Shown: piece by piece, positions 1 to 64,000 of the stretch | Position numbering within the stretch: position 1 is the first letter of the stretch | How the letters are laid out: every line of letters begins with the position of its first letter | Assembly (NCBI GenBank): GCA_025210805.1 | Contig: JAOAQX010000023.1 | Location: 62,001-126,000, forward strand | Direction: 5' to 3' | DNA from: Flavobacteriales bacterium | GTDB taxonomy: Bacteria; Bacteroidota; Bacteroidia; Flavobacteriales; CAJXXR01 | DNA length: 64,000 nucleotides | Program-made: the position numbers and the translations under genes | The notes under the pieces: model-generated | Database searches by the model: none | Told to the model about the DNA's origin: nothing | What the model saw: only the letters and a program-made list of their open reading frames with translations

Positions 1-553
1 CAATAAATTCTCTTGGATTCGTTAGAAATTCAATAGCACTTGATTTTTTAATATCTTCAAAAATGATTTCCATTTTAGGTTCAAACAAAACACCATCTGT
101 ATTCATAAGTAGTAAGTTATTTTTTATACAAATACTTATCATACCTTCCATGAATTTTTTTGCTGTTTCTAAGTTTCTTAAGTCTGTTCGGAATTGGAAT
201 TCACTTATCTCAAGTGTTTTATTATTAAGTGCAATATGGCAATCATTATCTTCTTCTTTTTCTGAATCACCTTTCCAACTAATAAAGTATTTATCATTAC
301 TCCAATTATCTCTTTTTACAAGTTTGTCGATTTGACTCATAGTTTCTTGAATATTTAGAGTAGAACTTTTCCACCATTTGATTGTTTGAGCATCTTCAAA
401 TTCTGGGGCAGGAAATCCATTATCAAATTTTACGGTTTCCCAATAATCTTTCCAAGCTTTTTTATCAATAAAAAGTGTGTTTGGAACTTCTCCAAATTTT
501 TCAACTACTGCACTCTTTGGAAGAATGGTGAGTTGATATTGCCAAATAGCCAT
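1..553 (-). CDS. Hypothetical protein, cut by window edge
   Basis: An open frame on the minus strand starts at ATG (553-551), encodes MAIWQYQLTILPKS at its N-terminus and is still open at base 1, giving at least 184 residues. The protein is mixed polar/aromatic with no signal peptide or membrane segment, and I recognise no catalytic motif. Its style, with many W, Y, E and K, is like immunity or toxin-associated proteins, but that is only an impression. The stop codon lies outside the window. Confidence is in the coding call, not in a function. Confidence 0.75.
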   Translation of the reverse strand, partial: MAIWQYQLTILPKSAVVEKFGEVPNTLFIDKKAWKDYWETVKFDNGFPAPEFEDAQTIKWWKSSTLNIQETMSQIDKLVKRDNWSNDKYFISWKGDSEKEEDNDCHIALNNKTLEISEFQFRTDLRNLETAKKFMEGMISICIKNNLLLMNTDGVLFEPKMEIIFEDIKKSSAIEFLTNPREFI

Positions 554-632
554 AGTTTTTTGTGTTTGATAATCAGGCTTTATGAGTTGTTATGATTTTG
601 TTAATCAAGCTCTTTAAACCAGATTTAGGTTG

Positions 633-780
633 TTATAATTCCCAATATCCATTTTTTTCGTGAATTATTCTTAAAATTGGTTCGTTCTTTTCAAGTACTG
701 CCTTATTTAGAGATTTTTTTTTCTTCTCTAAATTTCCTCCAAGGCTTATTCAATAATTGTTTATGGGTTTTGGTGTTCAT
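633..780 (-). pseudogene. Small protein gene with a poly-A frameshift
   Basis: On the minus strand an ATG at 780-778 opens a frame reading MNTKTHKQLLNKPWRKFREE. It then meets a run of nine A (714-722 as T on the plus strand) and soon stops. Removing one A joins it to a second frame that ends ...IIHEKNGYWEL at a stop at 633-635, giving a coherent protein of about 49 residues. Seen directly: both frames and the homopolymer. Inferred: a slippage mutation, a sequencing error, or slippage during expression. No family recognised. Confidence 0.45.
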
Positions 781-893
781 CTGTTCGACTACCCGCCTTG
801 GGTCGGAAATTCTTAACGAAAATCAAATATTATACTACCAAAAAGACATCTGCCATTTCTGAGCTTCCTTGGTAAAACATGTGGTTAAGCATA

Positions 894-1748
894 TTACTTA
901 TTTAAAAAAAAATCAACCTCATTATTTGAAAGATAATCTATCAGTTCTGCAACCTTTTTATTTTTCAAGCTTTTCCGAGCAAAAGACAAACCTATTTCCC
1001 TGAAATTTTTTGGTCCGTTATAATTTTTCACCTTGAATCCCGCCCAACCTCTAACAAAATATTCAGGTAGAAATGTAATACCAAGTCCAGACATTAATAA
1101 CGTTAGTACCTCATTTTTGCTTTGGCAATTTGCAATAGTATTCCATTTCTCTCCTGAGTTATTTAAAATTGCAAGACTTTGTTGATGTGCTTCACAAGGA
1201 GGACAATGGATAAAAGGTTCTCCGCTTAAGTCCATTATTTCAATGGTTTCTTTTTCTACCAATGGATTATTCTCAGGAATACAAAGCACATAATTCTCTT
1301 TTACAAGTGGTAGAAACAAATGTTCTTCAAATTTCCATTCTCTAATTAATAGGTTTATTTCACAATCACGCCCGGTTGGTCTCACGTCCCATTCCATATC
1401 ACCTAAAACCTTTGACGCCTCCTTGAAAAAATCATTTTTAAATTCTTGAGGAAGACTTTCTGCTATTCCAATAATTATTTTGTGCTTAAAATTCTCCTCT
1501 TTAAACATTTCGGGAATTGCATTTAATTCCCCCAAAATTCTTTTGGCAATGGGATATAAATAATGTGCATCTTCCTTTATTTCAACACCTCGTTTATGTC
1601 GCCGAAACAGTTCTTTTCCAATTTTTTCCTCTAACTGTTTTAGCCCATTTGAAATATTTGGTTGTGAAACAAAACATTTTTCAGCAGCTCTCGACAGGTT
1701 TTGTTCTTCGTAAATCGCTACAAAAAACCTTAACAATCTGTCATCCAT
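894..1748 (-). CDS. LysR family transcriptional regulator
   Basis: A 284-residue protein with the LysR layout: an N-terminal winged helix-turn-helix (about residues 1-60, containing SRAAEKCFVSQPNISNGLKQ) and a C-terminal ligand-binding domain of two alpha/beta lobes. LysR proteins are cytoplasmic DNA-binding regulators that respond to small molecules and often control the divergently transcribed neighbour. Here the divergent neighbour is an SDR oxidoreductase starting 122 bp away, so that gene is the likely target. The domain resembles the OxyR/CysB-like group in length, but the effector cannot be told. Start ATG 1748 fits the family N-terminus. Confidence 0.9.
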   Translation of the reverse strand: MDDRLLRFFVAIYEEQNLSRAAEKCFVSQPNISNGLKQLEEKIGKELFRRHKRGVEIKEDAHYLYPIAKRILGELNAIPEMFKEENFKHKIIIGIAESLPQEFKNDFFKEASKVLGDMEWDVRPTGRDCEINLLIREWKFEEHLFLPLVKENYVLCIPENNPLVEKETIEIMDLSGEPFIHCPPCEAHQQSLAILNNSGEKWNTIANCQSKNEVLTLLMSGLGITFLPEYFVRGWAGFKVKNYNGPKNFREIGLSFARKSLKNKKVAELIDYLSNNEVDFFLNK

Positions 1749-1784
1749 AATTATTTCTTATAATAATTATTCAAAATTAGTATT

Positions 1785-1814
1785 TTGACGATATAAATAT
1801 ACAACATACTTTTG
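1785..1814 (+). promoter_or_regulatory. Bacteroidota-type promoter of the SDR gene
   Basis: A TTG (1785-1787) is followed after 19 nt by TACTTTTG (1807-1814), matching the flavobacterial -33/-7 pattern TTG...TAnnTTTG. It lies 57 bp before the SDR start in the LysR-SDR intergenic space, where the LysR protein would bind. Basis: sequence match to the known consensus. Confidence 0.6.
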
Positions 1815-1870
1815 TAATGTCTTTATTTAATTGACCTTATTGGTTATAAAGATTTAAAATACTTATTATC

Positions 1871-2602
1871 ATGAAAACTAGTAACAAATTAATTGTAATT
1901 ACCGGGGCAAGTTCAGGTTTCGGTTTAGAAATGGCAAAACAATTCGTTAAGGATGGTTACCCGTTACTTTTATTGGCTCGCAGAATTGAAAAAATGGAAG
2001 CTTTAAAACTTCCTAATACAATGTGTAGAAAAGTTGATGTTACCAATAAGAAAGATTTTGAGGCTGCCGTTCGTGAAGCTGAAGCAAAATATGGTAAAAC
2101 AGACTTGATCGTCAATAATGCTGGCGTAATGCTTTTAGGCGATATTGCGACTCAGGAAGCAAAAGAGTGGAAGACCATGTTAGATGTTAATGTAATGGGC
2201 GTAATGAATGGAATGCAAATCGTGATGAACGATATGAAAGAAAGAAAAAGTGGAACCATCATTAATATTTCTTCAATTGCGGGAGTTCAGCCATTTGGCA
2301 ATCATGCCGCATATTGTGCAAGTAAATTTGGCGTAACAGGATTAACTAGAGTTGTTCGTGGAGAAATGTCTCCATTTAATGTCCGTGTATTATCGATAAT
2401 GCCTGGGGCTGTTAAAACAGAACTTTTAGGACACACTACAGACCAAAGTATTATTGATGGTTACAATGAGTGGAAAGAATCAGTAGGTGCAGTTAATATT
2501 ACAGCAGAAGATGTTGCCCAAACTATAAAGTACGCCTACGAACTTCCTCAATCAGTTTCTTTACGTGAAATTATTATTACTGACACTATGCAAGATGCAT
2601 AG
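1871..2602 (+). CDS. SDR family NAD(P)-dependent oxidoreductase
   Basis: A classical short-chain dehydrogenase/reductase of 243 residues. Visible motifs are the Rossmann glycine motif TGASSGFG near residue 11, NNAGV near residue 86, the catalytic Ser in NISSIAG near 138, and YCASK (Tyr/Lys active site) near 151. The closest group in style is the YdfG/clavaldehyde-dehydrogenase-like SDRs that act on small alcohols or hydroxy acids; the substrate cannot be read from sequence. It is transcribed divergently from the LysR gene, which probably regulates it. Confidence 0.92.
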   Translation: MKTSNKLIVITGASSGFGLEMAKQFVKDGYPLLLLARRIEKMEALKLPNTMCRKVDVTNKKDFEAAVREAEAKYGKTDLIVNNAGVMLLGDIATQEAKEWKTMLDVNVMGVMNGMQIVMNDMKERKSGTIINISSIAGVQPFGNHAAYCASKFGVTGLTRVVRGEMSPFNVRVLSIMPGAVKTELLGHTTDQSIIDGYNEWKESVGAVNITAEDVAQTIKYAYELPQSVSLREIIITDTMQDA

Positions 2603-2845
2603 TCAGAATTCTTGAATGGGTAAAGAAAGTGTCTCCATCTTTCATCTATTGAGACATTAAGATGAATAAAATTTAAATCACGTATTATTTCTTGTGATAG
2701 TTTTACAATCGATGTAAATACTCAAAAAGCAAACAAAAAATAATAAAAGTCATTCTTATCATCACTGGTAGAGTGGCTTTTTTGATTGGCAAGTTTTTCT
2801 AGCATGATCAGCTGTCGACTGTCCCGAAGGGTGTACACTATGTAC

Positions 2846-3128
2846 CATGTTGACTAAACCTGCTTCACGGGTAGCTGATTTCCCAAAATACATAAAACCA
2901 TAAAATGCTCTAATTTTAAGAAATTTAAAGATCATGAAAAAAGACCTTTGATTGCTCAAAAGTCTTCTTTTTATCTTCTTAAGTCCTGAAAAATGGATTT
3001 GTATAGCCTAAATTTATTTGTCGCAAAACTTGAAATGTTTTCCGAAACGCAAGTAAGCCGTTTCTCTGTGTAATTTAAGAAAGTTGTAATGCCGATACAT
3101 TACTAAAAGTCAATTAGGAACTCATAGT
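2846..3128 (-). repeat. Spacer repeat A, copy 1 (truncated)
   Basis: This copy has the left border (TTGACTAAACCTGCTTCACGGG), the terminator-like hairpin with GACCTTTGATTGCTC (2941-2968), and the first half of the 65-nt element. It then jumps to a short TTATTATTTT junction at the stop of the gene at 3131. The part with the CTCTGCGAGCAATC palindrome is missing. It follows the stop codon of the minus-strand gene, as every A copy does. The stretch 2603-2845 between the SDR gene and this repeat holds no gene I can support. Confidence 0.85.
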
Positions 3129-3130
3129 TA

Positions 3131-3820
3131 TTATTTTCTGAATATGACTTTATGTATTCGCAATTCTATTTTCATTCCGCCGATTCCAGTTCGTTCCATA
3201 AAGTGTGTCCCCATTGGTTTTCCTAAGTCAATTTTTTCTATTCTCGATAAATAATATTCTGCATCTCTTGCCGAAAACTTTGATAAAGATTCTAACTTTA
3301 AATCACGAATATTTTTTGCAAAAACCTTAGCAGTTGTCGGTTCAATTTCCTTAACGATTCCGATTTCTGATGGTAATTCAGAATCTGTTCCGTTAAAGAA
3401 ATGCATACTTTTTCTAACTCTCTTTTTGGGTTTAAACCCAAATGGTGCGGGAATCAGTAATTCACCATTATGTGTGTAATTGTTGTTCCCGTATTCCGAA
3501 TTTGAATATATTGCCTTGGTATAAGTTTTGTTTTCTGTTTGTTGGAAATTTAGAGGGGTTTTGAAAGGATTTTTTAAATCTAATACTTTGTTCTCAGAAT
3601 CAAGACTTAAATCACAATCTTCTGGTAAATTGAATGTCACTTCGCAGTCACAAAATCCACCATTCAATTCCAAAACATCAACTAAATCTGCTTTATTAAT
3701 TCCGTTTTTTTCAGCCCATTCAAAAGTGTTTTTTAAAGAATGGTCACAACCAATTTTTTCAATTCGATTTTCTATAAAGACACAAAGGTCAGTAACTTGA
3801 TTTTCTGTTAATACGGTCAT
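3131..3820 (-). CDS. DUF2695-like protein with a second C-terminal domain
   Basis: A 229-residue protein. Residues about 20-65 (CDHSLKNTFEWAEKNGI, then GGFCDCEVTFNL) look like the small DUF2695 family, which normally stands alone at about 80-100 residues. Here a second region of about 100 residues follows, rich in basic and aromatic residues, that I cannot assign. Upstream, 13 bp before the ATG, is GTTATGC, which fits an integron R' core at a cassette start. The stop codon abuts spacer repeat A copy 1. The gene is the last unit of cluster I. Function unknown. Confidence 0.75.
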   Translation of the reverse strand: MTVLTENQVTDLCVFIENRIEKIGCDHSLKNTFEWAEKNGINKADLVDVLELNGGFCDCEVTFNLPEDCDLSLDSENKVLDLKNPFKTPLNFQQTENKTYTKAIYSNSEYGNNNYTHNGELLIPAPFGFKPKKRVRKSMHFFNGTDSELPSEIGIVKEIEPTTAKVFAKNIRDLKLESLSKFSARDAEYYLSRIEKIDLGKPMGTHFMERTGIGGMKIELRIHKVIFRK

Positions 3821-3832
3821 TTCTTTAATTAT

Positions 3833-3893
3833 GCATAACGCTTGGTGTATGTTGTCATAGCATCACGCAGGGCGCCATATATTATATATTTTG
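3833..3893 (-). other. Possible attC-like junction, R' core GTTATGC
   Basis: On the minus strand, GTTATGC (3839-3833) sits just before the DUF2695-like gene. It is preceded by short inverted sequences, then TTCAAC at the end of repeat A copy 2. Its position between two units and its core match an attC end, but the internal palindrome is weaker than in the other sites. Confidence 0.4.
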
Positions 3894-4291
3894 TTGAACT
3901 AAACCCGTTTCACGGCTAGCTTTTCTCAAAAGTACATAAAACTACAAAATTCTCTAATTTTAAGAAATTTAAAGATCACCAAAAAAGACCTTTGATTGCT
4001 CAAAAGTCTTCTCTTTATCTTCTTAAGTCCTGAAAAATGGATTTGTATAGCCTAAACTTATTTGTCGCAAAACCCATATTTTGAAATGTTTTTCGAAACG
4101 CAAGTAAACCATTTCTCTGTATATTTTAAGAAAGGTGTAATGCCGATACATTACTAAAAGTCAATTATGAACAAAGTGAACTAATTGAATATTTAGTAAG
4201 TAATCGGTGCAACAGCTTGGTTTTTAGATAATCCCGATGTTTCGGGATCTTTAGGTTTTGCTCTGCGAGCAATCCGAAGACTTAGTTATTG
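3891..4291 (-). repeat. Spacer repeat A, copy 2 (full length)
   Basis: A full-length copy running on the plus strand from TTGAACTAAACCCG to GAAGACTTAGTTATTG. In order it holds the bidirectional terminator hairpin (3978-4012), a conserved AT-rich block, the 65-nt element (4143-4207), a small CCCGATGTTTCGGG palindrome, and the CTCTGCGAGCAATCCGAAGAC half-palindrome. It closely matches copy 7 at 49909-50312. It lies directly after the stop of the AbiJ-like gene on the minus strand. Confidence 0.9.
4143..4207. repeat. 65-nt conserved element, copy 1
   Basis: The element runs from CCGATACATTA to AAGTAATCGG. CCGAT pairs with ATCGG, TTACTAAA with TTTAGTAA, and TCAATTA with TAATTGA, so it can fold into one long hairpin. 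Other copies are at 17602, 50164 and 56372, all exactly 65 nt. Confidence 0.7.
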
Positions 4292-4301
4292 TAAACCGTT
4301 T

Positions 4302-5150
4302 TTATTTCTTACTTATTAAATAATTCACAAAAGCTGAACAGGCGATTAACATAAATCTAGCTTCTTCCATATCAACTTTCACATTTTTTTCAAGTAAAGA
4401 ATGTCTAATTCCACCTTCATCAGAAGTATAGCCATAAAGTGAACTAAACGCACTTTTAAGACTTTTTGGAATATTATGTTTTTTCTCGATAATCTTTAAT
4501 GCTTGACCTAATGTCGTTTTATTGTCTTGAACAATTATTTTTGATAGTGACTCCACGGCAGAAATTGATTCCTTAATCGAATTTCGATAATCAGGATCCT
4601 TTTTATCCGCATAAAGTTCAACAGCCCTTTTCAAATGGGTTTTTACAGAATTGAATTTTCCAGAATATTTAATGGCATTTTCAATTTTAACAACCTCTTC
4701 TTTAGAGTTAATTTCTACTAAATTCCCATCAACAAATCTGTAAGCTGACATCTCTCTTTTTAGAAATTCGTTAAACAGATTCGAATGTAAATTGTCGTCA
4801 TAGTTCACACAAAATTCAACAAAATCTAACGCTAAATCCCATTCGACTTTATAAAACCATTTCCTAACTTCATTTTGAGCTTCAGAGTATTGAACTTGTC
4901 CATAATAATTACGATATTGTATCGGAAGATTGTCAATCGGTCTTTTGAAAAAATGCATCCAAATACTCCGAAAAAGCTTGCTTCTTGGCGACCATTTTTC
5001 TCGTCCATATCTGTCAGTATCTTCGTTTTTAGATTCGATTACTAATTCGATAATCAATGTCCAAAGAGAGTTTCTAAGTTCAGGACTTAGGTTTTCTTTT
5101 TCAAGTTCAACTTTTATGGCCCTTTTTCCTATTCTTTGTGAAAATCTCAT
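4302..5150 (-). CDS. AbiJ-NTD4 family protein, probable phage-defence (abortive infection) gene
   Basis: A 282-residue protein. The N-terminus (FSQRIGKR..., then LSPELRNSLWTLI) has the pattern of AbiJ-NTD4 domains. The C-terminal part (about 190-282) is helical and contains SAVESLSK and GGIRHSLLE, a HEPN-like arrangement typical of abortive-infection proteins. Such proteins are thought to act as RNases or growth-arrest effectors; that activity is inferred from the family. The unit starts with GTTGTTGTAAACC and ends with GGTTTACAATAAC, complementary to each other, the clearest cassette-like boundary pair in the window. The leader repeat lies upstream, spacer A downstream. Confidence 0.75.
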   Translation of the reverse strand: MRFSQRIGKRAIKVELEKENLSPELRNSLWTLIIELVIESKNEDTDRYGREKWSPRSKLFRSIWMHFFKRPIDNLPIQYRNYYGQVQYSEAQNEVRKWFYKVEWDLALDFVEFCVNYDDNLHSNLFNEFLKREMSAYRFVDGNLVEINSKEEVVKIENAIKYSGKFNSVKTHLKRAVELYADKKDPDYRNSIKESISAVESLSKIIVQDNKTTLGQALKIIEKKHNIPKSLKSAFSSLYGYTSDEGGIRHSLLEKNVKVDMEEARFMLIACSAFVNYLISKK

Positions 5151-5172
5151 TCCTTTTGTTCAAATGGTTTAC

Positions 5173-5430
5173 AACAACCATATAAACACACCCTCACAGA
5201 AAAAGGTGTGTTTATACACCTTATACGTTTATACTTTCTCTGTCATAATCAAAAACACAAAAAGCCCAGTAAATACAGGTTTTGGAAGTGAATCTAGAGG
5301 TACTATTTATATTTCTGAATATCATGAAACTAAGGTACAAAAAACAATTTTATGGAGAAAAATAACCGAATAATTATTCAGTTATTGTCTTTGGCTTTGT
5401 TTTCTAAAAAGTGTCAATAGCCCCGTTAGA
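5173..5430 (-). repeat. Leader repeat B, copy 1
   Basis: Lies immediately 5' (minus strand) of the AbiJ-like gene. Its first 57 bp (5173-5229) form an imperfect palindrome: AACAACC, then ATAAACACACC, a short loop, GGTGTGTTTAT, then GTATAAGG-type sequence and GTT, read on the plus strand. Then follows a conserved block (GCCCAGTAAATACAGG, AATCTAGAGGTACTATTT, CTAAGGTAC). The far end (about 5400-5430) resembles a degenerate TAGCCCCGATAGAGG element and overlaps the 3' end of the next gene. Copies: 17087, 18339, 53025. Confidence 0.88.
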
Positions 5431-6162
5431 GGTGGTTTTCTTTTTCTTTTTAATAAGTTTTTTGAAGATTAAAATATGTAGGAAAATAATTGTGGCTGGT
5501 GCAAAAGCAGGAATCCAACTAAACGGAAAAGTTCCAAATTGCTCAATGCCTTGTGAGTTATTATTCATTGCTTGTTCTGTTACAATTATTGCTGTTATTA
5601 ATACAGAAACAATATCCATAAGTCCTATGATATTGAATATCCAAACGAAAATTTTTGAAAACTTCATGTTCTTTTTTAAGGCAAAAAACACAGGTATGGC
5701 AATAATTGATGACACGATATCTCCTGTTCCTCCCAAAAGTGCAAATTGCTTAGGTAAGGCATTAAAATGATAAGCAATAATGAAAAACACCCCTACAAAT
5801 CTAAATATATGAATAGCAACTAATTGTTCTATTTTAATGTGCTCAAATACCAATTTGAACCATTCTGTTTTTTGAACCCAAAAAAAGTAAAAGAGAAACA
5901 GAGGTAAAATGGCTGTTAACATTATACGAGGAGGAATGGCATTTTTAGCAAAAAAACCTGTTAAGGAAATCAGTGAAATAATTATAAAATAAGAGAGATA
6001 AAAGAGACTGATTTTTTTATTTATTTCGGAACTTTTTCCTAGATGGTTATCTATGATAGTTACCTTCACAGATTTGATAATTAATAGTATAGGAATTGTT
6101 CCAAAGCTTAAAATAAATAGAATTGATATCCAAATAGGAACTTGTGTAAGTGATAAATCCAT
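5404..6162 (-). CDS. Multi-pass membrane protein of unknown function
   Basis: A 252-residue hydrophobic protein with about seven predicted membrane helices, beginning at residues 8-28 and ending around 215-235, and a basic C-terminal tail (KKLIKKKKK). I know similar uncharacterised proteins in Bacteroidota but no function. The gene lies 66 bp downstream of a Crp-like regulator on the same strand, so the two are probably co-transcribed. Its last codons run into the distal edge of leader repeat B, and the C-terminal tail (SNGAIDTF) is encoded by that repeat-like DNA, so the natural C-terminus may have been altered. Confidence 0.85.
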   Translation of the reverse strand: MDLSLTQVPIWISILFILSFGTIPILLIIKSVKVTIIDNHLGKSSEINKKISLFYLSYFIIISLISLTGFFAKNAIPPRIMLTAILPLFLFYFFWVQKTEWFKLVFEHIKIEQLVAIHIFRFVGVFFIIAYHFNALPKQFALLGGTGDIVSSIIAIPVFFALKKNMKFSKIFVWIFNIIGLMDIVSVLITAIIVTEQAMNNNSQGIEQFGTFPFSWIPAFAPATIIFLHILIFKKLIKKKKKTTSNGAIDTF

Positions 6163-6228
6163 AATGTGTTTGTTTTTTTTACAAAAATGGACGAATAGTT
6201 TCTATTTAAAGTTGCCATTTGGCAACTG

Positions 6229-6795
6229 TTAATTTATATTTTTTCTGATTCTACTCAAAGAATGTTTCGTTATTCCTAGATACGAAGCAATAATATTTAG
6301 AGGAACCTGCTCAATTATCTCAGGATGAGAAATCTTTAGATTGAGATATCTTTCTTGAGCAGTTTCTTTGTGAAAAGAAATCATTCTGTTCTTTGTATGC
6401 TCATAATTTAAAGTTAAAAGCATTCTTCCCCATTCTCTAAATTCAGGAATATTATGAAAACAGTGTTGAACATTTGAATAACTTATTGTGTGCATCACAC
6501 AGTCGGTTACAAGCTCATAGTACTCCTCGCTTGGTTTCTGTCCAAAAAATGATAGATAATCATTTAGAAAATCAGGCGATGAAAAAAACCTCGTGGTAAC
6601 TTCATTTCCATTCAAATCAATAATATAACTCCTAATTATTCCAGATTCTAAAAAGTAAGACTTTCTACTTGTTTTTCCTTCTTGGATGATCAAAGTTCCT
6701 TTTTCAATAGATTCTTTACTGAAATAAGTTGTAATTAAGTCTGCCTTTTCGTTTGACATGAACTTAATACTTTTCAAAAATTCACGAAGATTCAT
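6229..6795 (-). CDS. Crp/Fnr family transcriptional regulator
   Basis: A 188-residue protein with a cyclic-nucleotide-binding-type beta-roll (about 10-115, including KGTLIIQEGKTSRKSYFLESG) and a short C-terminal helix-turn-helix (PLNIIASYLGITKHSLSRIR, about 165-184). It resembles the Bacteroidota group of Crp-like sensors that lack the full cAMP-binding residues, so the ligand is uncertain. It probably forms an operon with the downstream membrane protein. The sequence shows no obvious operator. Confidence 0.88.
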   Translation of the reverse strand: MNLREFLKSIKFMSNEKADLITTYFSKESIEKGTLIIQEGKTSRKSYFLESGIIRSYIIDLNGNEVTTRFFSSPDFLNDYLSFFGQKPSEEYYELVTDCVMHTISYSNVQHCFHNIPEFREWGRMLLTLNYEHTKNRMISFHKETAQERYLNLKISHPEIIEQVPLNIIASYLGITKHSLSRIRKNIN

Positions 6796-6980
6796 GGGCT
6801 AATGTTTTTTTATCGATCACTATAGATACTATCAGGATTTTTCGCTAAGTTACTGATTACTTTCAGGTAATTAAATTTTAATAATGTGTCGGTATGGTGT
6901 TAGTAGATTGAAAGTTTAAGTAATTGTAGTTCTTTTACTTAGTTTTATGATAGGGCTTGATGATCAATATTTGATGTTAT

Positions 6981-7475
6981 TTATTTTATTTCATATAAGC
7001 CTGTAACTTTTTCTAAATTGGTCATACTGTTAATTTCATAAAAATAATTCAATTGCCATTTTTGCGTCTGTTTAGCTTGTTTGTTTTTTGTAATATCCCA
7101 TTTTGGATAAACTCGGAATCCTCGTTTTCCTTCTTTCATTTTTGTGGAAATAATTCCTTTTTTTATTAATATAGTTTTTGGGAAAACAAACTGTCCAAAT
7201 TCAGTCTCAGTTCTTACGTTAACAATATAAAAGTCAATTGGATCAAATTCGTTGAATGGTTCGGTCACACCATCTTGATTTCTTTTCCAAAAGGTGACAA
7301 ATTGTCCAACTTTTTTTGGTGTTATTTTAGCATTTCTACTTAAAATATTCAGCCCTTTCAATTGAAATCTGCAAGCATGATATTCCTTGCCCTCTGTTTC
7401 GATTTTCATGTCTGAAATTCCAAGTGAGCATTTGTCATATATTTCCGTTTTTATTTGGTGAAGATTTTTGTCCAT
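6981..7475 (-). CDS. MepB family protein
   Basis: A 164-residue protein matching the MepB family in length and in motifs such as EGKEYHACRFQL, VGQFVTFWKRN and FGQFVFPK, with the C-terminal GKRGFRVYPKWD block. MepB is encoded beside the MepRA multidrug-efflux system in Staphylococcus, but its biochemical role is unknown. No efflux gene is next to it here. The gene stands alone on the minus strand. Confidence 0.85.
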   Translation of the reverse strand: MDKNLHQIKTEIYDKCSLGISDMKIETEGKEYHACRFQLKGLNILSRNAKITPKKVGQFVTFWKRNQDGVTEPFNEFDPIDFYIVNVRTETEFGQFVFPKTILIKKGIISTKMKEGKRGFRVYPKWDITKNKQAKQTQKWQLNYFYEINSMTNLEKVTGLYEIK

Positions 7476-7545
7476 TTACTTAATTTTTTCAGATTTTCAG
7501 TTATCACTTTCGTACTTCAAATAATATGTAAAAACTGGAATATAA

Positions 7546-8373
7546 TTAGTTATTTGTAGCCATTTTTCTTTTCATAACTTCTGCTAATTCATATTTTAAT
7601 TCGTCCGTAAATCCTGAAAGCCCAGGGATATCATTATATTCAACAATGTGTATTTTACCATTCTCTTCTTCAAGAATGTCAATAGCTAAAATGTCTGCTT
7701 TAATTTCTTTCTGTAATTGTTTGAGTTTATCAGATATATCTATTACTGGCACAAATTCAGTAAAATCTGTGGTTTCTATATTTGCTTTCCAATATCTCCC
7801 TTTTCTTGACATTGCCCAGACTTTGTCATTAATTACAATATATCGAATATCTTTTTTATAATCGATATAAGGTTCAATAGTTATATAATGCTCAGTAACA
7901 AATAGTAAGTCCTTGATGTCTTGCCATCTCTTTTCGTTTTCTATTAAAACCTTACCAAATCCTCCATGAAAATTTCCAACTTTTACAACAAAAGGAAAAT
8001 CAATTTTAATATTCTTTAAATGATGAGACTTTGTAACGACATTAAAATCTATAATTGGTAAACCTTGTTTTTTTATTGCTGATAACATTGATAATCTATC
8101 AAAACCTATTTTCAAAGTTTCAGCCGAGTTTACACAAGGGATACCACTTAGTTCAATCAAATTCAAAGCAGTTGTCTGAATTTCGGTTGGCTTAATTGCT
8201 CCAACTCTCCATAATATGCCATCGGGTTCAAAAACGCCATTCGAATCCGTAACAAAGAGTCTTCCATTTTTCAAAATCCAAGAAGTGTCTTGTATCGATT
8301 TCTGCATAACTTCAAAGTCAGGCAATAAATCTTGCCAATACTTTTCTCCGTTAACTACTAATATCTTTTTCAT
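7546..8373 (-). CDS. Synapsin-like/RimK-like ATP-grasp protein
   Basis: An ATP-grasp ligase-fold protein of 275 residues from the ATG at 8373; an upstream ATG at 8454 would add 27 mostly hydrophobic residues that do not fit the family. Visible features are the pre-ATP-grasp alpha/beta domain, FPFVVKVGNFHGGFGKV (ATP-binding glycine loop), and the C-terminal ILAIDILEEENGKIHIVEYN with the metal-binding Asp/Glu/Asn. The glycine-loop wording is close to eukaryotic synapsin. Such proteins join a carboxylate to an amine or peptide with ATP; the substrate is unknown. It is isolated from other pathway genes. Confidence 0.8.
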   Translation of the reverse strand: MKKILVVNGEKYWQDLLPDFEVMQKSIQDTSWILKNGRLFVTDSNGVFEPDGILWRVGAIKPTEIQTTALNLIELSGIPCVNSAETLKIGFDRLSMLSAIKKQGLPIIDFNVVTKSHHLKNIKIDFPFVVKVGNFHGGFGKVLIENEKRWQDIKDLLFVTEHYITIEPYIDYKKDIRYIVINDKVWAMSRKGRYWKANIETTDFTEFVPVIDISDKLKQLQKEIKADILAIDILEEENGKIHIVEYNDIPGLSGFTDELKYELAEVMKRKMATNN

Positions 8374-8539
8374 TTCTATTTTTTTTAAGTGAGCGATAAG
8401 AAATACCAAAAATAACCATGTTATAATATAGGAAATATTCTTCCTTCGTGGCATTCAAAAACATCAATAATACAAAGGTTGGTAATTGATTTACAAAATT
8501 TTATTTTAATATTTCAGAATATCCCTCTAAGGTACAAAA

Positions 8540-8567
8540 AAAGACCTTTGATCACTCAAAAGTCTTT
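8540..8567 (-). terminator. Terminator after the ornithine aminotransferase gene
   Basis: AAAGACCTTTGATCACTCAAAAGTCTTT forms a hairpin with A/T-rich flanks on both sides, so it can work in both directions. The same hairpin type sits inside the spacer A repeats, suggesting that the repeats took up a host-style terminator. Confidence 0.75.
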
Positions 8568-8596
8568 CTTTAATATAAAACCTCTTTAGTGGATTT

Positions 8597-9838
8597 TTAA
8601 AATTCTCTAAGTGTTTTTTGGATAATTGCTATACACTCATCCAATTGCTCTTTAGTCATTACTAATGGCGGTGCAAAACGAATGATATTCCCATGAGTTG
8701 GTTTGGCTAATAAACCATTATCTCGAAGTTTTAAACAAATTTCCCATGCGGTAGAACTATCTTCTGTATCGTTGATTAAGATGGCATTTAATAATCCTTT
8801 TCCTCTTACGATCTTAACAATATCACAGCTGTCGATAAACTTGGTCATTTCAGTTCTGAAGTGATTTCCTAATTCTTCGGCATTTTCTGCAAGTTTTTCA
8901 TCTGTTACCACTTCTAGGGCAGTCATGGCAACTTGACAAGCAACTGGGTTTCCTCCAAAGGTAGATCCGTGTTGACCTGGTTTTATCACTTCCATAATTT
9001 CGTCATTTGCTAAAACTGCAGAAACAGGATAAGCTCCTCCTGATAGTGCTTTTCCTAGAATTAACACATCTGGTTTAACATTTTCATGATCTACGGCAAG
9101 AAGTTTTCCAGTACGAGCAATTCCTGTTTGTACTTCATCTGCAATAAAAAGAACACCATATTTTTCACAAAGTGCTTTCGCTTTAGAGAGGTATCCTTCA
9201 GATGGAACATAAACACCCGCTTCACCTTGAATTGGTTCTACCATAAAACCTGCAATATTCTCTTGTTTTAAAGCATTTTCTAAAGCATCAAGATTATCAT
9301 AGGCAATTTTTATAAAACCTTCTGTGTAGGGTCCAAAGTTTTTACGAGCATCTTCATCATTAGAGAAAGAAATAATGGTTGTGGTTCTTCCGTGAAAATT
9401 ATTTTCACACACAATCAATTTTGCTTCATTTTCTGGGATTCCTTTCTTTTCATAAGCCCACTTTCTGGTTAGCTTAATGGCAGTTTCAACAGCTTCTGCA
9501 CCGGTGTTCATAGGAAGCACTTTGTCAAAACCAAAATAATCAGTGATATATTTTTCGTATAAACCTAGGCTATCGTTATAGAATGCTCTAGAGGTTAAAG
9601 TAAGCTTGGCAGCTTGTTCTGCCATAGTTTTTACAATTCTTGGATGACAATGACCTTGATTAACTGCAGAGTATGCTGATAGGAAATCGAAATATTTTTT
9701 ACCTTCTACATCCCATACAAATACACCTTCACCTTTTGAAAGTACTACAGGAAGGGGATGATAATTGTGAGCTCCATGTTTGTCCTCAAGAGCAATAAAA
9801 TCTTTAGAATTCATTCTGATAAGTTTTTTTTGTGTCAT
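8597..9838 (-). CDS. rocD: Ornithine--oxo-acid aminotransferase
   Basis: A 413-residue class III PLP-dependent aminotransferase. Visible motifs are [38 protein letters not shown], and the PLP-binding lysine in [18 protein letters not shown]. The enzyme transfers the delta-amino group of ornithine to 2-oxoglutarate, giving glutamate semialdehyde and linking arginine breakdown to proline and glutamate. The length and N-terminus ([21 protein letters not shown]) fit the RocD/OAT family rather than acetylornithine aminotransferase. It is monocistronic, with terminator hairpins on either side. Confidence 0.95.
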
Positions 9839-10024
9839 AATTAAACCACTTCAAATGGTTTTACTAAAATACGATCTGATTACTACCAAATATTTTTCAA
9901 AACAAATGATAAAAATGGTTTTCTAATCCCTTCTTTTGAGTTCATTCGGTATAGGAGAACAAATATACTTAAATTGAATAGATTTTTTTTGTAGAACACA
10001 CTGTTATAAAAAATCTATTTTGCA

Positions 10025-10064
10025 CAAAAAAAGCCTCAAACAGATTGTTTTGAGGCTTTTTTTT
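10025..10064 (-). terminator. Terminator downstream of the lipoprotein gene
   Basis: A perfect GCCTCAAA...TTTGAGGC stem with A-runs on the left and a T-run on the right. It lies after the stop of the gene at 10081 (minus strand) and before rocD's promoter region. Confidence 0.8.
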
Positions 10065-10080
10065 GTAAGTGGATTGTCTA

Positions 10081-10560
10081 TTATAATTTCCTAATACTTA
10101 TGAGATTTTCTACCGTTTGAACAGTTGTTAGCCTTGTGTCATAAATATAATTTACTTGAATTTCTACTTGATCTCCAGGTTTGAGAGATTCAATTATGCG
10201 AACAGACTCATCATTAAATCTTTTTTTATTAAAATCTGATATTTGTTTTTGATAGGTTTCAAGTTTTTGAGAACCACCTTCGCCTTTTCCATCAAATTTT
10301 TTATAACGTGTAATCTCAAAGTTTGCATACTCACCAGAGTTTCCACATTTATCAGGACAGTCTGCGGTCATTCCCATGCATTTGTGATATTTTGTTTTTG
10401 AGAATGTGGCATCAAATATATGATAACGTGTAAAGTCATTATCTGTGAGAGTATGTTCTTTGTTGGGTTTGTTTACTGTTGTTTCGGTTGTTTTTTTTCC
10501 AGAGCAACATGAGAATAGAAAAGGAATAGACAAGAGTAATATAACAATTTTTCGTTTCAT
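10081..10560 (-). CDS. Putative lipoprotein with a conserved cysteine cluster
   Basis: A 159-residue protein with a lipoprotein signal (MKRKIVILLLSIPFLFSC, lipobox Cys at about 18), so it is likely anchored in a membrane facing the periplasm. The mature part contains CMGMTADCPDKCG (about 61-73), three closely spaced cysteines that could bind metal or form a disulfide, followed by a beta-rich domain with GDQVEIQVNY. I recall uncharacterised bacterial proteins with the same cysteine motif but no function. Single gene. Confidence 0.8.
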   Translation of the reverse strand: MKRKIVILLLSIPFLFSCCSGKKTTETTVNKPNKEHTLTDNDFTRYHIFDATFSKTKYHKCMGMTADCPDKCGNSGEYANFEITRYKKFDGKGEGGSQKLETYQKQISDFNKKRFNDESVRIIESLKPGDQVEIQVNYIYDTRLTTVQTVENLISIRKL

Positions 10561-10878
10561 AATTTTGTAATTGATTTTGTTAGTATTTCTTCAAAAATAG
10601 AATAAAGCACACATTTATCATAATGGTATTTCGATTTTAAGGCCTCAATAAGGGATAAAAGGTAAGTAATTTAGGTTTTATACTAAAGTTTCTCGTTTTA
10701 ATACTACATTCCTATAAAAGTATATAAATGTATAGTAGTGAACAATAAAAGTTCTAATTTTATCTTTTTATATTGGATTTTCTGTAATGAATTTGCATTA
10801 TACTGTTAAGAGAATTAAGACCATAAATGGCATAATATCCAAATAAAAAAAAGTAATGACTTATAGAATCGAATTTAC
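10561..10878. other. Intergenic stretch without a recognisable gene
   Basis: This AT-rich region between the lipoprotein gene and the rlmD promoter has only short frames broken by stops. No hairpin with a T-run and no RNA gene was seen. It presumably holds the two divergent promoters. Confidence 0.5.
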
Positions 10879-10886
10879 TACCTTTG
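10879..10886 (+). promoter_or_regulatory. -7 box TACCTTTG of rlmD
   Basis: TACCTTTG matches TAnnTTTG exactly and ends only 6 nt before the ATG at 10893. With a start site about 5-8 nt downstream, the mRNA would begin at or next to the start codon, i.e. be leaderless or nearly so. Confidence 0.6.
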
Positions 10887-10892
10887 CCAGCT

Positions 10893-12350
10893 ATGGGAAA
10901 ATTCAGAAATAGAAGGATGTTTAAACGTGGAGAGCGTTTAGAATTAAGGATAAAGGATATGGCTTTTGGAGGAAAAGGAATTGCAAAAATTCCTACTGAA
11001 AATGGTCAGGAATTTACTGTTTTTGTGCCAAATACTTTGCCTAATCAACTGGTAGAAGCACGAGTGAGTAAATGTCAAAAACGTTATGCAGAGGCAAAGC
11101 TAGAAAGAGTGTTGGAAACAAGTCCTGATGAAATAGAAATTCCATATCAAGAAATTCCTGGAGCTCCCTATGCACGTTTACCCATTGCAATACAAGAAAA
11201 ACATAAAAAAGACAGCTGTTTTCACCTGTTTAAATCAATCGGGAAAATTGAAAATATAGAGGAATATTGGGATACTTTTATTTCTTCTCCAAGTGCTTGG
11301 CATTATAGAAATAAAATGGAATATAGTTTTTCTGCAATTGGCTGGGATCGAGAAAATCAAACCGATGTAGATGCTTTTAGTTTAGGTTTTAAAAAACGTG
11401 GAACTTGGTGGATGGTAGAAAATCTAGGGCAAGATTCTGGTTTGTTTGATGCACAGTTTGAAAACCATTTGAAAGATATACGTAGTTTTCTTTTAAATAC
11501 AGGGTTACCAGCTTGGCATCCGCCAAAAAAAGAAGGCTTTTTTCGTCATCTAGTGGTACGTAAGTCTTATGCCAATGACCAAATTTTGGTAATGCTTGTT
11601 ACATCTTCTTCAGGATTAGAAAATTTTGATAAAGAAGCTTTTGCATCTTTGCTTAAAGATATATTAGGAAATCGTTTGGCAGGATATATTCATACCATCA
11701 ATGATGAAATAGGAGATAGGACATTGGCAGTTTCAGGCTCATCAGAACTAATATATGGAGAAAATGTTCTTGTTGAATCTATTTGTGGATTAGATTTCCA
11801 AATGAAAATGCAAAGCTTTTTCCAAACAAATCCTCAATCAGCAGAAAGATTATATACAAAAGCCATTGATTATCTTTTTGAGGAAATCGACCCCGAAAAA
11901 CCACATTTAGTAATGGATTTATTTTGTGGAACAGGAACCATTAGTCAGATAATTGCCAAAAGAGCTCACCAAGAAACGCAAATAATTGGGGTAGAAATAG
12001 TAGAAGAAGCCATTGCTGATGCTCAAAAAAATGCCCAGAGAAATGGGATAGAAAAAATAGAATTTTATGCCAATGATGTGGGGAAATTCCTATTAGATCA
12101 TCCGCACTACAAAGGAAAAATAGATGGTGTGGTTTTAGATCCTCCTAGAGCCGGAATTGCACCAAAAACACTCAAAAAAGTGATTAATTTGGGAGCACAA
12201 AAAATGGTTTATGTATCTTGTAATCCAGCTACTCAAGCAAGAGATTTGGAAAGTCTTAGAGCAGCGGGATATCAAATAAAGAAGTTTAGTTTGGTTGATC
12301 AATTTCCTCATACTTCTCATGTGGAATCGGTATTTTTATTGAGTCTCTAA
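10893..12350 (+). CDS. rlmD: 23S rRNA (uracil-C5)-methyltransferase, RumA/RlmD type
   Basis: A 485-residue protein. An N-terminal TRAM RNA-binding domain (about 10-65, with GGKGIAKI) is followed by a class I SAM methyltransferase domain with VMDLFCGTGTISQI (SAM site), VLDPPRAG, and the catalytic cysteine in YVSCNPATQARDL. The family methylates uracil C5 in 23S rRNA (or tRNA T54), using a transient Cys adduct. The start was placed at ATG 10893 because the upstream TTG lies inside the -7 promoter box. prfC follows 15 bp downstream, probably in one operon. Confidence 0.92.
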   Translation: MGKFRNRRMFKRGERLELRIKDMAFGGKGIAKIPTENGQEFTVFVPNTLPNQLVEARVSKCQKRYAEAKLERVLETSPDEIEIPYQEIPGAPYARLPIAIQEKHKKDSCFHLFKSIGKIENIEEYWDTFISSPSAWHYRNKMEYSFSAIGWDRENQTDVDAFSLGFKKRGTWWMVENLGQDSGLFDAQFENHLKDIRSFLLNTGLPAWHPPKKEGFFRHLVVRKSYANDQILVMLVTSSSGLENFDKEAFASLLKDILGNRLAGYIHTINDEIGDRTLAVSGSSELIYGENVLVESICGLDFQMKMQSFFQTNPQSAERLYTKAIDYLFEEIDPEKPHLVMDLFCGTGTISQIIAKRAHQETQIIGVEIVEEAIADAQKNAQRNGIEKIEFYANDVGKFLLDHPHYKGKIDGVVLDPPRAGIAPKTLKKVINLGAQKMVYVSCNPATQARDLESLRAAGYQIKKFSLVDQFPHTSHVESVFLLSL

Positions 12351-12365
12351 TTTTTATTCAGAAAA

Positions 12366-13952
12366 ATGACTAAAGAACAAGAAATTAACAGAAGGAGAAC
12401 CTTCGCAATTATATCTCACCCAGATGCGGGTAAAACAACGTTAACAGAAAAACTTCTTTTGTATGGTGGAGCTATTCAAGAAGCTGGAGCCGTAAAATCC
12501 AATAAAATTAAGAAGAGTACTACTTCAGATTTTATGGAAATAGAAAAACAAAGAGGGATTTCTGTAGCTACTTCTGTAATGGGGTTTGAATACCGAGATT
12601 TTAAAATCAATATTCTTGATACTCCAGGACATAAGGATTTTGCCGAAGATACTTTTAGAACGCTAACGGCTGCCGATAGTGTTATTGTGGTTATTGATGT
12701 AGCAAAAGGGGTAGAGGAGCAAACAGAAAGACTGGTAGAAGTGTGTAGAATGCGTAAAACTCCCATGATTATTTTTATCAATAAGCTTGATAGAATGGGG
12801 AAAGATGCATTTGACCTTTTAGATGAGATAGAGTCCAAATTGCGAGTAAATGTTCGCCCATTGTCTTGGCCTATTGGAATGGGAAAAGAACTAAAAGGGG
12901 TTTATAATCTTTATGAAAGAAACCTTCATGTTTACACAGCAAATTCTACAGAAAAAGTAGAAGATAAAATTGCTTTAGATGATATCAACTCACCTGAACT
13001 AGATCAATATATTGATGAGTCTTTTGCTGAAACACTGAGAGAAGAGGTGGAAATGGTAGAAATGGTGTACCCAGAGTTTAAGCAAGAAACTTATTTGGAA
13101 GGAGAGGTTTGTCCTGTATTTTTTGGATCGGCAATTAATACTTTTGGAGTTCAGGAATTGTTAAATTGTTTTGTGGAAATAGCCCCATCTCCTTTAGGTA
13201 AACAAGCCGAAGAAAGAATGGTGTTGCCCAATGAAAATAAATTTACTGGTTTTGTATTTAAAATTCATGCGAACTTAGATCCAAAACATAGAAACAGGCT
13301 GGCATTTGTGAAAATTGTTTCAGGAATTTTTAAAAGAAATACCAACTATAAACATATCCGATTAGGGAAAAATCTAAAATTTTCTAGTCCAACGGCTTTT
13401 ATGGCTGCCAAAAAAGATATCATTGAGGAAGCTTTCCCGGGTGACATCATTGGTTTACACGATGCTGGTAACTTCAAGATAGGAGATACTCTAACGGAAG
13501 GCGAATTACTCCATTTTAAAGGAATTCCAAGTTTTTCTCCTGAGCTTTTTAATTATATAGAAAATGCAGATCCTATGAAATCTAAACAATTGGCAAAAGG
13601 TATTGATCAATTGATGGATGAAGGTGTGGCACAGCTTTTTATTAGAAAAAGTAATGGTAGAAAAATTATTGGAACTGTGGGAGCGCTTCAGTTTGATGTT
13701 ATCCAACACCGCCTACTCCACGAATATGGTGCAAAATGTAGATATGAGGGGATTAGCTTACATAAAGCCTGCTGGATTTCTTCAGATGATGACGCAGAGC
13801 TAAAAGAATTCAAGAAGCAGAAACAAAGAGTAATGGCAGAGGATAAGTATGGTAGAGATGTTTTCCTTGCCGATTCTCCTTTTACCATTGATATGGCAAA
13901 ACAGAAATTTCCTTCTATTCAGTTTCATTTTACAAGCGAATGGGAAGCGTAA
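12366..13952 (+). CDS. prfC: Peptide chain release factor 3
   Basis: A 528-residue translational GTPase with the RF3 N-terminus and G motifs: HPDAGKTT (P-loop, about 18-25), the switch region [16 protein letters not shown], and NKLD. RF3 removes RF1/RF2 from the ribosome after peptide release. Length and domain order (G domain, EF-Tu-like beta barrel, RF3 C-terminal domain) match the family. It follows rlmD closely on the same strand and ends before a strong bidirectional terminator. Confidence 0.96.
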
Positions 13953-13988
13953 ACCATTAGTGGTTATACAAAATTTATAGAAAGAAAA

Positions 13989-14022
13989 AGAATCCAGATT
14001 TATCAAAATCTGGATTCTTTTT
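13989..14022. terminator. Bidirectional terminator between prfC and the serine-hydrolase-like gene
   Basis: AGAATCCAGATTT...AAATCTGGATTCT is a 13-bp stem with a T-run on the plus side and A-runs on the other. It serves two convergent genes. Confidence 0.85.
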
Positions 14023-14068
14023 GCATTAATATCTATTTAATAATAAGCTACTTAATGCTAAAAAAGTA

Positions 14069-15190
14069 TTAGTTTATTCTGAAATCCATTTTGTGAAGTA
14101 TTTTTAGAATACGTTCTTTAAAAACATCTTCCTTTTTTGAAAACCAATAATCATACTCGCTATTTATCAGTATTAGATATCCTTTTTTCTTTTCGATATT
14201 GTACTCAAAATATGTTCTAAATCCATCTTTTCGGTCATTTAATTTGAAGATATTAGGGTTTTCTTCTTTTCTTTCAAAGACAACACATTGAGTAAATGGA
14301 GACTTTGGGATATCTATAAAAGCTTTGGTAAAGTATCGATAGTACTTCTTTTTTATGCCAAATTTTTGATAGGATTCTTTATTGAGAATTGTGCTTAAAA
14401 AATTTCCATAAGATTTGGCATTGGTCCATAAACCACGACCATAAATATTTGGGTAGGATAGAGGTGTTTCTTGTTCTTTCTTTGAGTATAAATACGCTTG
14501 AGTTCTTTTGTTTGAACTAATTTTTTCTCCATTAAAATAGAAATCTAAAGGGTTTTGAGAAAGAAATTGCTCCTGAATATAGTCTGGGAAATTTTCTTCG
14601 GAAAATTGTTCAAATAAAGCTCCCGCAACCGCAAAAGCACCTTCTGAATACAAATATTCTTTTAGGGGTTTTTGAAAATTTTGAATTCTTTTTTTACCAG
14701 TTTTAGAAGAGCCCATAATGAGTTCTTCTGTACTTATGGCATATTTGTTATTATGAAAACCAAAATATGGTCTGTTGAGCCCAGAACTATGATTTAAAAG
14801 CTGTAGTGGTGTGGGTTTAGAGTCCTTAATGATACTCGACTCTCGCAAGTGAATTACAGGGTGGGAGAGTTGATCATTTATTGGTTTGTTCCATGCTATT
14901 TCCCCTTCGGAAGCAAGTTTCATCATGGTTAGAGCCGTGAAAATTTGGTTCGCTTTACCTACTTGAAACATGGTTTTGGAATCTATTTTTGATTCACCCT
15001 TATAAGTGGTAGCTCCTGTATTGAAAACCTGTACCACCTTTCCGTCTTCAATTAAGGCAATTTGTGCCCCAGAATTGTGGTAAACCCAACGCCAGAAATT
15101 GAGTTTTTTTTGAAACTTTTTAGCAGGAATTTGAGCATGACCATAGCTCAAAGAAAGCAACAATAAGAATAAGGTAAAAATATTTTTCAT
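14069..15190 (-). CDS. Beta-lactamase-fold (class C/serine hydrolase) protein lacking catalytic residues
   Basis: A 373-residue protein with a Sec signal peptide (MKNIFTLFLLLLSLSYGHA) and the class C beta-lactamase/PBP4* fold, seen in TMFQVGKANQIFTALTMMKL and LLNHSSGLNRPY. The catalytic SxxK tetrad is replaced by K79-A-N-Q82, and the YxN-like motif by YSE. Without Ser and Lys it should not hydrolyse beta-lactams or peptides. It could be a binding protein or a decaying enzyme. It is probably secreted to the periplasm. The frame is intact and the length normal, which argues against a simple pseudogene. Confidence 0.85.
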   Translation of the reverse strand: MKNIFTLFLLLLSLSYGHAQIPAKKFQKKLNFWRWVYHNSGAQIALIEDGKVVQVFNTGATTYKGESKIDSKTMFQVGKANQIFTALTMMKLASEGEIAWNKPINDQLSHPVIHLRESSIIKDSKPTPLQLLNHSSGLNRPYFGFHNNKYAISTEELIMGSSKTGKKRIQNFQKPLKEYLYSEGAFAVAGALFEQFSEENFPDYIQEQFLSQNPLDFYFNGEKISSNKRTQAYLYSKKEQETPLSYPNIYGRGLWTNAKSYGNFLSTILNKESYQKFGIKKKYYRYFTKAFIDIPKSPFTQCVVFERKEENPNIFKLNDRKDGFRTYFEYNIEKKKGYLILINSEYDYWFSKKEDVFKERILKILHKMDFRIN

Positions 15191-15343
15191 ATTCTCAAAT
15201 TTAGTTGCTTTATACCGAATACTTGCTAAAAGTAGTCACTTTTTCACTTAAAATCATTTACGGTGTTAGATAAACTCTTCCGAAAGTTGGGAGAAATTCT
15301 GAGTTTGTATTTTGCTTTGTGAGTGGTTTGGAGACTAAGTTGT

Positions 15344-15588
15344 TTATCTTTCATCAATTATTTCTAATAATTGTTCTTTTGTTGGTAATATTGTTTGGTA
15401 TTTACTTGCAAATATTTGTTCATTATTTTCAGGAAGAGTATATTTTACAACTGCTTCACTTTTATTCTGACATAAGATAAGTCCAATAGTTTTGTTTTCA
15501 TCTTCCATTTTAATTTCTCTGTCATAATAATTTACATACATCTGCATTTGACCAATATCTTGATGTTTCAATTCTCCAATTTTTAAAT
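15344..15588 (-). pseudogene. C-terminal remnant of a DUF1016 (YhcG-like) nuclease gene
   Basis: The frame encodes LKIGELKHQDIGQMQMYVNY, then KTIGLILCQNKSEAVVKYTL and a normal C-terminus, which is the end of the PDDEXK-type DUF1016/YhcG domain. The frame stays open upstream to about 15588, where the sequence changes abruptly into spacer repeat A (copy 3). The first roughly 250-300 residues of the family, including most of the nuclease core, are missing. The cut coincides with the repeat border, so the truncation probably came from a recombination event there. Confidence 0.75.
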
Positions 15589-15595
15589 GTTTTTT

Positions 15596-15827
15596 GTTTG
15601 AACTAATCCCGCTTCACGGGTAGCTTTTCTCAAAGTACATAAAACTACAAAATTTCCAATTTTTACGGTAGTTAAGCAATATGAAAAAAGACCTTTGATT
15701 GCTCAAAAGTCTTTCAATATTTTCTAAAATCGCCTTATTTAGGGGTTTATTTAATCCCGATATGTTTCGAGATAAGGTTACGAGTTCAGATTTTGATCTG
15801 CGAGCAATCCGAAGACTTAGTTATTGT
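15596..15827 (-). repeat. Spacer repeat A, copy 3 (internally deleted)
   Basis: It begins TTTGAACTAATCCCGCTTCACGGG and ends CGAGCAATCCGAAGACTTAGTTATTG. It keeps the GACCTTTGATTGCTC terminator hairpin but lacks the 65-nt element and much of the central block, which is replaced by a different AT-rich sequence. It lies directly after the stop codon of the gene at 15838. Confidence 0.85.
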
Positions 15828-15837
15828 GTGCGTTTTT

Positions 15838-17064
15838 TTAATTCCCATGCATTATAGCAACTTTTTCAGCAAGTCTCCTTACCACGAATAGATATGGTAT
15901 AATCATGTGATTGTTCTTTTCCGTTGGAAGAATTACTTTATTTTCTCTTGATTCCCTTAAATGAACCATGGTATTCCTTATCCTTTCAATGTTATTCTTT
16001 ACTGTTCGCATTATTTGCTTTGGTGGTTTATCAATACACGATTCATCGTTTAAAATAGAGTCTAATTTAAAGCCACCATCAAACTCGAGCGGTTGAGTGA
16101 AGAACTGTAGATTCTTATTTAGTTCAATTTTAATGTCCTCAAAGGAACAATAGTCAACAATCGTTTTTTCCAATTTCATTGAGTCATCATTGTGTTTAAA
16201 GTTCTCCTTGAATTGATCCACAATGAGTTTAGTATATTCATTTGGATTGTTGAGTAAATCTGGTCTCTTAATTATGTCCCTTAGTTTCTTGGTCAAGTCA
16301 TCACTTAAATAGTAAAAAGAGCAATACTCAAGAATCTGGAAGTAAAAAAGGTATTTTAAACGAACGTTTTTTGTTTCTCTTGATATCTCAAACATATCCA
16401 ATAATACAGGGTCTATTGGGTTAAATGTGAGGGCTGAGGGGAATTGATTTTCATTTGTTAAGCATGGAACTTCATATTTTTCTTTCTCTGCTTTTTGTTC
16501 ATGGATAATAATTTTTGGACTACTTCGGTTATAATAAGTCACATAGAAGTTAAAATGCTTAGCAAAAAGTTTATAGTCTGCATTGGTAATTTGAAAATCA
16601 CCTTGAATTTTAAAACTTACAGGCTTTCTATTCTCGAAGTACTTCTGAACATATTTAGGCAAATCATCTTTTCGAAGAAAGTCTCTAAACTCCCTCAAAT
16701 TTCGGTAATCAGTAGATGAGCTTTCACTTAACTCACGAAAACCATTCGCCAATTTAAAAAGCTGCGGAGTTGGTTCTGTAAAACTACATTTATACTCTTT
16801 TCCTTCATAATGGAATGAAAAATCAGCAAAGTCAGTAAAATAGCTTTCGGATGCTGGTTGCATAATGAATTCTAATAGTTCCTCAGTAGTATGATGAACA
16901 GCAGATAATTCACTTGGGAAAGTCAGATTATTAAGAGTACTGTCAGCTTCTCCTTTCTTAAGACGTATCATAAATGTGTCATCGCCCCAAAGTTTTTTCA
17001 AGTTCAAATGCTCTGTTTCCTCTTCTATTACAATATTAGGGTTAAGTTTTTTTAGTTCCTTCAT
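15838..17064 (-). CDS. Hypothetical protein with a HEPN-like C-terminal motif
   Basis: A 408-residue cytoplasmic protein. I recognise no named family over its length. The C-terminal part is helical and contains R363-N-T-M-V-H368, the Rx4H signature of HEPN RNases, followed by a pattern found in large defence-associated HEPN proteins (LFYFQILEYCSFYYL around 240-255). The unit begins GTTGTTGTAGTGC and ends, in complement, GTTATTGTGTGC, a near match typical of cassette ends. The leader repeat is upstream and spacer A downstream. A defence role is inference from the motif and the company it keeps. Confidence 0.7.
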   Translation of the reverse strand: MKELKKLNPNIVIEEETEHLNLKKLWGDDTFMIRLKKGEADSTLNNLTFPSELSAVHHTTEELLEFIMQPASESYFTDFADFSFHYEGKEYKCSFTEPTPQLFKLANGFRELSESSSTDYRNLREFRDFLRKDDLPKYVQKYFENRKPVSFKIQGDFQITNADYKLFAKHFNFYVTYYNRSSPKIIIHEQKAEKEKYEVPCLTNENQFPSALTFNPIDPVLLDMFEISRETKNVRLKYLFYFQILEYCSFYYLSDDLTKKLRDIIKRPDLLNNPNEYTKLIVDQFKENFKHNDDSMKLEKTIVDYCSFEDIKIELNKNLQFFTQPLEFDGGFKLDSILNDESCIDKPPKQIMRTVKNNIERIRNTMVHLRESRENKVILPTEKNNHMIIPYLFVVRRLAEKVAIMHGN

Positions 17065-17086
17065 TCTTGATTATTTAATGCACTAC

Positions 17087-17413
17087 AACAACCATATAAA
17101 CACACCTTTACATACAAAGCCATATTCATAAGCCATTATATGTTTATACTTTCTCTGTCATAATCAAAAACACAAAAAGCCCAGTAAATACAGGTTTTGA
17201 GGTGAATCTAGAGGTACTATTTATATTTTTGAATATCATGAGACTAAGGTACAAAAAACAATTTTATGAAGGAAGGATAGGCGAATAATTATCCGTATAC
17301 TATTCGAATAATATACGACTATTTCTTTTGGTTGTTGTTATGTTTTTATTTCTCTGTACAATGTTTTTTAGCCCCGATAGAGGCGATATCCTTTTGTTTT
17401 TTGAAGAAAAACT
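17087..17413 (-). repeat. Leader repeat B, copy 2 (long form, left arm altered)
   Basis: It matches copy 4 at 53025 along most of its length, including the TATCCGTATACTATTCG block and the start of the TAGCCCCGATAGAGG element, and breaks off at TTGAAGAAAAAC. The palindromic first 58 bp (17087-17144) still has the AAC/GTT ends and ATAAACACACC, but the partner arm has diverged. It lies upstream of the HEPN-like gene. Confidence 0.87.
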
Positions 17414-17459
17414 AATTCTGTATTCTGCTTTACACCAAGCACGCATAAGAATACGGTCA
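17414..17459 (-). pseudogene. 46-bp fragment of the fumarylacetoacetase gene
   Basis: Bases 17414-17459 are identical to 53497-53542, which lie inside the 3' coding part of the fumarylacetoacetase gene 36 kb away. Short microhomologies (AAAAC on the left, GTCTTC on the right) mark the junctions with leader repeat B copy 2 and spacer A copy 4. It is non-functional and serves as a marker of past rearrangement. Confidence 0.9.
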
Positions 17460-17601
17460 AAGTCTTCTCTTTATCTTCTTAAGTCCTGAAAAATGGATTT
17501 GTATAGCCTAAATTTATTTGTCGCAAAACCCATAGTGTTTTGAAATGTTTTTCGAAACGCAAGTAAACCATTTTTCTGTGTAATTTAAGAAAGGTGTAAT
17601 G

Positions 17602-17666
17602 TCGATACATTACTAAAAGTTAATTATGAACAAAGTGAACTAATTGAATATTTAGTAAGTAATCGG
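17602..17666. repeat. 65-nt conserved element, copy 2
   Basis: Same element as at 4143, starting TCGAT instead of CCGAT; a U-G pair keeps the terminal stem. It lies within spacer repeat A copy 4. Confidence 0.7.
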
Positions 17667-17688
17667 TGCAACAGCGTGGGTTTTAGTC

Positions 17689-17735
17689 AACATTGTCTTC
17701 AGATTTTGCTCTGCGAGCAATCCGAAGACTTAGTT
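17689..17735 (-). other. attC-like recombination site (best example)
   Basis: A 47-bp imperfect palindrome. On the plus strand it reads AAC, ATT, GTCTTC, A, GATT, TT, GCTC, loop TGC, GAGC, AATC, C, GAAGAC, TTA, GTT. AAC pairs with GTT, the next three bases do not pair, then GTCTTC, GATT and GCTC pair with their partners, leaving one mismatch and an extra TT. Terminal AAC/GTT boxes, an unpaired spacer and unpaired extra bases are the hallmarks of attC sites. The known attC consensus R' is GTTRRRY; here the outer bases agree only in part. Confidence 0.6.
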
Positions 17736-17759
17736 ATTATGTGCTTTTTTTAATTTTCT

Positions 17760-18317
17760 CTATTTTTCAATTCTTTCATATTCAATATAAATTCCTTTAC
17801 ACCAATACTTTAAAATTGAGTCGCCATATAAGATAATATCATTACCCCATACTGATAAAACTGGAGTTAATTTCTTATTCTTAAAAACAACTAAAACTCT
17901 ATGTCCGAATAATGGTACAAATCCTTCAATCTGATTTGAGTTGAATCCAGCTTTTTCTAAAGTTTGTTTTGCATATTCAATATTGTAATTTACTTCATCA
18001 ATTAACCATTTTACACGATTTATATCATCTGGATATTTATAAAATCTTCTTACAAATTTATCTTCTTCCTCTCCCTCAGGATCAATAGATATTTCTAAAG
18101 TATCTAATCCATTAATCTCTTTAAGCATTTCTTTATAATCTGTTGGGAATTCAAATCCAAAATAATTCTCAAGACTAATTATTTCAGATTCTTTTAATCC
18201 TTGATTCCATTTAGATTTTTTTTGAATTTGGAATCCATAACAATCTTTATCAAGTATTATATTTTCAAATTTTCTTTCAGATTCTACTCTAAAATTAACC
18301 CATATATTTTTTTTCAT
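17760..18317 (-). CDS. SMI1/KNR4 (SUKH) family protein
   Basis: A 185-residue protein from the ATG at 18317; a longer frame starts upstream inside the leader repeat and is less likely. The SUKH pattern is visible in LKESEIISLENYFGFEFPTDYKEMLKEINGLD (here split by position: about 45-75) and in the C-terminal GFVPLFGHRVLVV/SVWGNDIILYG. SUKH proteins are usually immunity proteins against contact-dependent toxins or regulators. No toxin gene is next to it. The unit starts GTTGTTATGTGC and ends, in complement, GTTATTATGTGC, an excellent cassette-type boundary pair. Confidence 0.85.
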   Translation of the reverse strand: MKKNIWVNFRVESERKFENIILDKDCYGFQIQKKSKWNQGLKESEIISLENYFGFEFPTDYKEMLKEINGLDTLEISIDPEGEEEDKFVRRFYKYPDDINRVKWLIDEVNYNIEYAKQTLEKAGFNSNQIEGFVPLFGHRVLVVFKNKKLTPVLSVWGNDIILYGDSILKYWCKGIYIEYERIEK

Positions 18318-18338
18318 TTTATTTTTTGAATTGCACAT

Positions 18339-18610
18339 AACAACCATATAAACACACCCTTGCATAACATAGGTGTGTTTATACGCCTTATACGTTTATA
18401 CTTTCTTTGTCATAATCAAAAACACAAGAAGCCCAGTAAATACAGGTTTTGGAAGTGAATCTAGAGGTACTATTTATATTTTTGATTATCATGAGACTAA
18501 GGTACAAAAAACATTTTTATGAAGGAATAAATGCGACTATTGCTCTTAGTATTTGTTATATATTCTTTTCTGTACAATATTTCTAGCCCTGATAGATACG
18601 GTATCATGTG
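18339..18610 (-). repeat. Leader repeat B, copy 3
   Basis: It precedes the SMI1/KNR4 gene on the minus strand. The attC-like palindrome is 18339-18396: AACAACC, ATAAACACACC, loop, GGTGTGTTTAT, ACGCCTTATAC, GTT. Then come the conserved GCCCAGTAAATACAGG and AATCTAGAGGTAC blocks and, at the far end, a worn TAGCCCTGATAGATACGG element. Confidence 0.88.
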
Positions 18611-18668
18611 TGAAATATCTAGTCCCCCTATGTTTATACTTGATCCAGTATTATTTATTTTCAAAAAC

Positions 18669-18710
18669 AAAAGCACAATAAGAGGTGTTCACTCAAATTG
18701 TGCTTTGTTT
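18669..18710 (-). terminator. Terminator of the DUF2007 gene
   Basis: AAGCACAAT...ATTGTGCTT stem of 9 bp with T-rich sequence following on the minus strand. It lies 26 bp beyond the stop of the gene at 18736. Confidence 0.75.
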
Positions 18711-18735
18711 ACTTAATAACAATGTTTGTAAAAAA

Positions 18736-18978
18736 TTATTTTTTCCCCGAAAATAATTCTTTTAATGAATCCATTGCGTAATTCAAGTCTTCAGTAGATA
18801 CCATCACTCTGAGTTTTGTGTTTGTTCCGCTAAAAGAATTCATTAGCTCAACATTAACTCGATTATGAAATTGATCATAAATCACATTTTCTATCTCCTT
18901 TTGAGTTAGAAAATTGGATACTAAACTTGCATTAACAACAGATCCAACGTAAGCGATGCTTAGATTTGAACTTGCCAT
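18736..18978 (-). CDS. DUF2007-like small protein
   Basis: An 80-residue protein with the DUF2007 (putative signal-transducing protein) pattern: an N-terminal strand, a helix around LVSNFLTQKEIENVIYD, two strands, RVMVSTEDLNYAMDSLKEL at the end. The family has a ferredoxin-like/PII-like fold and an unknown role. Neighbours are a lipoprotein and hutU on the same strand. The assignment rests on pattern, not on an alignment. Confidence 0.7.
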   Translation of the reverse strand: MASSNLSIAYVGSVVNASLVSNFLTQKEIENVIYDQFHNRVNVELMNSFSGTNTKLRVMVSTEDLNYAMDSLKELFSGKK

Positions 18979-19006
18979 ATTTATAAATGATTAATAGTTG
19001 GTTAAT

Positions 19007-19429
19007 TTATTGTTTCTTAGTATAAGTAGCTGTTACATTCTCAGTGTCTCCACCAGCAATAACAGTATAAGTGAGTTCTATTTTGTCGTAGTTTATCGTA
19101 GATGTTCCACTCCCTGAAATAGTATTGTCATTTTTTACTTGATTCGGAATAGAGATTTTATTGTCAGACAAATCAAATTGAACGGAAACGGTATTTCCTA
19201 AATTATGAAAGTTCTTTACGAGTATAGTTTCGTCAATATCCGCTTTAATAATCTCTGCTGTATAGTTTGAAGTTCCAAGTATACTATTTACCTCCGTAAC
19301 ATTCCATTGTCCTACATATTCTTCACGAATATCGCCAGTGTCTGTTTCGTTATCTTTTTCACAAGATATCATAAAAACAAAGCTGAAAATAGCAATGATG
19401 AATATCCTTATAAAATTCCTCATTTTCAT
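19007..19429 (-). CDS. Small lipoprotein, lipocalin-like
   Basis: From the ATG at 19429 the protein has about 140 residues, with a lipoprotein signal (MKMRNFIRIFIIAIFSFVFMISC). A beta-rich mature domain follows: VGQWNVTEVNSIL, then repeated short strands, ending TATYTKKQ. Bacteroidota encode many such lipocalin-like domains of unknown ligand. A longer frame begins inside the hutU coding end, but the ATG just after the hutU stop gives a proper signal peptide. Probably the last gene of the hutU operon. Confidence 0.8.
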   Translation of the reverse strand: MKMRNFIRIFIIAIFSFVFMISCEKDNETDTGDIREEYVGQWNVTEVNSILGTSNYTAEIIKADIDETILVKNFHNLGNTVSVQFDLSDNKISIPNQVKNDNTISGSGTSTINYDKIELTYTVIAGGDTENVTATYTKKQ

Positions 19430-19433
19430 TTGG

Positions 19434-21619
<2,186 letters not shown>

Positions 21620-21668
21620 TTACAATTGTTGAAATTCCAAGTAGAATTAACCCTGTTTTAACAATTTT

Positions 21669-23042
21669 TTAACAAGATAAAATTTGAGAAATTTCAGTGC
21701 TAAGTACTGCTTGATCAAGTTCTTTCTGTTCACCAGTGGACATATTCTTTACAATAGCAGTGTTCTTTTTTATTTCATCCTCTCCAATCAACACCACAAT
21801 TGGTATTTGTTTTTTATTGGCGTAGTTCATTTGTTTCTTCATTTTTGAAGATTCGGGATAGAATTCTGCTGAAATATTATGCGCACGAAGTTCCTTAATC
21901 AGTTTTAGAGAAAGCGTGGTATTTTCTATTCCAAAATTAATAAAGCATACTTGGCAAGTGGATTCTCTATATTCTGGGAAAAGTCCTAACTCTTCAAGTA
22001 CGAGATAGATTCTATCTAAACCAAATGATATACCTACACCAGACATATTTTTGAGTCCAAAAATACCTGTAAGATTGTCATAACGACCTCCACCACCAAT
22101 AGATCCAAGTTGTACCTCATTGGAAGTTACTTCAAAAATGGCACCTGTGTAGTAATCTAATCCTCTGGCAAGTGTTAAATCTAGAACAAGTTGAGATTTA
22201 TTGAGTCCAAGTTCTTTTATTGTTCCGAGAACAAATGTGAGTTCCTCAATTCCTTTTTGTCCTATCTCGGAGTGAGCCAAAAGAACCGATAATCCTTGGA
22301 TGATTTCATCATTTGATCCTTGTAGTTCCAGAAATTTCTTGATGATTTCAATGGAAGAATCAGCAATTTCTTTTTTACTTAACTCCTCTAATACTTTATC
22401 TAAACCAATTTTATCTAGTTTATCTAAAATGACGGTAAATTCTCCAAATTTATTTTCAATATCCGCTATTTCGGCAATACCTGCAAGAATTTTTCGGTTA
22501 TTCATTCTTATAGAAACATCCAATCCTAGACCACTAAATACTTGGTCATAAAGTTGTACGAGTTCTACTTCGTTTACCAAAGAATCTGAACCGATGATAT
22601 CTGCATCGCACTGGAAAAACTCACGATATCTTCCTCTTTGTGGTCTATCTGCTCTCCAAACGGGTTGAATTTGATATCTTTTAAAAGGAAAAGTAAGCTT
22701 ACTTTGGTTCATCACTACATAGCGAGCAAAGGGTACGGTGAGATCATATCTTAATGCACGATCACAAATTTTGGGTGTTAACTGTGTATAGTTTTTTTCT
22801 TCTAAAACAGTAGATTCTATTTTTTTTAGATACTCCCCATTGTTCAAGATTTTAAAAATCAATCTGTCTCCTTCTTCTCCATATTTTCCCATTAGGGTTT
22901 GGTAATTTTCAAAAGAAGGTGTTTCTATTGGGGCAAAAGCATATTGTTCGAATGCTTTTTTGATATTATTAAAAATAAAATTTCTCTTTTGCATTTCTAT
23001 AGGTGAGAAATCTCTTGTTCCTTTTGCCAATGATACTTTCAT
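21669..23042 (-). CDS. hisS: Histidine--tRNA ligase
   Basis: A 457-residue class II aminoacyl-tRNA synthetase. Seen: KGTRDFSP at the N-terminus, motif 2 RYQIQPVWRADRPQRGRYREFFQCD, HisA-type LARGLDYYTGAIFE, motif 3 GGGGRYDNL and GVGISFGLDRIY, and the C-terminal anticodon-binding domain. It charges tRNA-His. It has the insertion typical of Bacteroidota/eukaryote-like HisRS. It overlaps the upstream methyltransferase gene by 4 bp. Confidence 0.97.
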   Translation of the reverse strand: MKVSLAKGTRDFSPIEMQKRNFIFNNIKKAFEQYAFAPIETPSFENYQTLMGKYGEEGDRLIFKILNNGEYLKKIESTVLEEKNYTQLTPKICDRALRYDLTVPFARYVVMNQSKLTFPFKRYQIQPVWRADRPQRGRYREFFQCDADIIGSDSLVNEVELVQLYDQVFSGLGLDVSIRMNNRKILAGIAEIADIENKFGEFTVILDKLDKIGLDKVLEELSKKEIADSSIEIIKKFLELQGSNDEIIQGLSVLLAHSEIGQKGIEELTFVLGTIKELGLNKSQLVLDLTLARGLDYYTGAIFEVTSNEVQLGSIGGGGRYDNLTGIFGLKNMSGVGISFGLDRIYLVLEELGLFPEYRESTCQVCFINFGIENTTLSLKLIKELRAHNISAEFYPESSKMKKQMNYANKKQIPIVVLIGEDEIKKNTAIVKNMSTGEQKELDQAVLSTEISQILSC

Positions 23043-24208
23043 CGTTGTTTTTTAAATTTTTTACTTCCTTGGTACATTTCTACACCGATCAGTTCACATT
23101 CTATTTTACCTTGAAAAATACGCCCGTATTTCTTTTTTGGCTTTAAGCCAATTTTTTTACTGAGTTCATGCCTAGGTGCAATAAACCAAGCTTCGGAACC
23201 CGAATAATTTTGTTTCAAACAATTACCAATTCCTGAATAAAGCTCCATCAATTCACTTTTAATACGCATATTATAAGGAGGGTTACTCATGATAAAACAA
23301 TTTTGAAGCGGTTTTTGTTCCTCCAAAAAATCGGATTTTTGTAAGCTAACCACATCATCTAGTTTGACGTTTTCAAGATGTTTTTTGGTCATTGCTAAGC
23401 ATTTACCTTGCTTATCGGCACCATAAAATTGATGTCCGAAATAGGTGATTTTATCGATGCTTACTTCTTTTATTTTTTGCCAAAGTGCTTTATCAAAACC
23501 TCTCCAATGCATAAATGCCCAATTTCTACGAATAATTCCTCCTGGAATATCTTGTGCATGAAAGATTGCTTCTATTAAAAAAGTACCCGATCCACACATA
23601 GGATCATAAAAATCTTTTTCTTTTGGCCAGCCTGCAAGTTTGAGTAATCCAGATGCCAAGACTTCATTTATTGGTGCTTGGTGTTTTTCTGTTCGGTAGC
23701 CTCTTTTAAATAATGGTTGCCCTGATGAATTGAGGTAAACCGTTGCTCTTGTTTCTTCCACATGGACAAATACAGGAACGTCGGGTCTTTTTGCATCTAC
23801 ATTAGGTCTTTCACCATTATATACTTCTTTAAAACGATCCACGATTCCGTCCTTCGTTTTGAGTTCGAGATAATGAGTGTTATTAAAAGTATGAGAATTA
23901 AATGCTACAGCTTTTACCACAAAGCTTTTGGCAATACTTATATGATGTTCCCAGTTGATATTGTTGATATTATTGTAATAATCATCTTCGTTATAAAAAC
24001 GGAAATAATCTATTTCTACCAAAACATCAATAGCAGTACGAAGGCGAAAATTAGCTTTATAGACAAACCCTATATCTCCTTTACAACTTACTGCTCTGTT
24101 TTTTATCTTGACATCACGTCCTCCAATGCGTTTAAGTTCTTCACTTAACACTTGTTCTAGACCACTGAATGTTCTTACTACTATGTTTAAATTGTCGTTT
24201 TGCATCAT
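23039..24208 (-). CDS. THUMP-domain class I RNA methyltransferase, RlmL-like
   Basis: From the ATG at 24208 (or 24205) the protein has about 389 residues. An N-terminal THUMP domain (TFSGLEQVLSEELKRIGG and GDIGFVYKANFRLR) precedes a methyltransferase domain with FYDPMCGSGTFLIEA (SAM binding) and the SNPPY motif typical of N2-guanine methylation. The E. coli relative RlmL methylates G2445 of 23S rRNA; here the C-terminal RlmK half is absent, as usual in Bacteroidota. A TATATTTG -7 box ends 6 nt before the start, so the mRNA is probably leaderless. Confidence 0.9.
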   Translation of the reverse strand: MMQNDNLNIVVRTFSGLEQVLSEELKRIGGRDVKIKNRAVSCKGDIGFVYKANFRLRTAIDVLVEIDYFRFYNEDDYYNNINNINWEHHISIAKSFVVKAVAFNSHTFNNTHYLELKTKDGIVDRFKEVYNGERPNVDAKRPDVPVFVHVEETRATVYLNSSGQPLFKRGYRTEKHQAPINEVLASGLLKLAGWPKEKDFYDPMCGSGTFLIEAIFHAQDIPGGIIRRNWAFMHWRGFDKALWQKIKEVSIDKITYFGHQFYGADKQGKCLAMTKKHLENVKLDDVVSLQKSDFLEEQKPLQNCFIMSNPPYNMRIKSELMELYSGIGNCLKQNYSGSEAWFIAPRHELSKKIGLKPKKKYGRIFQGKIECELIGVEMYQGSKKFKKQR

Positions 24209-24213
24209 TGTCG

Positions 24214-24221
24214 CAAATATA
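24214..24221 (-). promoter_or_regulatory. -7 box TATATTTG of the THUMP methyltransferase/hisS operon
   Basis: Minus-strand TATATTTG matches TAnnTTTG and lies 6 nt upstream of the ATG, the same tight arrangement as in front of rlmD. Confidence 0.55.
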
Positions 24222-24389
24222 CTCTTCTCTATTCTTTCGAACAATAATTTTTTTTACTTATGTTAAATAGTTAAGTGAATATACTATTCATGATGTATTT
24301 TCAGCAAGTAATGGGAGAAAATTGATCAAAAGTTAAACGGTTTCTTATAAATAATACAAATGCTTCTTAAATCTTCTGTTTGTAGCGTA

Positions 24390-24926
24390 TTATTCAAATG
24401 TTTTCTTTAAAAATTTTTCTAATTGGTCAACTTCGAGATCCTTGGCAAGTATCACTCCGTTTTTGTCTAAAAGATAAGAGTAGGGGATATAGTCAATTTG
24501 ATATTTTTCTATCAAAGGACTGTTCCAACCTATGAGATCTGAGGCGTGGCTAGAGAAGTTTAGTTGATCTTCTTGAATTGCCTTTTGCCATTTGGCTTTA
24601 TGATCATTTTTGGTTTCTTCTTTGATGTCTCCATCAAAACTAATTTGTAGGATTTTAAAATCCTTTTTTTGATATTTTGGATACAATTCTTTCAGTTCAC
24701 CATTTGCTTTGCGGCAAGGTTTACACCAAGAAGCCCAAAAATCTATAAAAAGATAATTTCCTTTAAAATCGTCGGTACTAATTTTTTTTCCTGCCAAAGA
24801 TTTTAAAGCGATTGTTGGGAGTTTTTCACCTACTTGAATCCCTGTTTTAACCTCGGGAGTAGATTTGCAGCTATGGAAAAAGAAGGCAACCGAAAGGGTT
24901 GCCAATAGAGTGATTTTTTTGATCAT
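24390..24926 (-). CDS. TlpA-like thioredoxin-fold lipoprotein
   Basis: A 178-residue protein with a lipoprotein signal (MIKKITLLATLSVAFFFHSC). A TlpA/ResA-type thioredoxin domain carries the redox motif WCKPC in FIDFWASWCKPCRKANGEL. Such proteins reduce or isomerise disulfides, often for cytochrome maturation or peroxide response. It lies 3 bp after murA on the same strand and is likely co-transcribed. The mature domain includes the family's central insertion (KAIQEDQLNFSSHASD). Confidence 0.9.
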   Translation of the reverse strand: MIKKITLLATLSVAFFFHSCKSTPEVKTGIQVGEKLPTIALKSLAGKKISTDDFKGNYLFIDFWASWCKPCRKANGELKELYPKYQKKDFKILQISFDGDIKEETKNDHKAKWQKAIQEDQLNFSSHASDLIGWNSPLIEKYQIDYIPYSYLLDKNGVILAKDLEVDQLEKFLKKTFE

Positions 24927-24929
24927 TTT

Positions 24930-26237
24930 TTAGTCAATTCTTGTGATATCAGCACCTAGTTTTTGAAGTCTTTCTACAATATTTTCGTAACCACGGTCTA
25001 TTTGTTCTATATTGTGAATAGTAGATTCTCCTTTTGCAGAAAGTGCGGCGATTAATAAAGAAATTCCCGCTCGTATATCTGGAGAAACCATATTCGTTGC
25101 CTTTAGCGGACTTTTATGCTCGTGTCCAATAACGGTAGCTCTGTGTGGGTCACAAAGAATAATTTGCGCACCCATATCTATAAGTTTATCAGTGAAGAAA
25201 AGACGTGATTCAAACATTTTTTGATGAATAAGAACAGATCCTTTTGCTTGCGTAGCTACCACGAGTACGATACTTAGTAAATCTGGAGTAAAACCAGGCC
25301 AAGGAGCATCTGCAATGGTAAGAATTGAACCATCAATAAAGTTTTCTATTGCATAACTATCCTGAGCAGGAATATAAATATCGTCACCTTTTCGTTCTAG
25401 TTGGATTCCTAGTTTTCTGAAAACAGTAGGAATTTGCCCAAGTTTGTCATAAGCAACATCTTTAATGGTCAGTTCAGATTTTGTCATGGCTGCCATTCCT
25501 ATCCAAGATCCTATTTCAATCATGTCTGGTAGGATTCTGTGATTACAACCTTCCAGTTTTTCTACACCTTCTATATGGAGCATATTAGAACCAACCCCCG
25601 TGATTTTTCCACCCATGGCGTTAATCATCTCACAAAGTTGCTGAATATAGGGTTCGCAAGCGGCGTTATAGATTGTTGTTTTTCCTTTTGCCAATGCTGC
25701 TGCCATTACAATATTTGCAGTTCCAGTAACCGAGGCTTCATCTAGAAGCATAAAAGTTCCATTAAGTTCTTTGGATTCTATGCTGTAGTATCGTTTTTCC
25801 TTGTTGTAAACAAATTCGGCTCCCAAGTTTTTGAGTCCAATGAAATGGGTATCAAGTCTTCTTCTTCCTATTTTATCACCTCCTGGCTTTGGAATTCCTG
25901 CTTTTCCAAAACGTGCCAAAAGTGGACCAACAATCATAATTGACCCTCGAATGGAAGCTCCTTTTACACGAAATTCTTCGGTTTCCATATATTCGAGGTT
26001 AATTTCATCTGCTTGAAAAGCAAAAATTCCTTTACCTCTTTTAGAGACTTTTACTCCTAAATCTTGTAGGATTTCTATTAGTCTGTTTACGTCAATTATA
26101 TTTGGGACATTAGAAATAACCACTTCCTTATCGGTAAGCAATACGGCGCAGATTACTTGTAATGCCTCGTTTTTGGCACCTTGTGGGGTAATATTTCCTG
26201 AGAGTTTTTTTCCTCCTCTTATTTTAAATGAAGCCAT
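24930..26237 (-). CDS. murA: UDP-N-acetylglucosamine 1-carboxyvinyltransferase
   Basis: A 435-residue EPSP-synthase-fold enzyme that adds enolpyruvate to UDP-GlcNAc in the first committed step of peptidoglycan synthesis. Seen: GNITPQGAKNEALQ at the N-terminus, GPLLARFG, and the active-site loop PGGDKIGRR. The catalytic cysteine (Cys115 in E. coli) is Asp121 here. Asp at this position is known to keep activity but to block covalent inactivation by fosfomycin. The promoter box TATCTTTG lies about 28 nt upstream. Confidence 0.95.
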   Translation of the reverse strand: MASFKIRGGKKLSGNITPQGAKNEALQVICAVLLTDKEVVISNVPNIIDVNRLIEILQDLGVKVSKRGKGIFAFQADEINLEYMETEEFRVKGASIRGSIMIVGPLLARFGKAGIPKPGGDKIGRRRLDTHFIGLKNLGAEFVYNKEKRYYSIESKELNGTFMLLDEASVTGTANIVMAAALAKGKTTIYNAACEPYIQQLCEMINAMGGKITGVGSNMLHIEGVEKLEGCNHRILPDMIEIGSWIGMAAMTKSELTIKDVAYDKLGQIPTVFRKLGIQLERKGDDIYIPAQDSYAIENFIDGSILTIADAPWPGFTPDLLSIVLVVATQAKGSVLIHQKMFESRLFFTDKLIDMGAQIILCDPHRATVIGHEHKSPLKATNMVSPDIRAGISLLIAALSAKGESTIHNIEQIDRGYENIVERLQKLGADITRID

Positions 26238-26264
26238 TTTTAAATATTTTTTTCAAATTCCTTT

Positions 26265-26272
26265 CAAAGATA
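26265..26272 (-). promoter_or_regulatory. -7 box TATCTTTG of murA
   Basis: An exact TAnnTTTG match on the minus strand, 27 nt upstream of the murA ATG. Confidence 0.5.
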
Positions 26273-26517
26273 AGGTTTGAAAAGTGGATTTCGAAATCTA
26301 ATTTCATTTTCTTTTAAGATTTATAGATAAAAAAACGGGGGATATACTTGTTTTGTCATATTTAATACTGGTACTTATTAGTTACATCAGGAATGGTTTT
26401 GTCTGTGCATGTTTTCTCTTTTAAACAAAATATTTTTGTACTTTGGTAAGACTTATAATGAGTTTGGTAATTATTTTTAGGACGGAACGCAGTTTTAATC
26501 GGAAAAAGTATTAGAAA

Positions 26518-26655
26518 ATGGACATTATTGAGAAAATAGTCATACCTATAATTGGAATTTTAGTTTCAATTTTTGCTGCATATGTAACAGCAAATAAAGT
26601 CTATAAATCACAACTAGACAATGGAAAAGTTTTATTGTTGGAAATTATAAAATGA
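26518..26655 (+). CDS. 45-residue single-pass membrane peptide, possibly a remnant
   Basis: ATG at 26518 opens a 45-codon frame: a hydrophobic helix (VIPIIGILVSIFAAYVTA) followed by a polar tail NKVYKSQLDNGKVLLLEIIK. A promoter-like TACTTTGG lies at about 26439-26446. It could be a real small membrane protein or the 5' stub of a larger gene. It ends 12 bp before the VanW gene and may be transcribed with it. Confidence 0.4.
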   Translation: MDIIEKIVIPIIGILVSIFAAYVTANKVYKSQLDNGKVLLLEIIK

Positions 26656-26667
26656 TCATTAATAATT

Positions 26668-27477
26668 ATGACAGAAATAGAAGAGCCAAAACGACGAAGT
26701 TATTTAAGGCAGATACTTGGTAAAGAATACTTTATATTGAAGCGAAAATTCCATTGGTTTTTTGGTAATAAAAAATGGGCTTTAACGAAACAAAATAAAC
26801 AGTTTGAACATCTTGTTTTTACGCACAGATCGATGATTTTGAGACCACTAAAAGACGTTGATATGTACTTACAAGAAAACAAAAGAACCAATCTTAAAAT
26901 AGCTGTTTCTCACCTTGATAAAATTATTATAAAACCTCATGAAACATTTTCTATTTGGAAACTTGTTGGAAGACCCACTAAAAGAAAAGGATATTTGGAA
27001 GGATTAATTCTCAATCAAGGTCAAATTGGGAGAGATACAGGTGGTGGGTTATGCCAATTAGGTAATTTACTTTTTTGGACTTTTGCTCATTCTCCGTTGA
27101 CGATAACTGAAAGATACCGCCATGGTTTTGATGTTTTCCCAGATATTAATAGAAAAGTACCTTTTGGAGCAGGAGCGACTCTTTCTTATAATTATATTGA
27201 TCTACAAGTGAAAAATGAAACGGATAATCAATTTCAGTTGATCCTCTGGCTCGACAAAACTCATCTAAATGTGAATTTACTTAGCGAGAATAAAATTAAA
27301 AAAGAATATAAAGTGGAGGAACGTAATCATGTGATGAAACAACAGTTCTGGGGAGGTTATTCAAGACATAATCAAATTTTTCAAATTGAAAATAATAAAG
27401 AAGTATTAACGGAGAAGCTACTTGTAGAAAATCATGCAATTATGATGTATAATCCGTTTCTTGAAAAAAAGGAATAA
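26668..27477 (+). CDS. VanW family protein
   Basis: A 269-residue protein with the VanW domain: KPHETFSIWKLVG, then GRDTGGGLCQLGNLLFW and RYRHGFDVFPD. VanW was found beside glycopeptide-resistance genes, but its role is unknown and lone copies are common. It has no signal peptide. It is followed by a terminator and converges with the DPP III gene. The true start could be ATG 26668 only, as no better one is near. Confidence 0.9.
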   Translation: MTEIEEPKRRSYLRQILGKEYFILKRKFHWFFGNKKWALTKQNKQFEHLVFTHRSMILRPLKDVDMYLQENKRTNLKIAVSHLDKIIIKPHETFSIWKLVGRPTKRKGYLEGLILNQGQIGRDTGGGLCQLGNLLFWTFAHSPLTITERYRHGFDVFPDINRKVPFGAGATLSYNYIDLQVKNETDNQFQLILWLDKTHLNVNLLSENKIKKEYKVEERNHVMKQQFWGGYSRHNQIFQIENNKEVLTEKLLVENHAIMMYNPFLEKKE

Positions 27478-27513
27478 AAAAACAGAGACTCCACAAAAGA
27501 ATCTCTGTTTTTA
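27478..27513. terminator. Terminator between vanW and the DPP III gene
   Basis: ACAGAGA...TCTCTGT stem with an A-run before and a T-run after, between two convergent genes. Confidence 0.75.
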
Positions 27514-27537
27514 TAATAAATAAGGGAAATCTATTTC

Positions 27538-29577
27538 CTAAAGAAAAGAATAGTTTTTTCCGTAATAAAGCATTTGATCTACAAAATTATCTGGATAAGT
27601 TATTTTTGCACTAGTGATATTTCCATCAGCATCTTTTACTGGGGCGATAATAGGATTTACAAATCCACTATATGGTGCCGAGTTAAATTGTGCGTTTCTT
27701 TCCAAAATTTCTTTATGAAGTTCTTGGTTTACTTTTACTCCATAATTTTCTACTAAGGCTTGCCCTGCTTCAAAATCACCTTCAGATTTTATTCTTTGGG
27801 TTTCTCTTAATAAATCTCCGAATAGCGTATGAAGCTTATCGTAATCTAAGACATTAAAATAGGTTTTACCATCTTTTACTACCTTTTCTATTACACGATC
27901 TTTTTGACCTTTCTCAAATACCCAAGCAGCAACAAATTGACGGTTTCTCATGTGGGCTTCTTCAATATCGGCACCTTGTTCTAGCCTAATCAATTGTGTC
28001 ATCAAACCATTTCTTATATATCCATCATAAGCAGCTTTTCCTACAGCTTTCCAGTCCTCTACAAGACCGAGTTCTTGAAGTTTTGGATCATAAAGATAAT
28101 ATAAACCTACTAAATCTGCACGACCTTCTTCTAGTGTAGAAGCATAGTTTTTAAGTGTTTCTTTAGGTTGTCCAATTCCTGCATTTATTTTACCCGAAGC
28201 ATGTCCAATTACTTCATGAAGTGATGTATGGAGTTTATCTGCCAATGCACCATATTTTTCTTCTAGTTCGATTTCCTCTTTATCATGAGCAAATTCTTTT
28301 AATCGATCACTTCCGCCATCTTGAGCATAAGCATAAACAATATTGGCAAGTGAAACAGATTTAGATCCGTGCTTTTCTCTAATCCAGTTATTGTTTGGTA
28401 AATTGACACCAATAGGTGTAGAAGGCGAGGCATCACCAGCTTCACCAGCAACATTTACAGTTTTGTATTTGATTCCAACTACATTTTTCTTTTTATGATC
28501 CGGTAGTAGGGGAGAATTGTCCTCAAACCATTGTGCATTTTTAGAAAGTACCGACATTTTTTTACTCATGTCAAAGTCCGTAATTTGTACAATAGTTTCA
28601 TAAGAACCTCTATAAGCTTTTGGGTCATTATACACTTCCACAAAACCATTAATATAATCAATGTCTGTAGGGTTATTTGCCCAGGCAATATTATAGGCGT
28701 CCCACATTTTTAAATCACCTGTTTGGTAGTATTTTATTAATAAATCAAAGGCTTTTGCTTGGGCGTCATTCTCGGCAACAGTTTTAGCTTGCTCTAGCCA
28801 ATACACTACTTTTTCTAGTGCTGTACCATACATACCACCTACTTTCCAAACTTTTTCTTCGAGACTTCCATCTGCTTTTCTTACAAGTTTAGAGTTTAAA
28901 CCAATTTCAATAGGTTCTTCACCTTGATTTTTAATCGCTTCAGCATAAAATTTATCTACTTCTTCAGCAGTAATATCAGGGTCATAAAAATTAATTGCAG
29001 AACCTTTTAGTAGTCCTTTTTTAGGGTCTAAATTAACTTTTTTGGCATCCACATTTTTGTCAAAAATAGCAGTAAGGATATCCTTTGATAATTCCTGATT
29101 TGTTGCTGCCAGTAGTGTTTCAAAATAAGTTTGAGAAAAGTCTGGGTTTATTTTGTCATTAGAATAATGATGATGAATCCCGTTTGAAAACCACACACGC
29201 TTAGCATAGGTCATAAAAGATTTCCACTCACCACTTTTTTGGTTTCCTTTATAGTTTGCAACAATATTTTCGATTACTTTCCTAATTTTGAGATTATAAC
29301 GGTAGTTTTGATCCCACATGATATCTCTACCACTTAATCCAGCTTGGTTTAAGAAATAAACTAATTTTTTTTGTCTATCAGATAACTCTTCAAAACCAGG
29401 TACTTGATATCTTAATACTTTGATATCTGCAAACTGATCTACTTTCCAGTTAAACGCTGATTTCGTTTCCTTTTTTTCAATTTTTACGTTTTCCTGAGCC
29501 TTTTTTTCTTGAGTACAAGAAGAAAGACTTAGCAATCCCATGCAACTCAATGCAATGAGGTTTTTATTGATTCTCAT
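27538..29577 (-). CDS. Dipeptidyl-peptidase III family zinc metallopeptidase (lipoprotein)
   Basis: A 679-residue protein with a lipoprotein signal (LIALSCMGLLSLSSC). It belongs to peptidase family M49: the zinc motif HEVIGH in LHTSLHEVIGHASG and the second-half EEGRADLVGLY with the third zinc ligand Glu. M49 enzymes cut dipeptides from the N-terminus of short peptides. The lipobox implies anchoring in the cell envelope, with a role in peptide use. It is monocistronic. Confidence 0.92.
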   Translation of the reverse strand: MRINKNLIALSCMGLLSLSSCTQEKKAQENVKIEKKETKSAFNWKVDQFADIKVLRYQVPGFEELSDRQKKLVYFLNQAGLSGRDIMWDQNYRYNLKIRKVIENIVANYKGNQKSGEWKSFMTYAKRVWFSNGIHHHYSNDKINPDFSQTYFETLLAATNQELSKDILTAIFDKNVDAKKVNLDPKKGLLKGSAINFYDPDITAEEVDKFYAEAIKNQGEEPIEIGLNSKLVRKADGSLEEKVWKVGGMYGTALEKVVYWLEQAKTVAENDAQAKAFDLLIKYYQTGDLKMWDAYNIAWANNPTDIDYINGFVEVYNDPKAYRGSYETIVQITDFDMSKKMSVLSKNAQWFEDNSPLLPDHKKKNVVGIKYKTVNVAGEAGDASPSTPIGVNLPNNNWIREKHGSKSVSLANIVYAYAQDGGSDRLKEFAHDKEEIELEEKYGALADKLHTSLHEVIGHASGKINAGIGQPKETLKNYASTLEEGRADLVGLYYLYDPKLQELGLVEDWKAVGKAAYDGYIRNGLMTQLIRLEQGADIEEAHMRNRQFVAAWVFEKGQKDRVIEKVVKDGKTYFNVLDYDKLHTLFGDLLRETQRIKSEGDFEAGQALVENYGVKVNQELHKEILERNAQFNSAPYSGFVNPIIAPVKDADGNITSAKITYPDNFVDQMLYYGKNYSFL

Positions 29578-29786
29578 GATTTATTTTTTCTGTTATGAGG
29601 TAAAGATAAATATTCTCATGGAAATAGCATGGGAGTCTTCTTGAAGGACATCATTGAAGGTCCCTTTTGTTTACAGAATTTTCTATTGTTAAAAATCTCT
29701 TGTAAATCATTGATTTTTTACAAAACAAACAACTTGTTTATTTTATATTACCCTATAATGTTTGTATTGATATTTTCAACACAAAA

Positions 29787-29804
29787 ATCACCCCAAAGGG
29801 TGAT
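29787..29804. promoter_or_regulatory. Palindromic operator candidate before the two-component operon
   Basis: ATCACCCCAAAGGGTGAT is an 18-bp inverted repeat, about 80 nt before the first gene of the operon. It and about 60 bp upstream (CAAACAACTTGTTTATTTT...) are matched by 33080-33156 just after the operon. Inference: binding site of the operon's own response regulator. Confidence 0.45.
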
Positions 29805-29885
29805 AGGAATAAATTGAATTTCTGCTGAAATTTGGAAGTTATTGTACACGAGTTTGACTATTGTTTATTAAGTAAGAGAATTGTT

Positions 29886-30530
29886 ATGCAGCTAAGAAGT
29901 TTGTATTTAAAAAGGCGAATAGACGCCAATGGAAGAGAATGTTTATCTGGAGAGGTAATCGTTAGAGAAAAGGGTATTGATAAGGCATATCCTGTAAATG
30001 AAGTAGTGAGAAAAGATGGTGCTATGGGTTTAATTGGTATTAATCATATCAACTATACAACAACCGTATTAAGTGAGGATTTTGTTTTAAATTTAGCTTA
30101 TGGTTCAACCCCTTACCCACCTCCTTATTTGATCTCTCAAAGTTCAGAAGAGACAGGAAATGATATTGTGAGTATTTCCCCTCATGCTGTGATTAATGAG
30201 TTAAAGATAGAGATGAATACTACGGGTCTTGATTATACAGTAAGGATTAATTTTGACAATGTAGAAGTTTTGCCGTCAATGATTTTAGAACCTGCTCAAA
30301 GCCAAGTGAGCTATATTAATCCTGTGGGAAATGTTGGGATAGGTGATTTTTATCCTTATTACAGGCTTATTAATGAAGCTACGGGGAGTAAAGAATGTTT
30401 TATAACCAACGCCGAGTTTGTAATTGAAAAACAATATTCTTTTGTGATTACGGATTCTTTAACAAGTAATCCTTTGATGAATCCAAATGAAGGAAATATC
30501 TTTGTTTTTCAGCTGAAAAAAAATGAGTAA
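29886..30530 (+). CDS. Hypothetical protein, first gene of the two-component operon
   Basis: From ATG 29886 (a longer TTG-type start is less likely) the protein has 214 residues: a beta-rich, soluble protein (GSTPYPPPYLISQ, GNVGIGDFYPYYRLIN) without signal peptide or membrane segment. It ends 6 bp before the histidine kinase gene. I do not recognise a family. Its place at the head of the operon suggests a role in, or control by, the signalling system. Confidence 0.75.
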   Translation: MQLRSLYLKRRIDANGRECLSGEVIVREKGIDKAYPVNEVVRKDGAMGLIGINHINYTTTVLSEDFVLNLAYGSTPYPPPYLISQSSEETGNDIVSISPHAVINELKIEMNTTGLDYTVRINFDNVEVLPSMILEPAQSQVSYINPVGNVGIGDFYPYYRLINEATGSKECFITNAEFVIEKQYSFVITDSLTSNPLMNPNEGNIFVFQLKKNE

Positions 30531-30536
30531 AGAACA

Positions 30537-32414
30537 ATGAATGAACTGAAAAATCAGATTTTTTATATTTTGATGATATTTATTTTGAGTATAAATCAAC
30601 AGGTTTGTGCCCAAAATTCTGTTATATCAATAAACGAATATGAGACATATAATGATGCTTTAAAGCTGGAGCGCGTGTATTTTTTGATAGATGCTTTTAC
30701 GTATTCTGATGATAGTTTGGCGATGCACTATGCAAATGAGTATCTTGATTTGGCAACTAAATATGACCATTCTTTACATCTTGGAGCGGCATATAGAAGA
30801 ATAGGGATTATTTATTTTAATAGGAATAATTTAGTTAAGGCATTAGAATTTCATAAAAAAGCTCTTGATATTGATTTAAAAAGAAAAAATAATCAAATGG
30901 CGATAAATTCCGATGTTACTAATATCGCAAAAATTTATATCCTCACAAAGGATTATGATAAAGCCATTAGGTTGTGTGAACAAATTCTTGCTTCAAATAA
31001 GCATAAGGGTACCCCGAAAATGATGGCAGTATCTCAAGGAATATTGGCGAATATATATATCGCTAAAAAAGCCAACCAAAAAGCTTATAATCTTCTAAAT
31101 AAAGCACTAAGAAATATTCAGTTAAAATCAAAATTAGACACTTGGAATAATAAAAAATATTATGAGCCTTATCTTGCTGATATTTTAGTGTATTATATTT
31201 CAGTTTGTTTAGAAGGACAATTTGAACAATGTGATGTTGATAATGATTTATTAAAACTGAAGGGATTGATTGAAAAATATGAGCTGAATAATTTAAGAGC
31301 TGATTTTTCCTATTTTGAGAATAAAAATTGTTTTAATAAAAATAAAACACTCTGTAAAGAACAAGAATTAAACAATTATCAGAATATTTTAAATGAAGAA
31401 GGATCTTATGATAAAGTTGTCAGAATATTAGAGTTGAAAAGGAATTATTATCATCATCAAAATGATATAGAAAAAGTATTAAACACTATGGATCAAATTG
31501 TTTCATTAAAAGAAAAGCAATTTGAGTATGACAAGAATAGTTTTTTAACTAGATATCAAACAGAATTTGAGACAAATATGGCCGTTTCTGAAAAAGAACG
31601 TGCGATGATACTCGTTGAGAAGTCTGAAGATAGAATTCGATTTTTTATTATTTTGTTAATCGCCTTGATCTTAATAATCGCCTTTGGATCAAAGGCATAT
31701 TCTAATAAAAGAAATTTGATGGAGCACGAGCTCTCTTTGCAAAAAAGAACAATTGATGAACTGATTAGTAAAAATGAATTAGAAAGTTTAAAAGGAATTG
31801 TTCAAGGTTCCAATGCTGAAAGACAAAAGATTTCTCATCATCTTCATGATACAATAGGAGCAATGCTGGCAACTGTAAAATTCCAGTTTGAATCTTTAAG
31901 AATGGGAAATCAGAAATCTCAGGAAACAAAAGAACAGTTATTTCAATCCACAGAAGAGCTCATTGATACATCTTGCACGGCAGTGAGAAGGTTGGCACAT
32001 GATCTTAATAAATCCTCAGAACAGTTTAATTTATATGAGAATATCATTAGCCTGAAAAACTCTTTAGAATTAGCACAAAAAGCGAAAGTAACTGTTGAAG
32101 CATCAGAGTATGAAAATAGCAAAATTGCGTCTTATGGTTATGAGCTTAATAATGTCATTCAGGAACTGTTTAGTAATACCCTTAAACATGCAAAAGCTAC
32201 AGAAATCCATGTTCAATTGGCAATGTTTGACAATATTTTCCAAATCCTCTTTGAAGATAATGGAGTAGGGTTTGAGATAGAAAAAATAACGCAAGGATTA
32301 GGTTTGAAATCCATTCGAAAAAGAGTCAATAAACTAAAAGGTAGCTTAGAAATAGACTCACATAGAAACAGTGGAACTACTTTTATCATTGAAATACCTC
32401 TAAAAAATGAGTAA
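30537..32414 (+). CDS. TPR-containing sensor histidine kinase (LytS/NarX-like HisKA_3 type)
   Basis: A 625-residue protein. It has a signal peptide (to about residue 26), TPR-like helical repeats (about 60-330), one membrane helix (about 368-384) and a coiled linker. HisKA_3 follows, with ERQKISHHLHD (phospho-acceptor His about 437), then an HATPase_c domain with ELFSNTLKHAKA and DNGVGF...GLGLKSIRKRV. This is the Bacteroidota layout in which a periplasmic TPR sensor drives a NarL-type regulator. Its stop overlaps the regulator gene by 8 bp. Confidence 0.93.
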   Translation: MNELKNQIFYILMIFILSINQQVCAQNSVISINEYETYNDALKLERVYFLIDAFTYSDDSLAMHYANEYLDLATKYDHSLHLGAAYRRIGIIYFNRNNLVKALEFHKKALDIDLKRKNNQMAINSDVTNIAKIYILTKDYDKAIRLCEQILASNKHKGTPKMMAVSQGILANIYIAKKANQKAYNLLNKALRNIQLKSKLDTWNNKKYYEPYLADILVYYISVCLEGQFEQCDVDNDLLKLKGLIEKYELNNLRADFSYFENKNCFNKNKTLCKEQELNNYQNILNEEGSYDKVVRILELKRNYYHHQNDIEKVLNTMDQIVSLKEKQFEYDKNSFLTRYQTEFETNMAVSEKERAMILVEKSEDRIRFFIILLIALILIIAFGSKAYSNKRNLMEHELSLQKRTIDELISKNELESLKGIVQGSNAERQKISHHLHDTIGAMLATVKFQFESLRMGNQKSQETKEQLFQSTEELIDTSCTAVRRLAHDLNKSSEQFNLYENIISLKNSLELAQKAKVTVEASEYENSKIASYGYELNNVIQELFSNTLKHAKATEIHVQLAMFDNIFQILFEDNGVGFEIEKITQGLGLKSIRKRVNKLKGSLEIDSHRNSGTTFIIEIPLKNE

Positions 32415-33048
32415 AATAAAAATCGCTTTGGTAGATGATCATTCTCTATTTACCGAAACACTAAAAAATATGCTAGCGAACGAAGATGATTTCATAATTG
32501 TTGGGACATTTACTACGGCATCTTCTTTCATCAACTTTGTAGAAAAACAAAGAGTTGATGTGTGCTTAATGGACTTAGGAATGCCACATCTAAACGGTTT
32601 TCAAGCTGTAGAACAAACAAAAAAGTATAATGCCTACATAAAGTTTATTGCACTTACAATGTCTAGCTCTGCCAAAAGTTTAAATCAAGCAAAGAGTGTA
32701 GGTTTTGATGGATATTTGATAAAAAACACCTCATATAATGATTTGAAAACTGCTATCAAAAGAGTGTCTCAAGGACAAAAGGTATATGACCTTCTTCCTG
32801 ACGATATGAAAATAAGTTCTGAAGAAAGTCAAGAAAATAAAATCGATTTTTCGGTAGTTACCAAAAGAGAAAAAGAAATTTTAGGACTTATTCTAGATTC
32901 CAAAACAACGGAGGAAATTGCTGCCAAACTCTATATCTCCGAAAATACGGTTAAAACACATCGTAAAAACATCTTTAGAAAACTAAAAATAAAAAATAGC
33001 GCAGGTTTACTGCATATAGCAGAAGAATATGATTTATGGCTTAGGTAA
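32407..33048 (+). CDS. NarL/LuxR-type response regulator
   Basis: A 213-residue protein: an N-terminal receiver domain (D10/D11, phospho-acceptor D56 in VCLMDLGMP, KNTS Lys near 107) and a C-terminal LuxR helix-turn-helix (TKREKEILGLILDSKTTEEIAAKLYISENTVKTHRKNI, positions about 155-192). It is the partner of the overlapping histidine kinase. Likely targets are the two CCCnnAAAGGG palindromes that bracket the operon. Confidence 0.94.
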   Translation: MSKIKIALVDDHSLFTETLKNMLANEDDFIIVGTFTTASSFINFVEKQRVDVCLMDLGMPHLNGFQAVEQTKKYNAYIKFIALTMSSSAKSLNQAKSVGFDGYLIKNTSYNDLKTAIKRVSQGQKVYDLLPDDMKISSEESQENKIDFSVVTKREKEILGLILDSKTTEEIAAKLYISENTVKTHRKNIFRKLKIKNSAGLLHIAEEYDLWLR

Positions 33049-33140
33049 TTGTTGATATTTTAGTAATATCGCATTAAGTCAAACAATTTGTTTATTTTTT
33101 ATACATTAAATAGAATTATCACAAATTTTAAACAGAAAAA

Positions 33141-33156
33141 TACCCTTAAAGGGTGA
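33141..33156. promoter_or_regulatory. Second palindromic operator candidate, after the two-component operon
   Basis: TACCCTTAAAGGGTGA, with a CAAACAATTTGTTTATTTT block about 60 bp upstream, as at the first site (29725-29804). It has no protein gene within 390 bp downstream, only the candidate RNA region 33157-33485. Confidence 0.45.
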
Positions 33157-33485
33157 TTGACACTAATGAATTATCTAAGTAATTTTGAATAAGTTTTTTG
33201 GTACAAAGAATATTTGTTTAGCGTAATAAGTTTACAAGGGATGTAAAAGAATAGATAATTAAGATAATACATAGTTTGTTAATTTTGAATAGTTATTTAA
33301 TAAATAAGCTTGCCATACTCGTTTAAAGTGTTCGAGTTAGTTAAACACAGTATGTGCAATAATGGTTATAAGGTTGGTTATTATACAGGGATAATTTAAA
33401 AAAATAAAAATTTGAATGTTTAATAAGTGTTTTTAAACTGAGATCAGACGATTTTCCCCAAATGGTTTGTTTCTCAGTTTTTTTT
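33157..33485 (+). ncRNA. Candidate small RNA or peptide transcript
   Basis: A stretch of about 330 nt lies between the second operator-like palindrome and a strong terminator, with no long reading frame. The only frames are very short: MNYLSNFE (33166-33192) and a 15-codon MCNNGYKVGYYTGII (33352-33399). Promoter-like element, defined end and no gene are what one would expect of a regulated sRNA or short peptide. No known RNA family recognised. Confidence 0.35.
33435..33485 (+). terminator. Rho-independent terminator
   Basis: AAACTGAGA...TCTCAGTTT followed by eight T on the plus strand. It ends the candidate RNA and precedes the hmgL promoter. Confidence 0.8.
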
Positions 33486-33530
33486 ATGGTATGTATAGGG
33501 ATTCTCATAAAATTCATCCCTGAAATATCT

Positions 33531-33538
33531 TACATTTG
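33531..33538 (+). promoter_or_regulatory. -7 box TACATTTG of the hmgL operon
   Basis: An exact TAnnTTTG match that ends 2 nt before an ATG (33541). Transcription would begin at or inside the small upstream reading frame. Confidence 0.6.
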
Positions 33539-33540
33539 CG

Positions 33541-33594
33541 ATGAATAAAGAATTGCAGAGCAATTGGATTGTCATTTATCAATTGTTTTTATGA
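33541..33594 (+). CDS. 17-codon upstream reading frame coupled to hmgL
   Basis: ATG 33541 encodes MNKELQSNWIVIYQLFL and stops at TGA 33592-33594, which overlaps the hmgL ATG (33591) as ATGA. The overlap and the promoter placement suggest translation of the short frame with coupled re-initiation at hmgL. No attenuator hairpin is obvious and the peptide has no run of one amino acid. Confidence 0.45.
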   Translation: MNKELQSNWIVIYQLFL

Positions 33595-34490
33595 AAATGA
33601 CAAAACCACCACTCCAAATAAAAAATGCTAGAAACATGAAGCTTGTAGAATGTCCAAGAGATGCCATGCAGGGTATCACAGATTTTATACCCACTGAGTT
33701 AAAAATAGATTATCTAAACGCACTTTTAAGAGTTGGCTATGATGTTCTTGATTTTGGATCTTTTGTTTCTCCTAAAGCGATTCCTCAATTGAAAGATACT
33801 CAAGAAGTTCTTGAAAACTTAAATTTAGAAGAATCTAAAACGGAGTTATTAGCAATTATTGCCAACTATAGAGGTGCAGAACAAGCATGCAATAATCAAC
33901 AGATTAAGCATCTAGGTTTTCCTCTTTCTGTGTCAGAGACATTTCAAAAAAGAAATACCAATAAATCCATCAGCGAGGCTCTTGAAAGCATTGCAAGGAT
34001 TCAAGACTTGGTTTTAAAAGGAAATCAAAGCTTAAATATCTATCTTTCCATGGGTTTTGGAAATCCGTATGACGAGCATTTTGATCCAGAATTATTAATG
34101 GAATTGACAGAAAAATTGGTTCAGATGGAAATTTACCACATCATTCCCTCTGATACAATAGGAGTGGCTAGTCCAGAAATTATTCTAGACATTTTTCCAA
34201 AATTGATAAAAGAATTTCCAAAAGTAGAATGGGGAGCACATCTACATTCTACCCCACAAAGCACCAAAGAAAAACTCCAAGCAGTTTATGAAGCAAAATG
34301 TCATAGATTAGATATGGCTGTACAAGGTTTTGGAGGTTGTCCAATGGCTAAAGATGATTTGGTAGGAAATATTGCAACAGAAAGAGTTCTTAATTTTTTA
34401 GAGAATCATAAAATTTCACACAGTTTAAATGCTTTACACTTTGAATCTGCATACAATATTGCTTCAGATATTTTTGAAAATCATCATTAA
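33591..34490 (+). CDS. Hydroxymethylglutaryl-CoA lyase
   Basis: A 299-residue TIM-barrel enzyme of the HMGL-like family. Seen: the N-terminal KLVECPRDAMQG with the metal-binding Asp, YDVLDFGSFVSPKAIPQ, SMGFGNPYDE, and the H-x-H in GAHLHSTP plus GGCPMAKDDLVGN with the catalytic Cys. It splits HMG-CoA into acetyl-CoA and acetoacetate in leucine breakdown. The GG-CP loop and chain length fit HMG-CoA lyase better than isopropylmalate synthase. First large gene of a run up to 41397. Confidence 0.9.
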   Translation: MKMTKPPLQIKNARNMKLVECPRDAMQGITDFIPTELKIDYLNALLRVGYDVLDFGSFVSPKAIPQLKDTQEVLENLNLEESKTELLAIIANYRGAEQACNNQQIKHLGFPLSVSETFQKRNTNKSISEALESIARIQDLVLKGNQSLNIYLSMGFGNPYDEHFDPELLMELTEKLVQMEIYHIIPSDTIGVASPEIILDIFPKLIKEFPKVEWGAHLHSTPQSTKEKLQAVYEAKCHRLDMAVQGFGGCPMAKDDLVGNIATERVLNFLENHKISHSLNALHFESAYNIASDIFENHH

Positions 34491-34500
34491 AAAAAACTAA

Positions 34501-35739
34501 ATGAAAGCAAGTATTATCACCATAGGAGATGAATTACTGATAGGACAAGTAATTGATACAAATTCTAGCTATATCGGTAAAAATCTCAATGATTTAGGAT
34601 TTTATATCCAAGAAAAAAGAGCCATTGCGGATAAAGAGGCCGATATTATTGAAGCCATTGAATCTACGGCAAAGCATTCAGATTTATGTATTGTAACGGG
34701 TGGACTAGGACCCACAAAAGATGATATTACCAAAAAAACAATTTGCAAAATTTGGGATGACAAGTTAGAATCCAAAAAGGATTTGGAAACTTATTTAAAA
34801 TCTTGGTATGAAGCAAGAGGTTTAGATTTTTCTTTTGCTAGACAAGAACAAGCTTGGGTTCCCACAAAATGTCAATATTTTCAGAATCCTGTAGGAACAG
34901 CATCTGCTATGATTTTAGAAAAAGACAACTGCCAGTTTGTGTTTCTCCCAGGTGTTCCTTCTGAACTCTATGCATTTTTTGATCACTATCTTTTAGATTT
35001 TTTCAAAAAACTAGAACATGAGCAAAAAGTAGCGCATAGATACCTCATTACTCATGGAATGCCAGAAAGTGAAATCGCTAATATTCTTTCTGATATCGAA
35101 AATGAACTTCCTGAGGAAATAAGTCTAGCTTATTTGCCTAATTTTAGAACAGTAAGACTTAGATTGACCGCTGTTTATAAAGATCAGAAAATTGCTGAAC
35201 GACTCGAATATTATTTTACAGAGATCAAAAAAAGATTAACTGATATTTCCTTGTATGAAGGTGATTTAACTCCCGAAATGTATTTGAGTAAAACGTTAAA
35301 GAAACAAAACCTAACTTTTGCTTCTGCGGAAAGTTGCACGGCAGGGAGAATTGCATCTGCTATGACGAGCATGTCGGGTTCTTCTAGTTATTTTATGGGT
35401 TCTGTACTTTCTTATGACAATAAAGTAAAGAAAAAATTGTTAGGAGTAAAGCAAAGTACGCTAGATCAAGTGGGAGCAGTGAGTGAAGAAACCGTTATCC
35501 AAATGGCTAAAGGTGTTGCAGAACTTATGCAAACAGATATTGCTATTTCCACATCGGGAATTGCAGGTCCTACAGGAGGATCTGAAGAAAAGCCAGTAGG
35601 GACTACTTGGTTCGGAATCTATATAAATGGGCGTATTTTTACAAAAAAAGTTAGATTTAGATCTAATAGGGGTCGGAATCTAGAACAAGCAACAAAAGAA
35701 GCAATTATTTTGTTGATTAAATATTTGAAAGAACAATGA
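34501..35739 (+). CDS. cinA: CinA family nicotinamide-nucleotide amidase/ADP-ribose pyrophosphatase-like protein
   Basis: A 412-residue two-domain protein. The N-terminal MoCF-like domain (GDELLIGQVIDTNS and VTGGLGPTKDDITK) and the C-terminal amidase domain (ASAESCTAGRIASAMTSMSGSS and STSGIAGPTGGSEEKPVGTTW) fit full-length CinA. The C-terminal domain deamidates nicotinamide mononucleotide in pyridine-nucleotide recycling. Cytoplasmic. Its stop overlaps the next start by 4 bp. Confidence 0.95.
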   Translation: MKASIITIGDELLIGQVIDTNSSYIGKNLNDLGFYIQEKRAIADKEADIIEAIESTAKHSDLCIVTGGLGPTKDDITKKTICKIWDDKLESKKDLETYLKSWYEARGLDFSFARQEQAWVPTKCQYFQNPVGTASAMILEKDNCQFVFLPGVPSELYAFFDHYLLDFFKKLEHEQKVAHRYLITHGMPESEIANILSDIENELPEEISLAYLPNFRTVRLRLTAVYKDQKIAERLEYYFTEIKKRLTDISLYEGDLTPEMYLSKTLKKQNLTFASAESCTAGRIASAMTSMSGSSSYFMGSVLSYDNKVKKKLLGVKQSTLDQVGAVSEETVIQMAKGVAELMQTDIAISTSGIAGPTGGSEEKPVGTTWFGIYINGRIFTKKVRFRSNRGRNLEQATKEAIILLIKYLKEQ

Positions 35740-37259
35740 TAAAAAAAAGCATTATACTGTTTATTCTGAGCTTTCTTGCTTTAGGAATGTCAAATTTATT
35801 GGTTGTTTCTTGTGAGAAAGATGATATTTTTACAGGTTCCCAAGTCGATTTTAGTTTTTCAACAGATACTTTAATTTTCGATACCGTTTTTACCTCAGTA
35901 GGTTCTGTTACACGTAGAGTAAAAATCAGGAATCATGAAGACGAAATGGTCAAAATTTCCAATATTTATATCAATAAAACAGAAATTTCTTCTACCCAAT
36001 GGAAAGTAAATATTGATGGAAACCCAACAACGAATATTAAAGATTTAGAGATTTTTCCAAATGACAGTATTTTTGTTTTCGTAGAAACTACGATCAACCC
36101 AAATGCAAATAAAGACCCATTTATTTCGGAAGCTGATTTAGTAGTTGAAGTGAATGAATCTAAGAAAAAAATTCATCTTGTAGCTTGGGGACAAAATGCC
36201 CGTTTCTATAACTATAATGCCATCGATAGTTTTTATAATAACAAAGGCGATACCTTTATTTTAAGGCATTTTAGAGTAGATACAGATACTACTTTAACTG
36301 CAGATTTACCTCATGTTTTTTATAGAAGCATTGTGGTGAGAAATAATGCTACGCTTACTATTGCCAAAGGTGCTAGAGTTCACATGCACACCAGTACCAA
36401 TATTATTGTTCACCAAGGTGGAAAACTAAAAATAGAAGGAGAAGGGTTTAATGAAGACCGAGTAATTATTACCAGTACCAGAACAGATGCCGAGTATAAA
36501 AACAGACCCGGAAGATGGGGGCTTATTCGAATTTGTCAAGATGCTGGAAAATCGAGTATTAAAAATGCTGAGATAAAAAATGGAACTATTGGTTGCTATC
36601 TCGGTTCAGGATATATTGGAGAAAAATTCAATTCTGCTTTAACACCAGAGCTTTCAATAGAAAATTCGATTATTAGAAACCATACAAATCATGGTTTAAT
36701 TCTTCAATCAGGAAAAGCAAATATTGACAACTCAGAAATATCAGATTGTGGTGAAACACTCATTTTTGCCTATATAGGCGGAATGTACAAAATGAATCAT
36801 TTGACACTTGCAAATTATTTTAGTGGAAGAAATGCATCCTCAGTAGTTCTCACAAATCATTCTACAGACGAAGATAATGAGATCTTTGAAGAAAAAGCAT
36901 TAGATTTTAGTATGAAAAATTCTATTGTATATGGTTCCTATACCAATGAATTGATTACCGATAAAAAAGATGGAGTAGGGTGGGACTATGTTTTTGAAAA
37001 TAATTTAATTCGTTTTGATAACGATAAAATAGACACCTCAAATACGGCGCACTTTGTTAATAATATCTTTAACGAAGATCCAAAATTTATAGAGAGATAT
37101 GATGATTTTCTTTCAAATTATCGTTTAGATTCCCTTTCGGAAGCCCAAAACAAGGCAAATATCAATTTTTCTAATAATCTCCCTATTGATCTTGATGGAA
37201 ACAACCGCTTGCAAGATGGTAAACCAGATCTAGGAGCTTATGAACGAGAAGAAAACTAA
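35736..37259 (+). CDS. Right-handed beta-helix lipoprotein
   Basis: A 507-residue protein with a lipoprotein signal and lipobox LLVVSC (Cys about 26). The N-terminal half has an immunoglobulin-like pattern (VTRRVKIRNHEDEMVKISNIYI), followed by beta-helix-type repeats (RSIVVRNNATLTIAKGARVHMH, NHGLILQSGKANIDNSEIS). It ends DLDGNNRLQDGKPDLGAYE, a motif typical of secreted Bacteroidota beta-helix proteins. Probably exposed on the outer membrane; ligand unknown. Overlaps cinA by 4 bp. Confidence 0.85.
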   Translation: MIKKSIILFILSFLALGMSNLLVVSCEKDDIFTGSQVDFSFSTDTLIFDTVFTSVGSVTRRVKIRNHEDEMVKISNIYINKTEISSTQWKVNIDGNPTTNIKDLEIFPNDSIFVFVETTINPNANKDPFISEADLVVEVNESKKKIHLVAWGQNARFYNYNAIDSFYNNKGDTFILRHFRVDTDTTLTADLPHVFYRSIVVRNNATLTIAKGARVHMHTSTNIIVHQGGKLKIEGEGFNEDRVIITSTRTDAEYKNRPGRWGLIRICQDAGKSSIKNAEIKNGTIGCYLGSGYIGEKFNSALTPELSIENSIIRNHTNHGLILQSGKANIDNSEISDCGETLIFAYIGGMYKMNHLTLANYFSGRNASSVVLTNHSTDEDNEIFEEKALDFSMKNSIVYGSYTNELITDKKDGVGWDYVFENNLIRFDNDKIDTSNTAHFVNNIFNEDPKFIERYDDFLSNYRLDSLSEAQNKANINFSNNLPIDLDGNNRLQDGKPDLGAYEREEN

Positions 37260-37265
37260 CAGAAA

Positions 37266-38507
37266 ATGAAAATCACAGAATTATTTGCTGAGTATTTTAA
37301 TCTCAAAGATTATCCAGGTTTTTTTGAATACTTTATTGATACAATAGGTGCTTTTCTTATTGCAATTTCTGTTTGGAGAATATTGCGTTGGACCATCAAG
37401 AAATTTGTAAAGGGTTTTGTCCAAAAAACCAAAACAAAATGGGATGATATTATGTTAGAGAAACGCGTTTTCTCTCGAATGTCTCAGGTGTTTCCAGCCT
37501 TAATTTTACAAGATAGTATCCCAAAAATTTATGTGGATTTTCCAGAGTTTGCGAATTTTTTCCACAATCTTATGGAAGCGTGGATTATTTTTGTATTTGC
37601 CCAAGTAATGATTGCCACAGTAAATGTTTTTGAACATGTGGTAAAACAGTATAACCAATTGAAAGGCAAGCCCGTTGGGAGCTATTTTCAGCTAGTGAGA
37701 ATTGTCATCTATTTCTTTGCAATTATCTGGATGGTTTCTGTGGTGATACAAAAAGACCCGATGTCTATCATTGCCACATTTGGAGCTTTAACTGCCGTAA
37801 TTTTATTAATTTTTAAAGATACAATTCTCGGTTTTGTAGCCAGTGTACAAATAGCCTCAAATGATATTGTAAGAATTGATGATTGGATTTCTGTACCCAA
37901 ATATGGTGCAGACGGAACAGTGCTTGATATTTCTTTAAACACCGTAAAAGTGCGAAATTTTGATAAAACAATTACCACAATTCCTACTTATGCCTTAGTT
38001 TCAGATTCTTTTAAGAACTACCGTTTTATGAGCGAAAGTAAAACAAGACGGATTAAAAGATCCATCATTGTGGCATCAAGTTCTATAAAATACTGTGATG
38101 ATGCTTTACTCTCAAGACTCAAAAAAATAGATATCCTACAAGATTTTTTAGAAGAAAGAATCAAAGAAATTCTAGCTCACAATAAGAGCCATGAGACCAA
38201 TACAGAATTACTGATCAACGGAAGACATTTGACCAATATAGGCTTGTTTAGATTTTATATAGAATCCTTTATGGCAAATAACCCAAATATTGATAATAAT
38301 TCTACCCGTATGGTGTTGCAGTTAGCTCAGAATGAAAAAGGAGTGCCTTTACAGCTTTATTGTTTTACAAATACCCCAGAATGGGAAGCTTTTGAAGGAA
38401 TACAAGCCGATATTTTTGATCATATTTTTGCTGCCGCCAGCCTTTTTGAGTTAGAAATATTTCAAGAACCTTCTAGTTACGATTTGAAACAGATCAAACT
38501 TGGATAA
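37266..38507 (+). CDS. MscS-family mechanosensitive ion channel
   Basis: A 413-residue membrane protein. Four or five helices in the first half (residues about 24-180) are followed by the MscS pore and beta domain: FGALTAVILLIFKDTILGFVASVQIASNDIVRIDDWISVPKYGADG, spread over 170-215, then NFDKTITTIPTYALVSDSFKNYR. The layout with a C-terminal extension is like E. coli YbdG. These channels open under membrane tension to release solutes in osmotic downshock. Confidence 0.92.
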   Translation: MKITELFAEYFNLKDYPGFFEYFIDTIGAFLIAISVWRILRWTIKKFVKGFVQKTKTKWDDIMLEKRVFSRMSQVFPALILQDSIPKIYVDFPEFANFFHNLMEAWIIFVFAQVMIATVNVFEHVVKQYNQLKGKPVGSYFQLVRIVIYFFAIIWMVSVVIQKDPMSIIATFGALTAVILLIFKDTILGFVASVQIASNDIVRIDDWISVPKYGADGTVLDISLNTVKVRNFDKTITTIPTYALVSDSFKNYRFMSESKTRRIKRSIIVASSSIKYCDDALLSRLKKIDILQDFLEERIKEILAHNKSHETNTELLINGRHLTNIGLFRFYIESFMANNPNIDNNSTRMVLQLAQNEKGVPLQLYCFTNTPEWEAFEGIQADIFDHIFAAASLFELEIFQEPSSYDLKQIKLG

Positions 38508-39894
38508 ACCCACCAGAAATATATCCAGAGTATTTACACTCTATGACCTTTGTGAGAGTATTCAGTCTGTAATTCATAGAACTTATAGTAAGACCTATTG
38601 GGTGAAAACAGAGATTGTAAAAGTCAATTTTTATCCAAAATCTGGACATTGTTATCCAGATTTAGTTCAAAAAAATGACGGCAGAGTAAAAGCACAAATT
38701 CGCTCTTTTTTATTAGGAGCTATTTACAGGAAAATCAATCATGAATTTCAAGAAAAATGTGGGAGTCCACTAAAATCTGGAATGAAGGTTCTGATGCAAG
38801 TTAAACCTCAATTTCATCCAGTGAGAGGCGTTTCTTTGCAAATTCTAGATATAGATCCTAGTTTTACCTTAGGAGAAATGGCTTTGCAAAAGAAAATGGC
38901 ATTGGCTAAGCTAGAAAAAGAAGGTCTATTAAATAAGAATAAACAACTCTATTTTCCTTTGGTGCCCAAACGGATTGCCGTAATCTCGGTAGTATCTTCA
39001 AAAGGTTATCAAGATTTTAAGAAAATTATTGACCAAAATGCTCAGAGATTCCCTATTCATTTGGAGCTTTTTCCTGCTCTTTTACAAGGAGATGAAGCTA
39101 TTATGTCTATCCAGAATCAATTAAAGAAAATTCAGGCAAGAAGAGCGTTTTTTGATCTAGTTTGTATTATCCGTGGGGGAGGAGGAGAAGTAGGACTGGC
39201 TTGTTATGACGATTTTGAGTTAGCAAAATCAGTTGCAAATTTTCCTTTACCATTGTTTACAGGAATCGGACATGCTGCCAATAAAACAGTAACGGAAATT
39301 GTGGCTCATAAATCATTTATAACACCCACCGATTTAGCTTTTGAAATTATCCAGAAGTATATCAATCAAGAGGTTCTTTTGAATGAATTAGAAGAAAATC
39401 TAGGAAGATCTTTACAGTTTCAAATAGAAGATCAAAAGGAGTATTTGAAAGGGTTGACTTATCATTTCCCAAGAAAGGTTCAAGCTAAATTATTTGACCA
39501 AAAAGAAATTCTAAAAGATCTCACTTCAAAATTGAACTTCAATGCTCAAAATTTATTTTGGAATAAAAAAGCTGATTTAAAAGACTTTGAAACGACCTTG
39601 TTACAAGATTCTAAAAAAATATTATCACAAAATAAAGAGGAGCTCCAAGAATTTTCTATGCGTAATAAGTCAGCACTTGTTCGTAAATTTACCCATGAAA
39701 AGAGTGAATTAGATTTGGCACAAAAAGTGGTTAAAATGATGCATCCTAACCGTATTCTTGCAAAAGGATTTGCTATTGTGCATCAAAATGGGGAAATTAT
39801 AAACTCCAGTAAAAAGGTTTCATTGGATCAATCTATTGAAATTCAAATGAAAGACGGAAGTATTCACGCAAAAATCAATAAACATGGGAACTAA
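38500..39894 (+). CDS. xseA: Exodeoxyribonuclease VII large subunit
   Basis: A 464-residue protein with an N-terminal OB-fold (YWVKTEIVKVNFYPKSGHCYPDL) and the XseA catalytic core (RIAVISVVSSKGYQDF, IIRGGGGEVGLACYDDFELAKSVANFPLP, TGIGHAANKT), then a coiled-coil tail. With XseB it degrades single-stranded DNA to oligonucleotides. The start appears to be TTG at 38500, overlapping the mscS stop by 8 bp, as no ATG lies near. xseB overlaps its end. Confidence 0.9.
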   Translation: MDKPTRNISRVFTLYDLCESIQSVIHRTYSKTYWVKTEIVKVNFYPKSGHCYPDLVQKNDGRVKAQIRSFLLGAIYRKINHEFQEKCGSPLKSGMKVLMQVKPQFHPVRGVSLQILDIDPSFTLGEMALQKKMALAKLEKEGLLNKNKQLYFPLVPKRIAVISVVSSKGYQDFKKIIDQNAQRFPIHLELFPALLQGDEAIMSIQNQLKKIQARRAFFDLVCIIRGGGGEVGLACYDDFELAKSVANFPLPLFTGIGHAANKTVTEIVAHKSFITPTDLAFEIIQKYINQEVLLNELEENLGRSLQFQIEDQKEYLKGLTYHFPRKVQAKLFDQKEILKDLTSKLNFNAQNLFWNKKADLKDFETTLLQDSKKILSQNKEELQEFSMRNKSALVRKFTHEKSELDLAQKVVKMMHPNRILAKGFAIVHQNGEIINSSKKVSLDQSIEIQMKDGSIHAKINKHGN

Positions 39895-40096
39895 AAAATT
39901 CTCTTATTCAGAAGGTTTTAAAGAGCTACAGAAAATTGTAGAAGAAATAGAAAACGAAGAAATTTCGGTAGATGAACTGGTAGCTAAAGTTGAAAAAGCA
40001 TCACAGTTATTAGAAAAATGCCGTGCCGTTTTACATAAAACCGAAGAAGAAATTGAAAAAATTTTAGATCCTAAAGATCAAAAGAAAGATTCATGA
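39884..40096 (+). CDS. xseB: Exodeoxyribonuclease VII small subunit
   Basis: A 70-residue helical protein with the XseB pattern FSYSEGFKELQKIVEEIENEEISVDEL, then KVEKASQLLEKCRAVLHKTEEEIEKIL (positions about 4-60). It binds XseA. The gene overlaps xseA by 11 bp and the next gene by 4 bp. Confidence 0.93.
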   Translation: MGTKKFSYSEGFKELQKIVEEIENEEISVDELVAKVEKASQLLEKCRAVLHKTEEEIEKILDPKDQKKDS

Positions 40097-41397
40097 GAGT
40101 TATAGATATCATAGATAAAAAAAAGATAGGAGCGGAGCTTACAGAAGAAGAAATCCGTTTTGTACTCGAAGGATTTGACAAAGGAATCGTACCCGATTAT
40201 CAAATGTCTGCTTGGCTCATGGCAGTTTATTTTCAAGGTATGACAGATGAAGAAACTTATTTCCTAACAAAAATCTTGATTGATTCTGGAGATACCTTTG
40301 ATTTCCCAGGAGTAGATGGTGTGCTTGTAGACAAACATTCCACAGGAGGAGTGGGAGATAAGATTACTTTGGCTCTATTGCCACTTATGGCTTCACTAGG
40401 GATTAAAATGGCAAAACTGAGTGGTAGAGGCTTGGGTTACACAGGAGGAACTATTGACAAATATGAATCTATAATAGACTGGGAATGGGCAGAAAGTGAA
40501 GAGGATATGATTGATTGTATGAATGAAATAGGTTTTTCGTGTATGCAAGCTTCAAAGAATATTCTTCCACTGGAGAAAAAACTCTATGTTTTGCGTGATG
40601 CAACGGCAACCATTAATGCGCTACCACTCATGGTGAGTTCTATTCTTTCTAAGAAATTAGCACTACGTTCTGATGTCATTTTGATTGACTTAAAAGTGGG
40701 GGAAGGTGCCTTTATCAAAGACGTAAATAGAGCAAGATTATTGGCTGAAAAAATGAAACTTACCGCCGATAGATTCGGAAGAAAAATTGTGGTAATGCTC
40801 ACCTCCATGGATGATGTTTTGGGATATAATATCGGAAATAGAAATGAACTTGTAGAAGCCAAAGAAACGCTTGCAGGTAGGGTTCACAATAATTTTTCTG
40901 AGCTATTATTTAAAATGGCAAAAGAAATTTTACACCAAGTGTATCCGCAAAAATCTGAAACAGCCATCGATCAAGAAATTCAAAAGGTGATTAATAACGG
41001 TGATGCCTATGATAAATTTAAGGCTTTTATTGAATACGGAAAAGGAGATAACCGCTATTTGATGCGAGAAAGTGTAGATGAAGAATTTGCTTTGCACAAG
41101 AAATATGTATTGGCTCATCAATCGGGATATATTCAAAAAGTACAGGTAGAAGAAATCGGACTTACTTCTATGAAAATAGGCTCGGGAAGAGCCACAAAAG
41201 AAGATAGAATCTTATACAGCGCAAGTATCCGTATGCGTGTAAAACTGGGCGAATATATTGAAAAAGGAAGACCGATGATGGTTCTGTTCTCTCCTGTTTC
41301 TATAGAAGACAAGGTCTCTTTAGATTCCAAAAAATACTTTGTAATTGGAGATGAACCAATAGAAGAAAAAGAAATTGTTTTGGGAGTGATTAAATAA
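40093..41397 (+). CDS. Thymidine/pyrimidine-nucleoside phosphorylase
   Basis: A 434-residue protein of the DeoA/Pdp family. Seen: AWLMAVYFQGM, VDKHSTGGVGDKITLALLPL (phosphate site), KLSGRGLGYTGGTIDK, and the lysine-rich region LIDLKVGEGAFIKD. It splits thymidine (or uridine) with phosphate into base and deoxyribose-1-phosphate in nucleoside salvage. Substrate range (DeoA or Pdp) cannot be decided by eye. Last gene of the plus-strand run. Confidence 0.92.
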   Translation: MRVIDIIDKKKIGAELTEEEIRFVLEGFDKGIVPDYQMSAWLMAVYFQGMTDEETYFLTKILIDSGDTFDFPGVDGVLVDKHSTGGVGDKITLALLPLMASLGIKMAKLSGRGLGYTGGTIDKYESIIDWEWAESEEDMIDCMNEIGFSCMQASKNILPLEKKLYVLRDATATINALPLMVSSILSKKLALRSDVILIDLKVGEGAFIKDVNRARLLAEKMKLTADRFGRKIVVMLTSMDDVLGYNIGNRNELVEAKETLAGRVHNNFSELLFKMAKEILHQVYPQKSETAIDQEIQKVINNGDAYDKFKAFIEYGKGDNRYLMRESVDEEFALHKKYVLAHQSGYIQKVQVEEIGLTSMKIGSGRATKEDRILYSASIRMRVKLGEYIEKGRPMMVLFSPVSIEDKVSLDSKKYFVIGDEPIEEKEIVLGVIK

Positions 41398-41434
41398 ATT
41401 TTTGAAATTCCGAAATCTACTTTCTATGTTGAAA

Positions 41435-42115
41435 TTAGTTCTTTGGAAGAGAATCTGGAGTTTTGTTAGTGGACTTATTTTCTTTTTTGATTCTGATATT
41501 TTGACTATGATTCACCGCGTTTAGAATGTATTCTATTGACCAATCCGTTGTACGCTGAAAATCGAAATTTCTGTTACAGAGCCCACGTCTAAGGATATTG
41601 TAGATTTCTGTAGAAACTTTAATAAGTTTCTCAAGTTCATCCAAAGAAACTAGTGGAGGGTCCTTTTTAGGATCATAATGAGCATGAACTTGATTTCTAA
41701 GGTTTTCTATTTTCTCTATTTGTGTTTTGCTATTTTTTAAACATTTTTTAATTTTTTTTACAGCATTTTTTACATCCTCCTCATTCTTAAACAGTCCATT
41801 ATGGATTTCCTTTGCGTTTTTGGATAGCTTGTGTTGAATGTATTTATCATATTTCTCATTTTTCAATCGATTTAAAAGTTTATGAATATTAATTTTTTGA
41901 GTTTTATTATTTGAAGATAAAACTTTTGAGAGTTGAATAATCATTATAACATTCAATTGATAATAGTAGTGTCTAAAAAAGCCGTGAAGTGCTTTCTTTT
42001 GTTTATCCTCTAGTGAATTCAATACCTTAGCATTATTGATGGATATATTTAAATCCACCAATATATTATGTAGATTGTCAAAGTACGTAATTAATTCATT
42101 GATTTTTAATCCCAT
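41435..42115 (-). CDS. HEPN-like (AbiU2-type) putative abortive-infection protein
   Basis: A 226-residue, helix-rich, lysine-rich protein. It contains R140-N-Q-V-H-A-H146 in a segment reading ENLRNQVHAHYDPK, a HEPN-type RNase signature much like AbiU2 domains. Such proteins are thought to cut RNA and arrest growth in phage infection. It is the last gene of cluster III on the minus strand and converges with the phosphorylase gene. I see no clear attC-like site at its 5' end, so it may not be a cassette. Confidence 0.65.
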   Translation of the reverse strand: MGLKINELITYFDNLHNILVDLNISINNAKVLNSLEDKQKKALHGFFRHYYYQLNVIMIIQLSKVLSSNNKTQKINIHKLLNRLKNEKYDKYIQHKLSKNAKEIHNGLFKNEEDVKNAVKKIKKCLKNSKTQIEKIENLRNQVHAHYDPKKDPPLVSLDELEKLIKVSTEIYNILRRGLCNRNFDFQRTTDWSIEYILNAVNHSQNIRIKKENKSTNKTPDSLPKN

Positions 42116-42181
42116 TTCTTTTATAATTTTTTACTAAAAGTAATTTTTTTTTTGATATTAAATTGTAAGAGAATAAAAATT

Positions 42182-42754
42182 TCAATTATTATCTTTAAAA
42201 TTCTCATTTTGATACTTTCTGTAACTTGATAATATTGTTTCTTTTTCAATAGCTGTAAGTCCAAAATCAACCTTCATTTTGGGTGGTAAAGAGGGAATAC
42301 GTTCATCAATCATTAGTACATTTTGAATCAAATATTCTCCAATTTTTTTATCCCTAATAATACAACCAAATTGGTACTCCACTGTGTACACCGTATCTTG
42401 GATTGCTTTCAATATCAATTCAGCTTTATTAGAATATTTCTTTTTTTTTAAAAGCCCCTCGTATGCAATTGTTTTTACAGTGCCATTTGGATATTCTGCC
42501 AGTTTTAGAAGTTCCGATTCCGTTGCGTTTTCCATTATCCAATGCCTTCTATTAAATTTACTTGTAATTTCATATAATTCTGCGACTTTAATAGAATCTT
42601 TTACTTCTTTTCTAATTCCGTTCCAATTATAACTCCAACTAGGTTCGTAATTTGTCACAAAAGCAGTAATAATTCCAATTCCAGCAATTGTCAGAATCGG
42701 AAATACGGCTAAAAATTGATTCCGTTTTTGATTATTTCTATATCTTTTTTTCAT
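42182..42754 (-). CDS. Hypothetical membrane-anchored protein
   Basis: From ATG 42754 the protein has 190 residues: basic N-terminus, one membrane helix (about FLAVFPILTIAGIGIITAFV) and a soluble helical domain. The upstream in-frame GTG lies inside GTGTTAGTC at a cassette-like junction, so the ATG is preferred. I recognise no family. The unit is preceded by a strong ATAACACTCGTGTTA palindrome. Confidence 0.7.
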   Translation of the reverse strand: MKKRYRNNQKRNQFLAVFPILTIAGIGIITAFVTNYEPSWSYNWNGIRKEVKDSIKVAELYEITSKFNRRHWIMENATESELLKLAEYPNGTVKTIAYEGLLKKKKYSNKAELILKAIQDTVYTVEYQFGCIIRDKKIGEYLIQNVLMIDERIPSLPPKMKVDFGLTAIEKETILSSYRKYQNENFKDNN

Positions 42755-42766
42755 ATTGACTAACAC

Positions 42767-42912
42767 GAGTGTTATAATGTTTCAAAAGCCTTTTTGTTTT
42801 TTGGGTTGATATATGAGAAATCGAATTTTAAGCTAATAAAGCCCTTTTCTATGCCCCATATTATAGCCTTCAGACTTTGTTCTGCGAGTATTTTAAGAAT
42901 TTGTTATGTACT
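42767..42912 (-). other. attC-like junction between two units
   Basis: Between the CPBP gene's stop and the next gene's start, the minus strand reads GTACATAAC, then ACTCGCAGAACAAAGTCTGAAG (cognate of the spacer A palindrome), and later ATAACACTCGTGTTAGTC. The ends fit R''-like (RYYYAAC, loosely) and R'-like (GTTRRRY, loosely) boxes. The bases between are not conserved in the other spacers. Confidence 0.4.
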
Positions 42913-43744
42913 TTCTTCTATAATACATTTCAATTCCAATAATAGTCATTATTTCTGCGGCTATTGATAAATATGAACCCTCGAATCCAAAACCTCCGCC
43001 GTTCATCAAATTTTCTTGATTTGTACCAAACTCTATAATCGAATAAAAGTCTTGTCCACTTACATTAAAACCCAAAAGAGTTTGAAACAAATTCCAGCTT
43101 AAATGCATGGCAATAGGGAACCATAAGTTCTTTGAATAAATATAAGGTAAACCAAGGGTTATTCCTGCTAAAAATAAATCAAATAATGAGAACAAACTAA
43201 TACTCGGGTTAGTGATATGTATTAAGGCGAACAAAAGTGACGAAATAATCAACGCAATGTATTTATTAAATGAGGTCATTAAATTTTTCAAAATATAACC
43301 ACGACAAAGAGTCTCCTCAATCAAAGCAACAACTGTAAATAGAGATATTGAAACTAAAAGTTCTTTTAAATCAAAATGTATTTTTATAAAAAATATTTCA
43401 TTCAGTTGGATTAAAATTATATATCCCAAGGACATAATAATTAAACCTATAAGTATACCAACTATAAATTCTTTTAATCTACCATTAGTCTGGAAACCAA
43501 GCTCAAAAAAGTGTTCTTTGTCTATGTATTTCATAAATAGCCAGAGAAGTAAAAATGTCCCAAGTAAATCAAAAATACTTATTACTAATTGCTGATTTGA
43601 AGTTTCATTAGATTCAATACTTGTAAAGTCTGCTCCCGAAATTTGAGCACCAATTAGTTGAAACACTCCCACAATAACCACATAAGGAATTATTAATAAT
43701 AATATCCTTTGCCATCCTGTTATCTTACCTTTTTCTATATTCAT
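42893..43744 (-). CDS. CPBP (CAAX-type) intramembrane metalloprotease
   Basis: A 283-residue protein with about eight membrane helices and the ABI/CPBP motifs EETLCRGYIL (motif 1, EExxxR), FALIHITNP (motif 2 FxxxH) and HLSWNLFQ (motif 3 HxxxN). Prokaryotic members are linked to bacteriocin self-immunity or prenyl-protein processing. It is one gene of the cluster III array; no bacteriocin gene is nearby. Confidence 0.9.
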   Translation of the reverse strand: MNIEKGKITGWQRILLLIIPYVVIVGVFQLIGAQISGADFTSIESNETSNQQLVISIFDLLGTFLLLWLFMKYIDKEHFFELGFQTNGRLKEFIVGILIGLIIMSLGYIILIQLNEIFFIKIHFDLKELLVSISLFTVVALIEETLCRGYILKNLMTSFNKYIALIISSLLFALIHITNPSISLFSLFDLFLAGITLGLPYIYSKNLWFPIAMHLSWNLFQTLLGFNVSGQDFYSIIEFGTNQENLMNGGGFGFEGSYLSIAAEIMTIIGIEMYYRRKYITNS

Positions 43745-44169
43745 TACTAATTATATACAATGAAATTTACTCAAAAACTCCATAATTATCTTCTTGACTC
43801 ATCTCCTGAGATTCATTGGCTTTAAGCCACCATTTTTTCTTTCTGTTCCTAAATTACATTCTTTTTTCCGATAAAGGATTTCAAATAACCTTTTGATGCC
43901 TCAGAAGTTTTTGTTGGACTGGCTTATAGCCTTTAGGCGTTGTTCTGCGAGTAATCTGAATACACAAGTTAAAATAGTAGTTATTTTAAATACTATTGCC
44001 TTACGCTTTCGATTAATGGAAATTTCATTCTTTTCTTTTGCCAATCTACTAATTTGAATAATTGACATAATGAATAGAATCAATACAAGACCAAATCATT
44101 CAAATGCAAAGTGTTGTTTATTAATATTGTAGATTTTTTTTTAAAAATACAACTATTCAAACTTTTATC
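43745..44169 (-). other. Inter-unit region with a degenerate spacer motif and possible gene remnant
   Basis: About 43917-43970 contains GGCGTTGTTCTGCGAGTAATCTGAATAC, a degenerate form of the spacer A palindrome, next to GTTGGACTGGCTTATAGCC. On the minus strand a short frame (LVLILFIMSIIQISRLAKEK) looks like the end of a membrane protein and may be a remnant cassette gene. I see no intact gene. Confidence 0.4.
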
Positions 44170-44691
44170 CTATTTTTCAATTCTATACAGTAATAACTCC
44201 TCATCATCATTTGGAATTCTAGTTGTTCCAATAAGTTTTAGACCGAGTTTTTCTAAAAGTTTTTGAGAAGAAATATTCTCTTTCATCGTAATAGCACTGA
44301 TGATCTGAATATCAAATTCACGAGAAGCAATTTCCATTAATTTATTTGATGACTCAAATGCATAACCCATTTTTTCATATTCGGGAAGAAATGCAAATCC
44401 TATATCAATTCCTTCTAAACCTTCTCTATCATATAATCCACAAGTTCCAATTTTTTGATTGTCTTGTTTTGTAATTAAAGTATAATTTGAATAGCCAAGT
44501 CTTTCTAATTGTGGAATCATTTTTTCTTTTATATATTCTTTTGCATGTTCAACTGATTTAATGTTTCTATCTCCAATAAATTTCAACCATTTTGGTGTGT
44601 TTAGTAGTTTGAAAATAAATTCAGAATCACTTTCATTTGTAGGTCTTATAGTGAGCCTCTCTGTCTCAAAAGATTGATATTTCATTTTCAT
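44170..44691 (-). CDS. GNAT family N-acetyltransferase (RimJ/RimL type)
   Basis: A 173-residue acetyltransferase. Seen: FETERLTIRPTNESDSEFIF at the N-terminus, IGTCGLYDREGLEGIDIGFAFLPEYEKMGYAFES (acetyl-CoA loop, spread over 85-120) and NISSQKLLEKLGLKLIG, as in ribosomal-protein-alanine or detoxifying acetyltransferases. The target is unknown. ATG 44691 was chosen over an upstream TTG. CGTTATAAC lies just upstream, at a cassette-like border. Confidence 0.88.
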   Translation of the reverse strand: MKMKYQSFETERLTIRPTNESDSEFIFKLLNTPKWLKFIGDRNIKSVEHAKEYIKEKMIPQLERLGYSNYTLITKQDNQKIGTCGLYDREGLEGIDIGFAFLPEYEKMGYAFESSNKLMEIASREFDIQIISAITMKENISSQKLLEKLGLKLIGTTRIPNDDEELLLYRIEK

Positions 44692-44716
44692 CAATTGTTA
44701 TAACGATTTATATGAT

Positions 44717-44950
44717 TGTTCGTTGAGTGATTTAACGGCTATCTATCAAAAGTACATAAAAACTATAAAATTCCTTAATTTTTAGCAAGTTAAAGATTTC
44801 AAAAAAGACCTTTGAACATTCAAAAATCTTTTGATATTTTCTAATAAAGTCCTGTTTAGAAGGATTTGTTAATGCGGATTGTTTTCAGGACAGATTATCT
44901 AGTTCAGATTTTGCCCTGCGAGGAATTTAGAGACTGGTTATTATGTGTCG
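44717..44950 (-). repeat. Spacer repeat A, copy 5 (diverged)
   Basis: A worn copy: GTTGAGTGATTTAACGGCTA at its left end, the AAAAAGACCTTTGAACATTCAAAAATC hairpin in the middle (about 44802-44830), and TTTTGCCCTGCGAGGAATTTAGAGAC then GTTATTATGTG at the right end. It follows the stop of the VOC gene. Confidence 0.75.
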
Positions 44951-44957
44951 TTCTTTT

Positions 44958-45350
44958 TTAATCTGCTTCTTCACTATTAATTCTCCAAGGCGGGTTCAGT
45001 CGATTTTCTCCTCCGTAAAATAATATCAGTTGATTTCCATCAACATCTTTTAATCTAGCTTCTCTCCAAAGCCAACTTTGGTCTGTCGGTTCTAGGTCAA
45101 ATTGAATTCCGTTCTTTTTTAATTGCTTAACTTGTTCATCAAGGTTTTCACACTCAAAATAGACATATATTCCATCTCCTTGGGGTAATTTTTTCGTCTG
45201 ATGAATTGAAAAAGTAGAGTTCCCATTTGGACATTCAAATCGTGCATAATGAGGAAGAGCCTCAACAATCAATTTTAGTCCTAATTTTTCATAAAATGGA
45301 ATTGATTTTGTTAAGTCTAATGAGGGAACAGTTATTTGGTTTAAGTTCAT
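44958..45350 (-). CDS. VOC (glyoxalase/bleomycin-resistance) family protein
   Basis: A 130-residue protein with the paired beta-alpha-beta-beta-beta VOC units: ITVPSLDLTKSIPFYEKLGLKLI, then the C-terminal half with ARLKDVDGNQLILFYG. Family members are metal-dependent lyases, isomerases or drug-binding proteins; which one cannot be told. The unit's ends are partly complementary (start GTTGTGTGAAG; end, in complement, GTTATTATGTGTCG). Confidence 0.88.
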   Translation of the reverse strand: MNLNQITVPSLDLTKSIPFYEKLGLKLIVEALPHYARFECPNGNSTFSIHQTKKLPQGDGIYVYFECENLDEQVKQLKKNGIQFDLEPTDQSWLWREARLKDVDGNQLILFYGGENRLNPPWRINSEEAD

Positions 45351-45438
45351 TTTCTATCGTTTACGTTTCATTACTTCACACAACGGTAATGAGAAGAGTA
45401 GGACGTAGCGACAGTAAGTCTTCCTTCTTATTTATTAT

Positions 45439-45559
45439 GTGCGCCTTGAATGGTAAATATAATCCTTTTCGAAAAGAAAATGATGTTCCCAATGGTTTAC
45501 AGCCCCTGATACGAGGAAGTAACGATACTAAATAAAGTAAGTGTGGCAAGGTTGTTACC
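45439..45559 (+). mobile_element. Group II intron-like 5' fragment, copy 1
   Basis: GTGCGCC (45439-45445) resembles a group II intron 5' end. The next 108 bp (ATGGTAAATATAATCC... to GGTTGTTACC) match 47431-47537 with few differences. After GTTGTTACC the two copies diverge. It lies at the junction before the VOC gene and faces opposite to the cassette genes. No reverse transcriptase is present. The match to a group II intron is my recognition of pattern, not a search. Confidence 0.4.
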
Positions 45560-45640
45560 CCAGTTCCCGCCAACGAAAACACACAGTAAGTTGCTCCTGC
45601 CAATTTTTAATTGGTAGCCGTACTGAGAAATAAAAAACTA

Positions 45641-45678
45641 CAAAGCACTCAACAAATAATCATTGAGTGTTTTGTTTT
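45641..45678. terminator. Hairpin terminator
   Basis: AAAGCACTCAA...TTGAGTGTTTT stem with T-rich flanks, between the intron-like fragment and the gene at 45742. It could act on either strand. Confidence 0.65.
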
Positions 45679-45741
45679 TCTTATAAAAAGGTAATTTGGT
45701 TTGATTATCTGTGTTAGAAATTGGTGGGAGCGAGGGTACGG

Positions 45742-46140
45742 TTATTTATTATATTCAATAATTATTGGTTTTGCTATATTTTCAATTCTTCTAATTTGAT
45801 TTTTAGTCAGAAATCTATAGGACGAAGGTCTTAATGTAATATCATCACCCCGCTGTGAAATCAATTCTATTAATATTTCCTTTACAATCACTTCCTTTGA
45901 AAGTTTTTTTGCAGAAATATTTAATTGTGAGTTTAAAAATTCAAATCTAACTGGTCTTGGAAATCTTGATTTATGGGGCTCTTGATTTTGAATATGAACA
46001 ATTTTTATTCCTTTTGATAAATTTGGAATTATCTCAAATAGCTTTTTAATTTCTTTAGTTGAAATAAGATAATTTTCATTATCTTTTAATTTGTCAAATA
46101 TAACTTTCACTGCTTTATATTTTTGTAGTTTATCTTTCAA
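45742..46140 (-). CDS. Hypothetical protein
   Basis: A 132-residue basic protein starting at TTG 46140. An in-frame TGA lies just upstream and a GGAG sits 6 nt before the TTG, a rare Shine-Dalgarno-like site in this window. It has a mixed alpha/beta composition with no signal peptide. I recognise no family. Its stop is 7 codons from the repeat-poor region of cluster III. Confidence 0.6.
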   Translation of the reverse strand: MKDKLQKYKAVKVIFDKLKDNENYLISTKEIKKLFEIIPNLSKGIKIVHIQNQEPHKSRFPRPVRFEFLNSQLNISAKKLSKEVIVKEILIELISQRGDDITLRPSSYRFLTKNQIRRIENIAKPIIIEYNK

Positions 46141-46214
46141 TTTTCACTCCGATAATTGCTTTAAGGTTGTTTCCTTGATAATCAGCAATTTTATAAGTAG
46201 AAATAATAAGGTCA

Positions 46215-46262
46215 CAATTTTGTTTTATGAGCAATCAGAACTCTTAGTTATTATCAACAGTT
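46215..46262 (-). other. attC-like half-site, degenerate spacer motif
   Basis: TTTTGTTTTATGAGCAATCAGAACTCTTAGTTATTATC on the plus strand (given here in two parts: TTTTGTTTTATGAGCAATC and AGAACTCTTAGTTATTATC) is a relative of the spacer A right end. It lies just after the stop of the lipoprotein gene at 46271, as expected for a cassette's own site. Confidence 0.45.
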
Positions 46263-46270
46263 TTTTCTTT

Positions 46271-46795
46271 TTAATAATCGGTTACAGTATACGACCATTT
46301 CTGATCTGTCGAAAAATTTATTTGTCCTTTAAATACAAAGTCGTAAATATCTGATTCAACCGTCCAAATATCTTTATCCTTACGTATAAATGTTATTTTT
46401 TCTGCCTTGTCTAATGGGTTTATTCCATTGTCTGGAGCAAAAGCAATTAGTTGCCAAAAAAGTCTTGAATTAGAAGGATTCTCAGGTGACACTAAAGTAT
46501 CTAAAGTATCGAGTTCTATGAGCAGAGATTGAATGCTATATATGTCTGTCAGTTCCTTTCCTTCCTTGAATACTGGATTTTTCTCAGTCGTCACGACAAA
46601 GACATGATTGTGTCCTTCTGCGATCTTGTATTCATTTTCAACAGTATCAATGTCAAGAGTCGAATTTTCGAATGTCTTTAAAGTTGTACTGATTTCCCAA
46701 TGGTCAACATAGTCGCTAATATTCATATTGTCTGATTGGATACAACTTGTTAAAAGTAGTATCAAGGCTGTCACTATTACTATTAAATTCTTCAT
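46271..46795 (-). CDS. Putative lipoprotein, lipocalin-like
   Basis: A 174-residue protein with a lipoprotein signal (MKNLIVIVTALILLLTSC) and a beta-rich mature region (YVDHWEISTTLKTFENS, then GHNHVFVVTTEK and WSYTVTDY at the end). No named family. CCGTTATATGGC precedes the start at the cassette-like border and a spacer A-type half-site follows the stop. Likely a single-gene cassette. Confidence 0.75.
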   Translation of the reverse strand: MKNLIVIVTALILLLTSCIQSDNMNISDYVDHWEISTTLKTFENSTLDIDTVENEYKIAEGHNHVFVVTTEKNPVFKEGKELTDIYSIQSLLIELDTLDTLVSPENPSNSRLFWQLIAFAPDNGINPLDKAEKITFIRKDKDIWTVESDIYDFVFKGQINFSTDQKWSYTVTDY

Positions 46796-46987
46796 TGTCT
46801 TTTTAATGCCATATAACGGATCGACTGTATCGAGAGTACTTACGATGGAAACTTTCTCTGATCACAGCGGTTTTCCCTTAAATATGTTTGTTAATTTACT
46901 CCAAAGAATTGACTTACTTTTTCTTTGATTCAAATAATTCTACACAAATATGCCATTGTAGAAGTTCTGTGAATTTATCGTAGTTAA

Positions 46988-47356
46988 TCAATTTTTTGTT
47001 TCTTTTTCTACTTGTATGTGAGCCCATTTTAAAGGTTGATCATCGTTTTTATTGTTTAAGATACATTCAAAAAGGTTTGATTTATCTTCAAATGGACCTA
47101 CAAATTTCCAATTTAAATACCCTGTGTCCCATAATTTGTTTGCCAGTATAAGAGCAGTGTACACTAGGTTTTTATTATCTGACTCAGACGTTTCAATTTT
47201 GAAGTCTGCTTGAAATTGGTTATCAATTTTGTGGTATCTATTGATTTTTATGTCAATAAGCCTATGTCCGATTTTACCTTCATATAGATTTATATATTTC
47301 TCAAGTTTTCTCTTGATTTTTGTTTGAAAGTTTATTGTGAATCTTATTGTCGTCAT
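46988..47356 (-). CDS. Hypothetical protein preceded by a GTTAGATGC cassette core
   Basis: From ATG 47356 (MTTIRFTINFQTKIKRK) the protein has 122 residues: a soluble alpha/beta protein with no family I recognise. An upstream in-frame ATG lies inside GTTAGATGCAT, which is the cassette core, so the downstream ATG is preferred. GTTAGAT is an exact match to the attC R' consensus GTTRRRY. Confidence 0.7.
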   Translation of the reverse strand: MTTIRFTINFQTKIKRKLEKYINLYEGKIGHRLIDIKINRYHKIDNQFQADFKIETSESDNKNLVYTALILANKLWDTGYLNWKFVGPFEDKSNLFECILNNKNDDQPLKWAHIQVEKETKN

Positions 47357-47369
47357 TTTATTCTTATGC

Positions 47370-47376
47370 ATCTAAC
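47370..47376 (-). other. R' core GTTAGAT (exact GTTRRRY)
   Basis: The minus strand reads GTTAGATGC at the 5' border of the unit, the same start as many proteobacterial integron cassettes. The attC palindrome expected on its 5' side is replaced by the intron-like sequence from 47415. Confidence 0.5.
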
Positions 47377-47414
47377 CGTTAAGTATATGGCGCGTTTTAA
47401 TACATTTTTACATA

Positions 47415-47661
47415 GTGCATGTATCACGAATGGTAAATTTAATCCTTTTCGAAAAGAAAATGATGTTCCCAATGGTTTAAAGTCCCTGATGCGAGGAAGT
47501 GACGATACTAAATAAAGTAAGTGGCAAGGTTGTTACCTGTAAGGGTAGGGTATCACCACAAAAAGACTTGTACAACGTGAATTTATAAGTCTATCAAACT
47601 ACTCTCCCAAGTAAGTATCATTATTGAACCGCCGTATACGAGACCCGTACGTACGGTGGTG
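47415..47661 (+). mobile_element. Group II intron-like remnant, copy 2 (5' fragment plus domain V-like hairpin)
   Basis: It begins GTGCATG and shares 47431-47537 with copy 1. It continues to a hairpin at 47627-47661 (ACCGCCGTATACG...CGTACGTACGGTGGT) that looks like group II intron domain V as found after bacterial maturase genes. The reverse transcriptase frame is absent, so about 2 kb would be deleted. It is opposite in orientation to the cassette genes. Bases 47662-47777 hold no gene. Confidence 0.45.
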
Positions 47662-47777
47662 TATTCAGTTGTTTTAATTTTATAGGTTTTCATGAATCGC
47701 TTCGCTTATTTGAGAGGCGAACTCCATCAGTTTAGTTGGCGGAGCGGTCTACTCGATTGTGGTGTCGTTTTAATTTT

Positions 47778-48347
47778 TTAAGCAATTCTAATCACTCGAC
47801 ACTTTTGACATAAAGGATATTCTTTTAGTAAGGGTTTGATTCGATTGTGCATTTCATCAAAACTTTCTCCATACAAGTATAAAGAAGTTTCTTCTCCTTC
47901 CCAATAACTCGCAATGTGACCTGTTTTAAAATCACCCAATAGACGTTCTATTTCTTGATATACAAAATTCACATCGCAGTCTTTGTAAATTGCTTCATCT
48001 AAATCTTTACCATTTAAGTATAGTCCTAAACCTTGATGAACTCCAAAAGGTATTTTTCTAACCTCTGTATTTTTATTCTTAGGGTAAATAATTATTTGCG
48101 AGCCTATAGGTGTTAACATAGCTTCCATTACACCCATAATAGCTTCAATGTTTTCGTCAGAATCTTCGGCAAGCTGTATTTCTATATCACAAGATGCTAT
48201 TTCTCCATTTGGTTCTTGTAATGTTCCGCCACCTGTAACTTCTGCTTCAAAATCTAATTTTTTCAACGCCTCTTGCAATGCATCTTCTAAATCATGTCGA
48301 TGCAATGGTTGTAATTTCGCGTTCAAATTTATCGTTAAGTTCAGCAT
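47778..48347 (-). CDS. Hypothetical protein with a C-terminal CxxC
   Basis: A 189-residue acidic soluble protein (MLNLTINLNAKLQPLHRHDLEDALQEALKK..., shown to residue 18 and following) with a ferredoxin-like rhythm in the N-terminal half. CQKCRVIRIA lies at the end, a possible metal or redox pair. I recognise no family. It is a unit of cluster III, with GTTCTGTGC upstream. Confidence 0.7.
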   Translation of the reverse strand: MLNLTINLNAKLQPLHRHDLEDALQEALKKLDFEAEVTGGGTLQEPNGEIASCDIEIQLAEDSDENIEAIMGVMEAMLTPIGSQIIIYPKNKNTEVRKIPFGVHQGLGLYLNGKDLDEAIYKDCDVNFVYQEIERLLGDFKTGHIASYWEGEETSLYLYGESFDEMHNRIKPLLKEYPLCQKCRVIRIA

Positions 48348-48543
48348 AATATTTTCCTTAAGCTATTTCTGTTTCTTTTTTTGAAGTACCGCCAATGGAC
48401 TTGGCTATGCACAGAACGGGATTTAGTAGGTGTTTATTTTGCCTAGTCACCGAACCTGCGAGCCACTTTTTATATTGTTATTTTTTTGAACTAAGTTACA
48501 AAATTTGCGAGCGTTGCAGGTAATCAAACCCCTTGGCATAAGA

Positions 48544-48572
48544 ACCTAACACCCGTATTGGGTATAGGCGTT
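48544..48572 (-). other. attC-like site with exact GTTAGGT core
   Basis: On the minus strand it reads AACGCCTATACCC, AATA, CGGGTGTTAGGT. CCC pairs with GGG, AAC with GTT, and GTTAGGT matches GTTRRRY exactly. It directly abuts the left border of spacer repeat A copy 6. The rest of 48348-48543 carries further inverted fragments (TGCGAGC, GCATAAG) and no gene. Confidence 0.5.
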
Positions 48573-48732
48573 GTTTAACTAAAACCCATTTCATGGGTAG
48601 CTTTTCTCAAAAGTACATAAAACTACAAAATTCTCTAATTTTAAGAAATTTAAAGATCATGAAAAAATCCCGATGTTTCGGGATCTTCAGATTTGCTCTG
48701 CGAGCAATCCAAAGACTTAGTTATTGTAGCTC
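48571..48732 (-). repeat. Spacer repeat A, copy 6 (internally deleted)
   Basis: It has the left border (TTTAACTAAAACCCATTTCATGGG), then jumps from AAGATCATGAAAAAAT to the CCCGATGTTTCGGG palindrome and the GAGCAATCCAAAGACTTAGTTATTG right end. The terminator hairpin and the 65-nt element are missing. It follows the stop of the Fic gene. Confidence 0.85.
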
Positions 48733-48739
48733 GTTTTTT

Positions 48740-49780
48740 TTAGAAGTATGTTTTTACTGCAAATTCAAACTGCGTTATAAAAATTTCTTTAAATCTTGAT
48801 ATGTTGTTCTGTTCGTAGAAGAGTAGCATAGCTTTTTTATAATCAATTGAGTCAACCGTTCTAAATGATAATGGACAATAGTTTTCGTTCATTAAAATTG
48901 CGTTGCTTACAATTCGAGCAGTTCTTTTGTTTCCATCCATAAATGGTTGTATATAAGAAATTAAAACTAGTGTTAGTAGTGCTTTTTCAAATATGCTTTT
49001 CTTTGAGTTTATTAACATACAAGTTTGCTCTAAAGCCTCTAAAATCTGAAATTGATTCTCGAGAGGTCTGTAATTTGTTCCTGAAATACCAACTCTTCGT
49101 TTTCTTAAATTTCTTTCAACTCCAAGTTCTTTCATTAAAACACTATGAATATCCTCAATTGTTGAAACAGATAAAGGATGCAAGTAATCTGAGTTTTTAA
49201 TGATAAAATCTAAGGCGTCTTTGTGGTTTAAAAGCATAGTTGCTTCTTCCTTGGTTTTTCCAGAGGCGGTTTCTTTTTCTTTCAAAAGTCTCTCTGTTTC
49301 GAGCAAAGAATAGGTATTCCCTTCAATTTGAGAAGATTTCCAGCTTAAATCGATTGCTAATCTATCTAATTCTTTTTTATATTCTTTTTCTGATAGTTGT
49401 TGAATGTTAGACTCGTATTTCTTTTGTAAATAATCTAACTTTTCAAGTTCAGTTTTGGTAAATACAGAATGTTTATTGAGTGTTTCGGTAATAACAGATA
49501 AATTGAAGCTTTCTTTGATTTTTCTTTCGTCAATTTCCTTTTTATAATAGTTGTCTAAATCTATTGATTCTAAGAGTCCGTATGAAGCAGAAATAATATA
49601 TTTAGTACCTTTTCCTTGACCAACAGTTTCAAGTTTGTTTTCTTCTTTAAGTTTATTTAGAAGACGCTTTAAAGTCGCATAACTTAGGTTTAATTCTAAA
49701 TTATCAAATATTTCTTTAGAAGAAGATTTGTCGTTTGATTTTAGAAATTCAATGATTTCAATTTCTCTCTGAGAATTCAT
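48740..49780 (-). CDS. Fic-domain protein with N-terminal winged helix; altered catalytic motif
   Basis: A 346-residue protein: an N-terminal helix-turn-helix (about 1-65), the class II inhibitory motif S149-SQI-E153-G154, and the Fic core ending Q278-PFMDGNKRTAR289. The canonical motif is HPFx(D/E)GNxRxxR; here the first His is Gln, so normal AMP transfer is doubtful. Fic proteins modify Tyr, Thr or Ser of targets and occur as toxins and defence factors. The unit starts GTTGTAGCTC and ends GAGCTACAATAAC, complementary boundaries. Confidence 0.88.
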   Translation of the reverse strand: MNSQREIEIIEFLKSNDKSSSKEIFDNLELNLSYATLKRLLNKLKEENKLETVGQGKGTKYIISASYGLLESIDLDNYYKKEIDERKIKESFNLSVITETLNKHSVFTKTELEKLDYLQKKYESNIQQLSEKEYKKELDRLAIDLSWKSSQIEGNTYSLLETERLLKEKETASGKTKEEATMLLNHKDALDFIIKNSDYLHPLSVSTIEDIHSVLMKELGVERNLRKRRVGISGTNYRPLENQFQILEALEQTCMLINSKKSIFEKALLTLVLISYIQPFMDGNKRTARIVSNAILMNENYCPLSFRTVDSIDYKKAMLLFYEQNNISRFKEIFITQFEFAVKTYF

Positions 49781-49866
49781 TTTAAGCTCAAATTTTCGAT
49801 AAAATTACAGAATTAAGCTCAAGTAGAGTGTATTTATGAGCTAAAATGCGGTTTTAAATGAGCTAC

Positions 49867-49911
49867 AACACTAAATGCAGATGGACGTTTTAATTCCGTT
49901 TGCATCTTGTT
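49867..49911 (-). other. attC-like site between the Fic and STAND units
   Basis: On the minus strand it reads AAC, AAG, ATGCAAACGGA, a short loop ATTAAAACG, TCCATCTGCAT, TTAGT, GTT, then GTAGCTC. The arms ATGCAAACGGA and TCCATCTGCAT pair at 9 of 11 positions. The right end is the start of the Fic unit, the left end is the left border of spacer repeat A copy 7. Confidence 0.55.
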
Positions 49912-50312
49912 GAACTAAACCCGCTTCACGGGTAGCTGATTTCTCAAAAGTACATAAAACTACAAAATTCTTTAATTTTAAGAAATTTAAAGATCATGAA
50001 AAAAGACCTTTGATTGCTCAAAAGTCTTCTCTTTATCTTCTTAAGTCCTGAAAAATGGATTTGTAAAGCCTAAACTTATTTGTCGCAAAACCCATAGTGT
50101 TTTGAAATGTTTTTCGAAACGTAAGTAAACCATTTCTCTGTGTAATTTAAGAAAGGTGAAATGCCGATACATTACTAAAAGTCAATTATGAACAAAGTGA
50201 ACTAATTGAATATTTAGTAAGTAATCGGTGCAACAGCGTGGGTTTTAGTCAATCCCGATGTTTCGGGATCTTCAGATTTTGCTCTGCGAGCAATCCGAAG
50301 ACTTAGTTATTT
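49909..50312 (-). repeat. Spacer repeat A, copy 7 (full length; non-coding cassette)
   Basis: A full copy. Its inner part begins GTTGAACTAAACCCGC (plus strand) and ends GCGTGGGTTTTAGTCAA at about 50257, an inverted repeat like the two ends of a cassette. Inside are the terminator hairpin (about 50000-50030), an AT-rich conserved block and the 65-nt element. After it come the CCCGATGTTTCGGG palindrome and the attC-like right end next to the STAND gene stop. Confidence 0.88.
50164..50228. repeat. 65-nt conserved element, copy 3
   Basis: Identical to the copy at 4143 and within spacer repeat A copy 7. Confidence 0.7.
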
Positions 50313-50326
50313 TAGCAACTGGGCTT

Positions 50327-52987
50327 TTATTCAATTTTTATATTTTTTGCACATTCTCCTTCAAAATTTTGTCCTAATTCAAAACTCACTAATTGACCAT
50401 TATCAATTTTTTTCCATTCAGTACGGTTATTAATATCAATGAAGTCAACCATATTAGCGTAATGTCGTTTATTTTCAGATTCGATAAATACAAAAGGTTT
50501 GCTTATGTTACTCTTACTTCTTGAAATTACTCCCATAATTCTTTCATTAGAGTTTGATGAAGAATCATCTAATAAATAGTTTAAGGAGAAATCATCAAAT
50601 TTATCCGAATACCTATGTACAATTTTATGCTTTAATTGTGTTAGACCTATTTTTGAATTGTTTTTTATAATTAATTCTTTAAAATAATTTTTGTCTACCT
50701 CGTCTGATAAAACAGGAATTTGTTGTAGACAAGCTAAAAGTGTCTCACAAAAATTCTTAATCATTTTAGGGTCTAAAATATTTTTATTGTAACATTCTTC
50801 ATAAACTGATATTGATTTTTTAAAATGACGTAGTGCATTATCATAATCTTTTTCAATTCTTGAAAAACTTTGTCCCATATGATTATAAAGAGAAATAAGC
50901 TCAGTATAAGCTACACGCTCATTTTTAGAATCTAACTCTGTATCTAGTAGAAGTTTTATTTTATGAACACCTTTATTGTATTCTCTTTTTGTATTGTAGA
51001 TACGAACAAATAAAAATGTTACAATTGGATGTTCAGGTTTTAATTCAAATAGTTTGTCGGCATAAATAAGTGAATTATCACTATCGTCCATTTGAAACAG
51101 TAAGAATTGAGAATAGAAAAATAGTAGTTTTGGGCTATTAGGAGCAACTTCAAGACCTAACTGATAATCATCATCAGCACCTAAAACATTACCTTCAGTT
51201 GCTTTAATAAAGGCTCCGACACGATAAGTTTCAAAATAACTAGGAATTATATTACGTGCTTCTTCTACTTTTCTTAGCGCATTAGGATAATCTTTTTTCC
51301 AAGATAGAGATAAGGCTTCTGTTAAAAATTTTGCAGCTATTTTTTCATTTGAATCTTTGTAAGAAATTGCATTAATGTCAAATTCGTTATAAGAATTTAT
51401 CTTTTTTAATTGTGCAGTAGAATTTGTTAGTTCTCTTATTTTTCTAGAAATTGATTTGACATAGTTAATTTCGATAGGGTGAGTTTTTGTCAAGAAATCC
51501 TTAGCAAAATCAGATATATAATAACTAGTATCTTCAATATTTTCTCTATCATTTATTTCACTACTTACAAGTGTTGTTCTAAAAAGTTCAAGTAAATATT
51601 GTCGGACGAGTATTGGTTCAATTTCAGCTAAATATATAATTTCTGCGGTACGCAAACTTTTTCTTGCAGCTCTAATTGTATCTAAAATATTTTTCGCCCC
51701 ATCACTCAGTTTATGATAAACATTTGTTAAACAGAAATTTAACAAATCGTTTTTGTTACTCAGAACCTCAGAAGGCGAAATTCCAGCTTCAACAGTACTT
51801 ACAAACCATTTAATTGCTAATGGATTGTAATAAAGTTTGGAAGATATATCGACTAAAGTTTTTTGAGGTAAGTTTATTAAAGTATCACTATTACGTATTT
51901 TAGCAATTCCTCTGATTAATCTAGTAGATTCATTTTCTGAAAAACCTTTTAGTTTTCTACGATATTCTAGCTCTCCTAGACCAATTCTAGAAGTTATTAA
52001 AATTGTGCTCTTCATTTGAGCTTCTCGTATAAAATTTATTACTTCTTCACTTTGAATTGTCTCTAAATTATCTATAATTATTAGGGTTTTGAATAGGCTT
52101 AAATATTCAAGTATTTGTTCAAGTTTGTTTTGAGATTGTTCAACCTCTAGTGTTTCAGAAATCAAATCAATTAAACCAGTATAGTTGGTGATTGTGTTAT
52201 GTATCTCTTCAATACCTTTTGAAGTTAACATAGTTGTTTTTGCGGATGTCCATATAATTAATTCAAATGGACTGTTTTCTCCCATATCTACTATGTCATA
52301 AGCAATTTTCAACGCTAAGGCTGTTTTACCAATTCCTCCGTCACCAATTATGCTTACAACTGAATTGCTGAAAATTAGTTTTTTTATATCTTCAACATCA
52401 TTTTTTCTTCCAATAAACCCAGTTTCATCAAAATCTGGTCTAGGTAAATTATGAATAACATTTTTTTCTATATTTTCTCTTTCAACTGTTGGTATAGTTA
52501 AAGTAAGAACATATGTAGGGTCTTTTTCAATTTTTTCCCTTGTCTCTAATGTTATATTCCATTCAATAGGAGAACTTTTTTTTATTTTGGAAACGAAATC
52601 GTAAATTACAGAAAAATCACCTCCAAGTAGTGGCCTAGTATGCATTACTCTATTTCTAATAGGAGTTATTTCAGACAACTCATTAAAAATACTCTTTAAG
52701 TATGTACTAGCTTCTTTTGTTAAGAAGGTATTATTTTTATTCAAGATAGTAAACGTATCATGAAAATCTAAAAAATCAATAGCCTCATCAATATTGTTTA
52801 AAATATCAGAACCAGGATTGTCTTTTTGATATCTTGCAATAACTTTTTCTTCAAGTTCTGTGTTTTTGAAAAAAGTTAAATCTGAATAATATGGAACTAT
52901 AAATCTATTTATGGTTGATTTTAAATCAATTTCTAGACCATAAATTAGAGCTGCTAGAGTTAATCTTACTTCTGTTATTTTTGACAT
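50327..52987 (-). CDS. HEPN-like/NB-ARC (STAND)/TPR/cold-shock-like protein, putative defence NLR
   Basis: An 886-residue protein. The N-terminal helical domain (1-130) carries R111-N-R-V-M-H116, a HEPN RNase-type Rx4H. NB-ARC NTPase: FIGRKNDVEDIKKLI, P-loop GDGGIGKT at about 215-222, Walker B LIIIDN at about 302-307, ILITSRIGLGE sensor. Then winged-helix and TPR-like repeats (about 560-800), and a last 70 residues resembling a cold-shock/OB domain (FVFIESENKRHYANMVDF, then NGQLVSFELGQNFEGECAKN). STAND proteins sense a phage or stress signal with their repeats and switch on the N-terminal effector. It heads cluster III behind leader repeat B. Confidence 0.8.
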   Translation of the reverse strand: MSKITEVRLTLAALIYGLEIDLKSTINRFIVPYYSDLTFFKNTELEEKVIARYQKDNPGSDILNNIDEAIDFLDFHDTFTILNKNNTFLTKEASTYLKSIFNELSEITPIRNRVMHTRPLLGGDFSVIYDFVSKIKKSSPIEWNITLETREKIEKDPTYVLTLTIPTVERENIEKNVIHNLPRPDFDETGFIGRKNDVEDIKKLIFSNSVVSIIGDGGIGKTALALKIAYDIVDMGENSPFELIIWTSAKTTMLTSKGIEEIHNTITNYTGLIDLISETLEVEQSQNKLEQILEYLSLFKTLIIIDNLETIQSEEVINFIREAQMKSTILITSRIGLGELEYRRKLKGFSENESTRLIRGIAKIRNSDTLINLPQKTLVDISSKLYYNPLAIKWFVSTVEAGISPSEVLSNKNDLLNFCLTNVYHKLSDGAKNILDTIRAARKSLRTAEIIYLAEIEPILVRQYLLELFRTTLVSSEINDRENIEDTSYYISDFAKDFLTKTHPIEINYVKSISRKIRELTNSTAQLKKINSYNEFDINAISYKDSNEKIAAKFLTEALSLSWKKDYPNALRKVEEARNIIPSYFETYRVGAFIKATEGNVLGADDDYQLGLEVAPNSPKLLFFYSQFLLFQMDDSDNSLIYADKLFELKPEHPIVTFLFVRIYNTKREYNKGVHKIKLLLDTELDSKNERVAYTELISLYNHMGQSFSRIEKDYDNALRHFKKSISVYEECYNKNILDPKMIKNFCETLLACLQQIPVLSDEVDKNYFKELIIKNNSKIGLTQLKHKIVHRYSDKFDDFSLNYLLDDSSSNSNERIMGVISRSKSNISKPFVFIESENKRHYANMVDFIDINNRTEWKKIDNGQLVSFELGQNFEGECAKNIKIE

Positions 52988-53024
52988 ATTTTAATTCAGG
53001 TTTCTGTTTTTTCTAATTGGGCAT

Positions 53025-53307
53025 AACAACCGAATAAACACACCCTAGCATAACATAGGTGCATTTATACGCCTTATACGTTTATATTCTTTCTGTCATA
53101 ATCAAAAACACAAAAAGCCCAGTAAATACAGGTTTTGGAAGTGAATCTAGAGGTACTATTTATATTTTTGAATATCATAAGACTAAGGTACAAAAAACAA
53201 TTTTATGAAAGAAGGATAGACGAATAATTATCCGTATACTATTCGAATAATATGCGACTATTGCTTTTTGGTTTTTGTTGGGTTTTTATTTCTCTGGACA
53301 ATGTTTG
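53025..53307 (-). repeat. Leader repeat B, copy 4
   Basis: It precedes the STAND gene. The attC-like palindrome is 53025-53082 (AACAACC, ATAAACACACC, loop, GGTGCATTTAT, ACGCCTTATAC, GTT). Beyond it are the shared GCCCAGTAAATACAGG, AATCTAGAGGTACTATTT and TATCCGTATACTATTCG blocks, then a Flavo-1-like element and the fumarylacetoacetase gene. Confidence 0.88.
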
Positions 53308-53386
53308 TTAGCCCCGATAGAGGCGGTATCCTTTTGTTTTTTGAAGAAAAACAAAAGATAAAGCCGAAAGCGGGAAATAGCTCCTA
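53308..53386 (+). ncRNA. Flavo-1-like structured element
   Basis: TTAGCCCCGATAGAGGCGG, TATCCTTTTGTTTTT, a loop, AAAAACAAAAGATA, then AAGCGGGAAATAGCTCC. A long inner hairpin (CTTTTGTTTTT/AAAAACAAAAG) and an outer AGCnCCCG...CGGG...GCT pairing are visible. It resembles the Flavo-1 RNA motif that recurs between genes in Flavobacteriia; I rely on memory for that. Worn or cut versions lie at the ends of leader copies 1, 2 and 3. Confidence 0.5.
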
Positions 53387-53391
53387 AAAAA

Positions 53392-53425
53392 AATACCATC
53401 CTTTCAAGAGAGAAAGAATGGTATT
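53392..53425. terminator. Terminator of the fumarylacetoacetase gene
   Basis: AATACCATCCTTTC...GAAAGAATGGTATT is a long stem followed by a T-run on the minus strand. Confidence 0.85.
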
Positions 53426-53454
53426 GAGCTTGTTTAAAAATTTTTCCTATTGTT

Positions 53455-54726
53455 TTATTTTGCAGGAAGCATTTTTGTGTTTATTTCACCAAAACCAATT
53501 CTGTATTCTGCTTTACACCAAGCACGCATAAGAATACGGTCATTGTCTTCAATAAATGTTCTGATTTCTCCGCTTGGTAGCTCTATTTTTTTGGATCCTG
53601 CCCAAGAGAGTTCGAGCATAGAACCATAAGCAGATTCATCGTTTCCTGAAATAGTACCAGATGCCATCATATCACCTGCGTTTATATTACAACCATTGAT
53701 GGTGTGGTGTGCAAGTTGTTGGTTCATATTCCAGTACATATATTTGTAGTTAGACAATGCCAAACGGTGAGGTGCATTCATTTGTTCAGACTGTAACAGT
53801 ACTTCCAGTTTGATGTCTAAGTTTTTATTTCCTTCATATTCTAGATAAGGCAAAACTTTTGGGTCTTGTACTTCATTTTCACATCGGAAAGGCTCCAGGG
53901 CATCTAGAGTAACGATCCATGGAGAAATGGAAGAGGCAAAGTTTTTCCCTAAGAATGGTCCTAGTGGTACATATTCCCATCCTTGGATATCACGAGCAGA
54001 CCAATCATTAAAAATTACCATTCCGAAGATATAATCATCTGCTTCAGCTGTGGAAATAGAGTCTCCTAGCGGTTTTCCTTGTCCTGTGATAAATGCCATT
54101 TCTAATTCAAAATCCATTCTTTTTGAAGGTCCAAAAGTAGGATCTGTAGCATCTTTTGCTTTTTGTTGTCCTTTTGGTCTATAGATATCTTGGTCTCCAA
54201 GAATAATTGAGCTGGCTCTTCCGTGGTATCCTACAGGCAGTCTTTTCCAGTTGGGCATGATTGCATTATCTGGGTCACGAAACATGCATCCTACATTGTA
54301 AGCATGTTGACGAGAAGAATAAAAATCTGTGTAATCTCCCACAAAAACAGGCATTTCCATAGTTACCTCAGAAAGTGGAATTAAAATTTGATTTTTGTGG
54401 TCTTCGTTATTTTTTAACGAATCATTTTCACTATCAAATATTTCAGAAATTCGTTCTCTTACCGCTCTCCAAACAGTTTTTGTAAGTTCTAAGAAAGGAT
54501 TTAGATTATCGTGTGCAAAGATGTTTTCAGGAAGATCGATACCTTCAAAATATCCAAGTTCTTGCATGGCATCTAGGTTTATGGCTGTTTCACCTATTCT
54601 AGAAAGACCTACAATACTGTTATTTCCTTTTCTACCAGCTCCAAAAGGAATGTTTTGAATAGGGAAATCAGAGTTTTCTTCTACTGAAATCCACGATTTT
54701 TTATGAGGATTATTTGCTAAAATCAT
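53455..54726 (-). CDS. Fumarylacetoacetase
   Basis: A 423-residue enzyme of the FAH family, with the N-terminal SH3-like domain (PIQNIPFGAG) and the catalytic core. Seen: VFVGDYTDFYSSRQHAYNVG (metal-binding Asp), GYHGRASSIILG (catalytic His), FELEMAFITG and VIFNDWSARDIQGWEYVPLGPFLGK over about 230-255. It hydrolyses fumarylacetoacetate to fumarate and acetoacetate, the last step of tyrosine breakdown. A 46-bp piece of its 3' region is duplicated at 17414. A TACATTTG -7 box lies 21 nt upstream. Confidence 0.95.
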   Translation of the reverse strand: MILANNPHKKSWISVEENSDFPIQNIPFGAGRKGNNSIVGLSRIGETAINLDAMQELGYFEGIDLPENIFAHDNLNPFLELTKTVWRAVRERISEIFDSENDSLKNNEDHKNQILIPLSEVTMEMPVFVGDYTDFYSSRQHAYNVGCMFRDPDNAIMPNWKRLPVGYHGRASSIILGDQDIYRPKGQQKAKDATDPTFGPSKRMDFELEMAFITGQGKPLGDSISTAEADDYIFGMVIFNDWSARDIQGWEYVPLGPFLGKNFASSISPWIVTLDALEPFRCENEVQDPKVLPYLEYEGNKNLDIKLEVLLQSEQMNAPHRLALSNYKYMYWNMNQQLAHHTINGCNINAGDMMASGTISGNDESAYGSMLELSWAGSKKIELPSGEIRTFIEDNDRILMRAWCKAEYRIGFGEINTKMLPAK

Positions 54727-54746
54727 AAGATATGTTTTTTGAATTT

Positions 54747-54754
54747 CAAATGTA
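54747..54754 (-). promoter_or_regulatory. -7 box TACATTTG of the fumarylacetoacetase gene
   Basis: An exact TAnnTTTG match on the minus strand, 20 nt before the ATG, in the divergent promoter region shared with glyA. Confidence 0.55.
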
Positions 54755-54831
54755 GTATTTAATTAATATATTTGAAAACATTAGTGCTTAAAAACGCTTT
54801 TGATTTGTTTAAGTATAACAAATAGCTAAAT

Positions 54832-56106
54832 ATGAAAAAAGACAATATAATTTTCGATTTGATTCAGGAAGAGTCAGATCGTCAAAAATTTGGATTAGAG
54901 TTAATCGCCTCTGAGAATTTTGTGTCCGATGAGGTAATGGAAGCCATGGGTTCTATATTAACGAACAAATATGCGGAAGGATATCCAGGAAAAAGGTATT
55001 ATGGAGGTTGTGAAGTGGTAGATGTTGTAGAAAATATTGCTATAGATCGCCTTAAAACCCTTTTTGGGGCAGAGTACGCAAATGTACAACCACACTCAGG
55101 TTCTCAAGCGAATGCTGCTGTTTTCTTGGCATGTTTGAAGCCTGGAGATAAAATCATGGGATTCGATTTATCTCATGGAGGGCACCTTACTCATGGTTCA
55201 CCTGTAAATTTTTCGGGGAAGACCTATAAGACTTGTTTTTATGGAGTGAGCAAGGAGACAGGTTTGATAGATTATGATGCGATGGAACAAGTAGCATTGG
55301 AAGAAAAACCTAATTTAATTATCTGTGGTGCTTCTGCTTATTCTAGAGATATTGATTACGCAAAATTTAGAGCGGTAGCGGATAAAGTAGGGGCTATTTT
55401 AATGGCCGATATTTCACATCCTGCAGGATTGATTGCCAAAGGGCTTTTGAATGATCCACTTCCGCATTGTCATATTGTAACTTCTACTACTCACAAAACG
55501 CTTCGTGGGCCAAGAGGAGGAGTGATCATGATGGGGAAAGACTTTGAAAATCCTTGGGGTTTAACAACGCCAAAAGGAACGGTAAGAAAAATGTCTGCTT
55601 TATTGAATTCTGCGGTATTCCCAGGAAGTCAAGGAGGACCTTTGGAACACGTAATTGCAGCAAAAGCAGTTGCATTTGGTGAGGCTTTATCCGATGAGTA
55701 TTTTGAGTATATGCTACAAGTGAAAAAGAATACCGCTGCAATGGCTGAGGCTCTAAATGAAAAAGGGTATCATATCATTTCTGGTGGATCAGACAATCAC
55801 TGTTTACTCATTGATCTTAGAAATAAAGATATCACAGGAAAAGATGCTGAAAATGCTTTAGTAAAGGCCGATATTACGGTGAATAAAAACATGGTTCCTT
55901 TTGATACACAATCGCCTTTTGTTACTTCTGGAATAAGAATAGGAACAGCGGCAATTACCACAAGAGGGCTCAATGAAGAAGATATGCATAAAGTTATAGG
56001 TTTCTTAGATGAAGCTTTGATGAATATCGAAAATGAAGAAAAACTAGAAGCTATTGGTGAGCGAATAGGGGACTGGATGAAGGATTATCCTATTTTTAAG
56101 GCTTAG
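54832..56106 (+). CDS. glyA: Serine hydroxymethyltransferase
   Basis: A 424-residue PLP enzyme. Seen: [63 protein letters not shown], and the PLP lysine in [13 protein letters not shown]. It interconverts serine and glycine with tetrahydrofolate, feeding one-carbon metabolism. It is divergent from the fumarylacetoacetase gene and ends at its own terminator. Confidence 0.97.
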
Positions 56107-56151
56107 CCAATGTTTTGTAAAAAATACGATTCTTTTTAGAATTAATATTTG

Positions 56152-56183
56152 TCACCTCAAGAGTTCTTGGGGTGATTTTTTTT
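56152..56183 (+). terminator. glyA terminator
   Basis: TCACCTCAAG/CTTGGGGTGA stem followed by eight T. Confidence 0.85.
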
Positions 56184-56371
56184 GCTTTTTGGGGAGGAAA
56201 AAAGCTCACTCAAAATTTTGATTGGCTTTTGAACGGAGAGCGAGGGATTTTTTCAGGATCCCAAAAGGAAGTCCAGAGCAATTTTTAAGCGCTGAAACTA
56301 TCGTTTCAAAGTCTTTTTTATTTTGAAATATCTTATTCTTTTTATGGTGTTATTTTTTGCTATGTATAATG

Positions 56372-56436
56372 CCGATACATTATGAAAATTCATTTATGAA
56401 TGAAATGAAGTAAGTGAATATTGAACAAGTAATCGG
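56372..56436. repeat. 65-nt conserved element, copy 4 (stand-alone)
   Basis: It runs from CCGATACATTA to AAGTAATCGG, exactly 65 nt like the copies inside spacer A, but here it stands alone between glyA and tRNA-Ser. About 50 of 65 positions agree by eye. The terminal stem is kept, the second stem (TTACTAAA) is lost, and the inner TTCATTTA/TAAGTGAA stem is kept with an A-U to U-G exchange. The stretch 56184-56470 otherwise has no gene. Confidence 0.65.
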
Positions 56437-56469
56437 TATTTGAAGTAAACTTCACGATTTTTCAAAACA

Positions 56470-56504
56470 AAAAAGCCCAACCATGTAGGTTGAGCTTTTT
56501 TTTT
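56470..56504 (-). terminator. tRNA-Ser terminator
   Basis: AAGCTCAACCTACATGGTTGGGCTT-type hairpin on the minus strand (two arms AGCTCAACC and GGTTGGGCT) with a T-run, just after the tRNA. Confidence 0.8.
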
Positions 56505-56505
56505 G

Positions 56506-56590
56506 CGGAGAGAGAGGGATTCGAACCCCCGGTCCTGTTACAGACAATGGTTTTCAAGACCACCGCATTCGACCACTCTGCCATCTCTCC
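56506..56590 (-). tRNA. tRNA-Ser(UGA)
   Basis: On the minus strand, acceptor arms GGAGAGA and TCTCTCC, D-arm GCAGAGTGGTCGAATGC, anticodon loop CTTGAAA (anticodon TGA), a long variable arm, and T-arm GGGGGTTCGAATCCCTC. The long variable arm and TGA anticodon specify serine. CCA is not encoded; the discriminator base is G. Confidence 0.96.
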
Positions 56591-56741
56591 GATTCGGCTA
56601 ATTCCCTTTGGAATTGCGAGTGCAAATATATAAATATTTTTTCTTCATACAAGGCTTTTTTGTGAAAGATTTATGCTTTTTTTAAGGAGTTTTTTATTGT
56701 TGCTTATTTTTCAATAAATTAGTGACTATATTTTTTTATGC

Positions 56742-57638
56742 ATGAACAATAAAATTCAAAAAGTTAATTTAAAAGAACTCAAAAATTGTGAGCAATCTTG
56801 GGAGCAGATGACCGAAGTAAAAGGAGGACGTCTTTGTGCAAAATGCCAGAATGTATTGATAGATTTTAGAAAAATGAGTTTAAGGGAAATTGCCCAAGTG
56901 CATGTTTTTTCTAAGGATCCGGTTTGTGGTGTTTACACCGATTTTCAATTGAGGAATCAAGAAAATCCCAAAGAAGTTATAAAAATTAAATGGTGGAAAG
57001 CTATCCAAAATAAATTCACTTACTATGGGGGCTTTTTTCTTACCAATATTGCCTTCGCCCAGGAAGATTCTTTGGCAACAAAACCAAATCAAGTTCAGGT
57101 TTCGCCTAATGAATTTAAAAAATGGATTTCTGTAAAAAAGCCTCAAAAGACCCAATATATTATTCGTGGATTGATAAAGGATAAAAACGAAAACCCGTTG
57201 ATCTATGCAAATATTGTCCTTAAAAGCTCTGAGAAGCTTTTGGCAGGGGTTTCTACAGATACTTTAGGACGTTTTTGGATGGATGTTAGCACAGTTTATT
57301 CTCAAATATCTGATTCTTTTGTTTTAGAAATTTCTTATGTGGGTTATGAAAATAAAGTAATCCCCATGAAAAAGACCGATTTTAGTAATTCCGGCAAACT
57401 CAATATCGCATTAAAGGAAGAGAACACACTTATCTCAGAAGGTTTGTATGAGGAATTGGTGGTTAATGAAGAATTAATAAATGACGTATCTGTTGAAAGA
57501 TTTTATGTTGTGCCTGCCTCCGATAAAAAAAAGGTAGAAAAAAATCAGGAAAAACAAACAAAAAAGAAGTCTTGGTTAAGAAGGTTTTGGGAATGGATGA
57601 AAAATCTTTTTTCAAAAAAGAAAAAAACTCCTGAATAA
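56742..57638 (+). CDS. Carboxypeptidase-regulatory-like domain protein with N-terminal cysteine motif
   Basis: A 298-residue protein. The N-terminus has CEQSWEQM, GRLCAKCQNVLIDF and a later Cys, a zinc-ribbon-like motif known from Bacteroidota. A hydrophobic segment follows (about 92-108, GGFFLTNIAFAQ, resembling an internal signal or membrane helix), then a CarbopepD_reg-type beta-sandwich (IRGLIKDKNENPLIYANIVL, about 143-162). A basic C-terminus has WLRRFWEWMKNLFSKKKK. Probably membrane-bound; role unknown. The stop codon lies inside the terminator hairpin. Confidence 0.75.
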   Translation: MNNKIQKVNLKELKNCEQSWEQMTEVKGGRLCAKCQNVLIDFRKMSLREIAQVHVFSKDPVCGVYTDFQLRNQENPKEVIKIKWWKAIQNKFTYYGGFFLTNIAFAQEDSLATKPNQVQVSPNEFKKWISVKKPQKTQYIIRGLIKDKNENPLIYANIVLKSSEKLLAGVSTDTLGRFWMDVSTVYSQISDSFVLEISYVGYENKVIPMKKTDFSNSGKLNIALKEENTLISEGLYEELVVNEELINDVSVERFYVVPASDKKKVEKNQEKQTKKKSWLRRFWEWMKNLFSKKKKTPE

Positions 57639-57649
57639 GGAGTTTTTTT
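57625..57649 (+). terminator. Terminator overlapping the stop codon
   Basis: AAACTCCTGAATAAGGAGTTT with seven T after it. The loop contains the TAA stop of the preceding gene. Confidence 0.75.
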
Positions 57650-57691
57650 GTCAACAAAATACGTTTGTTACACAATACAAGTTTTTCAAAA

Positions 57692-58144
57692 TCATTGTTC
57701 TACATCATAGAAAGCACAAAGCAAGTCTTGTTGTTGAATTAAATAAACTTTTTGAATAATTTCTGTACAAATTTCTGCAGCTTTTTCTGAGTCAAAAGGT
57801 AGAAGCATGGTATAAAAAACCATATTTTCATCTTGAGATTTTACAAAATTTCCAAAATGGCGATATTGCTTGAGCAATTTTTCTTTTTGCTGATCTGCTT
57901 CCCATTCAGAATCTAATTCTACACAAATACTCAAACCAAATTCCCCACTCTCAGATTGAGTTTCTTCAGCCATTTGCCTATGGATAATTTGTAAAACATC
58001 CTCACTTTTTTTGCTACCCACTGTGAGTACAAAATGTTCATTATTTTGAAAAAAAGCACCTTTGGCTATATCAATTTGATCCAATATGGCTTCAAAATAA
58101 TGAGTAGGAGTAGGCGTTTCTTTTTTCTTTTTTCTTTTAATCAT
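57692..58144 (-). CDS. Hypothetical protein coupled to meaB
   Basis: A 150-residue acidic soluble protein with a basic N-terminus (MIKRKKKKETPTPTHYFEA). It contains KSEDVLQIIHRQMAEE and a beta-alpha rhythm. Its start overlaps the meaB stop by 8 bp, so translation is coupled. I do not recognise the family. Confidence 0.75.
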   Translation of the reverse strand: MIKRKKKKETPTPTHYFEAILDQIDIAKGAFFQNNEHFVLTVGSKKSEDVLQIIHRQMAEETQSESGEFGLSICVELDSEWEADQQKEKLLKQYRHFGNFVKSQDENMVFYTMLLPFDSEKAAEICTEIIQKVYLIQQQDLLCAFYDVEQ

Positions 58145-59267
58145 TTTGTTTCTTTATTTCTTCTAAAAAAGTGTTGAATAATTGCTCTGATGCCTCAAAA
58201 GCAGTTGTTTTTTCTGTTTTTAAGAGCGTTTCCAAAGTATGAAGTTCTTCTTTAACTCGTTTATTTTTCTTGAACAACATAAAGAGTTGTTCTTGAATAC
58301 TTTCTCTAAACCAGTATAAGTTCTGATTAATTCTATTTTCTCTAAAATAATTAGTGGAAATACTCTGTTTTTTAAAATCTTCCACAGTATTCCACACAGA
58401 TTGTATTCCTTCGTTTTCAAGAGAAGAAGTAAGCAAAACCGGGGGAATCCATCCTGTAGGATGAGGAGGAAAAAGGTGTAAAGCACTTTGGTAGGTCATT
58501 TTGGCTTTTTTACAGTTCAAAACATTCTCTCCATCAGCTTTTGTGATAATCATGGTATCTGCCATTTCCATAATCCCTTTTTTAATTCCTTGAAGTTCAT
58601 CTCCGGCACCAGCAAGCATCAATAATAGGAAAAAATCTACCATAGAATGAACCGTGGTTTCACTTTGACCAACACCCACAGTTTCTATCAAAATCGTATC
58701 AAAACCAGCTGCTTCACAAAGGATAATTGTCTCTCTGGTTTTTTTGGCAACACCTCCCAAATTGTTGGCAGTAGGTGAGGGGCGGATAAAAGCATTGTCT
58801 ATCGTGGTCAAGGTTTCCATTCGGGTTTTATCCCCCAAAATACTTCCGCCACTTCTGTTTGAACTTGGATCAACGGCAAGTACTGCAATTTTTTTTCCAA
58901 GATGATTACAAAGATGCGCCCCAAAACTATCAATAAAAGTACTTTTTCCAACACCTGGAACCCCTGTGATTCCTACACGGATAGATTTTCCTGAAAGAGG
59001 TAAACAAGCTTTCACAATTGCTTTTGCTAATGCCATATCTTTTGAGTTTTGTGACTCAATAATTGTAATGGCTTCGCTTAATATCGTTTTGTTTCCCTGA
59101 GAAATCCCCGAGATATAATAATCCAGTTTTTTTCGTTTCCTAGAAAATTTTTTAAGATTTTTTCTTAGATTTTGATTAATTGAGGATACATCGGACGCTC
59201 CTTTAGTGATATGTAGTTTTTTTTTATCCAAGTTTTTCAAAAGTGATTTTGCCCATTTAAACCCCAT
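58137..59267 (-). CDS. meaB: MeaB/ArgK-type G3E GTPase, methylmalonyl-CoA mutase chaperone
   Basis: A 376-residue protein. Seen: GITGVPGVGKSTFIDSFG (P-loop), VLAVDPSSNRSGGSILGDKTRM, ETVGVGQSE and TKADGEN (NKxD-like). MeaB protects and reloads the B12-dependent methylmalonyl-CoA mutase. The mutase genes are not in the window. The N-terminal 60 residues are more basic than usual and may include an upstream extension. Confidence 0.94.
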   Translation of the reverse strand: MGFKWAKSLLKNLDKKKLHITKGASDVSSINQNLRKNLKKFSRKRKKLDYYISGISQGNKTILSEAITIIESQNSKDMALAKAIVKACLPLSGKSIRVGITGVPGVGKSTFIDSFGAHLCNHLGKKIAVLAVDPSSNRSGGSILGDKTRMETLTTIDNAFIRPSPTANNLGGVAKKTRETIILCEAAGFDTILIETVGVGQSETTVHSMVDFFLLLMLAGAGDELQGIKKGIMEMADTMIITKADGENVLNCKKAKMTYQSALHLFPPHPTGWIPPVLLTSSLENEGIQSVWNTVEDFKKQSISTNYFRENRINQNLYWFRESIQEQLFMLFKKNKRVKEELHTLETLLKTEKTTAFEASEQLFNTFLEEIKKQND

Positions 59268-59396
59268 GTGGAGTACAGAACAGAAATTTGAGGAATCTTA
59301 AGTTACAAAGTTCTATTTTTTTTACCAAAAAAAATCAAAATGTATAGGATAAGAATTTTGAAATTTTATGGAGCTTAAAAAAAAGTTGAGACTTAA

Positions 59397-60026
59397 TTAT
59401 TCTTTTGTAAGTTGTTTCAAATCTAATTTTGTTAAGTGTTTTACATTTTTTGTAATTTTTTGAATATCCCAGTTCCACCATTGAAGTTCGAGTAGTTCTT
59501 TAATTTCCTCATCAGAAAATCTTTTTCTAATTTCTTTTGCAGGATTTCCACCGACAATAGCGTAGGGTGCTACATCTTTGGTCACTACCGATTTTGACCC
59601 AATAATCGCACCATCACCAATGTGGACTCCAGGCATTATAGTAGCTCCATAGCCAATCCAGACATCATTTCCCACTACGGTGTTTCCTTTTGTTGGATAG
59701 TTTTTGCCTTCCATAGCATTTGCCCAGTCACCTCCAAAAATTGCAAAAGGGTAGGAGGAGATCGATTCTGTTAGGTGATTCGCTCCATTCATAATGAAAG
59801 TAACATCGGAAGCAATCATACAAAATTTGCCAATAATAAGTTGATCCCCAATAAACTCAAAATGGTATTTTACGTTTTTCTCAAAGTTTTCAACAGATTC
59901 AAAATCATCATAATAGGTAAAATCTCCAACAATAATATTCGGATTTTTAATGATGTTTCTTAGAAAGCACAATCGGTCATAGTTTTCTAAGGGAAATACT
60001 GAATTTTTGTTTGGAATTTGTGACAT
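59397..60026 (-). CDS. Vat/CatB-like hexapeptide xenobiotic acetyltransferase
   Basis: A 209-residue left-handed beta-helix acetyltransferase. Seen: GDFTYYDDFESVENFEKNV, IIGKFCMIASDVTFIMNGANH (catalytic His), SSYPFAIFGGDW, then hexapeptide repeats VVGNDVWIGYGATIMPGVHIGDGAIIGS across 118-145 and APYAIVGGNPAKEIRKRF. It resembles Vat(streptogramin A) and CatB enzymes, which inactivate drugs with acetyl-CoA. Chromosomal versions may have other natural substrates. Confidence 0.9.
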   Translation of the reverse strand: MSQIPNKNSVFPLENYDRLCFLRNIIKNPNIIVGDFTYYDDFESVENFEKNVKYHFEFIGDQLIIGKFCMIASDVTFIMNGANHLTESISSYPFAIFGGDWANAMEGKNYPTKGNTVVGNDVWIGYGATIMPGVHIGDGAIIGSKSVVTKDVAPYAIVGGNPAKEIRKRFSDEEIKELLELQWWNWDIQKITKNVKHLTKLDLKQLTKE

Positions 60027-60175
60027 TTTATGCTTTTTATCGTGTTAATTTACTAGTCGGAAATAAGAGAATTTTAATCGATTACAATAATATTTCATTT
60101 TGTATTCAATGCCAACAAATTTCATAAAATTGTGTAATTTGGGTTTGAATTTATTGTACAGTTAAACCTTTTTTT

Positions 60176-60745
60176 ATGGATTTTTTAATGGATGAAGTTT
60201 TTGACAATCAAAAACTTGATAACCAATTTCTAAAGTGGAGAGAATACGATTCTTGTGAATTTAGAAATTGTGATTTTACGGCAGTAAATTTATCAAGTTA
60301 CCGATTTGTAAACTGTATTTTTCAAGAATGTAATATGAGTAATATTGCTCTTGAGAATACTTCTTTTCAAGAAACAGTATTTCGTGAATGCAAAATGTTT
60401 GGCCTACAATTTACCAGTTGTGATTTTTTTAATCTATCAATGAATTTTGAATTTTGTCAGCTCAATCATTCAAATTTTTACAAAACACCTTTGAAAAATT
60501 CGAGCTTTAAAGATTCTATTCTAATTGAATGTGATTTTACAGAAGCAAATTTATCTGGGATCGCGTTAACAAACTGTGATTTTGCCTTTGCTGTTTTTGA
60601 ACAAACGAATTTATCTAAATGTGATTTTCAAAAATCTAAGAATTATCAAATCAATCCAAATACCAACACTTTAAAAGATGCTTTGTTCTCAAATCCAGAA
60701 GTTTTAGGGCTTTTGTCATGTTTTGGAATCAAAATTCAAACGTGA
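60176..60745 (+). CDS. Qnr-like pentapeptide repeat protein
   Basis: A 189-residue protein built of pentapeptide repeats with the A(D/N)LXX pattern (CEFRNCDFTAVNLSSYRF, then NFYKTPLKNSSFKDSILIEC) and a break of about 10 residues in the middle, as in Qnr. Such proteins mimic DNA and shield gyrase from quinolones. It is divergent from the Vat-like gene. The drug effect is inference; the fold is clear. Confidence 0.85.
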   Translation: MDFLMDEVFDNQKLDNQFLKWREYDSCEFRNCDFTAVNLSSYRFVNCIFQECNMSNIALENTSFQETVFRECKMFGLQFTSCDFFNLSMNFEFCQLNHSNFYKTPLKNSSFKDSILIECDFTEANLSGIALTNCDFAFAVFEQTNLSKCDFQKSKNYQINPNTNTLKDALFSNPEVLGLLSCFGIKIQT

Positions 60746-60773
60746 GATGTTCTCTATACAATTTTTATATATC

Positions 60774-61066
60774 TGTCAGATCGAGTGATTTCTTTGAAGA
60801 GAAACGGAAAAGAAATTGTATCGAGTATGTCAGTTCGAGTGATTTCTTTGAAGAGCAGCGGAAAAGAAATTGTATCGAGAACTTTGACAACCATACGCAT
60901 TCTCGATAAAATTTTTGATTTCATTGCATTCCATCAAAAATCACTCGAACTGACAAAGGTGTACATTTTTTATATCTCTGTCAGTTCGAGTGATTTCTTT
61001 GTAGAGAAACGGAAAAGAAATTGTATCGAGAACTTTTACCATTCATCAAAAACCATTCGAATTGAC
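60774..61066. repeat. Cluster of TTCGAGTGATTT...ATCGAGAA palindromic repeats
   Basis: Three direct copies of about 55 bp (60774-60826, 60829-60884, 60978-61035) plus one inverted copy (60899-60953) and a partial one. Each begins GTCAGTTCGAGTGATTTCTTTG and ends AAATTGTATCGAGAAC, so each can fold on itself. Similar repeats are common between genes in Flavobacteriia. No gene in 60746-61152. Confidence 0.85.
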
Positions 61067-61152
61067 TTAGCTACAAATAATTATTTAACATAATATATAT
61101 TATAGGGTTTTTGAAAGAAATAAAAGATTTAGAATAGATGCTAGTCTTTGTG

Positions 61153-61851
61153 CTAAACACTTTTCCAGATTCCTTCTTCTAGTAGATGCGCTGGTGATTC
61201 AATAGAAACAATTTCGCCTTTTTTTACAGGGTGTTCAAACTCTAGTTGCTGTGCATGAAGACAGATTGATTTATCTCTATTGGGTCTTCTTGCACCATAT
61301 TTTACATCACCTTTAATGATATGCTCAATTGCTGATAGCTGAGTTCTTATTTGATGATGTCTCCCCGTGTGCAACTTTATTTCTATCGCCGTGAAATTAT
61401 CCAATGTTTTTATTATGTTAAATTCTAGCTTAGCTTTTTTAGCATTCTGATTAGTTTGTTTGGAAACGTAGCTCTTATTCTGTTTTTGATTTTTAATCAA
61501 ATAATGCTCTAAAACTAAACCTGAATCTAGTTTACCTTCTACAATTGCCCAATAACGCTTATCTGGTTTTCTTTCTTGAAATTGCTTATTCATTCTTGAA
61601 AGTGCCTTAGAAGTTTTCGCCAAAAGCACAATTCCACTCACAGGACGATCTATTCTATGAATGAGTCCACAAAAAACATTACCTGGTTTATTGTATTTTT
61701 CTTTTAGAAATTGCTTAACTTCATCCACCAAGGATAAGTCACCCGTGTGATCACCTTGTACCAAAACCCCTGGAGGTTTATGAACTGCTATTAAGTGATT
61801 ATCCTCAAAGAGGACTTTAAAACGCCAAGAATTATTCATTTTTTCCAACAA
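61153..61851 (-). CDS. RluA-family pseudouridine synthase
   Basis: A 232-residue protein. Seen: VHKPPGVLVQGD near the start, the catalytic Asp in GLIHRIDRPVSGIVLLAKTS, KRYWAIVEG, and HTGRHHQIRTQLSA. It isomerises uridine to pseudouridine in rRNA or tRNA; there is no S4 domain, so it is closer to RluA/TruC types. The site cannot be told. It overlaps the upstream DUF1684 gene by 20 bp. Confidence 0.92.
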   Translation of the reverse strand: MLEKMNNSWRFKVLFEDNHLIAVHKPPGVLVQGDHTGDLSLVDEVKQFLKEKYNKPGNVFCGLIHRIDRPVSGIVLLAKTSKALSRMNKQFQERKPDKRYWAIVEGKLDSGLVLEHYLIKNQKQNKSYVSKQTNQNAKKAKLEFNIIKTLDNFTAIEIKLHTGRHHQIRTQLSAIEHIIKGDVKYGARRPNRDKSICLHAQQLEFEHPVKKGEIVSIESPAHLLEEGIWKSV

Positions 61852-62464
61852 AAATAGGTTTTAGTGTGTTTGATCCTGCTTCAATTTTTACTTCCAAAGT
61901 ATTTTCAATTGGTGGAATTGGACAAGAAAATCCATCTACATAGGCACAATAAGGATGGTAAATTTTATTAAAATCTAATTCTAGTGTAGATCCATTACCG
62001 GTATTTTCAATATCCAAATATCTACCTCCTCCATAAGTGGAAACTCCATTTGTAAGATCTTTGAAAGGCAAAAAGTAATGAGATTCATCTCCTAAAAATT
62101 GATAGAGAACGAGCGTACATTTTGTTTGATCTAGTTCAAAATTCAACTGAGCAAATCGGATATATTTCCTTTCTTGATTACTCGATGTTTGCATTGTAAT
62201 GGTGTCATTACCAGATATTTTAATCATTTCAGCCATGATTTTATATCTTTCATTTACAGGAAAATAACTTAGACCTAAAAAATCTCCTTTTTGTTTTTGG
62301 TTTAAAGGACCTTTTTTAGATAAATAGAAATCGTGTAATTCGGTTCTGTGTTTTTCTATTTGTTGCTGATAAGCTGTTAAATTCTTATTAGAAGGACTGT
62401 TTTCTGTTTGTGAACAAGACAGAGACATCAACATAAGCGTAGAGAGTATAATTTTCCTAAACAT
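61832..62464 (-). CDS. DUF1684 lipoprotein
   Basis: A 210-residue protein with a lipoprotein signal (MFRKIILSTLMLMSLSC). Its DUF1684 domain is recognised by FLGLSYFPVNERYKI, YGGGRYLDI and NKIYHPYCAYVDGFSCPIPP with NTLEVKIEAG. The family is widespread with unknown function. It sits between the FAH-family and pseudouridine synthase genes in a tight minus-strand operon. Confidence 0.88.
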   Translation of the reverse strand: MFRKIILSTLMLMSLSCSQTENSPSNKNLTAYQQQIEKHRTELHDFYLSKKGPLNQKQKGDFLGLSYFPVNERYKIMAEMIKISGNDTITMQTSSNQERKYIRFAQLNFELDQTKCTLVLYQFLGDESHYFLPFKDLTNGVSTYGGGRYLDIENTGNGSTLELDFNKIYHPYCAYVDGFSCPIPPIENTLEVKIEAGSNTLKPIFVGKNE

Positions 62465-62465
62465 C

Positions 62466-63074
62466 TTATTTGATTTTTAAATCTAATAAAAGTTTACCAT
62501 TTACATAGCCCTTATAATGATCGCCTATTGCTACTTTCCCCACTCCTGCTGGTGTTCCTGTAAAAATTAGATCTCCTTTTTTTAGGGTGATATATTGAGA
62601 AACATATTCAATAAATTCATCTACTGAATAGAGCATTTTTTGAGGGTCACCTTTCTGAACAGATACCTCGTTTTTAAACAATTCGAAATTCAAAGAATCA
62701 ATTGCATTTTCCTCAACAGGAATAAATGCACCTACAGGAGCAGCGCCGTCCCAAGATTTTGCTAATTCCCAAGGGAGTCCTTTTTCTTTACACTTTTCTT
62801 GAATATCTCGTGCCGTAAGATCTAGCCCAATAGATAAACTGGAGTAATATTTATGAGCAAATTGCTTTTTTATATGCTTTCCTGCTTTATCTATTTTTAT
62901 CACCAATTCTGCTTCATAGTGAATGTTTTCACTAAAACTAGGCAAATAAAGTTCATTTTTATTATTGAGCCAAGCATTGTCAGATTTTGTAAAAACTAAA
63001 GGAGCATCGGGTTTTTCATTTCCAAGCTCCTTGATATGTTCAACATAATTTCTTCCGATACAAACTATTTTCAT
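62466..63074 (-). CDS. Fumarylacetoacetate hydrolase-fold protein (FahD-like acylpyruvase/decarboxylase)
   Basis: A 202-residue protein of the short FAH family. Seen: KIVCIGRNYVEHIKELG, then KSDNAWL, the metal-binding EAELVIKI and GLDLTARDIQ, and FTGTPAGVG. It is half the size of true fumarylacetoacetase (present at 53455) and closer to FahD-type oxaloacetate decarboxylase/acylpyruvate hydrolase. Two bases separate it from the DUF1684 gene. Confidence 0.9.
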   Translation of the reverse strand: MKIVCIGRNYVEHIKELGNEKPDAPLVFTKSDNAWLNNKNELYLPSFSENIHYEAELVIKIDKAGKHIKKQFAHKYYSSLSIGLDLTARDIQEKCKEKGLPWELAKSWDGAAPVGAFIPVEENAIDSLNFELFKNEVSVQKGDPQKMLYSVDEFIEYVSQYITLKKGDLIFTGTPAGVGKVAIGDHYKGYVNGKLLLDLKIK

Positions 63075-63076
63075 AC

Positions 63077-63679
63077 TTAGTTTTTGTTTTCAATCCAGTG
63101 GATAATTTCTTCTGAAAAGGGTTCTACTTTTGGCGAAATTACTTTTTCTAAATTCCCCTCCTCTCCTATCAAATATTTCTGGAAATTCCATTTTACTTTG
63201 CTGTCCATCAATCCATTTTTAGATTTCTCTGTTAAGAACTGATAAATAGGATGTTTTTCTTTTCCTTTTACAGTTACTTTTGCCATTATTGGGAAAGTAA
63301 CACCATAATTTTCTTTACAAAATGTAGCGATTTCTTTATGTGTTCCTGGTTCTTGCCCCATAAAATCATTGGATGGAAATCCTATAATTTCTAATGAGTC
63401 TTGGTATTTTTTATACAAAGCTTCTAGATCTTCATATTGATAAGTAAGTCCGCACTTGGATGCAGTATTCACAATCAAGATTTTTTTTCCTTTTAGTTTT
63501 GAAAAATCAAAAAGTCCCTCCTGGATATTTGGAACAGCAGAAAACTGGTAAATGGTCTGATTATGACCCTCAAAATCATGAGTCATTTTGATTGCTTCTT
63601 GTTTGTTTTTACAAGAACCTAAGAATCCTAAAAACAAAATACCAATAAGGTATATCAAACTATTTCTTTTCTTTTTCAC
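63077..63679 (-). CDS. Glutathione peroxidase family lipoprotein
   Basis: A 200-residue protein with a lipoprotein signal (LIGILFLGFLGSC). The thiol-peroxidase core has the catalytic Cys in NTASKCGLT, FPSNDFMGQEPGT (Gln) and VKWNFQKYL (Trp). It reduces peroxides, probably with thioredoxin-type donors, at the cell envelope. The start is GTG at 63679, which overlaps the PASTA gene by 20 bp; no ATG is suitable. Confidence 0.88.
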   Translation of the reverse strand: MKKKRNSLIYLIGILFLGFLGSCKNKQEAIKMTHDFEGHNQTIYQFSAVPNIQEGLFDFSKLKGKKILIVNTASKCGLTYQYEDLEALYKKYQDSLEIIGFPSNDFMGQEPGTHKEIATFCKENYGVTFPIMAKVTVKGKEKHPIYQFLTEKSKNGLMDSKVKWNFQKYLIGEEGNLEKVISPKVEPFSEEIIHWIENKN

Positions 63680-64000
63680 CGCTTCCTTTTTTTCTTACCC
63701 AAAGACTTACCGCATGGCCTGGATTATAAATTTCACCTCTGGTTCTTCTAGGTGACTGTTTATAGATTTCTATTTCGTCTTCTTTTAAATTCTTGGCATT
63801 TTCATCATAACGTATTGCGCCAATATTGAGTCCCAAAGACCAAATTTTATCTTTTGCTTCACTTAAATTCAAATCAATAACACCTGGAATACTCGATCTT
63901 TTTCCACTTGTTTTTCCAAGTAGTACACTGATATTAGATTTTTTCCCAATTTTAGTTCCTACGGGGATAGATTTTCCGTTTTGTGTAATATCCAAGATGA
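63660..64000 (-). CDS. PASTA-domain protein, C-terminal part (cut by window edge)
   Basis: The frame is open at the window end and encodes at least 112 residues: the end of one PASTA domain, a second PASTA domain (IPGVIDLNLSEAKDKIWSLGLNIG) and a basic tail with KKGSGEKEKK. PASTA domains bind peptidoglycan or beta-lactams and occur in Ser/Thr kinases and PBPs; in Bacteroidota many are small membrane proteins. The N-terminus lies outside. Confidence 0.8.
   Translation of the reverse strand, partial: ILDITQNGKSIPVGTKIGKKSNISVLLGKTSGKRSSIPGVIDLNLSEAKDKIWSLGLNIGAIRYDENAKNLKEDEIEIYKQSPRRTRGEIYNPGHAVSLWVRKKGSGEKEKK

Follow-up and report, generated by a model that had tools for sequence, protein, structure and literature searches.

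A 47-bp attC-type hairpin in a Flavobacteriales genome and the probable relics of a chromosomal integron putatively served by an Xer-like recombinase

At positions 17689 to 17735 on the plus strand of a 64,000-nt window (the whole stretch of a Flavobacteriales contig, C23, that was analyzed here) lies a 47-bp hairpin with AAC and GTT ends that resembles the attC site of an integron, which raises the question of whether it is such a site, to which cassette it belongs, and what kind of recombinase would have served it. The reading that we consider probable is that the hairpin is the attC-type site of a gene-less cassette, that it stands among the relics of a chromosomal integron in this genome, and that the corresponding platform is intact in many Bacteroidota.

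The hairpin is present as an earlier note on this DNA had described it, with the sequence AAC-ATT-GTCTTC-AGATTTTGCTC-TGC-GAGCAATC-C-GAAGAC-TTA-GTT, that is, R'' (AAC), a spacer (ATT), L'' beginning with GTCTTC, L' ending in GAAGAC, a second spacer (TTA), and R' (GTT), and this stretch is the single match in the window at up to three mismatches (chance expectation, 0.00). The note had proposed a comparison with shuffled sequences as a check, and the site withstood it on both strands: as single-stranded DNA, the plus strand folds at −8.6 kcal/mol compared to −3.1 for shuffles (z = −4.0; 0/200 as good) and the minus strand at −11.0 compared to −3.5 (z = −4.8; 1/200 as good). The R''-L''-L'-R' order, AAC..GTT ends, unpaired spacers, variable core, and conserved fold that characterize attC sites are thus found in it. 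Six related half-sites occur in the window (at 4250, 15785, 44903, 46212, 48685, and 50271), and in several of these the left AAC spacer is replaced by a CCCGATGTTTCGGG dyad; the copies in the window lie on the 3' side of minus-strand ORFs. Across the whole assembly, we found 26 related matches on contigs C23, C34, C32, C22, C29, and C1, in both orientations, and nearly all of them adjoin single-gene cassettes, several of which are defense-like. Two copies on C34 (97271 to 97317 and 99763 to 99809) share the identical AAC..GTT ends, and therefore the suggestion that the site is the only intact one applies to the window and not to the genome as a whole. In 16 of 25 copies, the core hairpin folds more stably than 95% of shuffles; the remaining copies (about one-third) are decayed. 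Its R' reads GTTA|TT rather than G|TT in most copies, and GTTG|TT in two divergent ones; the crossover beside the hairpin was set at 17736|17737 from the R''/R' match of the adjacent gene cassette. A search of viral contigs for the hairpin gave no match.

In an integron, R' and R'' lie at opposite ends of a cassette and pair in the attC site of the circular form. This is the arrangement that we observed around the ORFs next to the hairpins: seen from the bottom strand, the bases that vary among copies lie just 3' of each ORF, ahead of a conserved TAACTAAG, and their reverse complement is found directly after a G|TT a short way 5' of that ORF. The minus-strand gene cassette adjoining the hairpin (17737 to 18340) holds a SUKH-like ORF, listed as 17760 to 18365 and probably starting at an ATG near 18320, with GTTG|TTATGTGC on its 5' side and GCACATAA on its 3' side; its R' TTATGTGC (18333 to 18340) matches the reverse complement of its R'' (17737 to 17744). 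The match is exact (9/9) for two further minus-strand cassettes, one with an AbiJ_NTD4/PDC-S32 defense-like gene (cassette 4289 to 5174; gene 4302 to 5150; TTGTAAACC) and one with a Fic-family gene (cassette 48724 to 49868; gene 48740 to 49780; TTGTAGCTC). It is weak for the minus-strand cassette whose ORF spans 15838 to 17064 and is followed by a decayed hairpin copy (15785 to 15843), and R' and R'' are unmatched for that at 50310 to 52987 (minus strand), which carries an NB-ARC/STAND NTPase gene (50327 to 52987) and is preceded by one of the D1 blocks described below (53008 to 53213). A two-gene Septu cassette on C34 again has matching end bases (TTATATGGC). The defense-like cargo of this genome includes Septu, AbiJ, Fic, and STAND NTPase genes. 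With the comparison anchored at G|TT, 10 of the 25 cassettes have R' and R'' matched in at least 8/9 positions, where permutation gave a mean of 0.7 and a maximum of 5; a close match is absent from the other 15. A substring test of R'/R'' identity gave 0/50,000 permutations as good; the counts come from these two tests, as an ungapped comparison is blurred by differences between spacers. Reconstituted circle-form sites fold with z values of −4.7 to −6.5 on both strands. Sequence comparison establishes the cassette grammar, namely, tandem cassettes with complementary core boxes (..AAC/GTT..) and a crossover at G|TT. Three further features were seen in this part of the genome. A weak match to a group II intron domain (47627 to 47683, plus strand; 23 bits, under the gathering score) adjoins GTATACG..CGTACGTACGG and is possibly an intron remnant in the cassette region; a 96-nt repeat, 95% identical between its copies at 45448 to 45543 and 47428 to 47523, lies between small ORFs and outside the cassette model; and a 69-nt repeat (D9), present three times at 60757 to 61030, is unrelated to the cassettes.

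The hairpin itself ends a different kind of unit, a gene-less repeat of about 0.15 to 0.45 kb that holds no ORF and whose own two ends, TTGAACTAAACCC and GGGTTTTAGTCAAC on the plus strand, are complementary, with the hairpin between AAC and the crossover. Both ends are present in the plus-strand copies at 3893 to 4288, where the hairpin (4248 to 4290) carries the CCCGATGTTTCGGG variant, and at 49909 to 50309 (TTGAACTAAACCC, hairpin, GTTA|); a short plus-strand copy spans 48574 to 48723 (hairpin 48684 to 48721). Between the R''AAC of the element and the next G|TT, a minus-strand attC remainder, AAGATGCAAACGGAATTAAAACGTCCATCTGCATTTAGTG, occupies 49869 to 49908. The copy that ends in the 47-bp hairpin (17378 to 17736, plus strand; repeat families D2, D3, D7, D12, and D13) is less complete, its far end being fused to a D12/D1 promoter block and the usual TTGAACTAAACCC end missing, which counts against the explanation that we prefer at the very site under study. 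The gene-less repeat also bears a terminator-like stem with a T-run, separate from the hairpin (15715 to 15686), and, by inspection, what appears to be a Bacteroidetes-type promoter motif. The repeat most likely sits inside the attC of gene cassettes, at AA|C of R'', which is G|TT on the other strand. The attC reading of the earlier note was right about the kind of site, its orientation, and its AAC/GTT boundaries, whereas the owner is most likely a gene-less cassette inserted in inverted orientation and not the neighboring gene cassette.

Other remains of an integron platform accompany these cassettes. Next to the SUKH-like cassette, a D1 block on the minus strand (18341 to 18527, within a repeat at 18322 to 18527) combines a promoter-like region, a 34-aa ORF, and an attI-like dyad, CGTATAAACACACC..GGGTGTGTTTATATGGTTG|TT, of which there are 21 copies genome-wide. 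Further D1 blocks in the window, at 17069 to 17274, at 5155 to 5360, and ahead of the STAND cassette, follow the same plan. None of these blocks has an integrase upstream, and they may represent attI/promoter units that have multiplied, each starting a mini-array of its own. A Flavo-1 RNA (RF01705, 66 bits; 53306 to 53381, plus strand) overlaps a D12 repeat next to D1. On C34, the genome keeps a 77-aa C-terminal recombinase remnant, abutted by the attI-like dyad of the D1 blocks, here ending in GTTG|TT; the remnant's closest relatives are tyrosine recombinases of about 380 aa. This fragment is all that we found of the family in the genome, which holds no intact integrase of this kind; the tyrosine recombinases on C28, C32, C18, and C21 were considered as candidates and rejected on their weak full-length family scores. 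With 26 hairpin-matched sites and no intact integrase of the family, this genome fits the definition of a CALIN (at least two attC sites without a nearby integrase). Because the integrase is kept only as a fragment, any attC activity of the hairpin in this genome would lie in the past or be provided in trans.

The platform is intact elsewhere. Of 395 Flavobacteriales genomes, 93 encode recombinases of the ∼380-aa family, which also occur in other orders of Bacteroidota (e.g., Rufibacter and Algoriphagus), and in these relatives the stop codon of the recombinase gene is followed at once by a dyad ending in ..G|TT and then by tandem cassettes. An attI-like dyad thus stands next to the integrase gene in most relatives, as it does after the remnant described above, and a first cassette with matching ends begins 34 to 152 nt past the integrase stop at 18 of 20 loci in one set and at 12 of 16 in another (one of the 12 being of low complexity), compared to 0 of 19 other tyrosine recombinases from the same scan, which ties the cassettes to this family. 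The cassette chains reach lengths of 21, 16, and 12, while those in shuffled sequences do not exceed 7. At one locus (L087), a 474-bp cassette is found both at attI and as cassette 13, and another (L072) holds four copies of a 470-bp cassette, one of them at attI; in each case the copies are 100% identical, have different neighbors, and are bounded exactly at G|TT. Read from their sequences, such cassettes at attI and within arrays are the footprint of site-specific insertion in the relatives, and intact cassettes have moved to attI or between positions. The loci L085, L086, L090, and L091 (genomes G393, G230, G047, and G225) represent a second integrase group, with attI-like stretches of about 90 to 105 nt that contain motifs such as TATCTACCC, end in ..AAGTT, and are unlike the short dyads seen in the first group. 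A recombinase from a Spirochaetota MAG (L127:10001 to 11014) has a spacing of 59 aa between the two motifs discussed next and a first cassette 97 nt downstream; in the tree it is placed with none of the main groups.

The enzyme of this platform is Xer-like and not IntI-like. Of 33 family members, 32 have a distance of 58 to 59 aa from the K box (KxxKDR) to HxLRH and one has 63 aa, compared to 100 in six of six Bacteroidota IntI proteins and 58 to 67 in most Xer proteins; the family therefore lacks the IntI-specific insertion of about 41 aa (the additional domain, in the patch III region) by which a classical IntI is recognized. In agreement with this, the family member P0001 aligns with VchIntIA (2A3V) in two pieces that leave approximately residues 207 to 243 unmatched, and the family scores under the cut-off of TIGR02249 and matches NCBIfam NF040815. 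In the tree, IntI forms one clade (support, 100/99) apart from the ∼380-aa family, which itself is not one strictly supported clade, its members falling into two large groups with some outliers. In sequence and fold, the integrase is best matched by 4a8e, 5hxy, and 5jjv, with the IntI4 structure 2a3v also among the matches, and the predicted structure (mean pLDDT, 83) consists of an Xer/IntI-like core preceded by an alpha/beta domain, an N-terminal extension of about 100 aa for which Pfam gave no match. The IntI-type platform implied by the recombination assay with IntI1 that the earlier note had recommended is therefore not what the relatives carry, and such an assay may well fail without refuting the attC idea, because the platform is not of the IntI type.

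Several other explanations have to be weighed against this one. The hairpin could be the forward attC of the adjacent minus-strand gene cassette, with the gene-less repeat as the next cassette of the array: the R'/R'' match spans the ORF, the hairpin comes right after R'', and the circle form folds well. A repeated cassette should, however, bear a constant far attC, and the sequences beyond the far end, compared in the 12 element copies in which that end is intact, all begin with AAC A and are mostly unrelated (30 to 55% identity, with two related pairs only). Moreover, in two cases the alignment with the attC site of a relative begins at the very base after R''AAC (L073, 91% over 123 nt; L076). 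The far attC therefore belongs to the gene cassette, whose site is split by the repeat. We dropped the repeat as the next forward cassette on this comparison and regard the forward reading as quite unlikely. It is rather unlikely that the repeat is instead a MITE-like or otherwise non-integron element that targets the AAC of attC sites, with the hairpin as its terminal structure and not a functional attC. Parasites of this kind are known in integrons (group IIC introns and IS1111-attC elements), and the single orientation, single target position, and lack of an ORF would suit one, but the ends of the element follow the cassette grammar (TTGAACTAAACCC versus GGGTTTTAGTCAAC, with the hairpin between AAC and GTT) and the insertion point is the crossover dinucleotide of the integron. 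As for a group IIC-attC intron in particular, the element holds no ORF, and no Rfam match above the gathering score was found there.

Two more alternatives appear very improbable. One is that the hairpins are a plain transcription terminator family unrelated to cassettes, which the earlier note had named as an outcome that would speak against an attC. The hairpins do stand 3' of ORFs, and the repeat holds, close by, a stem of its own that resembles a terminator and has a T-run; yet the GC stem with an immediate T-run of an intrinsic terminator is not seen in the hairpin, which has no T-run 3' of it, the variable bases that adjoin it have their match at the 5' end of the ORF concerned, and every one of the 26 matches except a weak one on C1 lies by a cassette-like ORF. 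The other, which we find equally hard to credit, is that an undetected classical IntI moved the arrays of the relatives, with the ∼380-aa recombinase as a passenger. The arrays and attC sites do resemble those of classical integrons, but a TIGR02249 search at 1e-40 found no IntI in the 21 genomes with arrays, while with the same profile 105 of 395 Bacteroidota genomes (none of them in Flavobacteriales) gave an IntI match above the cut-off, and the recombinase abuts the attI-like dyad at almost every locus, which the 19 other recombinases do not.

We therefore return to the inverted gene-less cassette and to the Xer-like platform. In the mechanism that we propose, the ∼380-aa recombinase, whose gene reads towards the attI dyad, would insert single-gene cassettes in tandem at G|TT, each with complementary core boxes at both ends and a foldable attC; it presumably catalyzes the exchange and may use folded single strands. 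A short gene-less cassette with a terminator and a likely promoter would have inserted in inverted orientation into the attC of gene cassettes at AA|C of R'', probably moved by the same enzyme, and would terminate the upstream gene and drive the downstream one. The gene cassettes, attI-like dyads, and integrase remnant of this genome would then be relics of a chromosomal integron. The normal IntI reaction uses R' of the bottom strand, and an inverted insertion at R'' departs from it, which speaks against this mechanism, as do the GTTA|TT at R' of most hairpin copies, the 15 cassettes whose R' and R'' are not closely matched, and the hairpin copies with a decayed fold. On balance, we lean towards a widespread class of Bacteroidota integrons, unseen by present tools, with an Xer-like enzyme without the IntI domain, in one lineage of which an inverted gene-less cassette invaded R'' of attC and turned the cassettes into separately transcribed units.

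IntI is defined by its additional domain, and IntegronFinder requires the corresponding profile (PMC9668308). Since the enzyme described here appears to differ from that of all recognized integrons, standard tools should miss the platform. The single complete integron that IntegronFinder 2.0 reported for Bacteroidetes proper was that of Salinibacter ruber (PMC9024848), and no integron was reported in a paper on a Tenacibaculum genome to which IntegronFinder had been applied (PMC10013915). Our literature search, in which coverage of subscription papers was thin, so that some may describe it, found no description of the present ∼380-aa recombinase family. If our reading is true, a second lineage shows that the IntI-specific domain by which integrons are defined and searched is not required, the origin of integrons from Xer enzymes is reopened, the near-absence of integrons in surveys of Flavobacteria is explained, and a large store of unread cassettes becomes accessible, several of them defense-like in this genome alone.

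Compared to simple tyrosine recombinases of the XerA, XerH, and XerC type, which are its best sequence and fold matches, the family differs in sitting at cassette arrays and in bearing an N-terminal alpha/beta domain. The layout in which the integrase reads towards attI is known from Treponema integrons (PMC3607928), and in archaeal integrons attI lies immediately downstream of the integrase gene (PMC9668308), but archaeal integrases are reported to have the IntI-specific domain (PMC9668308) and Treponema to have intI (PMC3607928), whereas the present family lacks this domain. With its many sites and cassettes and no intact integrase, this genome resembles CALINs, the attC clusters without integrases (PMC9024848), and departs from them in that the sites are scattered over contigs and both strands, among core genes, and are split by an inverted element. 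The closest parallel in overall organization is with sedentary chromosomal integrons such as the Vibrio superintegron, which likewise combine a tyrosine recombinase, attI, tandem single-gene cassettes with R''..AAC/GTT..R' core boxes, a G|TT crossover, foldable attC sites, defense-like cargo, and gene-less cassettes; here, unlike there, the recombinase lacks the IntI additional domain and has an N-terminal extension, its gene reads towards attI, and the integrase stop is followed at once by attI in the form of a short dyad. The gene-less promoter cassettes of the Vibrio superintegron (PMC11014356) likewise have no ORF and a likely promoter that serves neighboring cassettes, whereas those described here are inverted and multiplied, carry a terminator, and reside inside the attC sites of other cassettes.

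Follow-up and report, generated by a model that had tools for sequence, protein, structure and literature searches.

The repeat B, which occurs four times in the window (the whole 64,000-nucleotide stretch analysed here), is very probably a copied attI end, originating from a flavobacterial chromosomal integron and made up of a promoter-like box, a leader, a hairpin and the joining GTT. An earlier note had read B as an attI-like landing site copied to several loci, and this agrees with what we find: the genome holds about 24 copies, two of which lie behind integrase remnants. The reading is carried by the anatomy of the repeat, the complementarity between the starts and ends of the cassettes, the adjacency to integrase remnants, the recurrence of the same order in relatives and the covariation of the hairpin. 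The usual picture of an integron is a single platform with a single attI, and searches for integrons rely on the IntI-specific domain; two points were unexpected here, namely that the recombinase is without this domain and that orphan attI sites, with no integrase, occur in six further genomes.

Anatomy of B and of the cassettes behind it

The four copies found by the window search (E 1e-74 to 1e-147; 89–93% identity across 189–283 bp) start exactly where the earlier note had placed them, at 5173, 17087, 18339 and 53025, and each stands, as it had said, directly 5′ of a minus-strand gene; the features that follow are likewise on the minus strand. Copy 1 (5173–5377, hairpin 5182–5215) precedes an AbiJ_NTD4 cassette gene (4302–5150; PADLOC PDC-S32) with a compact attC at 4250–4298, copy 2 (17087–17366) a 408-aa cassette gene without a Pfam match (15838–17064, ending in a compact attC at 15785–15833), and copy 3 (18339–18527, hairpin 18348–18382) a cassette gene of the SUKH/SMI1-KNR4 family (17760–18317, compact attC 17698–17746). 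Copy 4, with its crossover end at 53025, comprises the core unit common to full-length copies (53025–53213: promoter-like box, leader, attI hairpin and GTTGTT crossover) and an outer tail that is present in a subset of copies only (53214–53307) and borders a match to the Flavo-1 RNA. Its hairpin spans 53033–53069, with one arm altered in part, and GTACCTTAG at 53183–53191 is a candidate −7 box resembling TAnnTTTG. The gene behind this copy encodes an 886-aa NB-ARC/STAND ATPase (50327–52987) and ends in a compact attC (50271–50319) that mismatches the start after copy 4, such that the 53025 cassette looks rearranged.

Other parts of the earlier description needed revision. The conserved tail motif CTAAGGTAC is present in all four copies (5330, 17244, 18497 and 53183) but also at 8527, outside any B; the supposed 57–58-bp palindrome is an inverted repeat of about 35 bp; and the arms ATAAACACACC/GGTGTGTTTAT, attributed to every copy, are exact at 5173 and 18339, with one arm changed elsewhere. 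Nor is B found at the head of each cluster: what it precedes is a single cassette, in places with such units in tandem (C23:182.9–185.1 kb), and the cluster at 42–50 kb has no internal B.

A genome-wide search for further copies, as had been proposed, gave 26 matches in the 3.12-Mb genome, with about 24 B-type ends. Their positions are tied to genes, the alternative having been that they are not; 23 of 24 ends precede, within 60 bp, an ATG-initiated ORF of 110 aa or more, compared with 41 of 350 other GTTGTT sites (12%). Read in gene orientation, B runs from a box (TTTTTTGTACCTTAG) through a leader of ~125 bp, a hairpin (typically TATAAACACACC...GGTGTGTTTATA) and two to three bases to GTTGTT, immediately past which the copies diverge, marking the start of cassette-specific sequence. 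The outer border of the aligned block is also sharp, lying just upstream of the box at an end point common to 19 copies; in 19 aligned copies the TAYCTTAG box is conserved, and the distance from box to crossover is 168–179 bp. The B box reads TACCTTAG, differing from TAnnTTTG, and no clear −33 box is found 19–21 bp upstream of it; judged from these letters, it is a candidate Bacteroidota-type promoter box that would express the cassette gene.

Nearly all B copies of this genome sit behind the 3′ end of a co-directional gene, a pattern less clear in relatives; the nearest upstream gene is co-directional with the cassette at 22 of 23 copies, and some of these genes are themselves cassettes. Flavo-1 RNA (RF01705) borders the outer end of three copies (window 53306–53381, plus strand; C23:155526–155601; C23:172095–172173). 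At gathering score, Rfam matched Flavo-1 solely at this outer border and nothing inside B, and the idea of B as a known RNA was set aside. The tail contains a 34-codon frame that is open in most copies, yet frameshifted in several, and is therefore not called coding; it is also without tyrosine-recombinase sequence, which argues against B being the 3′ end of another integrase.

The bases past GTTGTT are complementary to those closing the same gene unit, as in GTAAACC...GGTTTACAATAAC at 5173 (GGTTTAC before the attC), ATGTGC...GCACATAATAAC at 18339 (GCACAT before the attC) and ATATGGC...GCCATATAATAAC at C34:97829. Over eight pairs this complementarity scores 55, against 33.3 ± 4.1 in permuted pairs (0 of 5000 permutations reach 55), and a stricter exact rule finds matching ends at 6 of 24 sites versus 10 of 548 mismatched pairs. 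Such start/end complementarity is the R′/R″ relation, the attC geometry of integron cassettes, which are thus bounded here by a GTT start and a complementary ...AAC end; the gene end that they share, AACTAAGTCTTCGGATTGCTCGCAGAGCAAAATCTGAAGAC...GTT, represents a compact attC. For about half of the 24 sites, 53025 among them, no clear R″ partner lies within 5 kb, so that many cassettes are eroded or rearranged. The cargo includes defence genes (Septu-like PtuA, AbiJ-like).

Spacer A, of which one copy lies at 49905–50250 (minus strand, borders approximate), starts with GTTGACTAAAACCC, carries terminator-like and TACTTTTG boxes and ends with GGGTTTAGTTCAACA. We read it as a cassette that lacks a gene but brings a promoter-like box of its own; it sits behind gene cassettes and recalls the promoter cassettes described in Vibrio (PMC11014356). 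The window also holds a 96-nt repeat (45448–45543 and 47428–47523, 95% identity) behind short genes, which is not B, A or compact attC, and a ~69-nt repeat in three copies (60757–61030).

Recombinase remnants, intact relatives and the attI hairpin

Whether an integrase adjoins any B copy had been put forward as a check, and two copies follow immediately after 3′ fragments of a single tyrosine-recombinase gene. At C34:97535–97777 the last 81 codons of the recombinase are followed directly by the B palindrome, GTTGTT and a PtuA/HNH-type cassette, and at C23:~157,560–157,641 a stretch of 25 codons from the same 3′ end precedes another B palindrome. Homology of these two copies to B covers only ~55 bp, the B tail having no counterpart there. 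An intact cognate recombinase was not found in the assembly; the other recombinases of the genome, considered as the cognate, were read as XerC/XerD-like, element-type and tandem types. An adjacent pair of tyrosine-recombinase genes (339 and 303 aa) is located at C21:12.0–13.8 kb.

Full-length recombinase is present, at E ≤ 1e-100, in 16 of 396 genomes of the order, holders including Winogradskyella ursingii, Seonamhaeicola aphaedonensis and a Maribacter bin; one genome (G372) has two full copies. These other Flavobacteriales bear out the attI reading in that an intact recombinase gene, hairpin, GTT and cassettes follow in the same order, the gap between gene end and hairpin-GTT being 44 bp in seven genomes and reaching 67 bp elsewhere. 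Beyond this point, co-oriented short genes are separated by ordinary attC sites (103 GTTN7...N7′AAC pairs, where the flipped control has 14 and shuffles have 13.5). An attI beside its integrase, with cassettes running from it, is therefore found in the relatives, and the genome under study has the 3′ remnants only. The attI of Seonamhaeicola, ATAAACACACTAGTGTGTTTAT, comes close to the B palindrome. A TAnnTTTG/TAnnTTAG box is contained in the final codons and stop of the relatives' recombinase gene (e.g. L244, L252), which means that cassette promoter and stop codon may overlap.

The recombinase is not a canonical IntI and is without the IntI-specific domain. The protein of the relatives aligns to 2a3v, an integron integrase structure, over two separate segments (13–181 and 242–317), leaving out chain residues 182–241, and against TIGR02249 it scores 210.6, below the cut-off of 265, again in two stretches. 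The solved structures nearest to its model are XerA and IntI; an extra ~100 residues at the N-terminus have no Pfam match.

Comparison of 21 sites from different genomes informs on the hairpin itself. In this alignment 94.3% of cells are paired, a figure helped by trimming by hand around the hairpin, and 36 cells carry changes in both partners, a count that the trimming does not favour (mean of 11.4 after shuffling); the covariation score is 0.452 versus 0.135 for shuffled sequences and at most 0.125 for slid versions. By this measure it is the structure of the attI hairpin that is conserved across genera, and its covariation argues that B is attI-derived. The covariation claim is drawn from the cross-genome sites and none of it from B copies alone, in which 93.7% of cells are paired in the corrected register (slide +2); arm changes in the other B copies are mostly one-sided and mostly to G-T pairs, with about 94% of pairs keepable.

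The motif TATCCAATTGTTR occurs at 24 places in six relatives, 15 with a hairpin and nine without, and an exact 9-bp partner end lies downstream of 13 of the 15 hairpin places, compared with one of the nine lacking a hairpin. Nine of the 15, in these six other genomes, differ from the linked site and are orphan attI sites: in eight of them the similarity to the linked site extends over only ~30–113 bp and includes nothing of the recombinase, and the ninth, in G397, retains ~650 bp of that gene. G399 has a second ATAAACACAC palindrome, located ahead of GTTGGCAAC and a gene, which was left uncounted because its matching end was not found. Instead of one attI per integron, the tally is thus about 24 B-type ends in this genome and nine orphans in the other six.

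Origin and possible use of the dispersed copies

In the mechanism that we propose, a tyrosine recombinase, now lost here except for the two 3′ fragments, would have joined the attC of a cassette to the GTT of B, the attC substrate probably being single-stranded at this step. The cassette gene would thereby come to lie immediately after B and would be expressed from the B promoter. From the sequences we infer recombination at B, whose copies may also have served as landing sites in trans.

As to how B was copied, we lean slightly towards lost platforms plus duplication over a spread of bare sites; recombinase remnants behind two B copies and in G397 favour the former, and the short length common to most orphans favours the latter. 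There is close to an even chance that the orphans are scars, whole platforms having been acquired or duplicated repeatedly and the recombinase then lost, such that promoter, attI and first cassette remain and no site ever worked alone. The 25 and 81 codons retained by two copies of this genome, the G397 orphan with its ~650 bp and the two full recombinase copies of G372 would all fit this history, as would a mark of duplication in the window: the upstream flank of copy 2 (17415–17460) contains a fragment like the 3′ end of a 423-aa gene adjacent to copy 4 (53455–54726, at 53498–53543), and this fragment, common to the flanks of the copies at 17087 and 53025, shows duplication in one case. Scars sit less easily, however, with the lack of recombinase sequence and the ~30–113 bp of shared length in eight of the nine relatives' orphans, or with 19 B copies that end at one point just upstream of the promoter box and not randomly. 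A distributed integron, in which a domain-less recombinase would act in trans on many hairpin attI sites and capture single cassettes, each with its own promoter and not in one array, is conceivable, and we advance it only tentatively.

The main reason for the retention of B may be its role as promoter and as a hairpin leader at the mRNA 5′ end, recombination having ended long ago, an option that we consider rather doubtful and that is compatible with the attI explanation. The spacing of promoter, hairpin and gene is fixed, differences among B copies mostly leave G-T/G-U pairs and the recombinase is lost in this genome, all as such a leader would have it; yet it leaves the cassette start/end complementarity and the attC sites unexplained, and the hairpin of the relatives goes together with the integrase gene. 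An ordinary MITE-like transposable repeat with a promoter by chance would also be multicopy and short with an internal palindrome, but the sharp end of B is always GTTGTT beside a gene start, in a single orientation and with a variable outer end, and its palindrome, where it follows a recombinase gene, shows covariation across genera, making this origin highly improbable.

The reading of B as a copied attI end has consequences for how integrons are sought. If a domain-less recombinase serves classic attC arrays, surveys that require the domain would miss such arrays, and dispersed attI copies would alter the placement and expression of captured genes. It also raises a testable question, namely whether a recombinase without the domain can use an attI of hairpin form.

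Relation to known integrons

We found no prior description of a dispersed flavobacterial attI system in the open-access literature, and its novelty is provisional; for Bacteroidetes, IntegronFinder 2.0 recorded only In0 elements and one complete integron, in Salinibacter (PMC9024848). Treponema-type integrons (PMC3607928) resemble the present system in that the recombinase is transcribed toward attI, in the direction of the cassettes, as it is here, and gene-less promoter cassettes are reported there; that paper describes one attI per integron, whereas here there are many orphan attI copies, the attI is a covarying hairpin and the recombinase is without the IntI-specific domain. Sedentary chromosomal integrons of the Vibrio type, with canonical IntI, share the cassette geometry, R′/R″ complementarity and attC sites, together with arrays of co-oriented short genes and gene-less promoter-like cassettes (PMC11014356). 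The flavobacterial system departs from them in the other orientation of its recombinase, which has no IntI domain and an extra ~100-aa N-terminal domain, and in its dispersed attI. The attI-type gene cassettes of mobile integrons (PMC12901181) likewise place attI copies off the platform and beside cassette genes, but these are partial attI1/attI2 at the ends of cassettes in mobile class 1/2 integrons, whereas B lies upstream of its gene and has a promoter-like box. CALIN, or integron remnants, similarly consist of cassettes without a nearby integrase; they are defined by attC clusters (IntegronFinder 2.0, PMC9024848), whereas here each cassette retains its own attI head.
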